Assembly: GCA_002711995.1 (NCBI GenBank) | Contig: PASN01000013.1 | Location: 62,001 to 126,000 of the forward strand | Source of the DNA: Halobacteriovoraceae bacterium | GTDB lineage: Bacteria; Bdellovibrionota; Bacteriovoracia; Bacteriovoracales; Bacteriovoracaceae | DNA: 64,000 nucleotides | Direction of reading: 5' to 3' | Shown: one piece after another, positions 1-64,000 of the stretch | Layout of the letters: the number at the start of each line of letters is the position of its first letter | How positions within the stretch are numbered: position 1 is the first letter of the stretch | Position numbers and translations under genes: made by a program | Notes under the pieces: generated by a model | Told to the model about the DNA's origin: nothing | The model's database searches: none | Seen by the model: the letters and a program-made list of their open reading frames with translations, nothing else

Positions 1-110
1 CAGACGCTCAGAACCTTCTTGGATTGTAGTTTTTTTACAATCCTTCTTTCCATTTCACTATCTTCATTTGCCATGGAATAATTCAGCTTGTTAAAATACT
101 TTTCAGACAT
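1..110 (-). CDS. DUF3419 (BtaA-like) protein, N-terminal fragment
   Basis: The gene runs off the left edge; only about 36 codons are visible. It starts at an ATG (108-110, minus strand) preceded by a clear AAGGAAG ribosome site. The visible N-terminus contains FNKLNYSMANED, followed by a basic helix and a VLSV strand, which matches how DUF3419 / S-adenosylmethionine:diacylglycerol 3-amino-3-carboxypropyl transferase (BtaA) relatives begin (an NYS.ANED motif before the SAM-binding glycine loop). The start lies only 25 bp from the divergent gene at 136. Family assignment rests on this short motif, so it is moderate. If right, the product would be a SAM-dependent enzyme, possibly in lipid head-group modification. 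Confidence 0.5.
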   Translation of the reverse strand, partial: MSEKYFNKLNYSMANEDSEMERRIVKKLQSKKVLSV

Positions 111-135
111 AAAACTTCCTTGAAAGGGGTCCGCT

Positions 136-769
136 ATGTTCTTTATGACAAAACACATTGTGGATGCGATTGTTTTGAACTTTCGTAGATGCTTGCCCTA
201 TATGTGGGAAAGCAAGGGACTTAGTCTCCCAGTCTCCACAATTCTCATCTTTTCTGAGGTCGTTACCATACCCACGGCCCTTATGTTTGACTTGATGGCA
301 CTCAGTTTTCAGAAAAAGGACCTTCCAGTTCTTAAAGAAGATTTTGTTGATATGTCCCTTACGCCTAGTTTTAAAAAAAAAGTTTAGAGAAGTTGAGAGA
401 CCCACTGGATTTAAATACTTTAAAGTTCCTCTTTGGAAGCTTGTTAAAATAACATGCGAAGCTAATTGGGAAGAATTTCAACGCATTCTTAAGTTGCATT
501 TCCGTGAAGCCAAAGACTCTAAATCTTCCAACTCCATGTTTCTGCATATCGTGGAATCTTCTCTTCGTTGTGCCCACTATGCCAGGATTAATCAAGAAAA
601 GGCCCATGAGCGGGGATTGAAAAGTCCTAAAAACTTCTACAAGGCACTTTTGCTGGCGCATTTGAGTGCTATTCCAACGTCCAGTTTCCTGGATTTGATT
701 GCTTGCCCTGTCCAGAGAAGGGGAGTTCCAATTCTTCATCAAGATTTGCCCCCTGTCTGGCCGGTTTGA
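136..769 (+). pseudogene. Unrecognised ~211-aa protein, frameshifted at a 9-A run
   Basis: The frame opened at 136 (ribosome site GAAAGGGG) ends at a TAG at 385-387, directly after a run of nine A residues (373-381). Removing one A joins it to the frame ending at 769, giving about 211 residues with a smooth junction (SFKKKF-REVERP). The second part is rich in helical, charged segments and looks like normal protein. No family is recognised. The end overlaps the convergent acyltransferase gene by 31 bp. The gene may be decayed, may carry a sequencing error, or may rely on slippage at the A run. Start proximity to the divergent gene at 110 is a weakness of this call. Confidence 0.42.
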
Positions 770-1773
770 AGTTCCTTTTTAAAAAGAGCATACTCATGGC
801 GGGCCACCGGCGTTTGCAGGTGATCAAAAAAGTGCTCACTGACATTTCCTTTCCGAACCATTGCACCCACACATTTATTAAAGCCATTTTTTCGACCTTG
901 AGCTATGGCCGCATGTAGCAGCGCAGAAGCAAGTTTTGCTCCTTGATATTTTGGATCTATCAAAATGGACTTAACGATCTGTTCTTGTGAGGAATCAATA
1001 AATGAGAAAACATACCCAATTTCTTGACCGTCTGGGTCTTTAATAAAGAACGAATATTGCAGATCCATTTCTTTAACTGCAGCAATGTGAACGGCGAGAT
1101 ATTGCTCATAGCTGATTTTCTCGTACATGTAGTTCACCGCAAATGCCTTTAGGTTTAGATTGTACAAAATTGAAGTTTCATCCTCTCTGGATAAATCAAG
1201 ATTTCTAAAGGTGTATCCCTCCTGTTTGGCAGCATCAAACGCAAGCTTTGTCCTGTTAAAAGAAATAATGCTGTCATCGTAAAACATGGAAATGTAGCCC
1301 TGGTCGAGAGCAAAACCACCTTCTTTAAAAAGACCTGGATAAAAAGAGGGATTGTTTGGCTCCCAGGAATAGTCCGCACTGCCGCTTTCAACTTTAAAAC
1401 GATTTCCTAGCCAAACATTAAAGTCAATTGGTCCAATGATGGTTTTAATTCCCTTGGAACCAAGCCATTCCTCTGCCTTGGTAATCAATAAGTGCCCATG
1501 TTCCTTTTCGCTTGGTGATAACTCAAAAAAGCCAAAGTATCCTGTATCTTCATAGTCTTTGGAAACGTTGCACCCTATGCGTCCAATGTCCTCGCCGTCT
1601 TTGGTTAAAATGAAAAACTCTTTTTCAACATTTTTAAAAACCTTCTCTAGACCTTGCCAATAGGGAGCTGGGGGAAGGGGTCTATCAGGATAAAGAGAGT
1701 TTGGAAGCTCTGAAAAACGCTTCATAAACTCTTTTTTATCTTGTTCCAAGCTTAGAGCGCTAATCTTCATCAT
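739..1773 (-). CDS. GNAT-family acyltransferase
   Basis: A 344-residue protein with two GNAT-like halves. The N-terminal half carries IIGPIDFNVWLGNRF and NNPSFYPGLFKEGGF, typical of the YghO-type GNAT group. The C-terminal half has the acyl-CoA-binding strand-loop-helix (SILIDPKYQGAKLASALL, about residue 270), where a Q..G.A loop replaces the usual R/Q..G.G. It is the last gene of the minus-strand operon and its start overlaps the end of the PEP-synthase-like gene by 14 bp, implying translational coupling. An ATG at 1770 is an alternative start. The substrate is unknown; the operon suggests acylation of a lipid-like intermediate (inference). Confidence 0.75.
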   Translation of the reverse strand: MMKISALSLEQDKKEFMKRFSELPNSLYPDRPLPPAPYWQGLEKVFKNVEKEFFILTKDGEDIGRIGCNVSKDYEDTGYFGFFELSPSEKEHGHLLITKAEEWLGSKGIKTIIGPIDFNVWLGNRFKVESGSADYSWEPNNPSFYPGLFKEGGFALDQGYISMFYDDSIISFNRTKLAFDAAKQEGYTFRNLDLSREDETSILYNLNLKAFAVNYMYEKISYEQYLAVHIAAVKEMDLQYSFFIKDPDGQEIGYVFSFIDSSQEQIVKSILIDPKYQGAKLASALLHAAIAQGRKNGFNKCVGAMVRKGNVSEHFFDHLQTPVARHEYALFKKELQTGQTGGKS

Positions 1774-4483
1774 TTAAAATCCTTACTTCTCCACGGGTTG
1801 CGTTTAACTCAACCATATCACCTGATTTAAGTTTTTCCATAAGTCCACCACTTACTCCAACCACTGTAGGCAGGCCAAGCTCTCTTGCAATTACCGCCGA
1901 GTGAGAAAGAAGGCTTCCTCTCTCGATAATCAACCCAGAACAAGATGGGTATAAAGGAACCCAACCTGGATCAGTTCGCTTAGTAACTAGGATCTCACCA
2001 TTAAGCTGACCTGCATCTTCAATCTTTTCAGCAACAATGACCTTGCCTTTAATTGTTCCTGGGCAACATGAAGTTCCCAGAAGAAGATTGGGGTCATCGC
2101 TTATGCGAACTTTATCCTTTAGTAGGTCTGCGCTGTTGAGGATTGTTAAGTCCTTGAGGCTTACACCTGCTGCTCCATAGGTTAAGAACCTATCAGGTGG
2201 ATCTTGCAAACTTGAGTTTTCACTATACTCTTTACGCCTTAATGCGGCTGTTTCTGCCAGTAGCAAGGACTCTGATTTACCATCAATAAAGTCCCAGATT
2301 TCATTAATAGTGAGGTAAAAAACATCATCTTTGGCGTTTGTAACCTCCAAGCTATGAAGATGTTTTCCAATTGCTCTGAAGAGTTTTCTTGAAACCCCAA
2401 ATGCCTTTGTTCTTAGGAAACGAAGATTTTCTCTGTTTTTAACAGCATTCCTAGTGTGTTTGAGCACCCAGAAGTAAATAGCTTTTTTTATTGGTCCAAG
2501 CTGTCCTTTGACTAATTTTTCTGCCTTATTCTTAATTTCTTGTTCTCTCAGAGACATTTGCTCAACAGAGTAATTTTTCATTCTTAGATAACTTTGCAGA
2601 TTGCTGAACAGAAAACTCGGATCGTCGTTTAAATCTTTCTCTTCAAGCTTTTGCTCGTTGTTGCATCTAAAACCGTAGAGATCGAGGTAGTCTTGAATAT
2701 CCTTGTGTATTTCAGGCTCTGCGCCAGATTTAAGTTTGCTCCAAACTTCTGAAGCGTCGTGCTCTAGAAGAAATGATCTCTGAGCTTCATTTTTGTCGAA
2801 CTTTTCGGCCAGTTTCATAAGGGTTTTAACTGGCAGAGCGCTGTCTAAATCACCCTGACCGCATAGGAGGTCATTCTGAAGGGAAGTGGAGTCCTGCTCT
2901 ATTTCAAGCCATTTTTCAGTTAACGCCTTAAGTGTGCCAAAGAAAATCATAACCAAGAAATCGTTTATGATTGGCGGCTTCCAATTATAGGTTATGTTCT
3001 TCTCCCAGCGTTGATACATTTTTTTAAGGTCCTTGAGGGATTTCTTGTTAAAGTTTGTCCCCTGATACTCTTGGTAGATATCGTTGAAGTCCTTTGAGAA
3101 AGAGTGAACCATCTTATCAATTCTGAAAAAATAAAATGTTAGCTTTGAGAAGACTTCAAGCTTTTTAAAAGTACCATACTTTGGAGACTGATTCATGAAG
3201 TCAAAAAGTTTTTGGTGCTCTTCGTTGAGGTCTTCTTTAACCCCCATCATTGTTTCCATAAAGCTCTTGCTGCTTGATGAGCCAGGCATTAATAATAAAA
3301 GCTTGTACCAGTTGATCAGGTTGTAATAGACTCGTCCTTTAACAAGCCCCAACATATTTTCATATTGCTCTTCATAGTCGGAAATAATACTTTCCGGCAC
3401 TCCGAGAAGGCGACAAGTCTGTCTGTACACAATTGCGTACGCCTGCTTTGTTGCAGAAAATGTTAGGGGCGTGGTCACACCACTAAAGCTTTCCACAATA
3501 TTGCTGTTATCCCATAGAATTGGTTGAGATCCATTTATATCGGGATCAAAAAAAGCGTCTGGAGGCAGAGTGGTTATAGGCCTTGATTGAACTATGTAGA
3601 TCACTCCCTCTTCAATCGCCCACTCAACATCTACTGGCGCATTAAAATGTGCTTCAATTTTTAGGGCAAGTTTGGCGATGTTTATCAACATTTGATCTTG
3701 AAGACTTGCGGCCTTGGCCTTTTCTTCATCTACAGGCATCTTTACAAGGCCAGGTGTGTTCTCAGCGTGGGTGAGCATTTCTTCTTTGGTCACAAGTTTG
3801 CTTTTGATTTCATAGTTCTCTCTATTTACTTTAAAGTGGTCTGCGTCCAGAGCTCCACTTACCAGTCCTTCGCATTGGCCATAAAGAGAATCGATAATAA
3901 GATTCTTAGTATCAAGTGGGTCCATTGGATTTCGTGAAAATAAGACTCCTGAAACCTCGGAGTTCACCATCTTTTGGATCACAACACCCATTTTTATGTC
4001 ACTAAGTGCGAGGTTGGCCTCGACTCTATATTTAAGAGCTCTTTCGCTGTAGGCACTTGCCCAGCATTTCAAGAGTGAGCTCTCAATGTCTTGTAATTCT
4101 CTCTGGAACAAAAAACTTGAAAACATCCCAGCAAATGAGTGCTCATCCGAGTCTTCTTCCAGTCCTGATGATCTAACGGCCAAGTTTTGACCTAATAGTC
4201 CCGATGACTTAAGCTCCTTTTCAAGAATTGATCGAAGGTCTTCAGATAGAGGAGTGCTTGTAAATAGCTTGTTTATCCTTTCTTGAGCATCACTTTCGAT
4301 ACTAATGTTCTTAACAGCTTCTAAGAGATTTGACTCACTTAAATAGTGGTCGAGGAAATCTGTGGAGACAACCAAAAATGGAGGGACATTTACTCCGGCC
4401 TGAGCAAGTTCAAAAAGCTTTAAGCTTTTCCCTCCACCTTTTTCTTTAAAACTATCTAGAGTAGAGTTTTGGTTTAAAATCAT
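1760..4483 (-). CDS. PEP-synthase / rifampin-phosphotransferase-like enzyme
   Basis: This 907-residue protein has an N-terminal ATP-binding domain of the pyruvate phosphate dikinase family: a GGGKSLKLFELAQAG loop near residue 16, RSSGLEEDSDEHSFAG at 104-119, and VQSRPIT closing the domain. A long helical middle follows. The C-terminal swivelling domain carries the phosphohistidine motif SLLSHSAVIARELGLP, with His861 as the likely phosphocarrier. The order matches rifampin phosphotransferases and PEP synthases, but no PEP/pyruvate barrel domain is seen after the His domain, so it probably phosphorylates a small molecule or lipid alcohol instead of making PEP (inference). The start was set at 4483: GGAG lies 5 bases upstream and the ATG overlaps the ubiA-like stop as ATGA. 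A longer frame to 4519 lacks this support. Confidence 0.8.
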   Translation of the reverse strand: MILNQNSTLDSFKEKGGGKSLKLFELAQAGVNVPPFLVVSTDFLDHYLSESNLLEAVKNISIESDAQERINKLFTSTPLSEDLRSILEKELKSSGLLGQNLAVRSSGLEEDSDEHSFAGMFSSFLFQRELQDIESSLLKCWASAYSERALKYRVEANLALSDIKMGVVIQKMVNSEVSGVLFSRNPMDPLDTKNLIIDSLYGQCEGLVSGALDADHFKVNRENYEIKSKLVTKEEMLTHAENTPGLVKMPVDEEKAKAASLQDQMLINIAKLALKIEAHFNAPVDVEWAIEEGVIYIVQSRPITTLPPDAFFDPDINGSQPILWDNSNIVESFSGVTTPLTFSATKQAYAIVYRQTCRLLGVPESIISDYEEQYENMLGLVKGRVYYNLINWYKLLLLMPGSSSSKSFMETMMGVKEDLNEEHQKLFDFMNQSPKYGTFKKLEVFSKLTFYFFRIDKMVHSFSKDFNDIYQEYQGTNFNKKSLKDLKKMYQRWEKNITYNWKPPIINDFLVMIFFGTLKALTEKWLEIEQDSTSLQNDLLCGQGDLDSALPVKTLMKLAEKFDKNEAQRSFLLEHDASEVWSKLKSGAEPEIHKDIQDYLDLYGFRCNNEQKLEEKDLNDDPSFLFSNLQSYLRMKNYSVEQMSLREQEIKNKAEKLVKGQLGPIKKAIYFWVLKHTRNAVKNRENLRFLRTKAFGVSRKLFRAIGKHLHSLEVTNAKDDVFYLTINEIWDFIDGKSESLLLAETAALRRKEYSENSSLQDPPDRFLTYGAAGVSLKDLTILNSADLLKDKVRISDDPNLLLGTSCCPGTIKGKVIVAEKIEDAGQLNGEILVTKRTDPGWVPLYPSCSGLIIERGSLLSHSAVIARELGLPTVVGVSGGLMEKLKSGDMVELNATRGEVRILNDED

Positions 4484-5331
4484 AGGTTCTCCACGAAGTA
4501 GTGTATGGCCGGTGCCCAAACGGTGTAGATAAGGTTGAGAGATATAAGGCCTTCAAGCTTTTTAAAATCATCTGGAGCTTTAAATAGCTTTGGCAAAGTA
4601 AGAAGAATGAGGGCGGCGGGAACAAATATCCACCAAAACATTGATAGGTAAATTCCGGCCGTGATTGCTAATGCTTGCAAGATACAGATAAATAGAGCGA
4701 CTTTCTTAGGGCCGTAAACCCTAAGGTAAGTTTTAAGAACTTCGTGAGCGTTTGGATCTAGCTTTCTTCCGATCTCAAAACTAAAAAACGCGCTTAAAAT
4801 CAATAAACCAAACGCATAGCCTTGCGAGGACGAAATCAAATCCGCATTAAACAAAGCGACAGCGAATAAGCAGAGGGGAAAAATGACTATTTGGTGAGAA
4901 ATCGCATATAGAAGCGGCCTCGATGAAAGCCAGAGTCCCACAAAGAACTCTCGGTACATTAGAAACAGCCATATCAGCGCTACGAGCAATAAAACTCCAC
5001 TCGTTTTGTTGAGTAAGAATGAGCCTATATTAAATAACAGCAGTATTGCTCCCGTGGCCAAAATCAAGTTTAAAACTTGTGTTTCTGTGACTGCTTTACG
5101 CGGCAAAGGTCTGTCCGGGTTGGCTATAATATCTTTTTCAACATCCTTGAGCTCATCCATAAACCTTAATTCGCTCACAAACAGAAAAAGAGCAAAAACC
5201 CCGACGCTAAAATTAAAGACATTCATCGCCTGATTTGAGATGGCATAAGCTGAAAACATAAGACCTACTGCCAAAATTAAATTTGGGACTATAGGCAAAC
5301 GTTCCTTAATAAGAATTTTAACTGGTTGCAT
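4480..5331 (-). CDS. UbiA-family prenyltransferase
   Basis: A 283-residue polytopic inner-membrane protein with about eight or nine hydrophobic helices. The first Asp-rich motif is intact as DELKDVEKD (D59, D63, D67) followed by NPDRPLPR, the Mg-diphosphate site of UbiA enzymes. The second site is less canonical: FEIGRKLDPNAHE at about 185-197 has Glu where Asp is usual. UbiA proteins transfer polyprenyl or related groups to aromatic or polar acceptors within the membrane. It is the fourth gene of the operon, overlapping the adenylating-enzyme gene by 14 bp upstream and the PEP-synthase-like gene by 4 bp (ATGA) downstream. Neighbours do not suggest quinone synthesis; the acceptor is unknown. 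Confidence 0.8.
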   Translation of the reverse strand: MQPVKILIKERLPIVPNLILAVGLMFSAYAISNQAMNVFNFSVGVFALFLFVSELRFMDELKDVEKDIIANPDRPLPRKAVTETQVLNLILATGAILLLFNIGSFLLNKTSGVLLLVALIWLFLMYREFFVGLWLSSRPLLYAISHQIVIFPLCLFAVALFNADLISSSQGYAFGLLILSAFFSFEIGRKLDPNAHEVLKTYLRVYGPKKVALFICILQALAITAGIYLSMFWWIFVPAALILLTLPKLFKAPDDFKKLEGLISLNLIYTVWAPAIHYFVENL

Positions 5332-6748
5332 AACCCGCCTTTTTTAAAGTTTTATTTCTATCGATTCTTGCTTTATGTCTTTTATCCCTTATGATTTTTG
5401 CATTTATGAAATCATCAAAGCCCATATCTTTGCATTGTGAAAGATCTTCTCTAGAAAGCTCTCCAACAAGTAACCTTTGAGATTCTTTTGTCCTGTGAAT
5501 AAAGCATTTTGAGTGTTTGAGGATTTTATAAATTTCTTGCTCAAGGTGAAAGTCTTCTGGTGCTTGAAAGTCTCTTCCGCCATACCAGAGCCCATCTGAT
5601 TTCATTTCAATACGGTCGCCCATGTTGTGCCAGAGCTTGCCTTGGTCATCAAAAAACTTGTTTTTGTGGTTCGCAGCGGCATCACCTTGGTACTCAGGTG
5701 AAACGTGAGGTCCATGCACCCATAGTGTTTCGGCCTTATTTTTCAATGTAATGTCATCAATGGGTTTTCCTAAATACAGTGTCTGAAAGAAACCAGCTTC
5801 TTTACTTTTTGACACAGCTTCCTTCAAGTCCGATAAGGCAACAGGTTCGGCTTCGCTAGATCCATATACATGTGTGAACTCAGCACTTGGCCATAGAGTA
5901 AATGCTTTTTCATAAATGGCCGTGTCTGCTAGGGCACCACCTAGATGAAAAGACTTTAAAGAGCTAACCTTTGCGTGCTTCATCAAAGTCTTTAAAAAAC
6001 CAGGGCCAGCGGCCAAGGTGTCAGGACGGAACTCTTTTGGTAGCTGGTCAAGCTGGGTGAGAGTGCTGGCTTTCCAGTTTGCGGGGATTAGTAGACTTCC
6101 TTTGCCCATGCCTAAATTTAAAAGTGTTACGTTTGTAAAAATGGTTAAATCCATCCCAGGGTTGTTTTCGTAATGAAGATGCTTTTTTAGAACATTGGCC
6201 TGGTCAACCAAGTACTGGTGCTTGCGATGAACTCCTTTTGGTTTTCCTGAAGTTCCTGAGGTGAAGGTTAGGACAGCTTCTTCATCCTCTTCCATGTCTT
6301 CCACTGATATCTTTCCTTCAGGTTGTTTATGGAGCAGGGAAGAGCTAAATTTTCTAGGTATTTGGCGTATTTCTCTTGAACGAATTCCCCAGGCCTTTCC
6401 TATTATGCCGGTCATGAAAGCTTCAGGCCTTACATTGTTGATTATTTGCTCGATGCTCTTAAGAGGCATCCAAGGCTCCACAAGCAAAAGCTTTATTCCT
6501 GAGGCAAGCATCGCTATGATCATGGCATACATATCCGGAGAGGGAGCTTCAAAGATAAGCACTGTGTCTCCTCGCTTTAAACCTAGTTCATAAAGAGCCT
6601 GCTGGGCCTTTCCCACATTTCTGGTAAGTTGTCTGAAAGTAATATTCTTTCGTGGGTCATTCAAAGAGCTTAGACCTTTAAAAAAAGTTATTGCTGGACG
6701 CTCATCCAAGGAAAAATCTGAATTTAAATAATTTGCCACGCAGTTCAT
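5318..6748 (-). CDS. ANL-superfamily acyl-adenylating enzyme
   Basis: A 476-residue AMP-forming synthetase. The P-loop LTFTSGTSGKPKGVHRKH (residues 160-177), the HVYGSSEAEP motif (293-302), HNMGDR with SDGLWYGGR (374-392) and a C-terminal ARIDRNKTLKK tail containing a lysine are all in the family order. The C-terminal lobe is compact for the family. It should activate a carboxylic acid as an acyl-AMP, then transfer it to CoA, ACP or another acceptor. OleC-type beta-lactone synthetases are also in this superfamily and remain possible. Its ATG overlaps the acyl-ACP reductase stop as TAATG. Beside an acyl-thioester reductase, a fatty acyl substrate is likely (inference). Confidence 0.82.
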   Translation of the reverse strand: MNCVANYLNSDFSLDERPAITFFKGLSSLNDPRKNITFRQLTRNVGKAQQALYELGLKRGDTVLIFEAPSPDMYAMIIAMLASGIKLLLVEPWMPLKSIEQIINNVRPEAFMTGIIGKAWGIRSREIRQIPRKFSSSLLHKQPEGKISVEDMEEDEEAVLTFTSGTSGKPKGVHRKHQYLVDQANVLKKHLHYENNPGMDLTIFTNVTLLNLGMGKGSLLIPANWKASTLTQLDQLPKEFRPDTLAAGPGFLKTLMKHAKVSSLKSFHLGGALADTAIYEKAFTLWPSAEFTHVYGSSEAEPVALSDLKEAVSKSKEAGFFQTLYLGKPIDDITLKNKAETLWVHGPHVSPEYQGDAAANHKNKFFDDQGKLWHNMGDRIEMKSDGLWYGGRDFQAPEDFHLEQEIYKILKHSKCFIHRTKESQRLLVGELSREDLSQCKDMGFDDFINAKIIRDKRHKARIDRNKTLKKAGYATS

Positions 6749-8784
6749 TAAGGCTCTTCCCTCGCTAACTTTGCCTTGGATTTTGCCAAGTCAATTTCAT
6801 CTTGGGTGATTTCACAGTCATGGCCCATAATTGCTGAAAGTTTGACTCCATGCTTTCTGGCCAAGCGGTCTATCTCTATGACTTTTTTATAACTAATGTC
6901 CCGTGATAGGCTGAAGCTTTCATGTCGTCCCTCAAGGGCCAAAATTGCGGTCTCGGCGAGGCAGGCATAAACCACTTGTCCTTCCAGTCCAATGTCACAG
7001 GTGACTTCAACATCACCAGGCAATTCAACCTCCCCACTTGCGATCACCAAGACATCTGGACGCTTGGCCGCGTCTTCAGCACTTATGTCAAAAGGCCTTG
7101 AAACATCACAGATTACACAGCCGGGTTTAACTTTTTCTATATCTAAGATCTTTTTTCCCTGGGCGCTTGTGGTTGTAATAACCAAGTCGCATCGAGACAG
7201 GTGCTCATCAGGGTTTGTGCCATAGCTGACTTTGCAAGCGGGGGAGTCTTCTTTTATTCTGTCGGCCAAATCAATTAACTTATAAGGCCTAGGAGCAATA
7301 AGTATGACCTCGCTCCATCCTTGACTAAGAAGGATTGAACTCACTTTACCAATGCTCCCAGTTGCTCCAACAACCATCGCCACTCCTTGATAAATCTTTC
7401 CCTTCTTTTTAACGAAGTTCATTTTATCAATCGCATAGGATGCGGCCCACAGTGTGGAAGCAGCGGAAAGAGAATTGCCGGTGGTTACAGGCAAAGGGGC
7501 CCTGCTATTTACCGTCACCCCCGCATCACCCACGATTTTGGTGTAGGCGCCTAGCCCAAAGATTTTACAACCACTGGCGTGGGCGTCATTGGCAAGCGAC
7601 ACTAACTTTGCGTATATGTTCTCTTTTGGAGATGACATCATTGCCTTGGGAGTTTCTGATATTGCGTAAATTTCGCCAGTGACCTCTTTTCCTGTGGCCT
7701 TGCTTTTGATTCCTTTTACTTGTCCATAGTGAAAACCTGGCAATAACTTAAGAGCACTCTCACTTAGTTTTCTTACTTGCTTGTACCTTCTAAAGGATCT
7801 CAGAAGGGGATGCTTGAGAAGGTGGTCTATGCTAAGAGGGTGAACCACAAAACCAAACCTTTCTGTTTGCACATCGTGTTTTTCATTCCAGTCCTCTTGA
7901 GTTGGCCTGATATTAAGTTTCTCAATGAACTTAATTGTGTCATTCGAACTAACCGGAGTTGGCTCATCTTTTAAGGCGTAAAATATGGCTTCTGTAAGAC
8001 TCGTTCCATAAAGAGGCATTTCTTTCGTTGCAAATGTGCAGCTTAAAATCTTTGCAGGCTTTGAGTCTTTCAACTTCTCAAGTGTGGCCTTTGTTAAATA
8101 GTCTACGATGACTGTTTTTCCGCTTAGGTCTGGAAGTTCTAGGTAATTTAGCTGTGCATTGTTTAAAATAAACACGTCGCTATTTAGAAAGTCCTTGAAT
8201 TTTGGAATGTGAGCGAGCCATTGTGACGAGAAGTCTCTATTTTGGAATTGGCGTATTCTAAGCTTGTTTAGAAAGGGAAAGTTTACTTTGCAAAACTTTT
8301 CCAATTTGGATTTCGACTTTATTACTAGTGGGGTCTTCATTAAGAAATAAGGATCAGCGAATGCCATATTGCAATCTAGAGCTTCGAGCTCGCTGATCAT
8401 AGGAAGTTGAGAACTGCCTAGGAAGAAACCAATAGTCTTGCCTTTAAATATTTCCGGATGCTTTGAATTTAAGTAATTAATGGCCCACGGAATATAGGTG
8501 TCCCGAACATTTCTGCCGTCCACGACAGGAGTGTTGATAGGGAGGTTTAATAGCTCTTTAACTTGTTGATGCTCAAACACTTTCCCACCTATTTTAAAGG
8601 GAGTCGGAAAGCCTGTTATGGCTATAACGTCAAACTCATGTTCGTGTTTTAAAATGAGCTTTTTAAGCAGTGAATAGTTGAAATCCACAGCAAGCCTTTT
8701 AATTCTTATGGTCTCGCCAAGTAGCTTCACTGTTTCATCAAAGTTGTCTAAAGGGCCTATTGAAAGGTTTAAGATCTCTTTCAT
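6748..8784 (-). CDS. Long-chain acyl-ACP reductase-like protein with large N-terminal extension
   Basis: This 678-residue protein has two parts. Residues from about 310 onward match, motif by motif, the cyanobacterial long-chain acyl-ACP reductase (AAR, COG5322): FGFVVHPLSID near 310, LGAYTKIVGDAG (411-422), VTTGNS (433-438), the NADPH-binding GATGSIG (473-479), and YACLAETAILALEGRH. The last keeps the Cys (C608) corresponding to the acyl-enzyme nucleophile of AAR. AAR reduces acyl-ACP to a fatty aldehyde. The first ~300 residues are an extra Rossmann-like region not present in the ~340-residue cyanobacterial enzymes and not otherwise recognised. The ATG overlaps the upstream SDR stop as ATGA. 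Confidence 0.8.
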   Translation of the reverse strand: MKEILNLSIGPLDNFDETVKLLGETIRIKRLAVDFNYSLLKKLILKHEHEFDVIAITGFPTPFKIGGKVFEHQQVKELLNLPINTPVVDGRNVRDTYIPWAINYLNSKHPEIFKGKTIGFFLGSSQLPMISELEALDCNMAFADPYFLMKTPLVIKSKSKLEKFCKVNFPFLNKLRIRQFQNRDFSSQWLAHIPKFKDFLNSDVFILNNAQLNYLELPDLSGKTVIVDYLTKATLEKLKDSKPAKILSCTFATKEMPLYGTSLTEAIFYALKDEPTPVSSNDTIKFIEKLNIRPTQEDWNEKHDVQTERFGFVVHPLSIDHLLKHPLLRSFRRYKQVRKLSESALKLLPGFHYGQVKGIKSKATGKEVTGEIYAISETPKAMMSSPKENIYAKLVSLANDAHASGCKIFGLGAYTKIVGDAGVTVNSRAPLPVTTGNSLSAASTLWAASYAIDKMNFVKKKGKIYQGVAMVVGATGSIGKVSSILLSQGWSEVILIAPRPYKLIDLADRIKEDSPACKVSYGTNPDEHLSRCDLVITTTSAQGKKILDIEKVKPGCVICDVSRPFDISAEDAAKRPDVLVIASGEVELPGDVEVTCDIGLEGQVVYACLAETAILALEGRHESFSLSRDISYKKVIEIDRLARKHGVKLSAIMGHDCEITQDEIDLAKSKAKLAREEP

Positions 8785-9830
8785 TTTTTGTCCTTTAGGT
8801 AGTCTCTGGCTCCCTTTATGAGGGTGGGCACTGATTCCGGAATGGAGAACTCTTTTAGTTCGCCAAAGTCCGTCCTTCTTTGTCTTGTTGAGTAGTGGGC
8901 CTCAGAGAACATATAAAAGATTAACTGTTCTGGAATTCCTATCTTTTGAAGAGTCTTTCTAAGTAGAAAATTTGATCTTACAGGCACTACTGAGCACTCA
9001 ATCTCCATCTCCCTTAGACACATTTCAACAAACTGGCGAAGGTTGATTTGTTCCTTCCCAACGAAGTGATATGTCTTAGTGACCTGGTCTTGTGTTGGTG
9101 AAACTATTGCGTGAGCTAACCAAGTGCACAAACTGTCGACAGGTATTAAGGGCAAGCTTGCCTTTTTGGAGCAAGGAATGGGAAAAATTCCCAACTTTTC
9201 TATGATTTGCTTATGTTTTTCCAGCTTGAATAGGAAATTTAAAAAATAGTAAGGCCCATCAACTTTTTCTATGCTGCCCTCTAAAGTGTCTCCAACAACA
9301 ATACCTGGGCGGTAGATTCTCTTTTTCACATCTCCAATATGGGTCTTATGAACTAAGATTTCTCCTTGAAGCTTGCTTCGCGTGTAGTGATCATGATGGG
9401 AGTAGTTCTCAAGTCTGTCCGCTTCAAATACTTTTCCTTTCTTGTGGGCATTAACTGCGTAAGTGGAAACATGATGAAAGTACTTTAATCTTTTGCACTT
9501 TCTGGCCAGTTCTAGAGTGTTTTGAACACCAACAACATTATGTGTATAGGCATCTAAAACATTCATCTGGAGGTCATATCCTCCTGCTAAATGAAGTATG
9601 CTGTCGATGTTCTCCACTACTTCACTTAAATCTTCAACATTAAGAAATACATCATTTGATAGGATGTCTCCTTCGACCAATTTCACATTTGAGTAATTGG
9701 CAAAAGACTCTATCGCCTTAGGGACGCTTTTTGGTCTAATTAAAAGATAAATAGTTTCGTAGTCTTCCAAAATCATTGGAATTAAACGCTTTCCAATGAA
9801 GCCGGACGAGCCAGTAATTAGAAGTTTCAA
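8781..9830 (-). CDS. Extended SDR NAD(P)-dependent reductase (thioester/acyl reductase type)
   Basis: A 349-residue extended short-chain dehydrogenase. The N-terminal TGSSGFIG (residues 6-13) binds NAD(P), and STY (122-124) with YTRSK (149-153) supply the catalytic Tyr and Lys. The segment RPGIVVGDTLEGSIEKVDGP resembles the fatty-acyl-reductase and thioester-reductase branch of the family. It starts with TTG at 9830, preceded by GAGAGG, and heads the six-gene operon. Reduction of an aldehyde or acyl thioester made by the next gene's product is a reasonable guess, but a sterol-dehydrogenase-like or OleD-like ketone reductase role is also possible. Confidence 0.8.
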   Translation of the reverse strand: MKLLITGSSGFIGKRLIPMILEDYETIYLLIRPKSVPKAIESFANYSNVKLVEGDILSNDVFLNVEDLSEVVENIDSILHLAGGYDLQMNVLDAYTHNVVGVQNTLELARKCKRLKYFHHVSTYAVNAHKKGKVFEADRLENYSHHDHYTRSKLQGEILVHKTHIGDVKKRIYRPGIVVGDTLEGSIEKVDGPYYFLNFLFKLEKHKQIIEKLGIFPIPCSKKASLPLIPVDSLCTWLAHAIVSPTQDQVTKTYHFVGKEQINLRQFVEMCLREMEIECSVVPVRSNFLLRKTLQKIGIPEQLIFYMFSEAHYSTRQRRTDFGELKEFSIPESVPTLIKGARDYLKDKK

Positions 9831-9919
9831 AGGCCTCTCTTTTATTCAATAATGACAATATTCATAAACTTGTCGGTTACTTGATAGAAATGCTTGAGTA
9901 CTTTCTGGCACCTGGCGAC

Positions 9920-9949
9920 TTGTCAAACTCAAATCAATTTATTTACAAT
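9920..9949 (+). promoter_or_regulatory. Sigma70-type promoter for the 27-aa peptide gene
   Basis: TTGTCA at 9920-9925 and TACAAT at 9944-9949 are separated by 18 bases; each matches the consensus at five of six positions. Transcription would start near 9956, about 33 nt before the peptide ATG. Confidence 0.6.
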
Positions 9950-9988
9950 AACTTAAGGTTAATAGGTCTCTTAGGAAGGGAGGTTTTA

Positions 9989-10072
9989 ATGAGCATGAAG
10001 TTATCTATTAAATTAGTTGCCCTAATAGGCATCATGCTACTAATGACGTTATCTTATTTCAATCATCTATAA
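9989..10072 (+). CDS. 27-aa single-span membrane peptide
   Basis: A very short frame, MSMKLSIKL followed by a hydrophobic stretch VALIGIMLLMTLSY and a polar end FNHL. It is preceded by a near-perfect ribosome site (GGAAGGGAGG, 5 bases from the ATG), has its own sigma70-type promoter (9920-9949) and is closed by a strong terminator (10077-10106), so the whole unit is only about 150 nt. This layout supports a real small membrane protein, or a toxin-like or regulatory peptide. No family is recognised and function is unknown. A longer frame from 9881 has no ribosome site and would begin upstream of the predicted transcript. Confidence 0.6.
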   Translation: MSMKLSIKLVALIGIMLLMTLSYFNHL

Positions 10073-10076
10073 AGTG

Positions 10077-10106
10077 AAGAAGGAGGCGAATGTCTCCTTC
10101 TTTTTT
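10077..10106. terminator. Bidirectional intrinsic terminator
   Basis: Stem AAGAAGGAG (10077-10085) pairs with CTCCTTCTT (10094-10102) around an 8-base loop, followed by a T run to 10106. It ends the peptide transcript. A-rich bases flank the other side, so it can also serve the convergent lipid kinase gene, whose stop codon it touches. Confidence 0.8.
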
Positions 10107-11070
10107 ACACCAATCTAACTTGTGCCAAGTCGTATGAGCTTGAATAGTCCACATCATCAAGCAGGGCGCAAACGTTAAAAGCTTTTTCATGTGCTTGAAT
10201 TTTAAACTGGGAATTTTGATTTAAGATTTCCCCGTCTCCAAAAAATGGAAGCTTGTCTCCATTTACTTCACTTACCTCTATGGAGTCTGTTTCAAAGCTT
10301 ATTAGGTTTTTATCTGCATATGGGTAGGAGCCAGACAGAATTTTTAAAGCGCACTTCAAAAAGTCTTTTTTGTTCTGATGTTTAAAAATTGTAACGTTGA
10401 ATTTTCCATCATTATTTCGTGTGTGTGGCGCGACTAGAAATTTTCCGGCAAGATTTGATTGATTGTTTATTAGCAGTAGAGGAGTTTTTACTATCTCAGA
10501 AAACTCCGAGCTTTTAACCTTTAAGTTGTATTGCTTTAAGCTGCCAACAAGCAACTCTTTGGTAAAGACCAACGGGTATACTGATGAACCCATATTTTTC
10601 ATAAGACCTTTAAATCCAAAGATGCCCGCTCTATAAGCATTTATTTTTCCTGCCACGTCCGCTGCGCAACCAATGCCGCCGTTAGTGGCCATGTATTTAC
10701 CATTGATTTCAATAAGATCTACTCTTTTATAAGTCTTGTGTTGAAAAGCTTTGATCATGCTCTTAATGGAAGATCCCATTCCAATTTCATTTGCTAAATC
10801 ATTGGCAGTTCCACAAGGAATGATAAGGAGCTTTATGTCTGTCTTAGCAATCTTTTGAAGTATGCAGTTTGCAGTGCCGTCGCCACCAACGCTAAATATA
10901 TGCTCAACTTTGTTTTGAATATCTTTTTCAAGCTCAATGTCGAGCTCTTCTTTTGAGGATGGAGCCTTAACAAGAAGGTCGTGTCTAAAAAGTTGCTTTT
11001 GAACTTCTTTGACCCACTTGATGTTTCCGCCCGAGGCCTTTGAATTTAAGTATACAGAAATATGACTCAC
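10105..11070 (-). CDS. Diacylglycerol kinase catalytic-domain (YegS/DagK-like) lipid kinase
   Basis: A 321-residue soluble lipid kinase of the DAGK_cat family. It has the nucleotide-binding VGGDGT (residues 61-66), PCGTANDLA (85-93), TNGGIGCAADV in the middle and a C-terminal FFGDGE motif. Members phosphorylate diacylglycerol, sphingoid bases or related lipids at the membrane. It stands alone on the minus strand, divergent from the cobalamin riboswitch and btuB. The exact lipid substrate cannot be read from sequence. Confidence 0.88.
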   Translation of the reverse strand: MSHISVYLNSKASGGNIKWVKEVQKQLFRHDLLVKAPSSKEELDIELEKDIQNKVEHIFSVGGDGTANCILQKIAKTDIKLLIIPCGTANDLANEIGMGSSIKSMIKAFQHKTYKRVDLIEINGKYMATNGGIGCAADVAGKINAYRAGIFGFKGLMKNMGSSVYPLVFTKELLVGSLKQYNLKVKSSEFSEIVKTPLLLINNQSNLAGKFLVAPHTRNNDGKFNVTIFKHQNKKDFLKCALKILSGSYPYADKNLISFETDSIEVSEVNGDKLPFFGDGEILNQNSQFKIQAHEKAFNVCALLDDVDYSSSYDLAQVRLV

Positions 11071-11194
11071 GGCTTACTCCTTGCGTTACTTTGCCCTGAA
11101 AAAACAAAAATGTCTCAATACTGTGAATAATTTTCACTTGGCGAGGCCAAGTTGTGGAAATCTTTAAGTGCTGTTAACATTTTTTAACTACCAA

Positions 11195-11300
11195 TGTCCG
11201 CAAGTGTGGAAGTCGGTTAAAGTCCGACGCTGTCCCGCAACTGTAAGTCAAACGACAAGCCAGATACACACTTGCAATACGTGGACTACCCGAGGAGGTT
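11195..11300 (+). promoter_or_regulatory. Cobalamin riboswitch, compact form
   Basis: The leader of btuB has the conserved core AGTCGGTTAAAGTCCGACGC, then TGTCCCGCAACTGTAAGT, and the B12 box AAGCCAGATAC (11257-11267). GCAAGTGTG (11200-11208) pairs perfectly with CACACTTGC (11267-11275), closing the element. The core is only about 80 nt, without the extended peripheral arms of the large adenosylcobalamin class, which suggests a class II type (inference). The btuB ribosome site GAGGAGG (11292-11298) follows directly, so control of translation is likely: high cobalamin lowers receptor synthesis. Confidence 0.9.
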
Positions 11301-11304
11301 ATTC

Positions 11305-13056
11305 GTGAAGTTTGTCCTATTGTTATTGCCTTTTATTGCCTATTCTCAAACCTACAAACTTGATGATGTTGTAATTAGTTCCAAACGAGACTTGTCAGGC
11401 CCTTTTTTCACAACTGATGTTGAGACTATTAAAAGTTTCGAAGAAGCAGGGAATGAGAAGTTAGTCGATGTTCTGGAAACCTTGCCCGGAGTTTCAATTA
11501 ATCAAAGTGGGGCGCCTGGGCAACAGGCAACTATAAGAATAAGAGGAAGCGAAGGACGTCATGTTCTCGTACTAGTTGACGGTGTTAGAGTAAATGACCC
11601 CACAGATCCAAATAAATCATTTAACCCAGCTCTTCTAAACGTAGGTGACGTTGAAAGAGTGGAAGTTCTCAAGGGGGCCCAAACATTACTATACGGGTCT
11701 GACGCTATCGGTGGTGTCGTTAATATCATCACTAAAAAAGGAAGTGAGAAAGACTACATCACTCTAAGTGCTGGATACTCTCGAGGGATTCAACTAGACA
11801 ATACATTTACCTTTGGGGATTCAGTGTTGCACACTCATATTTTTCATGACAAGGCCGAAGGAATAAGTGCTGCTAATGGGGAGGATGAAGACGATGGTTA
11901 TGAAAACAAGGGATTCACGCTAAACTTGTTTCACTCATTTAATGAAAAGTTTGAAGGGGATTGGACCTTTAAAGTAACAGACCAGTTTTCAGATACAGAC
12001 AATGTCGACTTCAGCACTGGAGTTCCAATTGATGCTGATGGCGATTATGCAAAAAATATCCAGCAGGTTTTCTCGCAAAAACTAAACTACAAGACTAGCT
12101 CTGGAAAATTGTCCCATTTGCTAGGCCTTAATAAGATCGACCGCTTTAACAAGTATGGTTCTTCCATTGTGGGCTCATATGGAAAAGAGCTTACCAACGA
12201 AATTCATTGGAACCAAAAAGTAGAAAATGGCTCTTACCTTCTGGGACTTGAAAACTATAGCGAGTCCTTTTCCCAAGATGATTTAGACGAAAAATACACA
12301 GGGCTCACCAGTTTGGTTTTAATAAGAGATTATAAGGAAGGTCCTGTTTTTGGACAATTGGGAGCTCGAGCAAGTTACCACACAGAAGCTGAGAGTAATT
12401 TCTCTCCCTCTATTGGCCTAGGCAAGTTTTATGGTGACCATAGAGTTGCTTTCAACTATCAACAAGGCTTTAAGGCCCCAACGCTCTACCAGCTCTACGG
12501 GCCTTTCAGTACTGGGAACAATGAGCTGGATGCTGAAACAAGTGAATATGTTGATTTGAACTATAGCTATAAAAAACTATTTGAACTGAGCCTTTTCTAT
12601 AATCGCATAGATGATTTTATTGGTTTTGAGGGCAATTACATAAACACCGACTGGCTTGAAAGCTATGGCCTTGAAATTAACTCCCAAAAAAATATTGGCG
12701 CATACGAATTAAACTCAGGTCTTTTTCTTGCGAGCTTCAATCAAGCTGATGGAAAGAAGGCCCTTAGAAGACCATCTCAGAAAGTTACCTTTGGAGTGGG
12801 GAGAGATTTTGGCGAAGGCCAAAGCCTAAGGATCAGTTATGTTTGGAGCGGTAAGCGCTTCGATCGTCTAAAGACGAATGGTGAAACCCTGGAATTGGAT
12901 CCATACTCTCTAGTTGATGTTCATTATGAAAGGAGCTTTAAAGACTTCACACTCAATACTGGAATTGAGAATGCTTTCGGTGAAGACTATAAAGAGGCCT
13001 TTGGGTATGCAGTTCAGCCGTTCACGGTCTACGGTAGAGTGAAGTATAGTTACTGA
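11305..13056 (+). CDS. btuB: TonB-dependent cobalamin receptor BtuB
   Basis: An outer-membrane TonB-dependent receptor of about 583 residues. A signal peptide ends near AYSQ and is followed by a TonB-box-like DDVVISSKR. The plug domain includes VDVLETLPGVSI, ATIRIRGSEGRHVLVLVDGV and LYGSDAIGGVVNIITKKG, matching BtuB. A beta-barrel follows, ending in a terminal YSY. The start was set at the GTG at 11305, preceded by GAGGAGG at 6 bases; an upstream ATG at 11272 lies inside the riboswitch. Control by the cobalamin riboswitch supports vitamin B12 uptake as its role. No btuF/C/D genes are adjacent. Confidence 0.92.
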   Translation: MKFVLLLLPFIAYSQTYKLDDVVISSKRDLSGPFFTTDVETIKSFEEAGNEKLVDVLETLPGVSINQSGAPGQQATIRIRGSEGRHVLVLVDGVRVNDPTDPNKSFNPALLNVGDVERVEVLKGAQTLLYGSDAIGGVVNIITKKGSEKDYITLSAGYSRGIQLDNTFTFGDSVLHTHIFHDKAEGISAANGEDEDDGYENKGFTLNLFHSFNEKFEGDWTFKVTDQFSDTDNVDFSTGVPIDADGDYAKNIQQVFSQKLNYKTSSGKLSHLLGLNKIDRFNKYGSSIVGSYGKELTNEIHWNQKVENGSYLLGLENYSESFSQDDLDEKYTGLTSLVLIRDYKEGPVFGQLGARASYHTEAESNFSPSIGLGKFYGDHRVAFNYQQGFKAPTLYQLYGPFSTGNNELDAETSEYVDLNYSYKKLFELSLFYNRIDDFIGFEGNYINTDWLESYGLEINSQKNIGAYELNSGLFLASFNQADGKKALRRPSQKVTFGVGRDFGEGQSLRISYVWSGKRFDRLKTNGETLELDPYSLVDVHYERSFKDFTLNTGIENAFGEDYKEAFGYAVQPFTVYGRVKYSY

Positions 13057-13349
13057 ATCTTGTTTGGATCGCCTGCGTGGACCTGGGAGGGCTCTGCGCA
13101 GCATGATCCATCATGATCTTCCATCTCGGCAACCACACTGTTTTGATACTCTTCCTCTTCATCGTGAGAAAGTCCCAAGGTATTAGTAAGCGTTTGGGTT
13201 ATTGACGGGGCCACAATTTTTACATCAAGTCCCATTTCTTCATATTGAGCTGCCTGTTGATAAGCAGATTCCATCTCTTCCAGAGAACACTCAAACAGAG
13301 TTTCTTCGCTCTGGATATCTATGATCTTTACTTTGAGTTCTTTGGACAT
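13050..13349 (-). CDS. Hypothetical acidic 99-aa protein
   Basis: A small cytoplasmic-looking protein beginning MSKELKVKIIDIQ. The start at 13349 has an AAGGAAG site 5 bases upstream; an in-frame ATG at 13385 lacks one. The middle holds a predicted helix (LEEMESAYQQAAQYEEMG) and the end is acidic with a vicinal Cys pair (GSCCAEP). It converges on btuB and overlaps its end by 7 bp. No family is recognised. The Cys pair might bind metal, but nothing else supports that. Confidence 0.65.
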   Translation of the reverse strand: MSKELKVKIIDIQSEETLFECSLEEMESAYQQAAQYEEMGLDVKIVAPSITQTLTNTLGLSHDEEEEYQNSVVAEMEDHDGSCCAEPSQVHAGDPNKIQ

Positions 13350-13435
13350 ATTGCTTCCTTGGCTGCTACGTGATATCTGCATCATAACTAATTAGCTCTT
13401 TCATGCAAAGTAACTCGGAGATTTAAGGCCTAAAA

Positions 13436-13774
13436 ATGCTAGATCAAATGTTTTTTATTTATCGTGATGATTTCGTCTGTAAACTAGTTGAGAAAATGGC
13501 CGCTGAAGAGGGGATTAAATGCTACACCCTATCAGAGGTTGATGAGAATTTTGCTTACATTTTAGATGATGTTCGACCTCAGGTGGTAATTGTGGACCAA
13601 GTGTCATGGGAGAAAAGCTCTGAATTAATTGGAGAATCCCTAAAAGACGCCACTTCTGAATTTAAAACCTGCCTTCTTCACAAAGAAGGTGAGTTGGCCG
13701 GATTTGATTTTCAGATGAAACTGCCGATAAAAGTAGAAAGCTTTATTGAAGAAGTTAAAACTCTACTAAGGTAA
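13436..13774 (+). CDS. Degenerate response-regulator receiver-like protein
   Basis: A 112-residue single-domain protein with alternating strands and helices like a CheY-type receiver. It has an acidic pair after the first strand (YRDDF), VVIVDQ with an Asp at the phospho-acceptor position, and LPIKVESF with a Lys-like site near the end. Overall similarity to receivers is weak, so phosphorylation is uncertain. A 31-aa membrane peptide gene begins 1 base after its stop and is probably co-translated. An alternative start is the ATG at 13448. Confidence 0.55.
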   Translation: MLDQMFFIYRDDFVCKLVEKMAAEEGIKCYTLSEVDENFAYILDDVRPQVVIVDQVSWEKSSELIGESLKDATSEFKTCLLHKEGELAGFDFQMKLPIKVESFIEEVKTLLR

Positions 13775-13775
13775 A

Positions 13776-13871
13776 ATGGACAGAAACAAACTTTTCACCA
13801 TCTTTGGCATTATTTTAACGATAGCGTTCTTCGCTGTGACTATTTACTACAGAAGTGGGATTTTCGAGTAG
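13776..13871 (+). CDS. 31-aa single-span membrane peptide
   Basis: The frame MDRNKLFTIFGIILTIAFFA continues to VTIYYRSGIFE and stops at 13871. It has a basic N-terminus and one hydrophobic helix. The ATG sits 1 base after the stop of the receiver-like gene, with AAGG (13769-13772) as a ribosome site, so coupled translation is likely. The 3' end overlaps the convergent DnaA-domain gene by 32 bp. No family is recognised. It could anchor or partner the receiver-like protein (inference). Confidence 0.5.
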   Translation: MDRNKLFTIFGIILTIAFFAVTIYYRSGIFE

Positions 13872-14211
13872 TCTTCTTTGGAGCTATAAAAAAACACGAC
13901 AAGTTTCTGTCTTGAGATTTCAAAAGATTTTCAACCAATTCTTGATAATGGGTATTAATCCACTGAGCGGCAAATGTTGAGTGTGTTTGAAGTATTAATA
14001 TTTTATTGTTTAAAACTAGTGGTTTAGCTTTTTGAAACCATTGTCTATGAACTTCTTCACCAAGAATAAAGCGCAGTTGTTCAGACACTATACTCCATGA
14101 GTGTTGAGCTTTTAAAACAGGATTGTCTCTTTCAGTATTAAGTATTTCTTTCAATCTATGATTGATGCTTCTCTTTAATCTGTCTTCTGCTTGTTTGGTG
14201 CTGTAGCCCAT
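13840..14211 (-). CDS. Stand-alone DnaA domain I (DnaA_N) protein
   Basis: A 123-residue protein whose core matches the N-terminal domain of DnaA: WSIVSEQLRFILG, then HRQWFQKAKPLVL, ILILQTHSTFAAQWI and NTHYQELVENLL, in the order of the DnaA_N family. The ATPase and DNA-binding domains are absent. DnaA domain I mediates DnaA self-association and contacts with helicase and regulators. Free-standing relatives such as HdaB of Caulobacter modulate replication initiation, so a regulator of DnaA is plausible. It lies 101 bp downstream of hflX on the same strand. An AGGTTCAACCT palindrome overlaps the weak ribosome-site region just upstream of its ATG. Confidence 0.7.
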   Translation of the reverse strand: MGYSTKQAEDRLKRSINHRLKEILNTERDNPVLKAQHSWSIVSEQLRFILGEEVHRQWFQKAKPLVLNNKILILQTHSTFAAQWINTHYQELVENLLKSQDRNLSCFFIAPKKTTRKSHFCSK

Positions 14212-14312
14212 GGAGGTTGAACCTTTTGTGTAGTCAAGGGATACGACAATAAAGAACTTGTGACGATTTTACAACCGTTTTGAATTGATTTTTTCCTACT
14301 CAATACTTTAGT

Positions 14313-15632
14313 TTAATGAAGTTGACTGGCCCTCGGGTCATCAGGCGCAAGTATGTACTTTTTTAAATTCAATCTATGAAAAATAAAGTCTGGAACTTTG
14401 ATTCTATAAAAGATGCCTTGTTCATGATTGATGGTTTTTATCACGTTACAGTTTGCCAAAACTTTTGATTGGGCCGCTCCATCTTCATAAGGAATGAATA
14501 AATCAAAGTGTTCTTGCTTAGCAAGAAAGTAGTTAACGATGTATTGTCTAAGGTTGCTAATGTCCTCATCATCAAAAGCGGAGACCAAAAAACTTGCTTT
14601 AAAATTTCTTAATGCAATCTTAGGCAGAAATGGATCCTTAACTTTATCTTTCTTGGTAAAAACAATGATTTGATCTTTGCCTTCTAAGTTAAGCTCAGAC
14701 AACGTTTCTTCTGTTACTTTCAAATGCTTTTTATAATTTGGATCAGAGAGATCGCAAACAATAATTAAAAGGTCTGCCTCCATCGCTGATTCTAGGGTTG
14801 TCTTAAAACCCTGTACTAGGGTGCTGGGCAGGTTCTGGATAAAACCGACAGTGTCGATAAGAATCATTGGAGGTTTTGTGTCTGGGTTTAAAGTTCTGTA
14901 GGTTGAGTCAAGTGTGGCAAAGAGCATATTCTCAGAAAGCACATCAACCTTGCAAAGCTTATTCATGAGGCTGGACTTCCCAGCGTTTGTGTATCCAACC
15001 AAAGCGGCAGTGACTGCTTGGTTTTGGCGCCTTTTTTTCTGCTGTTCTCTAGACTTTGCAATCTCTTCCAACTGCTTTTTGTACGTTTCGATCTTTCTAC
15101 GAATGATTCTTCTATCAAGCTCCAGTTGCTGTTCACCTTCACCTTTTTGGTAGGTTCCACCTCTTTGCTTGGTGAAGTGGGTCCAGAGTGATTGGAGTCT
15201 AGGAAGCATGTATTGAAGCCTTGATATTTCAATTTGTATCTTGGCGTCTCTTGTTCTGGCGTGATGGGCAAAGATTTCTAAAATGACTTGGACTCTATCT
15301 ATGACCTCAAGGCCTGTGATTTTTTGAATATTCCTTATTTGAGAGGCGCTTAATTCGAAGTCAAAGACGAGGTAGTGACACTCGTCTCTTTTGGCCTCTT
15401 CAGCGATCTCTTCAAGTTTGCCCACTCCAAGCATTGTGCCTGGGTCAAGCTGCTTTCTTTTTTGCCAGTAAGATTTCCCCGCTTCAATCCCAAGCGTTCT
15501 AAGCAGCTCTCTTAACTCACTTAGGCCCGCCTGTGTCTCTTGTTCATTTGAGTGATGCTCAAAGCTTTCGCACACGATACTTACTAAGGCCGCCTTGGAT
15601 CCAATCTTTACTTTGTATTCTTCTTGGTTCAT
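14313..15632 (-). CDS. hflX: GTPase HflX
   Basis: A 439-residue GTPase. The N-terminal HflX domain contains DPGTMLGVGKLEEIA, and a coiled-coil linker precedes the G domain. The G domain carries the P-loop GYTNAGKSSLMN, a DSTYRTL switch, the Walker B segment DTVGFIQNLP and the specificity motif FTKKDK (NKxD-like, with T for N). HflX binds the large ribosomal subunit and splits stalled or hibernating ribosomes. Its ATG overlaps the panC stop as ATGA, so it is translationally coupled to the end of the pantothenate/CoA operon. Confidence 0.92.
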   Translation of the reverse strand: MNQEEYKVKIGSKAALVSIVCESFEHHSNEQETQAGLSELRELLRTLGIEAGKSYWQKRKQLDPGTMLGVGKLEEIAEEAKRDECHYLVFDFELSASQIRNIQKITGLEVIDRVQVILEIFAHHARTRDAKIQIEISRLQYMLPRLQSLWTHFTKQRGGTYQKGEGEQQLELDRRIIRRKIETYKKQLEEIAKSREQQKKRRQNQAVTAALVGYTNAGKSSLMNKLCKVDVLSENMLFATLDSTYRTLNPDTKPPMILIDTVGFIQNLPSTLVQGFKTTLESAMEADLLIIVCDLSDPNYKKHLKVTEETLSELNLEGKDQIIVFTKKDKVKDPFLPKIALRNFKASFLVSAFDDEDISNLRQYIVNYFLAKQEHFDLFIPYEDGAAQSKVLANCNVIKTINHEQGIFYRIKVPDFIFHRLNLKKYILAPDDPRASQLH

Positions 15633-16492
15633 TTAACTTCCACTTCGATGTTGTCTATAAGGCGAACTTTGTTCACTTGATAATTTCCAAGCACGACTAG
15701 TTTTCCCTCAAACTTCTTAGGGACTGACAAGTCATTTGCGTTTCTCACTTCAATGTAGTTGAAGGATTTGTCCCTATTTAAAATTTCATTTATCTTAACT
15801 TGAACGGCCTCAGGCCCTTCACCTTTCTTTATTAAATTGGATATCTCTTGTAGTGAATTGTAGAGTGCCAGTCCCTTGACCTTTTGTTCCTGGCCTAAGT
15901 AGCTATTTCGACTGGACATGGCAAGGCCAGACTTCTCCCTAACAATTGGCATGCCCTCGACTTTTACCTTTAGGCCTTCCTTTTCACTCATAAGCCTTAT
16001 TAAGGTCACCTGTTGAAAGTCTTTATTTCCAAAATAAGCTATTTTGGGATTGGTGATTTTAAAGAGCCTTTTAACCACCGTTACTACGCCATCAAAGTGT
16101 TTTGGTCGCACTTCACCTTCTAAGATTCTTCCAAGCTTCCCAGCACTGACGTGGTCATTGAAACCTTTTGGGTAGATCTCACCCTCATCTGAAGGCGCGA
16201 ATACGATTACAGTTTTCTCTTCATCTTTGAACTTTGAAATTGTCTTCTCAATCTTTTGCAGATCTTCTTCGAGACTTCGCGGGTACGTTTCAAAGTCTTC
16301 ACCCTTGGCAAACTGTATAGGATTAACAAATATTGAAACTACGGTAAGTTCATTTTCCTGCAATGACTTTTCAACCAAGCTCATATGTCCATCGTGCAGG
16401 TTGCCCATGGTTGGGACTAATCCCACTTGCTTTGGCCTAAGTTTTGATCTTAAGGTGTTAAATTCTTCTATGGTGGAGCAAAAATAAAGCAT
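15629..16492 (-). CDS. panC: Pantothenate synthetase
   Basis: A 287-residue cytoplasmic enzyme that condenses pantoate and beta-alanine with ATP. The signature VPTMGNLHDGHMSLVE (residues 27-42), FVNPIQFAKGEDFETYPR, AYFGNKDFQQ and the KMSKS-like SGLAMSSRN are all present and in order. The ATG overlaps the coaBC stop as TGATG. It sits in a run of pantothenate and CoA genes, which confirms the role. No panD is seen in this window. Confidence 0.95.
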   Translation of the reverse strand: MLYFCSTIEEFNTLRSKLRPKQVGLVPTMGNLHDGHMSLVEKSLQENELTVVSIFVNPIQFAKGEDFETYPRSLEEDLQKIEKTISKFKDEEKTVIVFAPSDEGEIYPKGFNDHVSAGKLGRILEGEVRPKHFDGVVTVVKRLFKITNPKIAYFGNKDFQQVTLIRLMSEKEGLKVKVEGMPIVREKSGLAMSSRNSYLGQEQKVKGLALYNSLQEISNLIKKGEGPEAVQVKINEILNRDKSFNYIEVRNANDLSVPKKFEGKLVVLGNYQVNKVRLIDNIEVEVK

Positions 16493-17697
16493 CAGTTACC
16501 TAAGGCCTGTTCAATTTTTTCGGCCAATTCTCGTTTGGATAGACGGCCTGAAAAGAATCTCTCGCCACTTTTTAAAATGGTGTATTGGTTCTCACCACTT
16601 CCAAATCCGATTGAGTCCTTATTGTGATTGGCATGAACGAGGTTCCCAACCAATACGTCAACTGGCTTGTCCTTCCATTTTTTAACAAAGGTATCAAGCC
16701 TATCGTTGGATTCAGCGGCGAAGCCGACAATCTTTTGATTTGTCTTTCTATCAAGCATGTCTTTCAAAACATCTGGGGCCTTAGAGATGCTAATGGAGTT
16801 CCCCAGATCTCCCTTTTTCATTTTCGATTGGCTCTGGGCGAATTCAATGTCACTCAATGCGGCGCTGGAGATATAAGTGTCATGACTTTCAAAGTGCTCT
16901 TTGACGGCCTCATGCATCTCTCTAGTGGTAGAAACTCTTATGACCTTGGAGTTTGGCAAGTGGGTTAGGTAGTCAATCTCTTTACATGAATACCTGCCCG
17001 CTATCAATGTAACTTGGCATCCAGTTTTTAAATATTGTTTGGCCAGTTCAAGGCCTGTTTTTCCTGAGGATGGATTTGTAAGATATCTTACTGGGTCTAA
17101 AGGAGCTATTGTCGCTCCTGTAGTGATTAAGATTTTTCGGTTAACTTTTCCGAAATTGATAATGGGAGTAACCGTTGCGATAAGTTCAACGTCTGCAAGT
17201 TTGCCTGCGCCCTCGTCCCCGCATGCTAATAGCCCTTCTTTGGTTGGGTGAATAAAAACATTGTCCAAGCAGCTTAACCTTTCAAAGTTATTTTCCGTTA
17301 GGGGATGATTAAGCATATTTGTGTTCATCGCGGGAAAAATTATTGTTGGCGTATTTGGACTGGCCAGGAAGATGCTTGTAAGAAGATCGTCACACAAACC
17401 ATTGGATAGTTTTGCTAATGAGTTTGAGCTGGCCGGAGCTATGAGTATTCTTTCGGCCCACTTAGACAGTTCAATGTGAAGAACTGACCTTTCCTTCATG
17501 GCATCTAAATTAAAATCATCGTCTGGACTAAAGACTTCCTGTGCTCCTAGGTACTTAAAAACCTGAGGTTTAACAAACTCCAGAGCGCCCTTGGTTAGAA
17601 CCACTTTTAAATCATGTCCATCTTTAACGAGCTGTCTGCAAATATCTAATGACCTGTATGCGGAAATTGAACCGCAAACACCCAATATAATTTTCAA
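16492..17697 (-). CDS. coaBC: Bifunctional phosphopantothenoylcysteine decarboxylase / synthetase
   Basis: A 401-residue bifunctional enzyme. The N-terminal flavin-dependent decarboxylase (CoaC) has GVCGSISAYRSLDICR, the active-site His in HIELSKWA, and PAMNTNM. The C-terminal synthetase (CoaB) has TTGATIAPLDPVRYLTN, SSGKTG and a KAPDVL segment. Together they convert 4'-phosphopantothenate to 4'-phosphopantetheine. It starts with TTG at 17697, overlapping the coaX stop as TTGA. Confidence 0.94.
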   Translation of the reverse strand: MKIILGVCGSISAYRSLDICRQLVKDGHDLKVVLTKGALEFVKPQVFKYLGAQEVFSPDDDFNLDAMKERSVLHIELSKWAERILIAPASSNSLAKLSNGLCDDLLTSIFLASPNTPTIIFPAMNTNMLNHPLTENNFERLSCLDNVFIHPTKEGLLACGDEGAGKLADVELIATVTPIINFGKVNRKILITTGATIAPLDPVRYLTNPSSGKTGLELAKQYLKTGCQVTLIAGRYSCKEIDYLTHLPNSKVIRVSTTREMHEAVKEHFESHDTYISSAALSDIEFAQSQSKMKKGDLGNSISISKAPDVLKDMLDRKTNQKIVGFAAESNDRLDTFVKKWKDKPVDVLVGNLVHANHNKDSIGFGSGENQYTILKSGERFFSGRLSKRELAEKIEQALGN

Positions 17698-18425
17698 TCT
17701 TTGACCTTTTCTAGAAATTTTAACAATGCTTTGTGTATCAGATCAGGATTGAAAAGTATGGACGCGCATTGTTGAAAAGAGTCATTTCTCAGCTCGGTAA
17801 AAAGCTTTTCTCCGTTTCCACCGGTAAAATGGAGTTCGTCATAGGAAAGTTTGGCCAAAATAGACCTTATGGGCTCAATAAAGGTGCACATAAGACCGCT
17901 AGACATGGCCGTTTGAGAGTCTCTAGGCATTAATTCTATTTTAGGATTTGGATCCTTAGGTCTGTATTTATCCAAGTTAAAGCCAAAAGAGTATGTATCC
18001 AGCAATAATCCCAATCCTGGTAAAATGAAACCACCTTGGAATCCTTGCGGGGTTACCAAGTCCACTGTGGTAAAAGTGCCGCTATCAACAAGTGCAACTG
18101 ATTTCTCATCTGAAAAGAAGAGATATGCAAGAATAAGTCGATCCAGGCCTAGGGTTTCGCTGTAGTTGACGGGCATTTCAAGAAATTTTTGGTCTTTAAA
18201 GTAATTAGAGACGTCGTAGACTTTAAAGTCGGAAAGCTCTTTTCGGTTCCTTGCCACATTTACACAGGCGCAGGTTGTGTTTGTTGGAGACAATGAGTGG
18301 CGAGCAATTAGCCCTGAGAGGTCACCATCAACTTTTTCTATTAAAATGCTCTGGCCATCAAAAAGTGCATATTTTGTGAGAGTGTTGCCACCGTCAATTG
18401 TGAGAGTGAACTTACTCACAGCCAT
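17694..18425 (-). CDS. coaX: Type III pantothenate kinase
   Basis: A 243-residue enzyme of the CoaX type. The phosphate-binding IDGGNTLTKYALFD lies at the N-terminus, LGLDRL in the middle, DSGTFTTVDLV and GGFILPGLGLLLD follow. It phosphorylates pantothenate in the first step from the vitamin to CoA; type III enzymes are typically not feedback-inhibited by CoA. It overlaps the panB end by 14 bp and the coaBC start by 4 bp. A GTG two codons in is an alternative start. Confidence 0.93.
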   Translation of the reverse strand: MAVSKFTLTIDGGNTLTKYALFDGQSILIEKVDGDLSGLIARHSLSPTNTTCACVNVARNRKELSDFKVYDVSNYFKDQKFLEMPVNYSETLGLDRLILAYLFFSDEKSVALVDSGTFTTVDLVTPQGFQGGFILPGLGLLLDTYSFGFNLDKYRPKDPNPKIELMPRDSQTAMSSGLMCTFIEPIRSILAKLSYDELHFTGGNGEKLFTELRNDSFQQCASILFNPDLIHKALLKFLEKVKD

Positions 18426-19182
18426 CCTTTAGATAGCTCTGGATCAGCTCTTTTTTAGTTTGATACATATTGGCAATTGGAGTGCAAAAGCCTGGCACCT
18501 TGTCTGGACCTAGGCCTAGAAGATCATTGATCACCAGGACTTGTCCATCCACACCTTTTCCCGCGCCAATGCCGATTGTTGGTATTGAAATTTGATTAGT
18601 AATTTGAGTCGCGGTTTTTTCCTCAACGCACTCAAGAACAAGAGCGAATGCTCCGGCCTTTTCAAGCTTTTTAGCATTTTCTATCAATAGCTCACTTGAT
18701 GATGCTGACTTTCCATGAACATAGTAGCCACCTTGCTGGTGTACTGATTGAGGTGTAAGCCCTATATGCCCCATGACAGGTATGCCAACTTGGGTGAGTC
18801 GCTCTATAAGTTCAAGCTGATAGGGGAACGCACCTTCCAGTTTTAGGGCCTCGGCCTGGGTGTTTCTAAAAAGTTTTGCGCCATTATCAAGTCCCTGTTC
18901 CAAGGTGTTGTAACTTCCAAAGGGAAGGTCAACCACGACAAACTTATCTTTGGCGCCTCTTTTTACGGCAGATCCAAAAACTTCCATTTCATTTAGTGTC
19001 ACACTAATTGTTGTCTCATAACCTAGAACTACATTGCCTAGGCTATCCCCAACCAAAATCATGTCTAGCTCGGTCTCGTTTAACATTCGAGCAGTTTGAT
19101 AGTCATAGCAGGTGAGCATCTGAAGTTTTTGTTCTTTACTCTTAAAGGATCTTATTTTTCGAGTGTTCAGTTTGGAATTCAT
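18412..19182 (-). CDS. panB: 3-methyl-2-oxobutanoate hydroxymethyltransferase
   Basis: A 256-residue TIM-barrel enzyme that makes ketopantoate from 2-oxoisovalerate and methylene-tetrahydrofolate. MLTCYDYQTARML, ILVGDSLGNVVLGY with the metal-binding Asp, VMGHIGLTPQSVHQQGGY and IGIGAGKGVDGQVLV are diagnostic. It starts 2 bases after the stop of a KARI-like reductase gene, which would reduce its product, and overlaps coaX by 14 bp. Confidence 0.95.
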   Translation of the reverse strand: MNSKLNTRKIRSFKSKEQKLQMLTCYDYQTARMLNETELDMILVGDSLGNVVLGYETTISVTLNEMEVFGSAVKRGAKDKFVVVDLPFGSYNTLEQGLDNGAKLFRNTQAEALKLEGAFPYQLELIERLTQVGIPVMGHIGLTPQSVHQQGGYYVHGKSASSSELLIENAKKLEKAGAFALVLECVEEKTATQITNQISIPTIGIGAGKGVDGQVLVINDLLGLGPDKVPGFCTPIANMYQTKKELIQSYLKDGCE

Positions 19183-19184
19183 TT

Positions 19185-20108
19185 CTAGTAAAGCTCCTTG
19201 CTTAATCTATCATGGACTTTGGTAAGTCTTTCGTTTTTCCACATTTGAGTGATGCTGCTTTTAAGCTCTGTCACATCAGTGTTTTCAAGCTTGTCCTGGA
19301 ATTTCCAGTCATTGATGTCGTTATATAGTTTTTCTAGTTTGTTTGTGAAAGATTTATCAAAAAAAGTTTGTCGACCAATTTCAGAGCCTACAAGAGCGTT
19401 TGGACTTATGAGTTCAAAGAACTTTGCTGGACCCATTTTAACCATTGCTTCAGCAATGAGCTTTATCTCATGCCAGCATTCAAAGTAGGCCGTTTCCTCA
19501 TTTATGCCCTTCTCAATAAGTTTGTTAAAGCTATGAAGGGCGCTATACGGCAAAATTGAGCAAAGAATAGTTTGCTCTGAAAAGAGGTCGGCCTTGGTTT
19601 CCATTTCAATGGTCGTTTCGTGAAAACTTTTGATTCCCAGGTCTTTGGCTATTTCTGAAATCAGGTTTAAAGAGCTTTCTTTGTTTTTGGCGCATTCGAG
19701 ACTGTAAACACCACCAATTGCTCCTTTAGTTTCATATTGAAACCTCATTTCGCTGGCAATTGCCTTGGGTGCAAGAAGAAGCATATTTAAGTTTGGGTAT
19801 TCTTTAGAAAGTTTTTCGAAATATAAAGAATGTCCGTGTGCAAATATGAAGTTACATTCTTCTTTATTATTAAGTTTTTTCAGAACATTTCTATGGGTTG
19901 AGTCTGGTGTAAGAATGGCAATGTCTCTAGTGGGAGGAGTAGAATTTTCGTTCAGCTCAAAAACCTCAAGACCTAGCTCAACGGCCAAGTCCTTGGATCT
20001 AGAGGATGGCCTAAGTCCGACATAGACCTTATACCCTGAATCCCTTAGGTTAAGTGCCCAGGTCTTTGCCTGATTCCCGAACCCTATTAATGTCAAAGAC
20101 TTATGCAT
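19185..20108 (-). CDS. Ketol-acid reductoisomerase-like protein, candidate ketopantoate reductase
   Basis: A 307-residue homologue of IlvC. The N-terminal NADPH fold has LIGFGNQAKTWALNLRDSGY with GLRPSSRS for phosphate binding, then AHGHSLYF and APKAIASEMRFQYETKGAIG. The knotted C-terminal domain keeps metal ligands ETKADLFSEQ and the YFECWHEIKLIAEAM helix. It is shorter than a class I IlvC (about 330). No other isoleucine/valine gene is nearby. It is first in the operon, 2 bases before panB, so it most likely supplies the PanE step, reducing ketopantoate to pantoate; IlvC proteins are known to have this side activity. True KARI function cannot be excluded. Confidence 0.72.
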   Translation of the reverse strand: MHKSLTLIGFGNQAKTWALNLRDSGYKVYVGLRPSSRSKDLAVELGLEVFELNENSTPPTRDIAILTPDSTHRNVLKKLNNKEECNFIFAHGHSLYFEKLSKEYPNLNMLLLAPKAIASEMRFQYETKGAIGGVYSLECAKNKESSLNLISEIAKDLGIKSFHETTIEMETKADLFSEQTILCSILPYSALHSFNKLIEKGINEETAYFECWHEIKLIAEAMVKMGPAKFFELISPNALVGSEIGRQTFFDKSFTNKLEKLYNDINDWKFQDKLENTDVTELKSSITQMWKNERLTKVHDRLSKELY

Positions 20109-20193
20109 AGTTTCAACCTTTTGGCCTTAGTATCATGACAACAACTCCATATCAATGCTATATTGCCGCAAAGAGCAATAGGAAGGAAGGATA

Positions 20194-20964
20194 ATGCAAA
20201 CTTCTCCAGCATTCTTGTATGGCGAGTCAATTTTCACCAGCTCTCGGGCTAAAGACGGACAGCTGTTTTTTAAAGACTTTCATCTTGAGAGACTATTCTC
20301 AGGCATTGAGAACTATTATTTGGGTAAAGAGCTTGAGTCTGACCAAAAAAAAGCGCTTTTGGAGAAAATTGATAACTTTTTAATGGACCTTGAAGGCAGT
20401 GAAGAGTTTCGTGTTCGATTAACGATGTTTGCAAATCCAAGAAATGGGATTTTACCTGATGACTTTACATTTGAAGATTTAAATCTTTCATGTGAGGCAA
20501 ATAAACTTAGTGAATCTCAAATGCCAGTTAGTTTAAAAACCTATCCTTCACCTTTTTCCTTGGACTACCCAAACTTAAAGATGGGCTCTTATATGCCACT
20601 TTTGAGACTAAAATTGATGGCAAGGCGGAGTGGGGCGGATGACGCTTTACTCTTAGATAACCAAGGTGGAGTTATTGAATCCACAACAAGCAATATTGTT
20701 TTTTATAAAGGGAGTGAACTTTACACTCCAAAGAAACGAATATTAAACGGAACAATAATAAAGAGTTTAAAAGAAGAATTTAATTTAATAGATCAAGAGA
20801 TCAAATTGAAAGACGTGAAAGAGTTCGACGGAGCCTTTTTAACCAACTCTGTAAACATCATAACGCCTGTGTCAAAGGTTGATGAAGTTTCATATGAGTT
20901 GGACACAGACAGGCCTGCCAGAATAAAAGATGCGCTTTTGACGAGAGGTTACAATGAAAAATAA
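20194..20964 (+). CDS. Class IV PLP-dependent aminotransferase (PabC-like)
   Basis: A 256-residue fold-type IV PLP enzyme. YGESIFTSSR at the N-terminus, HLERL, RVRLTMF, the probable PLP lysine in YPNLKMGSYM, and GADDALLLDNQGGVIESTTSN are in family order. Aminodeoxychorismate lyase (PabC), branched-chain aminotransferases and D-amino-acid transaminases share these motifs; the short length slightly favours PabC. The start has GGAAGGAAGG upstream. The gene is divergent from the pantothenate operon and overlaps yacG by 11 bp. Confidence 0.75.
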   Translation: MQTSPAFLYGESIFTSSRAKDGQLFFKDFHLERLFSGIENYYLGKELESDQKKALLEKIDNFLMDLEGSEEFRVRLTMFANPRNGILPDDFTFEDLNLSCEANKLSESQMPVSLKTYPSPFSLDYPNLKMGSYMPLLRLKLMARRSGADDALLLDNQGGVIESTTSNIVFYKGSELYTPKKRILNGTIIKSLKEEFNLIDQEIKLKDVKEFDGAFLTNSVNIITPVSKVDEVSYELDTDRPARIKDALLTRGYNEK

Positions 20965-21163
20965 AATTGAGGTGGCATGCCCCAAGTGTGGCAAGAAGTT
21001 TAGTTACTACTCCAGCGAATTTCGACCATTTTGCACAAAAAAATGTAAAATGATCGATCTTGGTCATTGGTTTGAAGAGTCGTATAATATTAAGGGAAGA
21101 GACAACTCGGTTTACATTGAAGACCCAGACAAATTAAAAGATTTGCTTAATGAAGATTACTAA
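20954..21163 (+). CDS. yacG: YacG-type zinc-binding DNA gyrase inhibitor
   Basis: A 69-residue zinc protein with CPKCGKKFSYYSSEFRPFC and KKCKMIDLGHWFEESYNI, the exact YacG layout (CxxC, then CxxxC, then IDLG.W). In E. coli YacG binds GyrB and blocks gyrase. The ATG follows a GAGAGG site and overlaps the end of the aminotransferase gene. The 3' end overlaps the next gene by 14 bp. Confidence 0.9.
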   Translation: MKNKIEVACPKCGKKFSYYSSEFRPFCTKKCKMIDLGHWFEESYNIKGRDNSVYIEDPDKLKDLLNEDY

Positions 21164-21998
21164 AAAATTTCTTACAGATGCCCAAGAATTCGCCCTAGAT
21201 GTAGGGTATGAAGCCGGGGAGATTCTTTTAAAGTTTCAAAGAAAACGCAATACTTTGGAAGTGATGGACAAAGGCTCGGAGGGGATAGCAAGTGAAGCGG
21301 ACATTAAGTCTGAAGAATACATACTGAATCGTATTCAAGAAGAATATCCTGATCACTACATCCTCTCGGAAGAAGATTACAATAAAAATCCAAAAGCAAG
21401 TTATGAAAAAGCGGCAAATGAAGAGTTCGCTTGGCTAATTGATCCATTGGACGGAACTAATAACTTTGTTAATGGAATCCCATTGTATGCTGTGTCTATT
21501 GGCCTGCTTTATAAAGGCGAGCCAGTCATGGGAGTTGTTTATAACCCGACTAGCGGAGAATGTTTTTTCGCCTCTAAAGGACAAGGGGCGTACTTAATAG
21601 ATTTTCGCATCAATCCATTTAAAAAATATCACTTGATTACAGACAAAAATACTAAGGAAATGCACGAATGCATATTCTCTCCTGCGCCAATCTATGAAAC
21701 CAGTTCAAGGTTTGAGAAACATTTATCTGTTTTCAGAAACAATATTATTGGAGCGAGAGCGGTGAGAAGATTGGGCACTGCTGCCCTTGAGCTATGCTAT
21801 GTAGCCAATGGAAATTTCGATGGTTATTGGGAAAAAAACCTTAAACCATGGGATGTGGCCGCAGCAGGAGTGGTGTGCAAAGAGGCAAAGGTTAAAATGA
21901 CCGACTTTGACGGTAAGGATTATACTCCTTTTGATCTATCGATTTTAGCCGCAAGAGAGCCACTTCATGGTAAGATATTTGGAGCGATTAAAAGATGA
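21150..21998 (+). CDS. Inositol monophosphatase family protein
   Basis: A 282-residue metal-dependent sugar/nucleotide phosphatase (SuhB/CysQ/HisN superfamily). Metal ligands are visible in LSEEDY, IDPLDGTNNFVNG and the late PWDVAAAGVVCKEA motif; GIASEADIKSEEYI is the usual N-terminal signature. The substrate could be inositol phosphate, histidinol phosphate or PAP. The start overlaps yacG by 14 bp and has no strong ribosome site, suggesting coupled translation. Confidence 0.88.
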   Translation: MKITKKFLTDAQEFALDVGYEAGEILLKFQRKRNTLEVMDKGSEGIASEADIKSEEYILNRIQEEYPDHYILSEEDYNKNPKASYEKAANEEFAWLIDPLDGTNNFVNGIPLYAVSIGLLYKGEPVMGVVYNPTSGECFFASKGQGAYLIDFRINPFKKYHLITDKNTKEMHECIFSPAPIYETSSRFEKHLSVFRNNIIGARAVRRLGTAALELCYVANGNFDGYWEKNLKPWDVAAAGVVCKEAKVKMTDFDGKDYTPFDLSILAAREPLHGKIFGAIKR

Positions 21999-22078
21999 GG
22001 TCATTCTTCCTTCATTGACAACAATTGCTGTGAGTTCCTATAATTGTAAATGTATGAAATTCCACGGAGGGGATTAGT

Positions 22079-23035
22079 TTGAATTCACTTATAAATTACT
22101 TAGACAAGTACCACGCCCAGCTTACAGTTTTATTGTTAGGGCTGTCGCTTATCATATTCGCAGTCTTTGTTTGGGTATGGTTTTATAATAGAAAAAAATA
22201 CCATCACCTGAAGCACCAAATTCCTGCCTCTGTGGTTAAAAACTATTTAGATTCTATTATTCAAAATTCCACCGCTTTAAAATCATCATTGTTTAGAGGG
22301 GGAGGACTTGAAGTTGACGCTCAAGGCGTTCCTTCTGTCATGCCTCTTTCAGACCTTCCAAGCAGCACTGAAATAAATGTTGGCTCAGGCTCTGATGACA
22401 GCGCTCTTAGAGCTGAAGTTTCAAAACTTCAGGCCCAGCTTGCAGAAAAAGACAATGTAATTAAAGATCTTGAGAATAAAAACACTGAGCTTGGTGGAGA
22501 AGTTAAGGCCAAGCAGGAAAGAATTGAAGAGCTAGAGGCGTTGCTTGCCAAGGCCGAGTCTGAAGCGGGATCTAGCGATGGGGATCCTGAAGCTGCTCAA
22601 AAAATGGAAGCGCTACAAAAGGAGCGTGACCAACTTGAAGAAGAACTGAAACAATTTGAGATAATCTCTGACGATCTGGCAGACCTTAAACGACTTAAGC
22701 AAGAGAACGCTCAACTTAAAAAGTCGCTTGGCGAAGGTGATGGCGCCGCTTCTGAACCGGCAGAACAGCCAGAAGACAAGGTTGAAGTTGCTCCACCTGT
22801 CGAGCAAGAGTCTGAACCACAAGAAGAGCCACTTGAAGCCGCTCCTGCTGTTAGTGAGGAGCCTGCGCAGGCGGAAGAAGCTCCAGAGGCTGAAGCCGCT
22901 CCTAGTGAAGAATCTGAAGAGCCTGCTGCTCAAGCTGCAGCCGCAGGTGAAAGCTCCGGAGAAGAATCCGAAGAAGAGGGTGAAACAAAAACACCTGAGG
23001 ATCTTCTTAGTGAGTTTGAAAAGATGCTTGGTTAA
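22079..23035 (+). CDS. Membrane-anchored coiled-coil protein with acidic Ala/Glu/Pro tail
   Basis: A 318-residue protein starting with TTG (22079) after the strong site CGGAGGGG. One hydrophobic helix lies at residues 16-36 (VLLLGLSLIIFAVFVWVWF). A coiled coil follows from about 110 to 220 (repeated KLQAQLAEKD and QERIEELEALLAKAE heptads). Residues 225-305 form a low-complexity tail of Glu, Ala, Pro and Ser, and the end TPEDLLSEFEKMLG looks like a short conserved docking helix. No enzyme domain is seen; a scaffold or envelope-linked role is likely. Confidence 0.75.
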   Translation: MNSLINYLDKYHAQLTVLLLGLSLIIFAVFVWVWFYNRKKYHHLKHQIPASVVKNYLDSIIQNSTALKSSLFRGGGLEVDAQGVPSVMPLSDLPSSTEINVGSGSDDSALRAEVSKLQAQLAEKDNVIKDLENKNTELGGEVKAKQERIEELEALLAKAESEAGSSDGDPEAAQKMEALQKERDQLEEELKQFEIISDDLADLKRLKQENAQLKKSLGEGDGAASEPAEQPEDKVEVAPPVEQESEPQEEPLEAAPAVSEEPAQAEEAPEAEAAPSEESEEPAAQAAAAGESSGEESEEEGETKTPEDLLSEFEKMLG

Positions 23036-23052
23036 TCAACTAGAAGGTAAAT

Positions 23053-23853
23053 ATGAAATTAATTGCTCTTTCCTGCATGCTGGCGCTTGGCGCGCTGGCG
23101 AGCTTGCCTGCAACCGACAAGGTATCACTCAAAACTTCATCCCTAGCAAAAGAAAGTAAAAAATCAGCTCAAGACATTGAAAAAAAACTACTGACTTTAT
23201 ACAAAAGAAAGTACTCATCCAAAGTAGGGTTGAATATGCTAAAGAGTGAAACTCTTAGCAAAGCTCAAAAGGCGGTCCCAGCTCTAATTAAAGTCATGAA
23301 AAGCTCTACGTACCCAGATAAGAATAGATGGGTTGCAACTTTTATGTTGGGCAGAATTATGGGGAAGAAATCATCAAGCTTTATTTCGAAGTTTGCTTTT
23401 CACCCCAACTGGATGCTTAGACTGGCCGCTTTAAAAACTCTTTTGGCCTTGGATCAAAGACAGTACAAAGGTATATACGCTAGGGCCTTGAAAGACGATG
23501 CCTTAATCGTGAGGATGCAGGCCTTAGACAATATTAAAGCAATGAATTTGAATGAGCTTGCGCCATATGTGTGGGCGATGCTTTATGACAAGTCCAACTA
23601 TGCGGGCCAAAGTGGGAAGAGAAAAAGAGCTCACATTATAAAGCAGGTAATCTCCACTGTGGGAGATCTTAAGTTTGAAAAGGCCAAAAAGCCGCTGCTT
23701 ACGATGATTCAGGATAAAAAGTATCAAGACATCTTCTCAGAACTGGACTACTCATTGAAAAAGATCACTGGTAAAAGCTCTCCCAAAGGGGCCTCAACAC
23801 TTAAAAAGAAGTTCTGGGCAAATCTGGCAAATAAATCAAAGGTAATTAGATAA
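23053..23853 (+). CDS. Exported HEAT-repeat protein
   Basis: A 266-residue protein with a signal peptide (MKLIALSCMLALGALASLPA) and, from about residue 55, HEAT-like helical repeats: AVPALIKVMKSS, WVATFMLGRIMG, WMLRLAALKTLLALD, ALIVRMQALDNIKAM and KKPLLTMIQDKK. Such proteins are protein-binding scaffolds, here probably in the periplasm. It lies 17 bp after the coiled-coil protein gene, likely in the same transcript, and is closed by a strong terminator. Confidence 0.78.
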   Translation: MKLIALSCMLALGALASLPATDKVSLKTSSLAKESKKSAQDIEKKLLTLYKRKYSSKVGLNMLKSETLSKAQKAVPALIKVMKSSTYPDKNRWVATFMLGRIMGKKSSSFISKFAFHPNWMLRLAALKTLLALDQRQYKGIYARALKDDALIVRMQALDNIKAMNLNELAPYVWAMLYDKSNYAGQSGKRKRAHIIKQVISTVGDLKFEKAKKPLLTMIQDKKYQDIFSELDYSLKKITGKSSPKGASTLKKKFWANLANKSKVIR

Positions 23854-23859
23854 AAAAAT

Positions 23860-23884
23860 GGCCGCTTTTAAAGCGGCCTTTTTA
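23860..23884. terminator. Intrinsic terminator between convergent genes
   Basis: GGCCGCTTT (23860-23868) pairs with AAAGCGGCC (23870-23878), followed by a T run and preceded by an A run, so it can act in both directions. It closes the HEAT-repeat gene (plus) and the BamC-like lipoprotein gene (minus). Confidence 0.85.
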
Positions 23885-23885
23885 T

Positions 23886-24395
23886 TTAGAATGATTCGAG
23901 CAATTCTTTTTCGCGGGCCTTGTCTATTTTCTTCAACATGTTGTCATTTTCAATTAAACGGCCAATCCTATAAAGCAAAGTTTTTTCTTGAATACCATCG
24001 GTGGGAACCTCTTTCCATCCTTGAAGAAAGTCATTCTCGACTCTTTGTCGCTTAAAAATAGTAACCTTGCTCACCTTTCTTCCATAGCTGTAGCCTTCGG
24101 CCACATTCACCAAAAGTTTGAATTCTGCCGCCTTAACGGCGTCAGCGCTTCCGAAAGCGTCTGTGAAGTTAACCTGTAGGGTGTTGTCCATCCAGCGGGT
24201 TTTGATTTTGCCCGCTTCCTGGTTTTGGTATGCTATGTCAAAGCGTTTCATTACCTGAATGACCGCTTGCCACGTTTGAGTAAAGTCAGATTTGTAAGTT
24301 TGAGAAGGCATTTCAAACTCTTCGGTTATCTGGCGGAAGTTCTCGTAAGAAGCACAGGAAACCGCAAACCATAAAATTATAAAAATCTTTTTCAT
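23886..24395 (-). CDS. BamC-like outer-membrane lipoprotein
   Basis: A 169-residue lipoprotein. The start was placed at 24395 because it overlaps the lnt stop as ATGA and yields a lipoprotein signal peptide (MKKIFIILWFAVSC, Cys14); a longer frame to 24461 would run into lnt and lacks a signal. The mature part has DFTQTWQAVIQVMKRFDIA and GKIKTRWM, resembling the repeated domain of BamC and related DUF3576-like proteins. It may belong to beta-barrel assembly. The link to lnt, the lipoprotein acyltransferase gene, fits. Confidence 0.7.
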   Translation of the reverse strand: MKKIFIILWFAVSCASYENFRQITEEFEMPSQTYKSDFTQTWQAVIQVMKRFDIAYQNQEAGKIKTRWMDNTLQVNFTDAFGSADAVKAAEFKLLVNVAEGYSYGRKVSKVTIFKRQRVENDFLQGWKEVPTDGIQEKTLLYRIGRLIENDNMLKKIDKAREKELLESF

Positions 24396-25972
24396 CTTCT
24401 TAATCTTATCAGGACAAGCTGAAAAATAAAGAGGGCAAGCCACACGGGCATTAAGGCCCAAAAACCATATCTTTGAAATATTGTCGGAGCGTAACGGGCA
24501 AGTTTTAACTCTAGATCAAGATTGCCGGTGACTCCAACACCAAGCCTTTTAACCTCTTGTCCATTGACGTTGATAAAGGAGGATATTCCGGTGTTGGTTG
24601 ATCTTATTATAGGAAGATTTAATTCCAAAGCTCTCCACGTTGTAAGAAATAGGTGCTGCTCAGGTTCGGATGTGTCTCCATACCATGAATCATTAGTGAG
24701 GTTAATTAAAGCGTGTGGCCTAAACTCAATACTATTTAAATACTCCCTCAAGAATTCGGGCTTTAAGATTTCATAACAGATAGTGTTTATGAAAGTGTGT
24801 CCTGTTTCAATTTTGAAGACTGGAAAGCTCTTTCCTTCAGAGAAAAAAGAAATATTGTCTATATACTTGCTAAGAGTTTTATTCAAAGGCCCAAACGGGA
24901 GAGTTTCACCGAAAGGAATGAGTATGTGTTTGTGGTACACATTTTCAAATTCACCCTCCGAATTTATATGAAAGTTGGAATTGTATTCGCTTTGAAAGTA
25001 GTCTTCTCTAAAACCTAGGGAGTCGTAGCCTCCGACAAAAAGAGAGGAGTCGTGCCTTAACGCCAAGTCTTGAAATAGTGTTGGAACTTGAGTCTTTCCA
25101 ACCTCCTTAGAGGACTGCATCGCATATGGATAGGCAGTCTCTGGCCACACTATTAAGTCTAGGTTGCCTTTATCGTAAGGCATCTGACTTAGATCCCTAT
25201 ATCTTTTTAAAACTTGAGAAACGGAAGCATATCCGCCTTTCTCAGAGTCCACCTTTAAAAAGTTGCTTATATTGGCCTGTACAAGCCTAACGTTTAGTTT
25301 TTCAAGATCCTTTCCAATTGGCTCCGGCGTTTTCTTTAAGAGAGGGTTGGAAACAACAAATGCGAATACTGCAACTATATTAAGGTAAGAAACCTTTTTA
25401 TATCGTACGAATCCAATACCTTCCATAATCAGAAGGTAGCTAAAGAATGAATAGTAAGGAATGCCGCCTATAGGCGCCCAACCCAAATAGTCTCCAAGTT
25501 TTGCCCAGGGCTGACCAATCATGACAGGAAACTGTTGGGGGGTGAAGTACTCAATAAAAGTAAATAGAAAAGCGGCTAATAGGGCAAAGAGTGAAAACCT
25601 TTGTTCAATAAACTTTAAAAAATAACCTTTCTTATAAATCAAGTGTGTCCCCAAAGTGAAAATCCAAAGGTGGGGCGCGATTATAAAAGTGAAGAAAAGG
25701 CTTAAAAGCAAGGCGACGATATACGGAAGTTGCCCAAACTCGGCCAAAGTGTCGGCAACCCAATAAAAGCCAATAATGTTATATGAAAGACAAAATGAAA
25801 TAGTGTGAAGCACCCTGGATTTAAAACTTAAAGGTTTCAAAAGGGTATATAGAAGCATTCCCATCCCAAAAAGCTGGGTAATGAGTAGACCACTCCCGAA
25901 GCCAGTGGGGAAGCCTGAAGAGTAAACAACTCCGGCTAAAAAAGAAAAAGCGTATGGCCTAAATTTTTCCAT
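24392..25972 (-). CDS. lnt: Apolipoprotein N-acyltransferase
   Basis: A 526-residue inner-membrane enzyme that adds the third acyl chain to lipoproteins. About six N-terminal transmembrane helices precede a nitrilase-type domain. The catalytic triad is visible: Glu in VWPETAYPY, Lys in YHKHILIPFGE and Cys in NTICYEI, followed by LTNDSWYG. A last hydrophobic helix closes the protein. It is coupled to the downstream BamC-like lipoprotein gene. Confidence 0.94.
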   Translation of the reverse strand: MEKFRPYAFSFLAGVVYSSGFPTGFGSGLLITQLFGMGMLLYTLLKPLSFKSRVLHTISFCLSYNIIGFYWVADTLAEFGQLPYIVALLLSLFFTFIIAPHLWIFTLGTHLIYKKGYFLKFIEQRFSLFALLAAFLFTFIEYFTPQQFPVMIGQPWAKLGDYLGWAPIGGIPYYSFFSYLLIMEGIGFVRYKKVSYLNIVAVFAFVVSNPLLKKTPEPIGKDLEKLNVRLVQANISNFLKVDSEKGGYASVSQVLKRYRDLSQMPYDKGNLDLIVWPETAYPYAMQSSKEVGKTQVPTLFQDLALRHDSSLFVGGYDSLGFREDYFQSEYNSNFHINSEGEFENVYHKHILIPFGETLPFGPLNKTLSKYIDNISFFSEGKSFPVFKIETGHTFINTICYEILKPEFLREYLNSIEFRPHALINLTNDSWYGDTSEPEQHLFLTTWRALELNLPIIRSTNTGISSFINVNGQEVKRLGVGVTGNLDLELKLARYAPTIFQRYGFWALMPVWLALFIFQLVLIRLRR

Positions 25973-26006
25973 ACGCAGATTCTATTAAAATAAATGTGAA
26001 TAAGCA

Positions 26007-27101
26007 TTACTTTTTGGCGAGTTTTCTAGCATTTCCACTTAGCAGTTTGTTGTGAGCAAGTGCTGCAATATCCATAGCTCTAGCTGCATCGAGCTTTCCA
26101 CCACCTAATACCTTTCCTTCTAAGGACGGTACATTTAAAGAAGATGAAAGAAGAATATTTCTAAGGTGGTCATGGTTGAATTCAGGATACTTTGCTTTAA
26201 TAAGAGCAACCACTCCAGTAACAAACGCTGTTGCTTGAGATGTTCCTGTCATATAACCAGACCCGTTGCCGTGGATTGCAGATTTAATTCTATGTCCTGG
26301 TGCTGCGATATCAACAGACTTAGAGCCATAGTTTGAAGAAGAAATGATCTCATTCTTCTCATTGTGCGCTCCAACTGTAATGATGTTTGAAAGTCCATAG
26401 CTCGCTGGGTAGTATTTGTTTTGCTCAATATCGATATTGCTCTTTTCATTACCTGCCGCCGCGATAATCAAAATTCCTTTAGCCTCCGCCTTCTTTAGGA
26501 TCTCAAGCTCTTTATCACTAGGCTCAGGTCCGCCGCCAGAGTAGTTGATAATGTCCACGTTTTGATCAACAGCATATTCCAACGCTTTGATTGTTGAGTT
26601 CAGGTTATCTTGTCCAGATGCCTGAGGATTATAGTACTTGAGGGCCATTAGCTTAACCTCAGGAAATACGCTTTTAATAATTCCCGCTACGTGAGTGCCG
26701 TGTCCGTGAGTGTCTATCGGTTTAGTTTTTGAATTCTTTTCGTCTTTCTTCTCGTTCTTCTTTGAAAAGTCTACACCATAGTTTTCCGGCCCAACCTTTC
26801 CTTCTGAAACATAGATATTGTTTGCTAGAAATGGGTGGTTGTATTGAATTCCTGTATCCACTACGGCCACAACCACGTCCTTTTTCTTTGTGAACTTTTC
26901 CCATGATTGCTTTAAGTTGATTGAAGCAACTTTGTTTTTTGGGTTAATTGCCCAGCTTGCAAACATGCCTGAAAGATAAGACTCCGAGTAGTAAGTTTGA
27001 GCTTTTTTAATTGATGGAGTGGATTTCATCGCTAAGGCCTGTGTATTACACAATAAAGTGAATGCCGTTGCGATTGATAGTGTTAGCTTGTTCAAAATCA
27101 T
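26007..27101 (-). CDS. Secreted subtilisin-like serine protease (S8)
   Basis: A 364-residue protease with a Sec signal peptide (cleavage near TQALA). The catalytic triad is complete: Asp82 in VVDTGI, His134 in HGHGTHVAG and Ser288 in GTSQATAF, with the oxyanion Asn218 in AAAGNE. The stretch between residues 25 and 75 is short for a prodomain but could be one. A Lys/Glu-rich insert lies between the Asp and His motifs (about 113-128). It appears monocistronic and is probably exported to the periplasm or medium. Confidence 0.92.
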   Translation of the reverse strand: MILNKLTLSIATAFTLLCNTQALAMKSTPSIKKAQTYYSESYLSGMFASWAINPKNKVASINLKQSWEKFTKKKDVVVAVVDTGIQYNHPFLANNIYVSEGKVGPENYGVDFSKKNEKKDEKNSKTKPIDTHGHGTHVAGIIKSVFPEVKLMALKYYNPQASGQDNLNSTIKALEYAVDQNVDIINYSGGGPEPSDKELEILKKAEAKGILIIAAAGNEKSNIDIEQNKYYPASYGLSNIITVGAHNEKNEIISSSNYGSKSVDIAAPGHRIKSAIHGNGSGYMTGTSQATAFVTGVVALIKAKYPEFNHDHLRNILLSSSLNVPSLEGKVLGGGKLDAARAMDIAALAHNKLLSGNARKLAKK

Positions 27102-27267
27102 CCCTTTTCCTTTTTAAGATAGTCACGTTTATAGAAGCAAGTTGCTTGCCAAAAGATGGACCTGATTCTAGGGACTTGAGATCTTATATAATGGAGTGGG
27201 TGTATGCATTTTTGAAAACTGTAAATAGATTAGACAGTTTTGGATTGGTGCTATCAAAATTTTGGAC

Positions 27268-27294
27268 AAAAAAAGAGGCGCTGGTAGCGCCTCT
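27268..27294 (-). terminator. Intrinsic terminator after dksA-like gene
   Basis: On the minus strand AGAGGCGCT and AGCGCCTCT form a perfect 9-bp stem with a 3-base loop, followed by a run of T residues. It ends the dksA-like transcript before the protease gene. Confidence 0.9.
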
Positions 27295-27319
27295 CAGTAG
27301 GATTTGTTTACAGATTGAT

Positions 27320-27691
27320 CTAGGCCCTACGGAACCTTTGAGAGCTTTCACGCTCTTTTTCTTCCGCAACTTCAAGGCAAAATTCGGCCCAAGGTTGGGT
27401 CTCGAGTCGTTTTTCGCCTATTTCTTCGCCAGATTCAATGCAGAAGCCATAAACCCCTTCTTCAATTCTTTCAAGGGCGGCCTCTATTCTTCTTAGCTTT
27501 GTCATCTCGCGATCACGAATGCTAAAACTTACTTGTTGGTTAATTGTGGATGACGCAAGGTCTGCCTCATCGGCCAGGTCGTCTGATTGGATGTGAAGAT
27601 CCTCGTAGTCATTCATAATACCACTGTTAAGGATTTGTTTTCTCGCTTCCAATAACTTGTGCTTAAAGTGTTCAACTTTCTTCTTATCCAT
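27320..27691 (-). CDS. DksA/TraR-family regulator with half-lost zinc site
   Basis: A 123-residue member of the DksA family. The start at 27691 follows AAGGAGGAG; a longer frame to 27730 has no such site. A coiled coil with the acidic tip SDDLADEADLA (37-46) matches the RNA polymerase secondary-channel finger. The C-terminal GVYGFCIESGEEIGEKRLE region keeps the zinc-finger shape, but only two of the four zinc cysteines remain (C84, C105); S87 and V108 replace the others. Cys-poor DksA paralogues that work without zinc are known. It probably modulates transcription initiation. Confidence 0.85.
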   Translation of the reverse strand: MDKKKVEHFKHKLLEARKQILNSGIMNDYEDLHIQSDDLADEADLASSTINQQVSFSIRDREMTKLRRIEAALERIEEGVYGFCIESGEEIGEKRLETQPWAEFCLEVAEEKERESSQRFRRA

Positions 27692-27744
27692 AAAGATCTC
27701 CTCCTTGTAAACCTCTGAGCGCCAATCCATGCGCGGGATAAAGT

Positions 27745-27774
27745 ATTTTAACGTGTAGTTGACCTTAAGAGCAA
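27745..27774 (-). promoter_or_regulatory. Probable promoter of the dksA-like gene
   Basis: On the minus strand, TTGCTC (27774-27769) and TAAAAT (27750-27745) lie 18 bases apart. The -10 matches at five of six positions and the -35 at about four. The dksA-like ATG is about 54 bases downstream. Confidence 0.45.
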
Positions 27775-27830
27775 CTTTAGATTTAGGTAGGCAAATATTT
27801 AAGGTCTAAGTTAAGTATTGCGCGGTGTGT

Positions 27831-27860
27831 TTGACATACCAATTTGCTCAATAATAAGAT
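27831..27860 (+). promoter_or_regulatory. Sigma70-type promoter of the trypsin-like lipoprotein gene
   Basis: A perfect TTGACA (27831-27836) is followed after 18 bases by TAAGAT (27855-27860). The predicted start lies inside a 14-bp perfect palindrome immediately downstream. Confidence 0.65.
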
Positions 27861-27861
27861 T

Positions 27862-27875
27862 TTAAGTTAACTTAA
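27862..27875. promoter_or_regulatory. 14-bp palindrome at the transcription start, operator candidate
   Basis: TTAAGTTAACTTAA is a perfect palindrome located 1 base after the -10 hexamer, where a repressor would block initiation. A related half-site run, CTAAGTTAAG, occurs upstream at about 27807. The regulator is unknown. Confidence 0.45.
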
Positions 27876-27898
27876 TGAATATTGTTTAGTGGTGGTGA

Positions 27899-29272
27899 AT
27901 GCCTGCTTTTCTTAAATTTATATTCCTGTGCCAAATGGTTGCTATTGCTTCTTGCGCTAAAAAAGTAGAGAACGATTTGGACAAAAGAATTGCTAGAACT
28001 CAACGCAACCAAGTTCAGTTGGATCCTGTTATACACAGATTCTTTCAGGAGCAAGAGCTTGGATGTGATAAAGGTGAGTGTCATCCCTCGGTGGCAAAGT
28101 TAACTATATTTGAAAGAGGAGCCTTGCAGTTTTGCTCAGGAGTGCTGGTTGCTCCAGATGTGATTTTAACAAGCTCCAATTGCTTAACGAGAAACTTAAA
28201 ACTTCCAAATATTTCTTGTTTGAACAATGTCCATGCTGTCTTTCCTGGCCTTGGCTCCATGAAGCAAGAAAGTGTAAAGTGTGACTACGTTTTATCTTCC
28301 AATATACTTCAAGAGGACAAAGATCCTGCTCTTTGGAGAAGTGATTTTGCTTTTTTAAAACTCAAAACCTCACCTGGCAGAGAGCCTTTGCGGATAAGCA
28401 GGGACGGTTTAAAAGAAGGTCAAAGCTATCGTCAGTTTAAAGTTGATATTTCAACTGACACTAGCGCCAAGCTTTCAAGATCAAAATGCCAGCCTCACTA
28501 CAATAGTTATGCAAACCCTTTTTCCAGAGAAAGGTATTCTCCAATGATGACTGTGTCAGGTTGTGCCTTTTCAGAAGGGAACTTGGGTTCTCCGCTCCTC
28601 AACGAGAGTGGAGAGGTTGTAGGTCTTGTAAGCGCAAACATGAACACGGAGCTTAGAAATTATATTCTGGCCAATGATATGATGCTTGGTGAGATGGTTC
28701 CTATACAGCATGTGAGCAATTTGTCCTGTGGCGACTTTCCTAGAGAAGTGAGCGCTGGCAGGCAAAGTAAGCTCGAGTGTGAAAAAACAATCGATACGCT
28801 TACCTTGGATCGCTACAGGTCAAGACTTTTAAGTTCTCGCAAAACTCATTTGGAAAACATGAAAAAAATAGAAAAAGAACTTGAAAAACCAGACAAGTAT
28901 TTCAAGTGGGATATTAAGTTTTACGCCAATAACAAGGGCAATGTTCTTGAGGCCCACTTTGGCAGACCTAAATGTTTCTACGACATAGACACTTGGATCT
29001 CAGAGTTCAGCGGTGGCTGGAGAGGACGATCAGTCTATACCTATGGATTTATAGAAATGTCTCATAAAACGTATAGATTAGAGACAAAACTAGATTCCCT
29101 TCTAAGGCCGGCCTCCACAATCAAAGAGGAAGGCATGAAAAATTACAAAATCGAATTTAATCCAGCTAGCTCATACTTTGAAGATCAAACAGACGTAACA
29201 ATCACTGGCCAGCTGTTCGATTCAAGTTCAGAGCAAAACTATTCGAATATAACAAATATTTGCACGGAGTAA
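27899..29272 (+). CDS. Trypsin-like lipoprotein lacking catalytic His and Ser
   Basis: A 457-residue lipoprotein (signal ending VAIASC, Cys19). Residues 60-260 have a chymotrypsin fold: CSGVLVAPDVILTSSNCL, DFAFLKL with Asp149, and EGNLGSPLLNESGEVVGLVSA. The His of the usual TAAHC motif is Asn94, and the Ser of GDSGGP is Leu229, so proteolysis is not expected. Six or more extra Cys residues suggest disulphides. The C-terminal 190 residues form a separate beta-rich region of unknown type. It may bind peptides or inhibit proteases. It is transcribed from a strong promoter divergent to the dksA-like gene. Confidence 0.78.
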   Translation: MPAFLKFIFLCQMVAIASCAKKVENDLDKRIARTQRNQVQLDPVIHRFFQEQELGCDKGECHPSVAKLTIFERGALQFCSGVLVAPDVILTSSNCLTRNLKLPNISCLNNVHAVFPGLGSMKQESVKCDYVLSSNILQEDKDPALWRSDFAFLKLKTSPGREPLRISRDGLKEGQSYRQFKVDISTDTSAKLSRSKCQPHYNSYANPFSRERYSPMMTVSGCAFSEGNLGSPLLNESGEVVGLVSANMNTELRNYILANDMMLGEMVPIQHVSNLSCGDFPREVSAGRQSKLECEKTIDTLTLDRYRSRLLSSRKTHLENMKKIEKELEKPDKYFKWDIKFYANNKGNVLEAHFGRPKCFYDIDTWISEFSGGWRGRSVYTYGFIEMSHKTYRLETKLDSLLRPASTIKEEGMKNYKIEFNPASSYFEDQTDVTITGQLFDSSSEQNYSNITNICTE

Positions 29273-29273
29273 G

Positions 29274-29297
29274 GAGACCTTTATTGTTTAAGGTCTC
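29274..29297. terminator. Hairpin between convergent genes
   Basis: GAGACCTT (29274-29281) pairs with AAGGTCTC (29290-29297). There is no long T run, so termination efficiency is uncertain. It straddles the mltG stop codon and could cap the ends of both convergent transcripts. Confidence 0.45.
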
Positions 29298-30306
29298 TCC
29301 AACTTTTTCCTTTTCTGCGGGCAGCGTTTCTTTGCCAGTAGTCCACGGCCTTTAGGTGCTCTTTGTAAGTGCTGGTAAAGACGTGGGTTCCGTCATTCTT
29401 GCTAACAAAGTAAATGTAATTGTGCTCCTCTGGGTCAAGAACTGCTTTAATCGCGGCAAGAGAAGGGTTTGCAATTGGACCTTTAGGAAGCCCTGGAATT
29501 TTATAGGTGTTGTAGGGTGTCTTTTGTAAAAGGTGCTTTTTCTTTAGGTTGCCATTATAGTTCTCCCAAATACCATAAATGGTGGTTGGGTCGGCCTGAA
29601 GTCGCATTCTCTTTTTCAGCCTATTTAAGTACACGCCTGCAATCGTTCTTCTCTCAAACTTAGCTCCCGTTTCCTTCTCCACAATTGATGCAAGGATTAC
29701 AACTTCATGTGGTTTGAGATGGCTTTGATTAAAGTCGAGAGAAGAGGTCTTCTCTTTGAAGAGTCCAAGCATTGTTCTTACAACTGTTGAAGCTGGTGTG
29801 CCTGGTGCGAACTTATAAGTGTCAGGAAACAAGTAGCCCTCAAGGGAAGGAGCGTCTATGCCCAGCTCTTCGACGTACTCTTGCTTTTTGACCTCTTTAA
29901 CAAAGTCTTCGTACGAAATAATATCTTTTGACTCTAGAATCTTTCCAACCTCATAAAGGTTCTTGCCTTCAGGTATGGTGACTCTTGTGAGGATAGGAAC
30001 TCCGTCCACTAGGGTGTTGAGAATCTCGCCCATATGTTGTCCTGGAGCGATTTTGTATGAGCCAGCTTTTATTTTGCTCATCCTCTCAGTGTACTTGGCG
30101 TAGTAGTGGAAAAGTCTTGCGTCTGAAATAAGGCCCTTTCTCGCCAATCTTCCATTAACGCTTGAAAAGCCTTCTCCTGGCCTAACTGTAAAAATAACCT
30201 CGTCTCCAGAGTAAGGAGAAAAGAATATTATTGAAAAATGTATTGTTAAAAGAAATGCCGCAAAAATGGGTGCTAGAAGAGTAGATATAAGAAAAGCGCG
30301 CTTCAA
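29281..30306 (-). CDS. mltG: Endolytic murein transglycosylase MltG
   Basis: A 341-residue inner-membrane lytic transglycosylase (YceG family). One N-terminal transmembrane helix (ISTLLAPIFAAFLLTIHFS) is followed by a LysM-like region and the catalytic domain with SLEGYLFPDTYKF, the catalytic Glu in ILASIVEKETGA, LQADPTTIYG and PYNTYKIPGLPKGPI. It cleaves nascent glycan strands and sets their length. It sits directly downstream of ruvX on the minus strand. Confidence 0.93.
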   Translation of the reverse strand: MKRAFLISTLLAPIFAAFLLTIHFSIIFFSPYSGDEVIFTVRPGEGFSSVNGRLARKGLISDARLFHYYAKYTERMSKIKAGSYKIAPGQHMGEILNTLVDGVPILTRVTIPEGKNLYEVGKILESKDIISYEDFVKEVKKQEYVEELGIDAPSLEGYLFPDTYKFAPGTPASTVVRTMLGLFKEKTSSLDFNQSHLKPHEVVILASIVEKETGAKFERRTIAGVYLNRLKKRMRLQADPTTIYGIWENYNGNLKKKHLLQKTPYNTYKIPGLPKGPIANPSLAAIKAVLDPEEHNYIYFVSKNDGTHVFTSTYKEHLKAVDYWQRNAARRKGKSWRDLKQ

Positions 30307-30346
30307 CTTAATGTCCTTGGTTAGAATTCAAATCAATTAGAAGACA

Positions 30347-30820
30347 TTATAGCCTATCTGAGGATCGGTTCAAAAAATCTTCTAAAATAATTGTTGCCGC
30401 AACAGCGTCTATTTTTGAGTAATCTACTTGGAAATTATATCGAGGACTGTTCTTCATGCGATCTTCAGCCTCCATGGTGCTCAATGTCTCATCTTGAAGA
30501 AACATTGGAATAGAGACCTTGGCCTCTAATTTTTTGGCAAATTCCTTAATGGTTTTAGTCATAGTAGACTCTTTTCCATCTGTAAAAAGAGGAATGCCAA
30601 GTACTAAGACTTCAATAAACTCCTCTTCAATGACCTCAATAACTGCATCCACCAATTGCTCATCAGATTGGTACTTAATTCGACCATAGGGAATGATCAT
30701 CGGATCAACACTTACTCGGTGCGTTGCTATTCCCGTGTATTTTTGCCCATAATCAATGGCCATGACATGCTTACGTTCGATAAGTTCTCTATCAATTTTA
30801 CTATTTAAATCTTCTCGCAT
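30347..30820 (-). CDS. ruvX: RuvX/YqgF-family putative Holliday junction resolvase
   Basis: An RNase H-fold protein. The acidic active-site residues lie in MAIDYGQKYTGIA, LQDETLST and KIDAVAATIILEDFL. Relatives act in pre-16S rRNA maturation and have been proposed as Holliday junction resolvases. The start is uncertain. The ATG at 30820 gives 157 residues and leaves the rho promoter (30870-30897) free, although its ribosome site is poor. ATGs at 30916 (GGA nearby) and 30934 would add an unusual N-terminal extension that overlaps that promoter. Confidence 0.8.
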   Translation of the reverse strand: MREDLNSKIDRELIERKHVMAIDYGQKYTGIATHRVSVDPMIIPYGRIKYQSDEQLVDAVIEVIEEEFIEVLVLGIPLFTDGKESTMTKTIKEFAKKLEAKVSIPMFLQDETLSTMEAEDRMKNSPRYNFQVDYSKIDAVAATIILEDFLNRSSDRL

Positions 30821-30869
30821 GCAGGTTTTAAACACTTTTGTAATAGATGTGTAAAGCTGGAATATTGAC

Positions 30870-30897
30870 TTGACATGGTTGGGTTTCCCTATATTAT
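30870..30897 (+). promoter_or_regulatory. Sigma70-type promoter of the rho operon
   Basis: TTGACA (30870-30875) and TATTAT (30892-30897) are separated by 16 bases. The predicted start near 30904 leaves a leader of about 70 nt before rho, long enough for Rho autoregulation by attenuation (known in E. coli; inferred here). Confidence 0.6.
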
Positions 30898-30975
30898 TAA
30901 AATTAATTCTGGACATTATTTCCAAAAAAATCATTTCTTAAAGAGATTTCCTACTTATCTATCTGTGGAGAACCC

Positions 30976-32223
30976 ATGCATTTAAACAAACTCAGAGAAA
31001 AAGACATCAAAGAACTAACCAAAATGGCCGCCAAAAATGGTATCGACAATGCGGCAGGGATGAAGAAGCACGAAATAATCTTCGCATTGCTTAAAAAACA
31101 TGCCGAGGCAAAAGAAGCTATTTATGGTGAAGGTGTTCTTGAGATCTTGCCTGATGGATTTGGGTTTTTAAGAAGTCCTGGTTACAACTATCTTCCAGGT
31201 GCGGATGATATTTACGTTTCCCCAAGTCAAATTAGAAGATTTAGCTTGAGAACTGGTGACACCATCAATGGTGAGATTAGACCTCCAAAAGAAGGCGAGA
31301 GATATTTTGCCCTTTTAAAAGTTGAAAAAGTTAACTTTCAATCACCGGAGAAACATAAGCAAACAGTTCTTTTCGATAACTTGACACCGCTTTATCCAAA
31401 TAAAAAGATTGATCTTGAAGACAAACCAACTAATTATTCCACAAGAATTATCGACTTGTTTGTTCCTCAAGGTTTCGGCCAAAGATGTTTGATCGTTGCG
31501 CCACCGAAAGCTGGTAAGACAGTTCTTCTTCAAGACATTGCCAATGCGATTTCCGGAAATCATAAAAAAGCTAAACTGATTGTTCTTCTCATTGATGAAA
31601 GACCGGAAGAAGTAACAGATATGAAAAGAAACGTTGACGCTGAAGTTGTATCTTCAACGTTTGACGAGCCTGCAAGCCGTCACGTTCAGGTTGCTGAAAT
31701 GGTTATTGAAAAGGCAAAAAGACTTGTTGAAGCTGGCCAAGATGTAGTTATCCTTCTTGACTCAATCACTAGACTAGCAAGAGCATACAACACTGTAATA
31801 CCTCCAAGTGGCAAGATCCTTTCTGGTGGTGTTGACTCCAACGCCCTTCACAAGCCAAAAAGATTCTTTGGAGCTGCAAGAAATATTGAAAACGGTGGTT
31901 CTTTAACTATTATCGCAACAGCTCTTGTTGATACAGGATCTAGAATGGACGAAGTTATCTTTGAGGAATTCAAAGGTACTAGTAACTCTGAGATTCAACT
32001 TGATAGAAAGTTGATGGAGAAGAGAATCTTCCCTTGTTTGGATATCAATAAGTCTGCGACTAGAAAAGAAGACCTACTTATGGATCAAGGTGATCTGAGC
32101 AAAGTATTTGTTCTAAGAAGAGTTCTTCACCCTATGAACACAATCGACTCTATGGAGTTTGTTCTAGATAAAATCAAAAACTCTAAAACAAACACTGATT
32201 TCATGGAATCCATGAACGGCTAA
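30976..32223 (+). CDS. rho: Transcription termination factor Rho
   Basis: A 415-residue hexameric RNA helicase. The N-terminal Rho_N helical domain is followed by the cold-shock-like RNA-binding domain ([34 protein letters not shown]) and the ATPase core with the P-loop [28 protein letters not shown], and the Q/R-loop region LARAYN and SGGVDSNAL. All canonical elements are intact. It is first in an operon with DUF1385, prfA, prmC, murA and hinT. Confidence 0.97.
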
Positions 32224-32226
32224 TAC

Positions 32227-33147
32227 ATGTGGCGATCTTTTAAGTCCATTTCTCTCTTTGGCCATGGCCTGCTTCCAGAAGATGAGAGCAACAAGGGAGA
32301 ACATGGAGACTTGGATAGATCGCCAAAGCTTTTCACTATTGCCGTTAGACAAAACAACGGCATCCTTCTTATAAAAAAAAAGCACACCTTCCCCGGCACT
32401 ATCCCTTTATTTAGTGAATATACATTCTTAAGAGGAATATCTTATTTCCTTCGATCAGTTGAGATTTTTTGTGAAAGATTAAAGTATTCTCAAGGGGAAG
32501 CTCTTGTTTTGCCATTGATTATGGCCGTATTCGTTTGGTTTCTGCCTTCACTTGTTTTGATAGAGCTTCCTATGTTTTTAAACCTTAATTGGAATGTGGA
32601 GGGCACAGCTTACCTTTTTGTGGATAGCTTGTTAAAGCTCTCACTAGTAGGCATTTACATGAAAGTCCTTTCCCGAAAGCAGCCTTTTAAGGATGTGCTT
32701 CAACTGACTTCTGCACAATGTGTTGACGCGACCAAAAATCCCATCGTCTTTATTTTAGCGGTGATCATATCGACTTTTATGCTTTCCAATCACTTCTTTT
32801 ATAATGTGGGAGAAGCTTTGCCATTGGGGCTTAGGGAAGTGTATATTGTGTTATGGAAACTGTTCATATCGCTGGGGATGGCAGGTATATTATTCGAGGT
32901 CTCAAAAAGACTAAATACCAAGTTTCTTCTCTCTTTTTCTGAACTAGTGGAGAAATTCACTTTGGCGCCAGTGGATCCTGAAGTGAAGAAGGTCGCAGAA
33001 ATTGAGACTTTTGCTAAAAATGAGTTAAAAAGGTACAACAGAGAAAATAAAAACGTTTCTGAAAGTAGTTGTTTTTCGATAAAAATCTCCGATATTTCGG
33101 AGATTAATTTGAGCAACAACGAGTGGAAGAAATTTTTGGAGCAATAA
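32227..33147 (+). CDS. DUF1385 (YqhQ-like) membrane protein
   Basis: A 306-residue inner-membrane protein. The N-terminal RSPKLFTIAVRQNNGILLIK followed by PLFSEYTFLRGISYFLRSVE matches the conserved start of DUF1385, usually met between rho or rpmE and prfA in other bacteria, as here. Four or five hydrophobic helices follow between about residues 95 and 225. The C-terminal 80 residues are polar and look divergent. The start lies 3 bases after the rho stop. Function of the family is not established. Confidence 0.78.
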   Translation: MWRSFKSISLFGHGLLPEDESNKGEHGDLDRSPKLFTIAVRQNNGILLIKKKHTFPGTIPLFSEYTFLRGISYFLRSVEIFCERLKYSQGEALVLPLIMAVFVWFLPSLVLIELPMFLNLNWNVEGTAYLFVDSLLKLSLVGIYMKVLSRKQPFKDVLQLTSAQCVDATKNPIVFILAVIISTFMLSNHFFYNVGEALPLGLREVYIVLWKLFISLGMAGILFEVSKRLNTKFLLSFSELVEKFTLAPVDPEVKKVAEIETFAKNELKRYNRENKNVSESSCFSIKISDISEINLSNNEWKKFLEQ

Positions 33148-33150
33148 AAG

Positions 33151-34224
33151 ATGTCAATGTTTGATAAACTGGACGAAGTGGTAAATCGTTACGAAGAACT
33201 TACCGAAAAAATGGCAGATCCCACTCTTTATGATCGCCAAGCAGAATTTAAGGCCGTTTCCGAAGAGCGCTCCAATATTGAAGAGCTCGTGCAAACCTAT
33301 AAGTATTACAAAAAAATCAAGTCGGACTTAGAAGGCGCAAAAGACCTTCTAAAATCTGAAACTGATGAAGAAATGAGAGAAATGGCCAAAGAAGAAGTTT
33401 CCGAATACGAAGCGGAGATGCCAGGTCTTGAGGACAAATTAAAAATACTTCTTCTTCCCAAAGATCCTTTGGATAATAAGAACTGTATTGTGGAGATTAG
33501 AGCTGGAGCTGGTGGGGATGAGGCATCAATATTCGTTCAAGACGTTTGGAGAATGTACAAAAACTACTGGTCTACTCTAGGCTTTAAGTCTGAGCTTGTA
33601 TCTGTGAGTGAGTCTGACAAAGGTGTTAAGGAAGTTATCCTTAACGTTACAGGTGACAAGGTTTACTCTCAAATGAAATATGAATCGGGCGTTCACAGAG
33701 TTCAAAGAGTGCCTGAGACCGAATCTCAAGGTAGGGTGCACACTTCCACAATAACTGTGGCGGTTATGCCTGAAGCTGATGAAGTTGAATTTGAGCTTGA
33801 TATGAATGAAGTTCGTATTGATGTTTACCGATCCGGTGGAAAAGGTGGACAGTCTGTTAACACCACCGACTCTGCTGTTAGAGTTACCCACACTCCAACA
33901 GGTGTTCAGGTGGCCATCCAGGATGAAAAGTCACAACATAAAAACAAAGAAAAGGCCTTAAAGATTCTAAGAGCAAGAATCTACGACAGCATGGTGCAGG
34001 CTGCTCATGATGTAGAAGCCGAAAAAAGAAGAGGTCTAGTTGGAAAAGGGGATCGTTCTGAAAGAATTAGAACTTACAACTTTCCACAAGGACGTCTTAC
34101 AGATCATAGAATTAACCTAACTCTCTATAGCTTGGATAAAATTATTGAAGGAGACTTATCTCCTGTTATAGACGCTTTAGTGGCGCATAACCAAGCACAG
34201 CTACTTAAGGGTGAAGAAGATTAA
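33151..34224 (+). CDS. prfA: Peptide chain release factor 1
   Basis: A 357-residue class I release factor reading UAA and UAG. The catalytic GGQ is at 232-234 (SGGKGGQSVNTTDSAVR), and the stop-codon-reading PxT tripeptide is PET at 188-190 (RVPETESQGRVHTS), which distinguishes RF1 from RF2. It begins 3 bases after the DUF1385 gene and is coupled to prmC, whose product methylates the GGQ glutamine. Confidence 0.96.
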   Translation: MSMFDKLDEVVNRYEELTEKMADPTLYDRQAEFKAVSEERSNIEELVQTYKYYKKIKSDLEGAKDLLKSETDEEMREMAKEEVSEYEAEMPGLEDKLKILLLPKDPLDNKNCIVEIRAGAGGDEASIFVQDVWRMYKNYWSTLGFKSELVSVSESDKGVKEVILNVTGDKVYSQMKYESGVHRVQRVPETESQGRVHTSTITVAVMPEADEVEFELDMNEVRIDVYRSGGKGGQSVNTTDSAVRVTHTPTGVQVAIQDEKSQHKNKEKALKILRARIYDSMVQAAHDVEAEKRRGLVGKGDRSERIRTYNFPQGRLTDHRINLTLYSLDKIIEGDLSPVIDALVAHNQAQLLKGEED

Positions 34225-35065
34225 GACTGTTGAGAGCTTCATCCAATGTTTTTTTGAAGAAAACATTGAGCAGTTGAAGCTCAACTATCCTGGCATCAGC
34301 GCTAGGATACTGATAGATGTCTTTTGCCAGTTTTTCAACAACTCGGCAAGAAACGCAATGACAAAAGATTCAATGGATCCTTTTTTTATGAGAATAAAAG
34401 AAGGAGTTCCATTGGAATACATTGTAGAAGAAAAATTTTTCTTCAATTCACCTTTCTATGTAAATCCAAATGTTTTAATTCCAAGAAATGAAACTGAAAT
34501 CTTGGTCGAAAAGGCCCTTGAGCATATCTCTAAAAGAGGCTGGAAGAGTTTTGCGGACATTGGAACTGGGTCTGGCTGTATAGCCCTTAGCTTACTGACC
34601 GAAAGCAGATCCCCGCTGAAGGGATTCGCTGTGGATGTGGATAGAAGCGCTCTCGATGTGTGTAAAACAAACCATAGAAGATTGAAAAGCAAGATGCCTA
34701 TAGATTCATCTCTTGAGCTACTCCTTGGAGATCGAATCGACCCGCTACAGGAATCTGTGGACTTTATAGTAACCAACCCTCCCTACATTGATGACAACGA
34801 AGGACGAAAGGGTGTGCACCATCAAACAGACGGGCATGAACCTGAGTTGTCCTTGTACCTTCCTGAAGGAGAGTATGATTCTTGGTTTGAAAAACTTTTT
34901 AAAGACTCTCACCGTATGATTAATGATGGGGGAGCTTTATTGATGGAAGGGCATGAAGATAAATTGGATGCACTGAAAGATCTATCGTTGACAGTATTTA
35001 ACAACGCTAAAATAATTCAAGACTACACAGGCGCAAAAAGATTTTTATTCGCCTATAAAGATTAA
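34211..35065 (+). CDS. prmC: Release factor glutamine methyltransferase PrmC
   Basis: A 284-residue SAM-dependent methyltransferase (HemK family). The SAM loop FADIGTGSGCIALSLL and the substrate motif FIVTNPPYIDD are diagnostic, preceded by PLEYIVEEKFFFN and VLIPRNETEILVEKAL. It methylates the GGQ Gln of release factors. It starts with GTG at 34211, overlapping prfA by 14 bp without a well-spaced ribosome site, so coupled translation is likely. Confidence 0.94.
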   Translation: MKKIKTVESFIQCFFEENIEQLKLNYPGISARILIDVFCQFFNNSARNAMTKDSMDPFFMRIKEGVPLEYIVEEKFFFNSPFYVNPNVLIPRNETEILVEKALEHISKRGWKSFADIGTGSGCIALSLLTESRSPLKGFAVDVDRSALDVCKTNHRRLKSKMPIDSSLELLLGDRIDPLQESVDFIVTNPPYIDDNEGRKGVHHQTDGHEPELSLYLPEGEYDSWFEKLFKDSHRMINDGGALLMEGHEDKLDALKDLSLTVFNNAKIIQDYTGAKRFLFAYKD

Positions 35066-35082
35066 ACTTAAGGAAAAGTTAT

Positions 35083-36336
35083 ATGGATTACCTAGATATC
35101 CAAGGGCCTTGCGCTCTTAAAGGAACCGTTAAGGTTTCAAGCTCTAAAAACGCTTCTCTACCAATTCTTGCGGCTACATTGCTATATCCAGGAAAATGTA
35201 GATTCACTAACCTTCCTGAGTTAAGCGATATTAATTTTTTTATTCAAATTCTTCAAAGTTTAGGCGCTACTTGTGAAGAGGGCACTGTGGATGCCTCAAG
35301 CATAGAGTCTTACCAGGCAGATTATGACCTTGTTAGAAAAATGAGGGCATCAGTTCTGGTTTTGGGGCCTCTATTGTCTAGGTTTAAGCAGGCCAGAGTT
35401 TCCTTGCCAGGCGGTTGTGCCATAGGCTCCAGGCCTGTTGATATTCACTTAAGTGGAATGGAAAAACTTGGTGCCAATATCAAAATTGAGGCCGGCTATA
35501 TTGAAGCAAGTTGCGAAAAGTTAGTGGGAGCGAAGATTGTCCTCCCTTTCCCTTCTGTGGGAGCAACAGAAAATCTCATGATGGCCGCGGCCTACGCCGA
35601 GGGAGAAACCATTATAGACAATGCTGCAAGAGAGCCCGAAATTGAAGACCTGGCCAATTTTATGACCAAGCTTGGTTTTTCTGTCGAAGGTGCCGGAACA
35701 TCAACGATTGTTATTAAAGGCAGAAGCGTCGAGGAGATGAGCTCCATTGAGGTTACACATGAAATAATCGGCGATCGAATAGAGGCCGCAACCTATATAA
35801 TTGGCGCTCTGATCACAAATTCCACAGCTAGAGTGGAAGGTTTTAAAAGTGTCCATCTAGATATTGTGTTGGACACACTTAAGTCAATGGGCGCTCAGCT
35901 TTTAATTGAAGAAGACGCTGTTGAGGTTAGGCCTTCTGGGCAACTTAGCGGCACGCGAGTTGAGACAGCTCCTTATCCTGGGTTTCCAACTGATGCGCAG
36001 GCCCAATTGATGGCCTTAATGGGTGTATGCAAAGGTGACTCTCAAATATCTGAACATATCTTTGAAAACCGTTTTATGCATGTTCCTGAACTTGCAAGAA
36101 TGGGCTACGATATTAAAGTGGATGGGCGGGTCGCATATATTAAAGGTGAATCCAGCTTAAAGGCTGCTCCGGTTATGTGCACAGACCTCAGGGCAAGCGC
36201 TGCTTTGGTGTTGGCCGCTATGGCCGCGGAAGGCACGTCTCAAATAAACAGGATTTATCACCTTGATAGAGGCTATGCAAAACTTGCTGATAAATTAAAA
36301 AGTTTAAATGTGAATATAGAGAGGGTAAAGCAATGA
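35083..36336 (+). CDS. murA: UDP-N-acetylglucosamine 1-carboxyvinyltransferase
   Basis: A 417-residue enolpyruvyl transferase for the first committed step of peptidoglycan synthesis. The catalytic Cys112 lies in SLPGGCAIGSRPVDIHL, the position that confers fosfomycin sensitivity. SSKNASLPILAATLL at the N-terminus, GATENLMMAA and DLRASAALVLAA at the C-terminus are typical. An AAGGA site precedes the ATG, and the stop overlaps the hinT-like start as ATGA. Confidence 0.96.
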   Translation: MDYLDIQGPCALKGTVKVSSSKNASLPILAATLLYPGKCRFTNLPELSDINFFIQILQSLGATCEEGTVDASSIESYQADYDLVRKMRASVLVLGPLLSRFKQARVSLPGGCAIGSRPVDIHLSGMEKLGANIKIEAGYIEASCEKLVGAKIVLPFPSVGATENLMMAAAYAEGETIIDNAAREPEIEDLANFMTKLGFSVEGAGTSTIVIKGRSVEEMSSIEVTHEIIGDRIEAATYIIGALITNSTARVEGFKSVHLDIVLDTLKSMGAQLLIEEDAVEVRPSGQLSGTRVETAPYPGFPTDAQAQLMALMGVCKGDSQISEHIFENRFMHVPELARMGYDIKVDGRVAYIKGESSLKAAPVMCTDLRASAALVLAAMAAEGTSQINRIYHLDRGYAKLADKLKSLNVNIERVKQ

Positions 36337-36677
36337 GTGATTGTCTATTCTGCAAAATTATCGAAGGCGAGATTCCATCCAAGAAAGTTTATGAAGATGA
36401 CACTGTTCTTGGATTTGAAGATATTAAACCAAATGCAAAAGAGCATTATCTATTCATTTCAAAAGATCACTCTAAAAATGTTAACGACATGTCCGAAAAA
36501 AATCCTGATTCGATAGTGCATGTTTATAATGCAATAAGAAAGTTTACTCGAGAGAATGGTCTCGAAGAAAGCGGCTTTCGAGTGGTCACCAATACCAACC
36601 GAAACAGCGGTCAGGTCGTCTTTCACACCCATTTCCATGTTCTTGGAGGAGAGCCTTTAAAGGGCTTTGGAGCCTAA
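36333..36677 (+). CDS. HIT-family nucleotide hydrolase (HinT-like)
   Basis: A 114-residue histidine-triad protein. It has CLFCKIIEGEIPSKKVYEDD at the N-terminus and the triad HTHFHVLGGEPL at the C-terminus. HinT proteins hydrolyse adenosine phosphoramidates and aminoacyl-AMP. It ends the rho-murA operon, coupled to murA by a 4-bp overlap. Confidence 0.93.
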   Translation: MSDCLFCKIIEGEIPSKKVYEDDTVLGFEDIKPNAKEHYLFISKDHSKNVNDMSEKNPDSIVHVYNAIRKFTRENGLEESGFRVVTNTNRNSGQVVFHTHFHVLGGEPLKGFGA

Positions 36678-36690
36678 CTCTTTTTGGAAC

Positions 36691-36734
36691 GGCCTGTTTC
36701 AGAAACAGTGTTTCAGAAACAAGCTGTTTCGGCC
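36691..36734. repeat. Tandem GTTTC/GAAAC palindromes flanked by GGCC
   Basis: CTGTTTCAGAAACAG (36694-36708) is a perfect palindrome. TGTTTCAGAAACA (36709-36721) follows immediately, and a third half-site CTGTTTC lies at 36724-36730. GGCC bounds the block on both sides. The two palindrome centres are 14 bp apart. It may be an operator for the regulator gene downstream or a structured mRNA end for hinT; there is no T run. Confidence 0.6.
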
Positions 36735-36818
36735 ATCGTGAAAAATATACACTCATTGTCCCGCAGCGATTGAGACTGTTGGCAATCTATCATATCACCT
36801 TCCCATACAAAATTGAGT

Positions 36819-36836
36819 TGCAAAGAATTGTTTGCA
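36819..36836. promoter_or_regulatory. Inverted repeat upstream of the TIGR02147-like gene
   Basis: TGCAAA and TTTGCA (36819-36824, 36831-36836) flank a 6-base spacer, about 40 bp before the regulator start. Its position fits an operator or promoter-proximal site. Confidence 0.35.
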
Positions 36837-36874
36837 CTCTTTGTCGAATACCCCAACGACAAACGGAGAAGACG

Positions 36875-37285
36875 ATGAATATTTACACTTACACCCGGCC
36901 AGAGCTTTACCTTAAAGATATGCTTGCTGCTAAAAAAGAAAAAAATCCCCAATTTTCTTTAAGAGCATGGGCAAGACTGCTAGGAATGAAAACTCACACC
37001 CCCTTGCAATTAATGTTGGCAAGCAAGCGTCCAATCCCAAAGAAGTATATTCCCTTGTTTGGAAAATCTCTTAATCTATCTGATGAAGAGATCGTTTACT
37101 TGGAAATTATGATTGACCATCAAAGGGCGAGAAACGAGGAGCAAAAGAAGAAGTGTTTCGACCGTATGCAAAACGTAAGAAACTCAAAACTTTCCCAAGC
37201 TGAAACAACAGTTCAGGAGGAAGAAAAAGCTCCAGGCCTAGTACTGATTAAAACTGAAGAGAATTCAGTAAACGCTTACAACTAA
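36875..37285 (+). CDS. Short TIGR02147-like helix-turn-helix regulator
   Basis: A 136-residue protein. The start at 36875 follows GGAGAAG. The first 100 residues resemble the N-terminal part of the TIGR02147 family common in Bdellovibrio relatives: YLKDMLAAKK, FSLRAWARLLGMKTHTPLQL, then IPKKYIPLFGKSLNLSDEE and VYLEIMIDHQRAR. The family's longer C-terminal region is missing, replaced by a charged tail, so this is a half-length member. It probably binds DNA. Two palindromic elements lie upstream and may be its own sites. Confidence 0.72.
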   Translation: MNIYTYTRPELYLKDMLAAKKEKNPQFSLRAWARLLGMKTHTPLQLMLASKRPIPKKYIPLFGKSLNLSDEEIVYLEIMIDHQRARNEEQKKKCFDRMQNVRNSKLSQAETTVQEEEKAPGLVLIKTEENSVNAYN

Positions 37286-37305
37286 AAAAAGAGGGCAACG
37301 CCCTC
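37284..37305 (-). terminator. Intrinsic terminator for the minus-strand gene at 37363-38124
   Basis: On the minus strand GAGGGC and GCCCTC form a stem with a 3-base loop, followed by seven T residues. It sits beyond the stop of the minus-strand gene and overlaps the end of the convergent regulator gene. Confidence 0.65.
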
Positions 37306-37325
37306 TCTCTCTCTCAATACTCTTT

Positions 37326-37364
37326 CCGTCTTGGCCACCCCTCAGGTCAAGACGGATTTTTTTT
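37326..37364 (+). terminator. Intrinsic terminator for the TIGR02147-like gene
   Basis: CCGTCTTGGCC and GGTCAAGACGG form an 11-bp stem (one G-T pair) around an 8-base loop, followed by eight T residues. Together with the minus-strand terminator it makes a facing pair between convergent genes. Confidence 0.85.
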
Positions 37365-38124
37365 ATTGTTCCGCTTGAAGTCCAGAAAAGATTGCTATCA
37401 AAATAGATTTTTGGAGTTGGTTGAAAGTCTTAAGCCTTGCCATTAGAAGAATAGGGCTTAGTCCAATCTGCACTGTCGCGACAAGTTTGCCGTTTGCAGA
37501 ATCAAACTCAGTAATATTGAAAAATTCTCCAAACTCGTTTTCATATTCTTTCATTACTTTTTCTTCTTTTTCCTCACCTTCAAAAATTTGAGGGCTTTTG
37601 AATCCTGTAACGTAAGAGTGGGAAAGACTCGGCTTGTCGTTCTTTTCACTACGAGGCTCTTTCACATCGTGAAAAATCGCAGTTAGTTGTGTTGTACCCA
37701 AGTTTGTTTTAATTAAAAACCAAAGCTCTTCAAAGAATGCATTGCGATCGGTTCTCCAAAGATCCTTCAGGTAGGTGATCGTTGGGTAGATATGTTCAAC
37801 TGTTTTGATGTTGTTGTTAAGAATCCAGCGAGCATTTACTTTTGCATATAGGTCGCAAAGTTCTTCATAATTTAAAGATTCAAAAGATTCCACGTCCAAA
37901 CCTAAGCTGTCTGCTCCCACTACAGGGTAGAACTTTTCTTCATCTTCAAAAGTTTTTTGAAGTCCTTCCGGTGGGTTTTGTCCTAGAAAAAATAGAAGGT
38001 TTAAATTGGTGTCTTTGATTTCAACAGTGTCCAAGACCCGAGACTCAACTGTTGATGAGTCCACCTTTAGCTCTTTTAGCAAAAACTGGCTTTCAGACTT
38101 CACAAGTCCTATGTTGATTTGCAT
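37363..38124 (-). CDS. Hypothetical cytoplasmic protein, 253 aa
   Basis: An acidic protein without signal peptide or membrane helix. It begins MQINIGLVKSESQFLLKEL and has a helical core (LCDLYAKVNARWILNN, IYPTITYLKDLWRTDRNAFFEELWFLI) and a C-terminal helix LLMARLKTFNQLQKSILIA. An AGAGGA site lies 9 bases before the ATG. No family is recognised. It is monocistronic, with its own terminator. Confidence 0.7.
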   Translation of the reverse strand: MQINIGLVKSESQFLLKELKVDSSTVESRVLDTVEIKDTNLNLLFFLGQNPPEGLQKTFEDEEKFYPVVGADSLGLDVESFESLNYEELCDLYAKVNARWILNNNIKTVEHIYPTITYLKDLWRTDRNAFFEELWFLIKTNLGTTQLTAIFHDVKEPRSEKNDKPSLSHSYVTGFKSPQIFEGEEKEEKVMKEYENEFGEFFNITEFDSANGKLVATVQIGLSPILLMARLKTFNQLQKSILIAIFSGLQAEQ

Positions 38125-38202
38125 AGTGAAATATCCTCTTAAATTGGTCGGTTATGAATTTAAATCATTCTAACAGAGCTTGATTTAAGTTACAATACTG
38201 GC

Positions 38203-38829
38203 ATGGGCCTAACAAAGTGCGTAGTAATTTTAATCTTTCTGTCCTTGAGCGCTTCAGCTCAAGACGAGCGATTCTTTCGTAAAATCTTCACGGATGAATT
38301 GAATCTGAAAAAGCCACGGCCTTCTGCGAAAATAAAGGTCTCCAGCCCCCTTTATATGGTGGATATCAATAGAGATTGTATTAAAGAGGGGGTTGTAACT
38401 TCTAAAAGGGATGGGCAAGACTTCTTTGAAATCAAAGATAAGTTCGGAGTGGTAAGGTTCTCTCTGAAGCTGAACGCAAAAGGCGTGGACTCCAGCGTTT
38501 ATAAGGTTGAGCTTAAAACAATAACACCCACGGCGGACGTAATGCTAGTTCACTTTTATGAAGGCTATTCAGGAGTGTTCGACTACAAGGCGACTGCTAG
38601 GCTTTTCTTTGTGGTCATTGAAAATAGGGATCTTAAAAAAATATACCCTTACAAAGGTCCTGCATTTTTCCTCGAAAGAGAGAAGGTAGGCAATCAATAC
38701 AACTTAAGAAAGTATCATGTAAACGTTCTGGACTATAATGGTAACGGACACAATGAAGTGTCCGTTACCTATAATAATATTCAAAGATTGTATTTTTATA
38801 AAACGAAAGGACTTTGGCAGACTCTCTAG
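38203..38829 (+). CDS. Exported hypothetical protein, 208 aa
   Basis: A signal peptide (CVVILIFLSLSASAQ) leads a mainly beta-stranded domain. The C-terminal VLDYNGNGHNEVSVTY resembles a calcium-binding FG-GAP or dockerin-like loop. No Shine-Dalgarno precedes the ATG. Instead TACAAT (38191-38196) sits 6 bases before it, so the message may be leaderless. It ends 4 bp inside the convergent gene. Function is unknown. Confidence 0.68.
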   Translation: MGLTKCVVILIFLSLSASAQDERFFRKIFTDELNLKKPRPSAKIKVSSPLYMVDINRDCIKEGVVTSKRDGQDFFEIKDKFGVVRFSLKLNAKGVDSSVYKVELKTITPTADVMLVHFYEGYSGVFDYKATARLFFVVIENRDLKKIYPYKGPAFFLEREKVGNQYNLRKYHVNVLDYNGNGHNEVSVTYNNIQRLYFYKTKGLWQTL

Positions 38830-39200
38830 GAGGCCTTTTTAATTTCTTCGTTTTCTTCTGAAGAGTCTTTCATGTAGTCTGAAAGATTGGCGACATTGCC
38901 AGTCTCAGTGGTTTGAGATGTTGAGGCCCCTCTTGTAATTCCAAACCACATGGCGAATGGAAGTAAAATAAAGCTAAAGAGAACAATTGTTGGAACCCAT
39001 TCTGACCATGCTGAACCTGAAGTTTCTTCTGCTTGAACTGTATTCCCAAATTCAAAAGCAAACTGCTGGTTTTCTGGCACTTCTGCATAGCTTTCTGTTT
39101 CCACTCCCACAAAGTCTTCAACTGCTGGTTTTCTTGCATGTGCCAGCGGCATAATAAAGAGGGCGATTAGTCCAAAATACAAAAAATTCTTGATTCTCAT
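38826..39200 (-). CDS. Exported single-span membrane protein, 124 aa
   Basis: A signal peptide (FGLIALFIMPLAHA) is followed by an acidic extracytoplasmic segment, then a hydrophobic helix (WVPTIVLFSFILLPFAMWFGI, about residues 68-88) and a polar acidic tail. TAAGGAG precedes the ATG. The layout is type I membrane topology. No family is recognised. Confidence 0.7.
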   Translation of the reverse strand: MRIKNFLYFGLIALFIMPLAHARKPAVEDFVGVETESYAEVPENQQFAFEFGNTVQAEETSGSAWSEWVPTIVLFSFILLPFAMWFGITRGASTSQTTETGNVANLSDYMKDSSEENEEIKKAS

Positions 39201-39353
39201 ACAGGTCTCCTTAGATTTCTATTCGGCTAGTTGTCCCTAATTCTTAATATTTCTTTTTTAAAGGCAAAATTGACCTGAGGAATATGTACTAAAGTTCTTG
39301 TTTATACCTTCCGATATGACGATTAAGTTGAACCTGCTTAAGGGCGTAAAGTT

Positions 39354-40058
39354 ATGAAAGAATTTACCGCAATCGTTGTTTTAATGTCTGTCTTCACCTT
39401 TGGATTAGGGGAGGCGGGACTTTGGGAAGACTTCAAAAAGACTGCCGAAACCACTCATAAATATGAGTATAAGGCCTTGAGCTATTCCAAAGAGATTAGA
39501 ATGCTTAAAAAGAAAAATGAGTCGCTTAGGGCCGAAGTTGCAAAACTCAGGTCTGAGAAAGAACATTTAAAAATGGCAATGGCAGGTAAAAAGAGAGATA
39601 GGGCCATCGCAAGCATTCCTAAGAAATCTGTTAACGATCTTGTTAATTTTGACTTGTATAAGTGGAGTCCTGAAAAGCTTCTGGGTGTGGGCGAAAAAGC
39701 GCTGCACTTTAAAAAGTATGAAAAGTCTGCTCAATTCTACAATACATTGCTTGAGAAATATCCTGAACACGCTTCGATCAACGACAAGGTTCTATTCGAG
39801 GCGGGGATTGCCGCATATGAATCCAAGAAACATTATGATTGGGCCGTGGCCCACTTTTCTTCTCTTGTAAGAAAGCATCCTAGATCAAAGCTTTACCGTG
39901 GAGCAAAACTATGGCTAGGTCTTTCACACTTTCATAAGGGCAACCATGAGAAATTCGTGGCGACCGTTGAAGAGTTTAGATCAAAGTATAGAAACACCAA
40001 AGAGTGGAAAGTTCTTAGCAACTATTACGAAGACATCGCTTATAGATATAAGAAGTAG
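39354..40058 (+). CDS. Exported coiled-coil/TPR protein, CpoB-like
   Basis: A 234-residue protein with a signal peptide (IVVLMSVFTFGLGEA), a short coiled coil (residues 45-75) and three tetratricopeptide-like repeats (LLGVGEKALHFKKYEKSAQF, VLFEAGIAAYESKKHYDWAV, AKLWLGLSHFHKGNHEKF). The order coiled coil then TPR is that of CpoB/YbgF, which coordinates outer-membrane constriction and peptidoglycan synthesis. No tol-pal genes are adjacent, so the name is only an analogy. It lies 6 bp upstream of a FecR-like protein gene. Confidence 0.72.
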   Translation: MKEFTAIVVLMSVFTFGLGEAGLWEDFKKTAETTHKYEYKALSYSKEIRMLKKKNESLRAEVAKLRSEKEHLKMAMAGKKRDRAIASIPKKSVNDLVNFDLYKWSPEKLLGVGEKALHFKKYEKSAQFYNTLLEKYPEHASINDKVLFEAGIAAYESKKHYDWAVAHFSSLVRKHPRSKLYRGAKLWLGLSHFHKGNHEKFVATVEEFRSKYRNTKEWKVLSNYYEDIAYRYKK

Positions 40059-40064
40059 GTTCAT

Positions 40065-41153
40065 ATGCGCTCATTAGCACTTTTTATTTTACTATTTACT
40101 GCACAGGCCCAAGCAAAAATTATTGCTAGGGTTTTGGACGTTGGTGGCAACTCATTTGTTTTTGACTCCAGAGGACAGTCTAAGCAATTAAGGTTTGGCT
40201 CCAAAATATACGACATGTCAGAAGTCATGGTGGATGATTCATCCTATTTAACGGTTCTAGATCAGTCGGACAATGTTCACCACTTTTCAGGCGGAAGCTA
40301 TGCGAAGTTTTATAATAACCTTTTGGAGATAAAGAACGGTTATGTTTGGACTAGCGCCAAGAAGCCGGCCTTAATTAACACGATTAACTCTGTGATAAGT
40401 TATAGCTCTGGCCAATTTATAACATCAGTAAATAGTTCAAGTCTTAAAACTCAAGTGCTTTCACTTACCGCCTCTCCAAGACTTGCAAGCTCTTTGGAGC
40501 CTAATCTATCGATTTCTGTTCCAGCAGGGCACTTTTCTTTTATTGACCAAAGTTATGAAAAGGGTCTTCCGAGAAGACCGACTCGAGTAGGTTTAAACTC
40601 TTATAAAAATATTAAAGGTCTTTTCGCCAATGTTAAGGGCCTTGAAAATACCAAGTTTGAAAAAACACTATTTTCAAATGGTGCTTCTTCAGCATCCAGA
40701 AAGATCGCCTCTGTTAGCCCCAGACCTGTTGAGGTAACCCCATCAAGAAAAAAGGGGAAGGTCATTTTTCTAAAAACTGCAAAGAGAGGTCCTGCAAGCG
40801 TGAAAAAAGAGAGCGCTATGGATTACTATAAGTCTGTGCTTCCAAAGCCAAAGAAGAAAGTTGTTAAAAAACCTAAAAAGGTCAAGATTAAGTACTATGG
40901 CTTTGACTTTAGCAAAAAAACAAAGAGAACTATCAAAAACACAAAAGTGGTTATTCAGCCCGTAAAAAAGAAGCAATCAGTTAAGCGGGTTCCGGCCTCT
41001 GCTCATACGAGAGGCATTATAAATGAAATAAATTCCGCTTTTGAAAAAAGCCTGAATAACAAGGTCATTAACAATAAGCGCCACTCTGATGAAGTTAATC
41101 AATTGATTGATGAACTCAAGAGTTTTAAGAAAGACTATTCCAAACATTATTAA
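40065..41153 (+). CDS. Exported FecR-like protein with Lys-rich C-terminus
   Basis: A 362-residue protein with a signal peptide (LALFILLFTAQAQA). The first 150 residues look like a divergent FecR domain: LRFGSKIYDMSEVMVDDSSYLTV and AKFYNNLLEIKNGYVW. The central and C-terminal parts are very basic (repeated KPKKKVVKKPKKVK segments) and end in a helix. A peptidoglycan- or surface-binding role is possible. It probably shares a transcript with the TPR protein gene. Confidence 0.65.
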   Translation: MRSLALFILLFTAQAQAKIIARVLDVGGNSFVFDSRGQSKQLRFGSKIYDMSEVMVDDSSYLTVLDQSDNVHHFSGGSYAKFYNNLLEIKNGYVWTSAKKPALINTINSVISYSSGQFITSVNSSSLKTQVLSLTASPRLASSLEPNLSISVPAGHFSFIDQSYEKGLPRRPTRVGLNSYKNIKGLFANVKGLENTKFEKTLFSNGASSASRKIASVSPRPVEVTPSRKKGKVIFLKTAKRGPASVKKESAMDYYKSVLPKPKKKVVKKPKKVKIKYYGFDFSKKTKRTIKNTKVVIQPVKKKQSVKRVPASAHTRGIINEINSAFEKSLNNKVINNKRHSDEVNQLIDELKSFKKDYSKHY

Positions 41154-41204
41154 GGCAAAAAAGGCCCTATCCTATTGAATTATAAAGAATTGATATAAAC
41201 TCTA

Positions 41205-41227
41205 GTTACTAATATTTTAATAGTAAC
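41205..41227. promoter_or_regulatory. Inverted repeat in the guaB leader
   Basis: GTTACTA (41205-41211) and TAGTAAC (41221-41227) form a 7-bp hairpin that ends 1 base before the guaB ribosome site GAGGG. It could be an operator or an mRNA hairpin affecting ribosome access. Confidence 0.45.
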
Positions 41228-41237
41228 GAGGGTTTAT

Positions 41238-42704
41238 ATGTTCTACAAAGATGAGCCTGGCCTAACATACGACGATGTTTTGTTGATGCCAAACTACTCA
41301 GAAGTTCTTCCGCATCAGGCCAATCTTGAAAGTCGATTCACAAGAAACATTTCTTTAAAAATACCTATAGCTTCTTCTGCCATGGACACGGTTACTGAAT
41401 CTGCAACCGCTATAAAAATGGCACAGCTTGGAGGGATAGGGGTTATACACAAAAACCTATCAGCTAAGGAACAAGCTAAAGAAGTTACCAAAGTTAAAAA
41501 GTTTGAGTCTGGCATAGTGCTAGACCCCATAACCGTTAAAGAGAACGACACTCTTTCCGCATTGAACGCTTTGATTAAAAAATATGGGTTCTCTGGCTTT
41601 CCTGTTGTTGGTGACAACAACAAGGTTGTGGGAATTGTAACAAACAGAGACGTACGCTATGAGAGTGACAACTCTAAAAAAGTAAAAGACATGATGACTG
41701 ATAGGGAGCATTTAGTTGTCGCTCCTGAAGGAATATCTCTAAGTGATGCAAAGAAAATTCTTCACGCCCACAGAGTGGAAAAACTTCCAGTTGTGGACGA
41801 GTCAGACAAGCTATTAGGAATTGTCACAATTAAAGATATCCAAAAGTCGATGGACTATCCCACTGCGAATAAGGATCAATTGGGAAGATTGCGTGTGGCC
41901 GCCACCGTTGGTGTTGGAGAAAAAGAGCAGGTAAGGGCCAAAGCTCTTATAGATGCCGGCGTGGATGCTGTTGTAATCGACACTGCCCATGGACACTCCA
42001 AAGGTGTTATGGAAATGGTTAAAACCGTTAAAGGGATGAGTAAAGATATTGATGTTGTTGCAGGAAATGTTGCAACCGCAAAGGCCTGTGAAGATCTAAT
42101 CAAATGCGGAGCCGATGGAATTAAGGTCGGAATTGGTCCAGGCTCAATTTGCACCACAAGAATTGTGGCAGGGATTGGAGTTCCTCAACTGCAAGCGCTT
42201 CTCGATTGTAGAGACGTGTGCATGAAGGCCAATGTGCCCTTTATTGCAGATGGTGGAATCAAGTTCTCTGGGGACATTGTGAAAGCTTTGGCCGCCGGAG
42301 CGGAAACAGTCATGATCGGATCGCTGTTTGCTGGTACCGATGAAACTCCAGGCGAGCGTGTAATCTATCAAGGCCGTGCCTACAAAATGTATAGAGGAAT
42401 GGGATCTCTGGGAGCAATGGTAAAAGGTTCAAAGGATAGATATGGCCAGGCAAGTGTTTCAGAAGAAAACAAGCTAGTGCCGGAAGGTATTGAAGGTCAG
42501 GTTCCTTACCGAGGACCTCTTGAAGAGAACATTTATCAATTGCTTGGTGGGATTAGATCTGGAATGGGCTATACTGGATCTTCAAATCTTAAAGAGCTTA
42601 GAGAGAAGGCAAAGTTTGTGAAAATCTCTCCAGCAGGACTTCAGGAAAGTCATCCGCATCAAGTAACAATTACTAAAGAAGCCCCTAACTACAGGTTGAA
42701 ATAA
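41238..42704 (+). CDS. guaB: IMP dehydrogenase
   Basis: A 488-residue enzyme oxidising IMP to XMP, the committed step of GMP synthesis. The barrel begins [17 protein letters not shown], two CBS domains are inserted at about residues 95-205, and the catalytic Cys is in [17 protein letters not shown]. The flap carries [10 protein letters not shown]. guaA follows after 1 base, so the two steps to GMP are co-expressed. Confidence 0.96.
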
Positions 42705-42705
42705 T

Positions 42706-44250
42706 ATGAGTGACGTTTGGATTGTTGATTTTGGTTCCCAATATACACAGTTAATTACAAGAAAAGCAAGAGAGCTTGGATATTCAAGTGTGATCATCAC
42801 TGTGGATGACGCCTTTGAAAAAATAGACAAGGGAGAAACTCCTCTTGCTTTTATTCTTTCAGGTGGGCCGCACTCGGTTTTTGAGGATGAAACTGATTAC
42901 TCTAAAATTTTTAAGGCGGGAAGGCCATTGCTTGGAATATGCTATGGCATGCAACTTGTGGGGCAGTACCATAATGGAACTGTTGAAAAGGGTGAGGTGG
43001 GAGAATATGGTCACTCCACCGTTCTTTCTGAAAACAACTTTTCATTCCCTGGCATGCCAAAGTCTTTTAATGTGTGGATGAGCCACTCAGACCACTTGTC
43101 AAAAGCTCCTGAAGGTTTTGAAGTCATTTTGAAAAGTAATAATGGTCTTATTGCTGGCATTGAAAATAAAGATCAAAAGATCATGGCCTTGCAATTTCAT
43201 CCAGAAGTTAATCACACTGAGTTTGGAAAGGAAGTTTTAAAGCATTTCTTTCATGACATTGCCAACGTTCAGCCTAACTGGTCGAACAAAGTCATGCTGG
43301 AAACGTGTCTAGAAGAAGTAAGAGAAGTTAAAGGATCAAAAGTTCTATGCGCCTTCTCCGGTGGTGTTGATTCGCTTGTTGCTGCGACTATTGCTCAAAA
43401 AGAGCTTGGTGATGACTTGTATTGCTTTTTTGTAGATAACGGACTTTTAAGACCACAAGATCACCATCACATTGTCACCCTACAAAAAGAAACTGGACTG
43501 AACATTGAAATTGTTGATGCTAGCGAAACCTTTTTGAACAAGCTTAAAGGCGTGGACGATCCAGAAAAAAAACGAAAAATTATAGGAAACACTTTTATTG
43601 AGGTTTTCGAAGACAAGGTAAAGAGTTTTGAGAAAGACAAGGGTATTAACTTTGAATACCTTCTTCAAGGAACACTTTATCCAGATGTTATTGAGTCTAT
43701 AAGCCCTCATAAGAAAGGTGGAAAGTCTGTAACTATAAAGTCCCACCACAATGTTGGAGGTCTTCCTGAGAGGATGAACCTAAAGCTACTGGAGCCTTTA
43801 AAATTCTTATTTAAAGATGAAGTCAGACAACTGGGGGAAGCAGTTAGTTTAAAACATGACTGGGTTTATCGTCATCCATTTCCAGGTCCTGGCATTGGGG
43901 TTAGAGTTCTCGGAGAGTTATTTCCTGAATCAATTAAAAAAGTTCAAGGAAGTGATCAAATCTTGTTTGAGGAATTAAAAGAACAGAATCTTTATGAGGC
44001 CTGCTGGCAGGCGTTTACAGTGCTTCTACCTGTAAAGACTGTTGGTGTTAAAGGTGACTCAAGAGCATACGAAGAGGTTATTTGTGTGCGAATAGTTAAT
44101 TCCACAGACGGAATGACCGCCACTTGGACTGATCTGCCGCACAGTTTTCTTAGCAAAGTCAGCAACAGAATCACAAATGAGGTGAGGGGAGTAACTAGAG
44201 TCGTCTACGACATAACTTCCAAGCCGCCTGGCACGATTGAGTGGGAGTAA
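42706..44250 (+). CDS. guaA: GMP synthase (glutamine-hydrolysing)
   Basis: A 514-residue enzyme converting XMP to GMP. The N-terminal class I amidotransferase has VDFGSQYTQLI, the catalytic Cys in LLGICYGMQ and the His/Glu pair in LQFHPEVNHTEFG. The ATP-pyrophosphatase domain has CAFSGGVDSLVAA, and the dimerisation domain ends with the usual KPPGTIEWE. It is coupled to guaB and followed by a strong terminator. Confidence 0.97.
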   Translation: MSDVWIVDFGSQYTQLITRKARELGYSSVIITVDDAFEKIDKGETPLAFILSGGPHSVFEDETDYSKIFKAGRPLLGICYGMQLVGQYHNGTVEKGEVGEYGHSTVLSENNFSFPGMPKSFNVWMSHSDHLSKAPEGFEVILKSNNGLIAGIENKDQKIMALQFHPEVNHTEFGKEVLKHFFHDIANVQPNWSNKVMLETCLEEVREVKGSKVLCAFSGGVDSLVAATIAQKELGDDLYCFFVDNGLLRPQDHHHIVTLQKETGLNIEIVDASETFLNKLKGVDDPEKKRKIIGNTFIEVFEDKVKSFEKDKGINFEYLLQGTLYPDVIESISPHKKGGKSVTIKSHHNVGGLPERMNLKLLEPLKFLFKDEVRQLGEAVSLKHDWVYRHPFPGPGIGVRVLGELFPESIKKVQGSDQILFEELKEQNLYEACWQAFTVLLPVKTVGVKGDSRAYEEVICVRIVNSTDGMTATWTDLPHSFLSKVSNRITNEVRGVTRVVYDITSKPPGTIEWE

Positions 44251-44322
44251 GCCCACAGATTGTTGGCAGAATCGCCAAAAATACCCATAAAATTCCAAAT
44301 CATAAATAAATTTCTTTGAAGC

Positions 44323-44362
44323 AGAGAGTTCGGGACAAGTTCCCGAATTCTCTATGTTTTTT
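44323..44362 (+). terminator. Intrinsic terminator of guaBA
   Basis: A 13-bp stem (AGAGAGTTCGGGA with TCCCGAATTCTCT, one G-T pair) around CAAGT, followed by a T-rich tail at 44357-44362. Confidence 0.85.
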
Positions 44363-44442
44363 ATCAACTGATCGATTAAGTCGTTTTTGTAAACCTCAAT
44401 ACCCTTATAATTTTCAACAGGACAATTTCGAAGGGAGGCCCA

Positions 44443-44691
44443 ATGGCAAATAAAGAAGTATTCCTGGAAAGCTTAAGATCACAGTACAGGAGCGATATTA
44501 AAATGGTGATTAGTGAGTGTCAGCACTTTGGCCGAACGTGGCTGGATGTTGATGCACTAAATAGCAAGTTAGGAGAGCTTCATGATTTTGCCAGCATGGC
44601 CGGCCTTTCTGAGGATGAATGGCTTGAACTGATTTATGAATTATCCCCCGAAGTATACGAAAACCTCGATTTTGGTGTAATCGCGGCATAA
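44443..44691 (+). CDS. Hypothetical 82-aa helical protein
   Basis: A small acidic protein (MANKEVFLESLRSQYRSD at the start) with two predicted helices and a conserved-looking LSEDEWLELIYELSPEVYE segment. The ATG follows the strong site AAGGGAGG, and a TATAAT hexamer at 44406-44411 probably marks its promoter. Terminators lie on both sides, so it is an independent unit. No family is recognised. Confidence 0.7.
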   Translation: MANKEVFLESLRSQYRSDIKMVISECQHFGRTWLDVDALNSKLGELHDFASMAGLSEDEWLELIYELSPEVYENLDFGVIAA

Positions 44692-44703
44692 ATATCCAAT
44701 ATC

Positions 44704-44732
44704 AAAAGGCCTTGGGAATCCAGGGCCTTTTT
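44704..44732 (+). terminator. Intrinsic terminator with AAGGCC stem
   Basis: AAAGGCC pairs with GGCCTTT around an imperfect TGG/CCA inner stem, followed by T residues. It ends the 82-aa protein transcript. Confidence 0.75.
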
Positions 44733-44779
44733 CTTTCCCAAAACGCTTTTTTATTCCTTCCAATCGGGATTTCCACGCC

Positions 44780-44806
44780 TTGACGCATGTAGTAGATTTT
44801 TACAAT
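44780..44806 (+). promoter_or_regulatory. Possible dnaE promoter
   Basis: TTGACG (44780-44785) and TACAAT (44801-44806) lie 15 bases apart, shorter than optimal; using CAATAT as the -10 gives 17. The dnaE ATG is about 50 bases downstream. Confidence 0.4.
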
Positions 44807-44858
44807 ATTAGACAAAAATGGGATACTGGCCAGACACACAGTTAGCGAGGCATTTCCA

Positions 44859-47800
44859 ATGAAAAACCCTTTTATGAACGCCGAAAGGCCAATTAAGGAA
44901 ACTCACCCAGATAGTTTTGTTCATCTGCATCTGCATACTCAATACTCCCTTCTTGATGGGGCGTTGAGATTGGATGACTTGTTTGAAAAAGCAAAAGAAT
45001 ACAACATGCCTGCTATTGCGTGTACCGATCACGGCAACATGTTTGGCGCCATTGATTTTTACACCAAAGCAATTAAAGCTGGGATCAAACCAATCCTTGG
45101 CTCCGAAGTTTATTTCACTCCTGGATCAAGGTTCGACAGAAGACCTCCAAAAAAGAATAGAACCCTGGACTCTCAAGACGAAGAGGAAGGCAAGTATCAA
45201 ATCCACCATTTGGTTCTTCTTTGTAAGAACGAGGTAGGCTATAAAAATCTTTGCCAACTTCTCTCCAAAGCATACTTGGAAGGAATGTATTACAAGCCAA
45301 GAGTGGATATTGAGCTTTTGCGCGAGTACGGCGAGGGACTTATTGCCACCACAGCTTGTCTTAAGGGTGAAGTGGCATTTAATTTTTTCACTGGCCAAGA
45401 CGAGAGAGCAGGGCAGGCGATTCAAAAATTAAAAGATGTTTTTCAAGATGACTTCTACCTTGAGATCCAAAGACATGGACTTGAAGAAGAGCAGGTCTAT
45501 GAGAAAATTATCGAGTACGGCAAAGCAAACGATATAAAGTTAGTCGCAACAAATGACTGCCACTACTTAACTAGAGAAGACGCCGCTGCCCAAGAAGTTC
45601 TTTTGTGTATTCAAACGCAAAAGACCTTTATGGATGAGAAGCGAATGAAGCTTACAGCAGATGAGTTCTACTTTAAATCTGCAGATGAAATGCGCGAGCG
45701 CTTTTCTGATCTGCCGGAGTCTTGCGATCACACACTCGAAATCGCCGACAAATGTAACCTTGAGATTACTTGGCAGGATGATGACGGCAAACAAATTTAT
45801 CACCTACCTGACTTTAAGCAGTTTATTACCACTGGTGAGACCGAAGAGGATTTCTTTAAAAGAATGGCCCAAGAGGGACTTGAAGAAAGGTTTAAAGGTC
45901 CCCATTTTACAAAACTAGTTAAGCAAGAAAACTGGGAAAGTGAGCTTAAGCCTCAATACTATGAAAGACTGCAGGTTGAGATAGACACCATTCTAACAAT
46001 GGGATTTCCTGGATACTTTCTAATCGTATCTGACTTCATTAAGTGGGCAAAAGACAATGATATTCCAGTTGGCCCTGGTAGGGGATCTGGTGCGGGCTCT
46101 TTAGTTGCATATGCAATGAAGATCACCAACATTAACCCGCTTCCTTACAACCTTCTATTTGAGAGATTCATCAACCTCGAGCGTATTACGATGCCCGATT
46201 TTGACGTCGACTTCTGTCAGGATAGAAGGCCTGATGTCCTAGATTACGTTACTAAAAAGTATGGCGAGGACAAAGTTGGACAGATTATTACATTCGGTAA
46301 GCTTCAGGCCAAGGCCGTAATTAGGGACGTTTCCCGAGTGTTTGGTCTCCCTTACGCCGAAACCGATGCCCTGGCAAAACTCATCCCCGACGAGCTTGGA
46401 ATTACACTTCATAAAGCTATTGAAATGGAACCAAAGCTTGCAGAACTTGAAGAGCGTGATCCAAAAATTAGAAGAATCCTTCATATTTCAAAAAGACTAG
46501 AGGGTCTTTTAAGGCATGCTTCCGTTCACGCATGTGGCGTTATCATCACCAACGACCCACTCGTAAACTACTGTCCTCTCTATAAGGGCAGAGAGGGTGA
46601 GCAGGTTGTGCAGTTTGATAAAGACTTCTCAGAGCTCATAGGTCTTGTGAAATTTGACTTCCTTGGACTTAAGACTCTTACAGTTATTAAAAATGCATCC
46701 AACTTTATTCAAAGAGACCATGATCCTGACTTTGATATTGAATCCATCGATATGGAAGATCAGGCCGTTTACGACTATGTGTCTGAAGGTAAAACTACCG
46801 GTGTTTTCCAACTAGAGTCTTCTGGAATGAAAGACCTCTGCTCCAGGCTTCAGCCAGGAACGATAGATGACATTACCGCGATTAACGCCCTTTATCGTCC
46901 AGGTCCAATGGGCCTAGGAATGCATGATGAGTTTATTGAGAGAAAGTTTGGTCGAAAAGAAGTTGATTACTTCTTTGATGACCTAGAGCCAGTTCTTCAA
47001 GATACCTACGGCATTATTGTTTATCAAGAACAGGTTATGAACATTGCCCGTATCGTTGGTGGCTACTCATTGGGTGAAGCGGATATGCTTCGTAGAGCGA
47101 TGGGTAAGAAGAAGCTTAAAGAAATGGAAAGACATGAGAAGATCTTTCTGAAGGGCGCCGAAGAGAGAGGGTACGACCTCAAAAAAGCAAAAGAGATCTA
47201 TGACTTGATGGCGGAGTTTGCAAAGTACGGCTTTAACAAGTCCCACGCAGTTGCTTACGCCTTTATCGCTTATCAAACAGCGTTCTTGAAAAAATACTAC
47301 CCGTCTTGTTTCTTTGCTTCACTACTTGGAACTGAAATGTCCAATACCGACAAGGTCACGGCATATATCAATGATGCCAGAGACATGGGAATTGAAATTC
47401 TTCCTCCGGATGTGAACGAGTCTTTATATCTTTTTAACGTTATTGAAAACAAAATCCGCTTTGGCATGGGTGCCATTAAAAACGTTGGCGAAGGCCCAGT
47501 TGAAGCTATCATTGCTGAGCGAGAGGCCAATGGCCCTTACGAAAGTTTCATAGACTTCTGTGAAAGAGTTAGCATGAAAGCGTGCAACAACAGAGTTCTT
47601 GAATCATTAATTAAAGTAGGCGCTTTCGATGATTGTGAGAAGATGAATAGAAAGACTCTTCTGGAAAATCTTGAGCTAATCGTTTCACATGCAAAGAAAA
47701 AACAGGAAGAGAAACTTGCTGGACAGGTAAATCTATTTGACCTCGATGGCGGCTTTGAGGAAACAAAAGAAGAAATGCTCAACGTAAATATTGTTGATGA

Positions 47801-48155
47801 CTTTGATGAGAAGGAAAAGCTTGGCTACGAACAAGAGCTTCTTGGAATTTTTGTTTCAGGGCACCCCCTGCAGAAATACGAAGAGCTTTTAAAAGAGCTT
47901 GTTTCAATGCCTATTAAAGATATTCACGATCTTCCGCAAATGGCAAAGCCTGAGTTTGATTTTAGAGATCCCAAAAGAAATAAAGATCCTTCTAAGAGAA
48001 ACATGACCATCGCAGGCCTTATGGTTGAGAAGAAGCAAATTGTCACCAAAAAGGGCGATCGAATGGCCTTTGCCACACTTGAAGACTTGTCTGGGAAAAT
48101 AGAAGTAATCTTTTTCCCAAAAGTATACAATGAGTGTTTTGAGTTCTTGGAGTGA
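44859..48155 (+). CDS. dnaE: DNA polymerase III alpha subunit, interrupted by in-frame TGA
   Basis: The main replicative polymerase. The PHP domain begins FVHLHLHTQYSLLDGALR, polymerase motifs include GPGRGSGAGSLVAYA and the catalytic Asp motif MPDFDVDFCQDRR (about residues 445-457), then the helix-hairpin-helix region, and a C-terminal OB-fold starting NMTIAGLMVEKKQIV. The frame stops after 1098 residues at TGA (48153-48155) in the middle of the OB-fold. The same frame then continues without a gap for 121 more codons of DnaE-like sequence to 48521. Either the protein is truncated, or TGA is a base error, or it is read through. The polymerase core and beta-clamp-binding region are intact; the tau-binding tail would be lost. 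Confidence 0.93.
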   Translation: MKNPFMNAERPIKETHPDSFVHLHLHTQYSLLDGALRLDDLFEKAKEYNMPAIACTDHGNMFGAIDFYTKAIKAGIKPILGSEVYFTPGSRFDRRPPKKNRTLDSQDEEEGKYQIHHLVLLCKNEVGYKNLCQLLSKAYLEGMYYKPRVDIELLREYGEGLIATTACLKGEVAFNFFTGQDERAGQAIQKLKDVFQDDFYLEIQRHGLEEEQVYEKIIEYGKANDIKLVATNDCHYLTREDAAAQEVLLCIQTQKTFMDEKRMKLTADEFYFKSADEMRERFSDLPESCDHTLEIADKCNLEITWQDDDGKQIYHLPDFKQFITTGETEEDFFKRMAQEGLEERFKGPHFTKLVKQENWESELKPQYYERLQVEIDTILTMGFPGYFLIVSDFIKWAKDNDIPVGPGRGSGAGSLVAYAMKITNINPLPYNLLFERFINLERITMPDFDVDFCQDRRPDVLDYVTKKYGEDKVGQIITFGKLQAKAVIRDVSRVFGLPYAETDALAKLIPDELGITLHKAIEMEPKLAELEERDPKIRRILHISKRLEGLLRHASVHACGVIITNDPLVNYCPLYKGREGEQVVQFDKDFSELIGLVKFDFLGLKTLTVIKNASNFIQRDHDPDFDIESIDMEDQAVYDYVSEGKTTGVFQLESSGMKDLCSRLQPGTIDDITAINALYRPGPMGLGMHDEFIERKFGRKEVDYFFDDLEPVLQDTYGIIVYQEQVMNIARIVGGYSLGEADMLRRAMGKKKLKEMERHEKIFLKGAEERGYDLKKAKEIYDLMAEFAKYGFNKSHAVAYAFIAYQTAFLKKYYPSCFFASLLGTEMSNTDKVTAYINDARDMGIEILPPDVNESLYLFNVIENKIRFGMGAIKNVGEGPVEAIIAEREANGPYESFIDFCERVSMKACNNRVLESLIKVGAFDDCEKMNRKTLLENLELIVSHAKKKQEEKLAGQVNLFDLDGGFEETKEEMLNVNIVDDFDEKEKLGYEQELLGIFVSGHPLQKYEELLKELVSMPIKDIHDLPQMAKPEFDFRDPKRNKDPSKRNMTIAGLMVEKKQIVTKKGDRMAFATLEDLSGKIEVIFFPKVYNECFEFLE

Positions 48156-48521
48156 GATGATCCTATTGTTGTTAACGGTTATGTTAGACTTTCAGATGAT
48201 AGAAGAAGTTTTTACGCCAACTCTGTTAAAAGGATAGAGGATGAGTCGGATGACAAAGTTAAGGCCGTAAGAATATCGGTCGATGTTAGTCAGTTGAATG
48301 ACTTTTCCATGCCTAAACTTAAGCAGGTTCTTTTAAGCTATAGAGGGAGTGTACCGGCCCACTTTATTTTTGAAACGGCCGAGGGAAAGGCTAAGATGGA
48401 TTTGGGCAACAACTATCTCGTGAATCCGACACCTCAGATGGCGGCCAAAATTAACGAATTATTGAATAATAACTCAGTTCAATTTATAGTTGATGGAAGG
48501 TTGGAACAGGCCATTCAATAA
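48156..48521 (+). pseudogene. C-terminal remainder of DnaE after the internal TGA
   Basis: The codons directly after the TGA encode DDPIVVNGYVRLSDDRRSFY, the second half of the DnaE OB-fold, then a ~75-residue domain (LKQVLLSYRGSVPAHFIFE, AAKINELLNNNSVQFIVDG) equivalent to the tau-binding C-terminal domain, ending TAA at 48521. It is in the same frame as dnaE. Without the stop the protein would have 1220 residues, a normal size. An ATG at 48294 lacks a good ribosome site, so independent translation is unlikely. Confidence 0.7.
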
Positions 48522-48530
48522 AGGAATATT

Positions 48531-49853
48531 ATGCTCAGATACTTCGTAGCCCTTCTTATTTTTACACAAGTTTCATTTGCGGCTGATGCTGTGACAGGCA
48601 AAGGAAGTTTTGTTGCAACGAGCGACGACTCATTAAGCTTTGTAAATGAACAGCTTAAGCATGAAGGGTTTGCGGATATCGTGGGGAAAGTTTTAGATGA
48701 GATGGGACTCAACTCTCAGCTCTTCTGGCAGAAATACAATGAAGACTTTGATCAGGCCTTTGAAAGAGTGGAGAGCGTTCTTAGGCAGAAGTATCAAATG
48801 GACGACAATCCAAGCGCTAAACAGGTTGAGGCCTTTAGAAGAGTGGCCCGTGAAAGAAGACTCAAAATGAGAAGGAACTTTGGAGGCCTTGACAGGGTTG
48901 TTCAATCCTACTCCATTAAGAAGATTTCTAGATCCGCCCAAAATCCAAAAGCACGATTCATAAGACTTAAAGGCAAGGTTGATAAGAACTTGCTTGGAAA
49001 AATTTACTATCAATTCGTAAGAGGGAAGAAGTCTACTGAGTATGGAACGTTGTACATTCACGTGGACTACAACCTTAAAAACCTCACCTTTGCGGAGCTT
49101 GGAGTGGGCAATGATAAAGACTTCACCGAAGTGGTTAACAATCATTGGCTTAAGTGGTTCTCTCAAAACAAGCCAAAAAACATCGCAAATGTTGAAATTC
49201 TAAATTCTGACAAATTAAAACGTCTTCAAGATTATTTTAAGCTTCCCTATGAGCAGATGATGTCTTCAATTCCAGAGCTGTTTGTTAACTCCTTATACCT
49301 TAGAATTGAAGTTAACATGGAGAAGGTTAAAAAAGACGCGAAGTTCAACCAGTATGTGTTTGCATACGATGGCGGCCTCTTTCTTCAGGCCCTCCAGAAT
49401 GCTCAAATCCTAAGCTCGTTTCAGTTTGACAGACAAGTAAAGTCCTACCCATTAGTGGAACAAAGCAACATAAGCAGCCTTGTTGCAAACTACGTGTATA
49501 GGATGCCGTTTGAGCACTTTGCAAAACTTAACGGTGTGATTAAGGCCATTCCTCCAATGACTAGCATTCAAAGGCTAGCTCTTTATGAATACAACAATAT
49601 TGGCGATGTTTACGAGCTTATGAAGCTTATGGAAAACAAGGGAATCAAATACTCGCTAAAGCCAAGGCTTGAATCTATCGGCAATGGTAGAGCGGAATTG
49701 GTGGTTTTCTACGATGGAGGATTAACTCAGCTAAAAAGCATGCTGAAAGACATGCAAGCGGCAAAAACATCACTATCTTTCGACTTCATTGATACAGACA
49801 CTGTTATTGGTATAAAATTTAACAAGTTGCAGGACGAGAAAAAGACACTCTAG
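48531..49853 (+). CDS. Exported hypothetical protein, 440 aa
   Basis: A signal peptide (FVALLIFTQVSFAA) leads a long, mixed alpha/beta protein. Notable segments are a basic helical region (VEAFRRVARERRLKMRRNFG), GTLYIHVDYNLKNLTFAEL and a repeated type of strand in FAYDGGLFL and VVFYDGGLTQL. AAGGA precedes the ATG, 9 bases after the dnaE remainder, so it may be co-transcribed with dnaE. No family is recognised. Confidence 0.72.
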   Translation: MLRYFVALLIFTQVSFAADAVTGKGSFVATSDDSLSFVNEQLKHEGFADIVGKVLDEMGLNSQLFWQKYNEDFDQAFERVESVLRQKYQMDDNPSAKQVEAFRRVARERRLKMRRNFGGLDRVVQSYSIKKISRSAQNPKARFIRLKGKVDKNLLGKIYYQFVRGKKSTEYGTLYIHVDYNLKNLTFAELGVGNDKDFTEVVNNHWLKWFSQNKPKNIANVEILNSDKLKRLQDYFKLPYEQMMSSIPELFVNSLYLRIEVNMEKVKKDAKFNQYVFAYDGGLFLQALQNAQILSSFQFDRQVKSYPLVEQSNISSLVANYVYRMPFEHFAKLNGVIKAIPPMTSIQRLALYEYNNIGDVYELMKLMENKGIKYSLKPRLESIGNGRAELVVFYDGGLTQLKSMLKDMQAAKTSLSFDFIDTDTVIGIKFNKLQDEKKTL

Positions 49854-49862
49854 GAGTACGAG

Positions 49863-50819
49863 TTGGGTCCAAATTATGGCTTGTTGAGAATTGGCGCTCT
49901 AGCTATTTCCACAATTATATTTTTAACATCATGTATGCATAAGCCTATTAGGCGTAGGGGGACTAGTTATGTTCCTCGCGGCGGCCAATACGGGCAGGAA
50001 AATCGTCCTGAATTTTATCCTATTAAGAAGAAAGTGGCCCTTCTGCCATTTTTTAATGAATCACCATTTGGAAAAGAAGATCTGGCCATAACTGCGACCG
50101 AAGAGTTTAGAAGAGAGCTTGGCAGAATGAGAGACTTCAATGTCGATCCTCAAGCTCAAAGCTTATTTGGAACCAGTAAAGAAATTTACGCTGGTGGGGG
50201 AATGAAGCTTGTGCAACTCACCCGGAAGGCAAAGCTCTCTGGGGTAAATCTTGTAATTTATGGAAGGATAACCCACGCAAAAGTTCGTCAGAAAACTGAT
50301 GAAATCGGAATGGTTAGAAAGACCAAAAGCTACGCCGAGAGTGTGGTCGAGGTTCGTGTATTTGATGTGCACGCCAACAAGGAAATCTTTTCTGAGAAAA
50401 TAGACGGAAACATTAATGATAGCGCTCACAAGTTCTTTCTAAGTGAAAGAGATGCCACTCTCGACTATAGAAGAAACCTTCTTCGATATTCAGTAAGAGT
50501 TGCAGTGAGAAGGTTCTTGCCTAAAATTAACAAACTTGGGGCCAAGCTTGATTGGATTGGAAGAGTCGCAAAAATTATTGGCTCAAAGATCTATGTAAAT
50601 GCCGGTAGAAAATCTGGAATTACTGTTGGCGATATTCTAAAAGTTATGACTGAGGGTACAGAGATCTTTGACCCTGAGTCTGGCGCACTCATAGGCGTTA
50701 GCAAGGGAGAAGTTAAAGGAACCCTTGAAATCATTGACTTTTTTGGCCCAGATGGAGCCGTTGCCATCCTTCACTCAGGTGGTTCAGTAACTGAAGGCGA
50801 CTTCGTCCAGCTCTATTAA
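49863..50819 (+). CDS. Lipoprotein with FlgT/CsgG-like domains
   Basis: A 318-residue lipoprotein starting with TTG (49863), signal ending FLTSC (Cys23). The middle resembles the CsgG/FlgT family: KKVALLPFFNESPFGKEDLA, GVNLVIYGRITHA and ESVVEVRVFDVHANKEIFSE. The end resembles the FlgT C-terminal domain: GSKIYVNAGRKSGITVGDIL, DPESGALIG and VTEGDFVQLY. FlgT stabilises the flagellar basal body at the outer membrane, but no flagellar genes are adjacent, so an envelope-assembly role is only suggested. Confidence 0.72.
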   Translation: MGPNYGLLRIGALAISTIIFLTSCMHKPIRRRGTSYVPRGGQYGQENRPEFYPIKKKVALLPFFNESPFGKEDLAITATEEFRRELGRMRDFNVDPQAQSLFGTSKEIYAGGGMKLVQLTRKAKLSGVNLVIYGRITHAKVRQKTDEIGMVRKTKSYAESVVEVRVFDVHANKEIFSEKIDGNINDSAHKFFLSERDATLDYRRNLLRYSVRVAVRRFLPKINKLGAKLDWIGRVAKIIGSKIYVNAGRKSGITVGDILKVMTEGTEIFDPESGALIGVSKGEVKGTLEIIDFFGPDGAVAILHSGGSVTEGDFVQLY

Positions 50820-50916
50820 TATTCTTTTTTATCTATAAATGTTTCACTGCGTCACTTTGTGGTTGTATCTCCTTTTGGTTGTGGTAAGAAAGTCCAAACC
50901 CTTAAAGGAGAATATT

Positions 50917-51366
50917 ATGAAAAAAATTTCAACGATCGCTAGTGCCGCCCTTCTTTGTGCGAGCCTTTCGACACCTGCTCAGGCCTCTGATTATGAAGAG
51001 CAAATGCTTAGTCTTGTTTCTGTCGGATCGACTGTAATGGGTGCAGGACTGGGTGGTATGTACCTTACCACTTTTGGTAATGCCTTTGTAGGGACCGCAA
51101 TTTTTGCAGCAGCAATGTCAACAATTTATATAGGGGGGGCAGCTGGATACTACCAAGGTCTAGACAATGACTCTGTTGAGGTGTTGGCCGGAAGTGCTGA
51201 AATAGATGATCTTCCTGCTATCTCTCAATTTAAAGAAGACTTAATTGCAAACTCTGAGACAATCGAGCAAAAAGTGTTCGAAGAGACTGGGGAAGAAGTA
51301 TCGATCCAAGACTTGAGCGATGAAGACATTGCAACCTTGGCCCTACATGCGTCACAGAACCAATAA
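50917..51366 (+). CDS. Small exported protein, YYQGL family copy 1
   Basis: A 149-residue protein and the first of four local paralogues (also at 53584, 54075, 54542). A signal peptide (cleavage near PAQAS) is followed by a Gly/Ala-rich hydrophobic region (about 35-78), then the family signature GYYQGLDNDSVEVLAG, an acidic helix (LPAISQFKEDLIANSE) and VFEETGEEVSI. The start at 50917 follows AAAGGAG; a longer frame to 50839 has no signal peptide or site. No known family is recognised. The hydrophobic Gly-rich core suggests membrane insertion or oligomerisation. Confidence 0.75.
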   Translation: MKKISTIASAALLCASLSTPAQASDYEEQMLSLVSVGSTVMGAGLGGMYLTTFGNAFVGTAIFAAAMSTIYIGGAAGYYQGLDNDSVEVLAGSAEIDDLPAISQFKEDLIANSETIEQKVFEETGEEVSIQDLSDEDIATLALHASQNQ

Positions 51367-51379
51367 GAAATAAATTAAG

Positions 51380-51404
51380 GCCTAGCTTAAGCTAGGCTTT
51401 TTTT
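51380..51404 (+). terminator. Intrinsic terminator after YYQGL copy 1
   Basis: GCCTAGC and GCTAGGC form a 7-bp stem around TTAA, followed by seven T residues. Confidence 0.88.
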
Positions 51405-51536
51405 ATTCATTCACGTGTATATCATTTGGAGGCCGTCAAAAGTTTTGACAGTTCTGGCTTCATAAATAACTGATATTAATAGACATTCCTTGGCAAACAT
51501 ATTGCACCATTACTCCTAAATATTATGGAGTTGCTT

Positions 51537-53435
51537 ATGTTTAAAGTATGGATCAAATTTTTCACTTTGTATTCCTTGTTGTTTGGGGCGGGGAGTGCCC
51601 ACGCGTTAAAACTAAAGGTTAACTCGAATGATCCTGCTGTGATCGCCTTCATTCAAGACGTTGAGCAAGCTCTACCAAGAAGTCTTAAAAGAGACCTTAA
51701 CAAGACGATTCAAATTTCTTTCAAAGAGTTCTTTGGAGAGACTGAAATCGAACCAGACCGAGTATGTGCTAAAAAGAAGGCCACTGCCCAGAGATATGGA
51801 GCGGCCTATATTAAAAGAGACAGAGTGGAGCTTCATGCTGGATTCCTGTCTGCTATTCAGTCAAAGTTTAATGATGAAGAAGTTGCAAGTTTAGTATGTG
51901 GACATAAAGACGTTTATACTCTGGCAAAGGGCGCTTTGATTCATGAGATCGCTCACTTTTACGACTACAGCACATACGAAAGAAAGTTTGAAAGAAACGT
52001 ATGGCAACCTAAAAGGGCAAATCCCAAAAAACCTTATTTAACTTATAATGAAATACACAAGAACAACTTCTCATCAATTCCAACCTATGGGTTTATTAAT
52101 GGATGGAGATTTGATGGCGCAAGAACAAAGTCTCTTGAAATTAAGCATTCAAAAATCAATCATTCGCCAGATATTTATGAGTTCCAGGATATTAAGGAGA
52201 ACTTTGCTGTAAACGCTCAGTTCTTTCTTCTTGATCCTGAGTATAAATGTAGAAGGCCAGTTCAATATGAATTCATGTCTAAAGAATTTAACCATGTTCC
52301 TTTCGCTGGTGTGGACTGCAGTCAATTGGTAAGAATACCTGTTGTAATTAATGGAAAAATAAAAATCCAAACTATTAATAAGTCTCACATTAGAAATGTT
52401 TACTATCTGTTCGCTGGTGAAGCGGATAGTATGATGAGCCGTTGGGGACATGCCATGTTTAGGTTCACTGTATGTCCTCCAGGACACAGTGAAAAAAGAT
52501 GTAAGGTGGATAAGCGTTATAATTTTGTGTTGAACTTCACAGGCTTTATCCCAGGTTTGGATATCGATATGATTGATGGCCTGGTTGGAAACTATGACTC
52601 AGTTGTATCCTTTTCAAAGCTTGGAGATACAGTCAATCAGTATACAATCCAAGAGGAAAGAAACCTCTATAGCTACCCAATGAATCTAAACGATGATGAG
52701 AAAAGACGATTTATTGATCTTGCGATTCAGAGAGTTTGGAACTATATCGGCTCATATAAATTTATAACAAACAATTGCGCCACAGAAGCATTGGACTTCT
52801 TGAAAGGTGTTAGATGGGAGAACGAGTTTCAAAACTTAAAAGTTTACACTCCTCTTGGGCTTAGAGATGTTTTGGACGAAGCCGGAGTTATTGAGAAATT
52901 CGATGAGCCTGAATATAAAAAACAGAAGAGTCTTCACCACTTCTTTCCTTCCAATGCCGCCAAGGTTAATTTTGCCAAGACCAGAATTGCGGAAGGATTG
53001 GGTAATAAAGATTTGAGCAAAGTGGCCATCGAGGATGTGGTTGATGGCATCTCTCATGATCGTAAACTTCTTTGGAACCTGATCATTCTTGAGAATGAGA
53101 AGCTAATGGTTATGAATCAATCTTTAATGAAGAAAAAGATTAACTATTTAAAAGGCAAGGCAAAGACCGATGCGGCACTTGCAAAAAAAGTTCAGCTTCT
53201 TTTCGCAGATCACGTAAAAACTGTAAAAAGAAACAGGCTCTCTTATGGCATCCCATTGGAATCAGACGTTGTGGTTGCTCCTTACCAGGATCTAGACATG
53301 AAAAAGGTTGTGGACTCTTTGGCATCATATCTTGGGAATAAATTTAAAACCGAGGATCAGGCCATAGAGGACCAAACCAAGAGACTTCAAATTATAGGCG
53401 AAAAAGTCAACGAACATTCAATCTTAAATAAGTAA
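51537..53435 (+). CDS. Exported HExxH-DUF4105 two-domain protein
   Basis: A 632-residue exported protein. The ATG at 51537 has GGAG 7 bases upstream; that GGAG overlaps an earlier ATG at 51525. A signal peptide (cleavage near AHA) leads an N-terminal metallopeptidase-like domain with HEIAHFYD (about residues 136-143). The second half is DUF4105: YYLFAGEADSMMSRWGHAMF with its His (about 303), and FITNNCATEALDFL with its Cys (about 412), a papain-like pair. A DUF4105 protein has, as I recall, been reported as a lipoprotein N-acyltransferase (Lnb) in Bacteroides, but lnt is present here. It sits between copies 1 and 2 of the YYQGL family. Confidence 0.78.
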   Translation: MFKVWIKFFTLYSLLFGAGSAHALKLKVNSNDPAVIAFIQDVEQALPRSLKRDLNKTIQISFKEFFGETEIEPDRVCAKKKATAQRYGAAYIKRDRVELHAGFLSAIQSKFNDEEVASLVCGHKDVYTLAKGALIHEIAHFYDYSTYERKFERNVWQPKRANPKKPYLTYNEIHKNNFSSIPTYGFINGWRFDGARTKSLEIKHSKINHSPDIYEFQDIKENFAVNAQFFLLDPEYKCRRPVQYEFMSKEFNHVPFAGVDCSQLVRIPVVINGKIKIQTINKSHIRNVYYLFAGEADSMMSRWGHAMFRFTVCPPGHSEKRCKVDKRYNFVLNFTGFIPGLDIDMIDGLVGNYDSVVSFSKLGDTVNQYTIQEERNLYSYPMNLNDDEKRRFIDLAIQRVWNYIGSYKFITNNCATEALDFLKGVRWENEFQNLKVYTPLGLRDVLDEAGVIEKFDEPEYKKQKSLHHFFPSNAAKVNFAKTRIAEGLGNKDLSKVAIEDVVDGISHDRKLLWNLIILENEKLMVMNQSLMKKKINYLKGKAKTDAALAKKVQLLFADHVKTVKRNRLSYGIPLESDVVVAPYQDLDMKKVVDSLASYLGNKFKTEDQAIEDQTKRLQIIGEKVNEHSILNK

Positions 53436-53439
53436 TTTC

Positions 53440-53465
53440 AAGGACCTAGGAATAGGTCCTTTTTC
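53440..53465 (+). terminator. Intrinsic terminator after the DUF4105 gene
   Basis: AAGGACCT pairs with AGGTCCTT around a 6-base loop, with a T run at its end. Confidence 0.82.
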
Positions 53466-53583
53466 AATTCTTCTATCCATTGTAATTTTTTCCATAATTC
53501 CTTTTTTTTTTGCGTGATGCGTTAGTTGTTTGTGTTACAAACCTTCCACCAAACAATTTGATTGAACAATAGAGGAGATATCA

Positions 53584-54018
53584 ATGAAAAAACTAATTAC
53601 TACAGCTCTTATCGTTAGTGCCCTTACAAGTACTGTTCACGCTAGAAGATCTGACGCTGGCGCTGCTTTTGTTGCATCTGGAGCAAACGCGACTATGGCC
53701 GGTGTATCCGTTGCTTTTGGTTGGAATGCAGTCGCTGTTCTATCTACTGCTACAGCAAGTTTCGCTGGCGTAATGGGAGCAGCTATTGGGACTGGAGTGC
53801 TTCGTTATCAAGGTCTTGATAGCGAATCGATCGAAGTGCTAAGTGGACAAGCGCTTCTTGAAGAGCAACCTGCATTGTCTTTATTCAAAGAGGATGTTCT
53901 AGCTAACGCTGAAGAAAATGAAGAGAAAATCTTTGAAGCTACTGGCGAAGAAGTGAACCTTTTCTCACTTACTGATGAAGAGTTCGCGGCTATGGCACTT
54001 GGGACTCTTGCTGAATAA
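53584..54018 (+). CDS. Small exported protein, YYQGL family copy 2
   Basis: A 144-residue paralogue of the gene at 50917. A signal peptide (LIVSALTSTVHA) is followed by an Ala/Gly-rich hydrophobic stretch, then LRYQGLDSESIEVLSG, QPALSLFKEDVLANAE and IFEATGEEVNLFSLTDEE. The YYQGL motif varies to RYQGL. GAGGAG precedes the ATG. The copy has its own upstream region and terminator, so it is transcribed separately from copies 3 and 4. Function is unknown. Confidence 0.75.
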   Translation: MKKLITTALIVSALTSTVHARRSDAGAAFVASGANATMAGVSVAFGWNAVAVLSTATASFAGVMGAAIGTGVLRYQGLDSESIEVLSGQALLEEQPALSLFKEDVLANAEENEEKIFEATGEEVNLFSLTDEEFAAMALGTLAE

Positions 54019-54033
54019 TCATTGTATTAATTT

Positions 54034-54061
54034 AAGGCCAACCATAGTGTTGGCCTTTTTT
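54034..54061 (+). terminator. Intrinsic terminator after YYQGL copy 2
   Basis: AAGGCCAAC pairs perfectly with GTTGGCCTT around a 6-base loop, followed by T residues. The stem contains AAGGCC and GGCCTT facing each other. Confidence 0.9.
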
Positions 54062-54074
54062 ATGGAGAAAGTTT

Positions 54075-54512
54075 ATGAAAATATCCAAACTTGTAACTGC
54101 TGGAATGCTATGTGCCTCTCTAAGTGCGTCGGCCTATACCACTGAAGAAGAAATTTCTATGCTTGTAGGCTATGGAATGATGACAGCAGGACCTACAACA
54201 GGTGTGGCTTTTACGATTGTAAATCCAGCTGTTGGTCTAGGATTAGCCACGGCCACTCTTGTAATTAATGGTATAAATGCAGGGGCAAGAAACTATCAAG
54301 GACTTGAAGAAGAAGCTATAGAAGTTCTTGCTGGTGCTGCAGAGTTAGAGGCACAGCCTTCACTTTCTCTTCTTAAAGAAGAGCTACATGCAGATGCAGT
54401 TAATTTAGAAGAGGAAATTCTAGCTGAGACTGGCGAAGAAATTTCTATTACAGAGCTAAGCGATGAAGCTCTTGCAACCCTTGTCTTAATGGCAAGCAAA
54501 GGTCAAAACTAA
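54075..54512 (+). CDS. Small exported protein, YYQGL family copy 3
   Basis: A 145-residue paralogue. A signal peptide (MLCASLSASA) shares the string LCASLS with copy 1, suggesting recent common origin. A hydrophobic stretch (GVAFTIVNPAVGLGLATATL) follows, then RNYQGLEEEAIEVLAG, PSLSLLKEELHADA and ILAETGEEISITELSDE. GGAG lies 9 bases before the ATG. It starts just after the copy 2 terminator and is followed after 29 bp by copy 4, probably on the same transcript. Confidence 0.75.
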   Translation: MKISKLVTAGMLCASLSASAYTTEEEISMLVGYGMMTAGPTTGVAFTIVNPAVGLGLATATLVINGINAGARNYQGLEEEAIEVLAGAAELEAQPSLSLLKEELHADAVNLEEEILAETGEEISITELSDEALATLVLMASKGQN

Positions 54513-54541
54513 TTTAAGAAGCTTTATAATAGGAAAAAATT

Positions 54542-54994
54542 ATGAAAAAACTAATAAAACTACCAATTACTATTTGTCTGGCACTCGGAGTATCCAACTC
54601 AGCTATGGCCAACGTTTTTAAAGATGCTCTTGCTTTTTCCAGTTATGGCTCAGTTTACGGAGGTGACGGTTTTGTTGTTCCACTAACGACTGTTGGTGCC
54701 ACAAGTGCTGTAAACCCTGTTGCCGGAGCTGTTGTTTCTGCAACGATGGCATTATACACAGTAAGTGAAGCTAATTACTATCAAGGACTCAGTAGTGAAG
54801 CGATAGAAGTTCTCGCAGGAAATGCTGAGCTTGAAGAGCTACCATCACTTTCAATGTTTAAGGAAGACGTTTTGGCACAGTCTGAAGTAATTGAAGATCA
54901 AGTCTTTGAACAGACAGGCCATGAAGTTAATCTAGAGGCAATGAGTGATGAAGACTTCGCACTACTTAGCCTTCAGGTTCAAAAACATCTTTAA
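54542..54994 (+). CDS. Small exported protein, YYQGL family copy 4
   Basis: A 150-residue paralogue. The signal peptide ends near NSAMA. A Gly/Val/Ala-rich hydrophobic region is followed by NYYQGLSSEAIEVLAGNAEL, LPSLSMFKEDVLAQSE and VFEQTGHEVNLEAMSDED. The GE of the other copies is GH here. A weak AGGAAA site precedes the ATG. It is the last member of the group and converges on queC across a shared hairpin. Confidence 0.75.
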   Translation: MKKLIKLPITICLALGVSNSAMANVFKDALAFSSYGSVYGGDGFVVPLTTVGATSAVNPVAGAVVSATMALYTVSEANYYQGLSSEAIEVLAGNAELEELPSLSMFKEDVLAQSEVIEDQVFEQTGHEVNLEAMSDEDFALLSLQVQKHL

Positions 54995-55008
54995 ACGTAA
55001 TCTTATTG

Positions 55009-55039
55009 TAGGCCACTTGTCTAAGTAACAGGTGGCCTA
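55009..55039. terminator. Hairpin between convergent YYQGL copy 4 and queC
   Basis: TAGGCCACTTGT pairs with ACAGGTGGCCTA (one T-G pair) around a 7-base loop, a 12-bp stem covering the queC stop. There is no strong T run on either side, so it may stabilise 3' ends more than terminate. Confidence 0.55.
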
Positions 55040-55711
55040 TGATTTATATTGAATGGGGTCATCTAGACTGGCCTCTTTGAAGCCTCTTAGTCTAAGAGCA
55101 CACGAATCACATACGCCACAGGCAAAATCCTCACTTTTATAACAAGACCAAGTAAGTTCAAGAGGAGCTTTCAAGTCTTTTGCTTTGTTAACGATGTCTT
55201 TTTTCTTGTCCATTAAAACCGGAGTGACTACTTCTATGTCTCCGGCGGACGTTCCTGCTTTTATGAGTTTGTTAAATGCTTCATAGTATTCAGGTCTACA
55301 GTCAGGGTAGCCTGGAGAGTCTTCATAGTTGGCACCGATATAGATATTTTTAGCACCTATAACTTCGGCCCATGACACGGCCATGGAAATTATATGAGCG
55401 TTTCTAAAAGGAACATAGCTTGAAGGAATTTCATCTGAGTCTCCTTCAAAATCGGTAACTTCTAGTTTCTCGTCTGTAAGAGAGCTTCCCCCAATTTGGG
55501 AAAGAAAACTCATGTCCACAGTTTTTCGATACTTTGGGTCCACCTTGTAATGATCAGCTATTTTGTCATAGCACTCTTTTTCTTTAGCAGAAGTCTTCTG
55601 TCCATAAGAGAGGTGAAGAAAGGCAAGTTTGTCGTGTTTTTTGTTGGCGATAGCGGCACGCACTAAAGAGTCCATGCCGCCGCTAACTAATACAAGTCCA
55701 ATATCTTTCAT
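55037..55711 (-). CDS. queC: 7-cyano-7-deazaguanine synthase
   Basis: A 224-residue ATP-dependent enzyme making preQ0 for queuosine. The PP-loop VLVSGGMDSL (residues 7-16) and the C-terminal zinc motif CYKSEDFACGVCDSCALR are intact, and FRNAHIISMA is typical. Its ATG overlaps the phosphohexomutase stop as ATGA. No other queuosine gene is seen in the window. Confidence 0.94.
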   Translation of the reverse strand: MKDIGLVLVSGGMDSLVRAAIANKKHDKLAFLHLSYGQKTSAKEKECYDKIADHYKVDPKYRKTVDMSFLSQIGGSSLTDEKLEVTDFEGDSDEIPSSYVPFRNAHIISMAVSWAEVIGAKNIYIGANYEDSPGYPDCRPEYYEAFNKLIKAGTSAGDIEVVTPVLMDKKKDIVNKAKDLKAPLELTWSCYKSEDFACGVCDSCALRLRGFKEASLDDPIQYKS

Positions 55712-57474
55712 AAAGTTTCAACAGTTCCCATGATAAAGTTTTCAATGAGATCAATTTGTTTTTGGGCCAGATCTTTTTTAGTTTCAAAGTCTCCCTCTTT
55801 AACCTTTACCATTGTGTAAAATTTGATCTTAGGTTCTGTACCAGAAGGTCTAATGTAGAGTTGATTTCCTGATTCAAACTCGAAGCCTAAAACATTGCTT
55901 TTAGTCATATCAAGAGTGGTTTCCTCTTGGGTCAATAGACTCGTGGCCTTTGAGATTTGAAAATCTTTAAAAACTGTAATCCTTTCAGTTCCAACATGCA
56001 TTCCATGCTCATTTCTAAAATGATCCATTATACGCGCAATTTTCTTTTGTCCCTCAAGGCCTTCGTAATTTAAGGCGATAAGACTTTCTTGCGCATATCC
56101 AAGCTTGTCGTAGATTTCATCAAGAGCGTCCACAAGAGTCATACCCTTTAATTTGTAGTGAAGAGTAATCTCATTCATAAGCATCATTGCTGTAACGGCG
56201 TCTTTGTCGCGAACATGGTTTCTTGGCATATATCCAAATGACTCTTCCGAGGCAAAGAAGTAAGTGTGATCAGTGCCTTTTATTTCAAGCTCTCTCCATG
56301 CAGCGGCCATCCACTTAAAGCCTGTAAGAGTGTCTTTTACCTCTCCACCAAAGTGTTCGGCTATCGTAGTTTGAAGATCACTTGTCACAATACTTTTTAG
56401 CACAAGAGGCTTATTTGGAAGGGTTCCTCTTAATGAGTGTTGCTCAAATAGGTAGTAAAGCATTAAGAAGGCTATTTGATTTCCATTTAGATAAACCGGA
56501 GAGTGGTGGTGATTTACAACAACACCAAGTCTGTCACAATCTGGATCTGTCCCGTAAGCAACATCTATGTTTTCAGCTAACATTCTATCAACTGCCATCT
56601 TTAAAGCTTTTGGATCTTCTGGGTTTGGAGTTGTCTCCACCGTTGAAAATGCAGAGTCAAAGCTCGCCTGTTCTTCAACAATTTTAAAGTTTTTATACCC
56701 AAGCCTCTCGCTGGCTGTTTTACATGGGATATAGCCAGTTCCATGAAGGGGAGTGTAGATAAAGCTTGCTTGTTCGCCTTTCTCTTTTGCAAGCTCTGGC
56801 TGAACCATCGCTTTTTCAACTTCTTGGTAGAAGCTGTCATTAACTTCTTCGCCAATCCATTCGATCATTCCATCTTTAACAGCTTGATCAAAGTCTGTGG
56901 ATTTAACGTCTTCCCAGTTCGAAATCTTGTTGTATGCCTCAATCACCATTGAATCTTCTGGAGGAGTAACCTGTGCTCCATCATCCCAGTAGGCCTTAAA
57001 CCCATTATATTGTTTTGGATTATGAGAAGCGGTGATCATTACACCAGCTTTGCAGTTATAATATCTTACGGCATATGAAAGCATCGGAGTTGGTGTTAGC
57101 TCTGTGAAAAGGTAAGCCTTGATCCCATTGGCGGCAAATACCATGCACACTTCTTTGGCAAACTCATCAGAAAACTGTCTACAGTCATAACTAACGGCAG
57201 CTGCAAGTTCTCCAGAAAATGGCTCCTTCACAACATTCGCCATGGCCTGAGTGGCCTTTCGAACATTGTATTTGTTCATTCTGTTGCTTCCCATGCCTAG
57301 GATTGATCTAAGTCCGCCAGTTCCAAACTCCAGATCCTTGTGAAAACGCTCAATGAGTTCTATTTCATTTGTCGCTTCATCTTCCAATAGGGTTTTGATC
57401 TCTGAACGGTCCAACTCATCGAAATAAGGGTTTTCAGACCAGACTCTCGCTAGCTCTATAGATTTTTCTTTCAT
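55708..57474 (-). CDS. Phosphoglucomutase / phosphomannomutase family enzyme
   Basis: A 588-residue alpha-D-phosphohexomutase of the long type seen in B. subtilis PgcA. LEFGTGGLRSILGMG starts the family region, the phosphoserine loop is ITASHNPKQYNGFKAYW (about residue 150), the metal loop DPDCDRLGV, the sugar loop ASEESFGY and the phosphate loop RPSGTEPKIKFY. It interconverts hexose 1- and 6-phosphates for glycogen, LPS or cell-wall precursors. The start is ATG at 57474; a TTG at 57480 adds two residues and is also possible, since GGA precedes both. Confidence 0.93.
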   Translation of the reverse strand: MKEKSIELARVWSENPYFDELDRSEIKTLLEDEATNEIELIERFHKDLEFGTGGLRSILGMGSNRMNKYNVRKATQAMANVVKEPFSGELAAAVSYDCRQFSDEFAKEVCMVFAANGIKAYLFTELTPTPMLSYAVRYYNCKAGVMITASHNPKQYNGFKAYWDDGAQVTPPEDSMVIEAYNKISNWEDVKSTDFDQAVKDGMIEWIGEEVNDSFYQEVEKAMVQPELAKEKGEQASFIYTPLHGTGYIPCKTASERLGYKNFKIVEEQASFDSAFSTVETTPNPEDPKALKMAVDRMLAENIDVAYGTDPDCDRLGVVVNHHHSPVYLNGNQIAFLMLYYLFEQHSLRGTLPNKPLVLKSIVTSDLQTTIAEHFGGEVKDTLTGFKWMAAAWRELEIKGTDHTYFFASEESFGYMPRNHVRDKDAVTAMMLMNEITLHYKLKGMTLVDALDEIYDKLGYAQESLIALNYEGLEGQKKIARIMDHFRNEHGMHVGTERITVFKDFQISKATSLLTQEETTLDMTKSNVLGFEFESGNQLYIRPSGTEPKIKFYTMVKVKEGDFETKKDLAQKQIDLIENFIMGTVETL

Positions 57475-57571
57475 ATACAAATTGTCCTTTTTTAGCTATA
57501 TAACCAATTCCAACGTAATATATTAAATAAAGACCAATTGTTAAAGTCTATAGAATGAATGGAGAACCCAT

Positions 57572-57826
57572 ATGGCAAATAAAGATATGAAACACCCAGA
57601 TAACGTGGCGGGGAAATTCTATTGCACTGATCCTGACGATGAGAATGGAGAAGGATGCATTGCATGTAATGTTTGTTACAATGGGGCTCCGGAATTCTTT
57701 GCCGAAGACGAAGATGGCAACGCTTACATCAAAAAGCAGCCAGAGTCCGAAGAGGACATTGAGCTGTGCGTTGAGCAAATGGAGGCATGTCCAGTTGGCT
57801 CAATCGGAGACGATGGCGACGCATAG
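57572..57826 (+). CDS. Ferredoxin, single 4Fe-4S cluster type
   Basis: An 84-residue acidic ferredoxin. Three cluster cysteines are in GCIACNVCYNGAPEFF and the fourth in EACPVGSI; two further Cys (FYC and ELC) are present, possibly forming a disulphide as in other single-cluster ferredoxins. GGAG precedes the ATG. It is a small electron carrier; its partner is not evident. It is divergent from the phosphohexomutase gene. Confidence 0.88.
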   Translation: MANKDMKHPDNVAGKFYCTDPDDENGEGCIACNVCYNGAPEFFAEDEDGNAYIKKQPESEEDIELCVEQMEACPVGSIGDDGDA

Positions 57827-57906
57827 ACAGATTTCCTATGGAAATATCTGAAATCTCGTTTACACTATAGCTAATATTATTAATCTTAAATCCAAGGGGT
57901 TAAAGG

Positions 57907-59181
57907 ATGAATCCAACTGGGATGGAAATCTTAGCTACAGCGTTGTTTGGACTGGCCGTGGTTCACACGTTCCTAGTCAAAAAATTCGAACATATCTCTC
58001 ACAAGTACCCAACCGGATCCATAGGAGCGGAGTTTTTCCACTTTCTAGGAGAGGTTGATGCCGTATTTGGCATGTGGGCAGCAGCTTTTGTTGTGGCCAT
58101 GGCCGGTACTCAAGGCGGAACTGCTGCTGTTGAGTACCTTGAGAGCATTAACTTTACAGAGCCTGCATTTGTATTTGTTATTATGGCAATGGCGGGAACA
58201 AGACCTGTTATTAAGTTTGCCGAACAAATTATTGTCGGCTTTTCTAGGCTGATACCAGGCGTGTCTAAGAAGATGGCCTTCTTTATTTCTACAATGATTA
58301 TTGGCCCTCTTTTAGGTTCTTTTATTACAGAGCCGGCAGCAATGACAGTTACTGCTCTTATTCTTCAAAAGAACTTTTACTCAAAGCCAGAGATGTCGGA
58401 CAAGTTTAAGTACGCCACATTGGGGCTTTTATTTGTAAACGTTTCAATTGGTGGAACACTTTCACACTTTGCAGCTCCACCCGTTTTGATGGTTGCAGGC
58501 AAATGGGGATGGGGTCTAACTCACATGCTTTTTAACTTTGGTTATAAAGCTGCAATCTCAGTTGTTCTAGGCACACTTGTAATTGCATTTCTTAACAAGA
58601 AAGAACTTGAAGGCGACTTCAGTCTTCGTCCAGAGAATCCAGAGCACATGCACCCAACTTGGTGGATCACTCTAACTCACCTTATCTTTTTGGCGTTGAC
58701 TGTTATTACAGCTCACCACATGGTTGTGTTCTTGGGCGTGTTCTTGTTCTTCTTAGGCTTCACAACTGTAACTCAAGAATACCAAGATCCTGTTAAGCTA
58801 AAAGAATCTCTTCTAGTTGGATTTTTCTTAGGCGGTCTTGTTGTTTTAGGTTCCATGCAAAAATGGTGGCTGCAACCACTTCTAGCATCCCTGGATACAT
58901 TGCCTCTATACCTAGGCTCAACGGCTCTTACAGGTATTACAGACAACGCTGCATTAACTTATCTAGGTTCACTTGTTGAACTAAGTGATGAGCAGAAATA
59001 CTACCTTGTTGCAGGTGCTGTAACTGGTGGTGGTCTGACTGTAATCGCCAATGCTCCAAACCCAGCTGGTTTTGGGATTTTAAAAGGCAATTTTGGAGAA
59101 GACGGAATCAGTCCAGTAGGACTTTTAAAGTCTGCTCTTTTTCCTACAGTATTGGCCTTGATAATGTTTAGATTCCTGTAA
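57907..59181 (+). CDS. Putative Na+/H+ antiporter (Na_H_antiport_2 type)
   Basis: A 424-residue polytopic inner-membrane transporter with ten or more hydrophobic helices. Its N-terminal ATALFGLAVVHTFLVKKFEH, EFFHFLGEVDAVFGMWA and FVIMAMAGTRPVIKFAEQII match the conserved blocks of the PF07399 putative Na+/H+ antiporter family. GLTVIANAPNPAGFGIL near the C-terminus resembles the conserved Asn/Pro-rich half-helix of ion transporters. AAGGGG precedes the ATG, and a strong terminator follows. The ion specificity is inferred only from the family name. Confidence 0.82.
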   Translation: MNPTGMEILATALFGLAVVHTFLVKKFEHISHKYPTGSIGAEFFHFLGEVDAVFGMWAAAFVVAMAGTQGGTAAVEYLESINFTEPAFVFVIMAMAGTRPVIKFAEQIIVGFSRLIPGVSKKMAFFISTMIIGPLLGSFITEPAAMTVTALILQKNFYSKPEMSDKFKYATLGLLFVNVSIGGTLSHFAAPPVLMVAGKWGWGLTHMLFNFGYKAAISVVLGTLVIAFLNKKELEGDFSLRPENPEHMHPTWWITLTHLIFLALTVITAHHMVVFLGVFLFFLGFTTVTQEYQDPVKLKESLLVGFFLGGLVVLGSMQKWWLQPLLASLDTLPLYLGSTALTGITDNAALTYLGSLVELSDEQKYYLVAGAVTGGGLTVIANAPNPAGFGILKGNFGEDGISPVGLLKSALFPTVLALIMFRFL

Positions 59182-59213
59182 TCACTAAAAAAACTTACAA
59201 AGTTTTGCATATA

Positions 59214-59238
59214 AGGCGGGTTCAACCCGCCTTTTTTT
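59214..59238 (+). terminator. Intrinsic terminator of the antiporter gene
   Basis: AGGCGGG and CCCGCCT form a 7-bp GC-rich stem around TTCAA, followed by seven T residues. Confidence 0.9.
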
Positions 59239-59334
59239 ATTCCTTTAAAAATAGCCGTAGTATTTTACCTGTTTGAATCTGCGCAGGCGGCGCTATAGAA
59301 TTGTTTTGCAACGTAAGAAAGGGAGTTTTTTACT

Positions 59335-59733
59335 GTGAATAAAGTTTTGTGCATTATGATCGTTTCACTTTTCTCAACACCAATCTTTGCTAGTGGGAAT
59401 CGTGAACAAATCCAAGACAGCATGCTAGATCGAACAAAAGACGCATTGATGTCATATGAGATAGTAGAAGAGAAAAGCAAAGAAGTAATGAGCCAAATCA
59501 AGGCCAAAGTCGAAAATTCAGCAATAGGCAAATATAAGACCACAATCGCCGCTGCAGTTCCAATCGTTACTGGAAAAGTCGCATTTAGCTACGGAGACCT
59601 TAGAGTTTCATATAGCGCCCAATCAGCAAGAACCAAGCTCGATTACAGGCTAGGAGAGAGATGGAAAGTCTTTCATCGAAGTGAAAAAGATGACGGCGAA
59701 AGAACTGGAGTAGATTACTCCGTGCGGTTCTAA
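59335..59733 (+). CDS. Exported hypothetical protein, 132 aa
   Basis: The frame starts with GTG at 59335, with AAAGGGAG 9 bases upstream. A signal peptide (IMIVSLFSTPIFAS) is followed by a helix and then a C-terminal beta hairpin-rich part (KVAFSYGDLRVSYSAQ, TKLDYRLGERWKVFH, GVDYSVRF) that ends in a strand with terminal Phe, a pattern seen in small outer-membrane-associated proteins. No family is recognised. Confidence 0.65.
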   Translation: MNKVLCIMIVSLFSTPIFASGNREQIQDSMLDRTKDALMSYEIVEEKSKEVMSQIKAKVENSAIGKYKTTIAAAVPIVTGKVAFSYGDLRVSYSAQSARTKLDYRLGERWKVFHRSEKDDGERTGVDYSVRF

Positions 59734-59790
59734 GTAAATCTCTCAACAACTAAAGTTAATCTTTAAACTGACAGTTTCCGATAGTAATAT

Positions 59791-60792
59791 ATGGAAAAAT
59801 TACTATTCCACATATTAATTATCTTTGGTTTCTCTTCCCCTGCATTTGGGAAGGTCGAAATTTCAATTCCCGAATCTAGATGTGAGACTGTCGATACTCT
59901 ATCGTTTATGAATAAAGAGGTAAAAAAACTCTTTTCCACTCCAACTGAACAAGGAAGCCTGGGCTGGTGCTATGGGCTTACAGCTGCAGAACTTATATCC
60001 GCCGAAATCGGCATGCCAGTATCCGCCGCACACATCTCGGCACTATTTAATAAGAAAGCTGAAAGTAATTTCTTTATTCGCACAATGAAAAAGTTTTTAA
60101 ATTCTTCATCATCAGATGTTTATGAAAGTGGAGAAATTGATCTTGCAATTAAAAATGTGCTCCAAAAGAAAGTTTGTCTAGAAGATGATATGCCATTCAT
60201 TGACAATTCTAGCGGGGGGCTGCCTTCCGCTATCTTAGGCCTAGATAGGGCAAGAAAAGCGAAGCTTAAAGGTGAAGAAGAGTATGCTTGTCATGAAATT
60301 GCGAACTCAAAGGCATTGCTAAACCTAGAATATTCTATAAAAGAAATTATGGAAGTCTTGGATCAATACAGTCTAAATTCGGGGATCGAAAAGTTAATGG
60401 ATCAGCACTGCGGTGATCAGAAAATTAAGGTCCCTATAATGAAGATAAAGAGTATAAGAGTACCCAGGCGTGGCTCAAATAAAGAACTTTCTGCAAAATT
60501 GGGAAAGCTCTTTGGAAAGATTGAGAAAAAACTCGTGTCTGGCAAACCTGTTGGTATTAGCTATGATGCCATCAAGGTTTCCTCTTATGATTCTAAACAT
60601 ACAGGTTCTGTAATTGGTCGCAAGTGGTTCAATGGCAGATGCAACTTTAAAATTCGAAACTACTGGGGGGATAACTGCTTTGAATACAACCGAAAAGATA
60701 TTAGTGCTTGTAAGCACAATGACAGTGGTGCATTTTGGGTAACGGACCAGAAGTTTTTCGAAATGGTTTATAAAATAACCCTAATAGAGTAG
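59791..60792 (+). CDS. Secreted papain-like cysteine protease, paralogue A
   Basis: A 333-residue exported protein. After a signal peptide (IIFGFSSPAFG) comes EQGSLGWCYGLTAAELISAE, with Gln54 (oxyanion) and Cys60 (nucleophile). His270 in KHTGSVIGRKW and Asn290 in KIRNYWGDNC complete a papain-type triad, and extra Cys residues probably form disulphides. About 200 residues between Cys and His are helical and not typical of papain. No Shine-Dalgarno is seen; a TCCGATAGTAAT element just upstream is shared with paralogue B. It likely digests proteins outside the cell or in the periplasm. Confidence 0.78.
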   Translation: MEKLLFHILIIFGFSSPAFGKVEISIPESRCETVDTLSFMNKEVKKLFSTPTEQGSLGWCYGLTAAELISAEIGMPVSAAHISALFNKKAESNFFIRTMKKFLNSSSSDVYESGEIDLAIKNVLQKKVCLEDDMPFIDNSSGGLPSAILGLDRARKAKLKGEEEYACHEIANSKALLNLEYSIKEIMEVLDQYSLNSGIEKLMDQHCGDQKIKVPIMKIKSIRVPRRGSNKELSAKLGKLFGKIEKKLVSGKPVGISYDAIKVSSYDSKHTGSVIGRKWFNGRCNFKIRNYWGDNCFEYNRKDISACKHNDSGAFWVTDQKFFEMVYKITLIE

Positions 60793-60887
60793 TCAACTAC
60801 CTGAGTGAACAAGGGTGAAGGGTTGACTAATAAGTGAGTTTCAAGGTTAGAGACTAATATTGTAACTAGAAACTCCGATATTAATGC

Positions 60888-61985
60888 ATGAATCCTATTA
60901 AACTTTCATTCATTTTGCCACTTCTTCTTATATCGCAAAATAGTCTTCAGGCTGAAAGCCTTAAAGTTAAGGTTCCTAAGTCACTTTGTTCTGATTTAGA
61001 TATAAGAGACACTATGAAGTCAGATGAATTAAAAGAGCATTTTACCAGGCCTAGGAGTCAAGGTAGTAGCGGCTGGTGCTATGGTTTTGTGGCTGCAGAT
61101 CTACTTTCAGTTGAGGCTGAAGTTCCTCTTTCTTCTACACATGTTTCATCAATCTATAACTCGGCTATTTTTAAAGAAGCTTTGGAGAACGAAAAAGGTA
61201 AATTCTATATATATAAGACTTATAAAAGGACTAGCAGGAAAGGGTCCGATCCAGAGTTTAAAAAGATTTTAAGCGGAGGAAATATTTATTGGGCCGTAAA
61301 GGATTCAGTAGATAAGAGATACCTATGCTCTGAAAAAGACCTTCCTTTTGACGCTAGCGGGCTGGAGACCACCAAATCTGAACTTATTAATAACTTAGAA
61401 AATATCAAGAAGTTGGAATGGCCAAGCCTTCCTTCAAAACTTGGGTGCGAACGAGCCAAATCTATAGTTGAATTCTTGGGGGTAAATGCCTCCGTTTATG
61501 AGGTTTGGAAATTGATTCTAAACAATAATGTTAACATTTCTTTGGAAAAACTTACTTCAATGAGTTGCAAAGATCCTGTCAAATTAGATAGTTCTATTGA
61601 GGTAAAACGTCTTAAAATTCCTAAGGCTGATAGCAAAAAGTACGCGAGAAGTAGTTTTGGTAAAAGAAAGTTGGAGCGTGACACAAAAAAGATTATTAAA
61701 GCTTTTAAAAAAATTGGGTATCTTCTTTCACATGGCCGACCTGTGGCCGTTAACTACAATGCCAACCATATAAGTATTGTGGAAGGAGATCATAGCAGTA
61801 GTATAACTGGACGAAGATGGAAAAATGGAAGATGTGAATACAAAGTCAGAAATAGTTGGGGAGAATCCTGTATTGAATATAATGATTCTGACATCACCGG
61901 ATGTAACCGTGAGGAGGGATCGTTTTGGGTAACAGATCAGAAACTGTATGAAATGGCTCAAGACATTTTTTATATTGACTCTTAG
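60888..61985 (+). CDS. Secreted papain-like cysteine protease, paralogue B
   Basis: A 365-residue paralogue of the gene at 59791. The signal peptide ends near LQAES. SQGSSGWCYGFVAADLLS carries Cys64, GDHSSSITGRRW carries His302 and VRNSWGESC carries Asn322; the His-Asn spacing of 20 equals that of paralogue A. The closing motif FWVTDQK is also shared. No ribosome site precedes the ATG, and the upstream element TCCGATATTAAT matches that of paralogue A. Its 3' end overlaps a small secreted protein gene by 38 bp. Confidence 0.78.
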   Translation: MNPIKLSFILPLLLISQNSLQAESLKVKVPKSLCSDLDIRDTMKSDELKEHFTRPRSQGSSGWCYGFVAADLLSVEAEVPLSSTHVSSIYNSAIFKEALENEKGKFYIYKTYKRTSRKGSDPEFKKILSGGNIYWAVKDSVDKRYLCSEKDLPFDASGLETTKSELINNLENIKKLEWPSLPSKLGCERAKSIVEFLGVNASVYEVWKLILNNNVNISLEKLTSMSCKDPVKLDSSIEVKRLKIPKADSKKYARSSFGKRKLERDTKKIIKAFKKIGYLLSHGRPVAVNYNANHISIVEGDHSSSITGRRWKNGRCEYKVRNSWGESCIEYNDSDITGCNREEGSFWVTDQKLYEMAQDIFYIDS

Positions 61986-62286
61986 TGCCTATAAAGCTTT
62001 TGGTGGTAACCTAACTTTACCGGATGCAAAGATGGTCACCATTAAGGTTGAAGGGAACAAAATTTTTACCAAGGAGTGTAAAGCACCTTCAAATTGCTTT
62101 GATTTTCCTAAAGAGTTAAAGTTTTACTCATACCAAAGTCCATTGTTTTCATTGTGTTATCAAAGTGGTGGAACTCCTAAGTTTGTTAAGATTGATGGTA
62201 AAAAACACAAAATAGAATTCTGCTTTAAAAATAACAAGGGAGTAGACCTGGAAACTCTGATGAAGGCATATAAGGCTTACAAGTAA
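61948..62286 (+). CDS. Small secreted Cys-containing protein next to proteases
   Basis: A 112-residue protein with a signal peptide (FFILTLSAYKAFGG) and a compact mature domain containing four Cys (KECKAPSNCFDF, SLCYQSGG, IEFCFKN). It starts 38 bp inside the end of protease B in another frame, so it is co-transcribed and probably translationally coupled. No family is recognised. Its size, export and linkage would fit a protease inhibitor or chaperone for the papain-like enzymes, but that is only inference. Confidence 0.62.
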   Translation: MKWLKTFFILTLSAYKAFGGNLTLPDAKMVTIKVEGNKIFTKECKAPSNCFDFPKELKFYSYQSPLFSLCYQSGGTPKFVKIDGKKHKIEFCFKNNKGVDLETLMKAYKAYK

Positions 62287-62333
62287 TCTTCTTAAGTGAA
62301 CTTTAAGAGAAAAATCTTCCCGAAGCATAAAAG

Positions 62334-62363
62334 AAAGTTCCCACTTATAAAGTTCCCACTTAT
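62334..62363 (+). repeat. Two tandem 15-bp repeats at the fecR-like promoter
   Basis: AAAGTTCCCACTTAT occurs twice without a gap (62334-62348, 62349-62363). An imperfect inverted relative, TTAAGTGAACTTTA, lies upstream at about 62292. The duplication places TTCCCA 17 bases before TATAAT, creating the promoter. Confidence 0.85.
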
Positions 62364-62366
62364 AAT
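62338..62366 (+). promoter_or_regulatory. Promoter placing transcription start at the ATG (leaderless candidate)
   Basis: TTCCCA (62338-62343), a 17-base spacer and a perfect TATAAT (62361-62366) are followed after 6 bases by the ATG of the FecR-domain gene, so transcription should begin at or next to the start codon. Confidence 0.55.
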
Positions 62367-62372
62367 GTTGTA

Positions 62373-63374
62373 ATGAATAAATTTATAGTTACTTACCTTT
62401 TTTTATTACTATCAGCTTCAACCTTTTCTTCAGAAATTAGCGTTCTATTTGTGAAAGGCACTGCTTATGTTACTGATGAGTCTACTCAAAAGCGGCTCAA
62501 TAAAGGTGATGTCATCAACGAGGGTGAGAGCATTGAGACAAAAAAGAATTCATTTTTAATTCTTAAGATCAGTGAGCATTCAAAACATAAGATTGATCCT
62601 GAAACAATTGTTCAAATTGAGTCACTTCCATATAAGTTTGAGGGGGGAGAAGAGATTGAACAGCCAGCTCAGATTTACTTAAAAGTAGGCACCATAATGT
62701 CTGAGATATTTGAAAAGTCCGACAATGAGAGTGCCATCGTACGAACCAACTCAACATCTATGGGAGTTCGGGGAACTAAATTCCTAGTTAATCAAAATGA
62801 TAGTGATGTTCTTTTGAGTGTTGAAGAAGGTGTAGTCGAAATTAAAAATAATAATCAAGCAGACATTGTTGAGGCCAATCAGTCAGTTGTTGTTGAAAAT
62901 GACAAGGTATTCACCGCCGTTCGTCCATACAAATTTCAAAAACAAATTAATTGGAGTTTTAGAGAGGATACTCTGCGCTCATTCAATGAGGTGAGGGCAG
63001 CTTATAAAAGTGAGTTCTTAAAAAAGAGGCGTCCTTGGAAAAGAGATCAATTGCGTTGGCAAAACTTTAAAAAAGAAAGAAAAACTCGCTTAGAGCACTA
63101 TCAAAATGAAGTCAAAGATCTAACCAAAAATAAAAAACTGAAAGTAAAAATGAAACAAATCCAGAAACGTCTCATGGAAAGAGCTGTCTTAAAGGACAAA
63201 AAAGATTTAATTGATCATAACCGACCCAAAGAGACGATAAAAAGACAACTTTTGGAAAGGCCAGCTTTAAATAAGGATCTAAAGCGAGAGGCATGGAAAA
63301 GAAGAAGGCAGATTAGGCGTGAGAATCACGATAAACCTTCAGGGAAAAACACCGCTACCGACCATCAGCAATAA
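62373..63374 (+). CDS. Exported FecR-domain protein with basic coiled C-terminus
   Basis: A 333-residue protein with a signal peptide (YLFLLLSASTFSS). Residues 20-180 form a FecR domain: VKGTAYVTDESTQKRLNKGD, INEGESIETKKNSFLILKI, TNSTSMGVRGTKFLVNQ and VLLSVEEGVVEIKNNNQADI. The C-terminal 130 residues are strongly basic and helical (repeated KRR/KKER/RRQIRR clusters). There is no Shine-Dalgarno; a perfect TATAAT 6 bases upstream suggests a leaderless message. FecR domains usually sense or bind periplasmic components; here no sigma factor is adjacent. Confidence 0.8.
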   Translation: MNKFIVTYLFLLLSASTFSSEISVLFVKGTAYVTDESTQKRLNKGDVINEGESIETKKNSFLILKISEHSKHKIDPETIVQIESLPYKFEGGEEIEQPAQIYLKVGTIMSEIFEKSDNESAIVRTNSTSMGVRGTKFLVNQNDSDVLLSVEEGVVEIKNNNQADIVEANQSVVVENDKVFTAVRPYKFQKQINWSFREDTLRSFNEVRAAYKSEFLKKRRPWKRDQLRWQNFKKERKTRLEHYQNEVKDLTKNKKLKVKMKQIQKRLMERAVLKDKKDLIDHNRPKETIKRQLLERPALNKDLKREAWKRRRQIRRENHDKPSGKNTATDHQQ

Positions 63375-63409
63375 GTGAGAAAATTTAATTTGGATTTAAT
63401 CTAAGAGAA

Positions 63410-63484
63410 TGGTGGTCGTAGCTGGGATTGAACCAGCGACCCCTTCGATGTCAACGAAGTGCTCTCCCACTGAGCTATACGACC
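63410..63484 (-). tRNA. tRNA-Val (GAC), CCA encoded
   Basis: On the minus strand the acceptor GGTCGTA pairs with TACGACC. The D arm is GCTC...GAGC, the anticodon arm CTTCG-TTGACAT-CGAAG gives anticodon GAC (valine), and the T arm is GCTGG-TTCAATC-CCAGC. A discriminator A and a genomic CCA (63412-63410) follow. All stems are perfect. Confidence 0.95.
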
Positions 63485-63576
63485 TTAATCAATCAAGTAT
63501 CGGTAAGTTACTTTATTAATCCTTGCATAGTCAATTTTTTTTCTGCTAGCATTGCGGCAAGTCAAAAAGGAGTCGC

Positions 63577-64000
63577 ATGCGTATATTTCTCATCTTTTCT
63601 TTCTTCCTTCTGAGCTCTTGCTACCAAAATCAAACAATAAATTTGAATAAACAAAGCAACGCAACTTTCTGCCTTTTTGGAGATGCTGGTACAGGAACTA
63701 AAGATCAAGAGAAAGTAGCAAGGCTTTTGAAAGAAGAGAATTGTCACGCTTATTTTTATTTAGGAGATATTATCTATCCTAAAGGTCTCACTTCTGCTGA
63801 GGACAAGGCCGCACAAGAACTATTCTTTAAATACTATGGTGACATTCTAGAAAGAAAAGACATGTTTCTTATGATGGGCAATCATGACTATCATGGAAAT
63901 GTAGAGGCCTGGCTAGAAATCGCAAAAAAACACCCAAAACTTCATTACCCATCTCACTATTACTTAGCAAAAATAAATGATGTTTGTTTTCCCATAATGA
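63577..64000 (+). CDS. Metallophosphoesterase lipoprotein, N-terminal part
   Basis: The gene runs off the right edge, with 141 codons visible. The ATG at 63577 follows AAAAAGGAG. A lipoprotein signal (FSFFLLSSC, Cys15) leads a calcineurin-like phosphoesterase domain: CLFGDAGTG, then YFYLGDIIYPKG and MGNHDYHG, the first three metal-binding blocks. The spacing resembles purple acid phosphatase-type enzymes. It is probably an outer-membrane or periplasmic phosphatase. The remaining His blocks lie beyond the window. Confidence 0.85.
   Translation, partial: MRIFLIFSFFLLSSCYQNQTINLNKQSNATFCLFGDAGTGTKDQEKVARLLKEENCHAYFYLGDIIYPKGLTSAEDKAAQELFFKYYGDILERKDMFLMMGNHDYHGNVEAWLEIAKKHPKLHYPSHYYLAKINDVCFPIM

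Follow-up and report, generated by a model that had tools for sequence, protein, structure and literature searches.

The window, by which we mean the whole 64,000-nucleotide stretch of DNA analysed, carries an array of four related genes in a common orientation and with good ribosome-binding sites: W1 (50917..51366, + strand, 149 residues), W2 (53584..54018, +, 144 residues), W3 (54075..54512, +, 145 residues) and W4 (54542..54994, +, 150 residues). The W1 frame is open from 50839, and a ribosome-binding site and signal peptide fit a start at 50917. Its product begins with a predicted signal peptide reaching to about residue 23, followed by a hydrophobic middle segment, a YYQGL motif and a predicted C-terminal helical domain. 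W2–W4 align with W1 over the whole length at 37–44% identity, and the elements YQGL, EVL.G, P..S, KE and TG.E are invariant within the array. Between W1 and the three remaining copies lies a gene (51525..53435, +) for an exported protein with DUF7844 and Lnb_N (DUF4105) domains (PF25226, 84.9 bits; PF13387, 73.6 bits against a cut-off of 22.2) and an HEIAH motif. The earlier note's description of four paralogous genes at these positions on this strand, set around a DUF4105 protein with an HExxH motif, thus agrees with what was found. A consensus scan for intrinsic-terminator-like hairpins yielded 6 in the region against 3.2 in shuffled sequences; they lie on both sides of the DUF4105 gene and include one after W1 (51377..51400, +) and one between W2 and W3 (54034..54057, +). 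As the latter comes immediately before the W3 ribosome-binding site, expression of W3 and W4 may depend entirely on read-through or on a promoter of their own. W4 is followed by a long hairpin (55005..55043, +), which stands before a convergent queC-like gene.

A profile constructed from these four copies recovered each of them with e-values of 1e-59 or better, along with eight further copies outside the window (3e-27 to 5e-17), bringing the genome total to 12. These scores place the relationship of the genes far beyond chance. The copies occupy five loci, namely the window array (4), a single copy on contig C4, three copies on C13 near 191 kb, three on C14 near 432 kb and a single copy on C22, and the multi-copy loci are tandem arrays with all copies on the same strand. 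A wider profile built from 16 members again returned the same twelve. Searches of overlapping genome sets (59 relatives, 129 from the family, 369 from the phylum), which include incomplete metagenome-assembled genomes, uncovered just one further genome with these genes, the congener G001 (Bacteriovoracaceae MAG GY13CL_bin.22); none were found in the other ~125 genomes of the family or the ~240 other genomes of the phylum searched. A scan of one genome each for ~85,000 species, made with a single conserved motif and hence liable to miss relatives that lack it, likewise gave matches solely in JAGSHJ010000019 and JAGSHJ010000382 of the same GY13CL_bin.22. Weak matches in four other genomes (e-values ~0.006–0.008) appear to be spurious, and two of these were traced to unrelated genes: DNA polymerase I in G002, and a stretch antisense to ffh (SRP54-like) with an internal stop in G074. 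Those in G218 and G347 are single, partial and at threshold, with the former overlapping the N-terminal part of an unrelated exported ORF of 265 residues.

None of the 16 members scored above the curated cut-off for any Pfam family, and no Pfam family was matched by more than one of them. The single match to the PE family (PF00934; 14.6 bits versus a cut-off of 22.0, in 1 of 16 members) is a chance-level one from the Ala/Gly-rich segment, and does not make the PE proteins relatives. Scans of the four window copies gave nothing above cut-off in NCBIfam and no e-value below 0.03 in PHROGs, and a sequence search of the PDB also recovered no match. A phage or viral origin was rejected, given that there was no tblastn match to the family among phages and none in IMG/VR contigs. 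The impression that this is an unrecognised multi-copy family of exported proteins was therefore upheld, and its twelve copies and presence in only one other genome are not those of a single-copy housekeeping gene. The most economical reading is that exported, envelope-associated proteins of this kind were invented at the level of the genus and are expressed together, with an acidic helical domain that stays constant and a hydrophobic segment that drifts.

The N-termini of all 16 members resemble signal peptides, mostly with AXA-type cleavage sites. The mature parts are devoid of cysteine in every member, indicating that they are neither lipoproteins nor disulphide-bonded proteins, and are very acidic, with a pI of ~4.1–4.3. 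Their weakly hydrophobic middle segment of ~45 residues is rich in A, V, G, T and S (15.6% A, 11.6% V, 11.4% G and 9.6% T), poor in leucine and charged residues, and often marked at its center by N-P-[VI]-A-G or Y-P-[VI]-P. The combination of a signal peptide and a Gly/Ala-rich hydrophobic region, originally noted in the window copies, is thus found across the family. As a sign of membrane association, an additive hydrophobicity estimate for the best-scoring stretch of these proteins is only marginal, at 0.8–5.3 kcal/mol, similar to or weaker than the values for the signal peptides. GxxxG motifs are seen 15 times against 9.6 expected, with 40 of 1000 shuffles reaching as high a count, and they are not a family-wide feature. 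The C-terminal portion is the better conserved one (mean identity of 47% versus 28% in the middle segment among full-length members), consistent with the conserved C-terminal halves and divergent remainders reported earlier. The exact signatures given there are peculiar to the window array; across the family only Y-x-G-L and the VL pair are invariant, with the E and G nearly so, while TG[EH]E[VI] has been lost at several other loci.

AlphaFold2 models of W1 and of D1, a copy from another locus, predict helices in the last ~70 residues of the former (pLDDT ~81–94) and in the C-terminal domain of the latter (pLDDT ~78–86), with the middle segment mostly below a pLDDT of 70 in both. The C-terminal region of ~70 residues is a conserved, strongly acidic domain that is predicted to be helical. 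Structure comparisons with this domain, using models that are partly confident, gave best Foldseek e-values of 1.6 and 5.6 against the PDB and 0.18 against viral models, and VIA-align Z-scores of at most 3.4. For the two models compared, no match rose above the level of a common arrangement, which leaves the fold searches uninformative.

Family members from the window's genome and from G001 are 30–53% identical over the full length and 20–36% identical in the middle segment; nearly all genes flanking them are 78–94% identical between the two genomes. No one-to-one orthologues are recognisable between the two sets. In the phylogenetic tree, members cluster by locus across both species, with moderate support for the group from the window locus and strong support for that from C14, so these two loci predate the split of the two species. 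Where unsaturated, dN/dS is 0.10–0.35 in the C-terminal domain and 0.33–0.92 in the middle segment. Purifying selection acts on the C-terminal domain. The middle is much more loosely constrained; its quicker divergence fits either relaxed or diversifying selection, and positive selection cannot be claimed because synonymous sites are near saturation in these comparisons. All 15 complete copies retain an intact ORF. Recent gene conversion between copies is not indicated, since even the closest pairs remain high in synonymous differences (pS of 0.50 for the C-terminal part of the pair B1/B2). A phase-variable surface family, as the earlier note had considered, finds no backing in these loci, where we detected neither a simple-sequence tract nor an invertible arrangement.

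The site of the window array can be followed in other genomes. At the equivalent site in G001, the csgG-like gene and queC enclose three or more copies. The third genome of the genus, G002, retains both of these genes, with one unrelated exported ORF of 100 residues and no array between them, and in G006 they are ~335 bp apart, which is too close for an array. Elsewhere in the window (59335–59733) is another small, fast-diverging exported protein with 57% identity between the window's genome and G001, whose orthologue in the latter (L026:2507-2915) has a GCGTTA element upstream. Two of the five family loci have a tyrosine recombinase gene only a few kb away (L024:8374-9294, −; L028:1356-2276, −; L025:2600-3574, +), an association that is conserved at the C14 locus in G001. 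The genome has seven matches to PF00589, and the recombinases in question may be no more than the housekeeping Xer pair.

A motif search in the 110-bp regions preceding nine transcription-unit heads recovered GCGTYA/TGCGTYA as the strongest common word, ahead of the ribosome-binding site, which ranked second. It is present at six of the nine heads, 38–78 bp before the ATG, and none of 200 dinucleotide-shuffled sets contained as strong a motif; as the motif was picked after viewing the sequences, the shuffling accounts for how the word was selected but not for all the other choices made. W1 has the element as TGCGTCA (50848..50854, +), 69 bp before its ATG, and W2 as TGCGTTA (53518..53524, +), 66 bp before its ATG and with a second TGCGT 7 bp upstream. 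The exact element is seen at three of the six heads in the window's genome, with near matches at D1 and E1 and none at the C4 copy, and it precedes no other of the ~59 genes of the window. Just downstream of the W2 element is an imperfect palindrome, GTTTGTGTTACAAAC (window 53528–53542), which by eye is not found upstream of other copies.

The exact sequence TGYGTTGCGTYA occurs at four sites across the three genomes of the genus, all of them preceding ORFs with export signals and two of them heading arrays of the family in G001. One of the remaining sites lies before an ORF for an exported protein of 241 residues, close to the C22 copy (L025:6427-7153, −), and the other, in G002, before an exported subtilase-like ORF. 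The 241-residue protein contains two similar internal halves, and its promoter region has several TGCGT units (TGTGTTGCGTTGCGTTATTTTGCGTG), with the motif at G000:C22:7225-7241 (G000 being the window's genome). In G002, where no family copy was found, the 12-mer (L073:1501-1557) is ~50 bp upstream of the subtilase-like ORF. When one mismatch was allowed, the genome-wide count of the longer pattern was no higher than that of a reversed control; every hit that keeps the core and is placed shortly before an ORF start belongs to an ORF with an export-like N-terminus, and the rest are elsewhere, mostly inside ORFs. In this survey ORFs and signal peptides were called by crude rules and by eye. The placement of the core-keeping sites before ORFs with export signals suggests that TGCGTYA marks a regulon of exported proteins.

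The proposal that the DUF4105 protein processes or modifies the family was rejected. Its gene was found in neither congeneric genome, and is absent between the first two copies of G001; no homologue adjoins the other four family loci, and in the window it is set off by terminators. We hence regard it as an independent gene within the array. Its product contains the Lnb_N domain but scores only 15.9 bits against NF051878, the equivalog model for the Lnb lipoprotein N-acyltransferase, whose cut-off is 550. A second DUF4105 (Lnb_N) gene of the same genome (G000:C6:332848-333291, −) differs from that in the window in carrying TGCGTTA ahead of its start, and on this account DUF4105-type proteins may be co-regulated with the family.

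We considered several explanations for the observed gene structure, number of copies, distribution, mode of divergence and common upstream element. The one that we tentatively favor, at somewhat short of an even chance, is that the family, made up of paralogues and restricted to one genus, consists of envelope-associated proteins that are exported by the Sec system and regulated together. In its favor are the export signals, the acidic cysteine-free mature parts, the composition of the middle segment, the predicted helices of the C-terminal domain, the dN/dS contrast between the two parts, the grouping by locus, the low identity across species and the upstream element. Against it stand the marginal hydrophobicity estimate, the low model confidence for the middle segment, the exact element at only half of the heads in the window's genome and the longer pattern's lack of enrichment over its control. 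An unlikely but serious alternative is that they are membrane-active antagonists, in which the middle segment would insert into the envelope of a prey cell or competitor, solubility before delivery would be provided by the acidic domain, and the copies would diversify with their targets. The multiple, fast-diverging, exported copies, their small-residue-rich segment and mild GxxxG excess would suit such a role, as would a host from a family known for predators. There is also a precedent in CdzC and CdzD of Caulobacter crescentus, small exported proteins with a glycine- and small-residue-rich hydrophobic segment that kill on contact (PMC5380434). However, the Cdz proteins are 84–86 residues long, with extended GxxxGxxxG zippers and RTX-like signals that direct them to a type I exporter of their own, and they have an immunity gene (PMC5380434), whereas the family described here has a Sec-type signal, a weak GxxxG excess without family-wide zippers and an additional acidic helical C-terminal domain. 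Moreover, the five loci have no gene family in common other than their own and two tyrosine recombinases, no neighbor was recognised as an exporter or immunity gene, and nothing past the Sec signal speaks for the proteins leaving the cell. A bolder version, which we find doubtful, envisages a lineage-invented, co-regulated arsenal with a constant delivery or solubility domain, a diversifying membrane-inserting segment directed against prey or competitors, and TGCGTYA as a secretome-wide element.

The architecture of a variable segment followed by a constant acidic part could also be that of a precursor, from which the hydrophobic segment would be set free as a peptide while the acidic part, a follower or chaperone, is removed, possibly by the neighboring HExxH DUF7844/DUF4105 protein. 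This is improbable, as that neighbor, despite its HEIAH motif, is missing in the congener that has the family, no cleavage-like motif apart from YxGL is conserved between the two parts, and it is the constant part that is predicted to be folded. Export as surface fibers through a CsgG-type channel, as in curli secretion, is suggested by the csgG-like lipoprotein gene situated 97 bp upstream of W1 on the same strand, and beside the array in the congener too. Yet its product matches PF03783 only weakly (17.8 against a cut-off of 20.8), the gene has been kept in 20 of 25 relatives, of which almost none have the family, and no homologue lies beside the other four loci; we consider this reading most improbable. 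Finally, fast divergence, complete turnover between two species and absence from the third genome of the genus might be expected of neutral, weakly constrained duplicates with little function, but the low C-terminal dN/dS, the intact ORFs and the shared upstream element make this very improbable.

Under the favored reading of envelope-associated proteins, each copy would be exported by the Sec system, with subsequent removal of the signal peptide. The Ala/Gly/Val/Thr-rich segment would then associate with the membrane or with other copies, often folding back at the N-P-[VI]-A-G or Y-P-[VI]-P turn, and the acidic helical domain, from Y-x-G-L....[SA]-[IV]-E-V-L-A-G onward, would lie outside as a constant docking or oligomerisation module. 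Copies would diversify through local tandem duplication, with purifying selection holding the constant domain while the hydrophobic segment drifts or diversifies. Joint expression would probably be achieved by a TGCGTYA-binding regulator or an alternative promoter common to other exported proteins.

Lineage-specific families of Bdellovibrionota (PMC11656739) are similarly taxon-restricted, duplicated and divergent, and come from lineages of predatory bacteria; that set centers on enzymes, such as peptidoglycan-modifying proteins, and its text makes no mention of signal peptides or of tandem or paralogous small exported proteins. Given the predatory lineage and the fast divergence, a toxin-like or predation-related use of the present family is a real possibility by analogy, although no immunity gene, exporter or proven killing feature was found. 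The genomes of such lineages are full of unexplained exported proteins, and this family offers unusually clear handles on them. Its twelve copies seem to share a regulatory element, a constant domain is paired with a variable one, and the corresponding site in a sister species is naturally empty. If these proteins act at the interface between predator and prey, the TGCGTYA element would be an entry to the rest of the regulon; if they do not, the family would still show cleanly how new genes for exported proteins are born and diversify within one bacterial genus.
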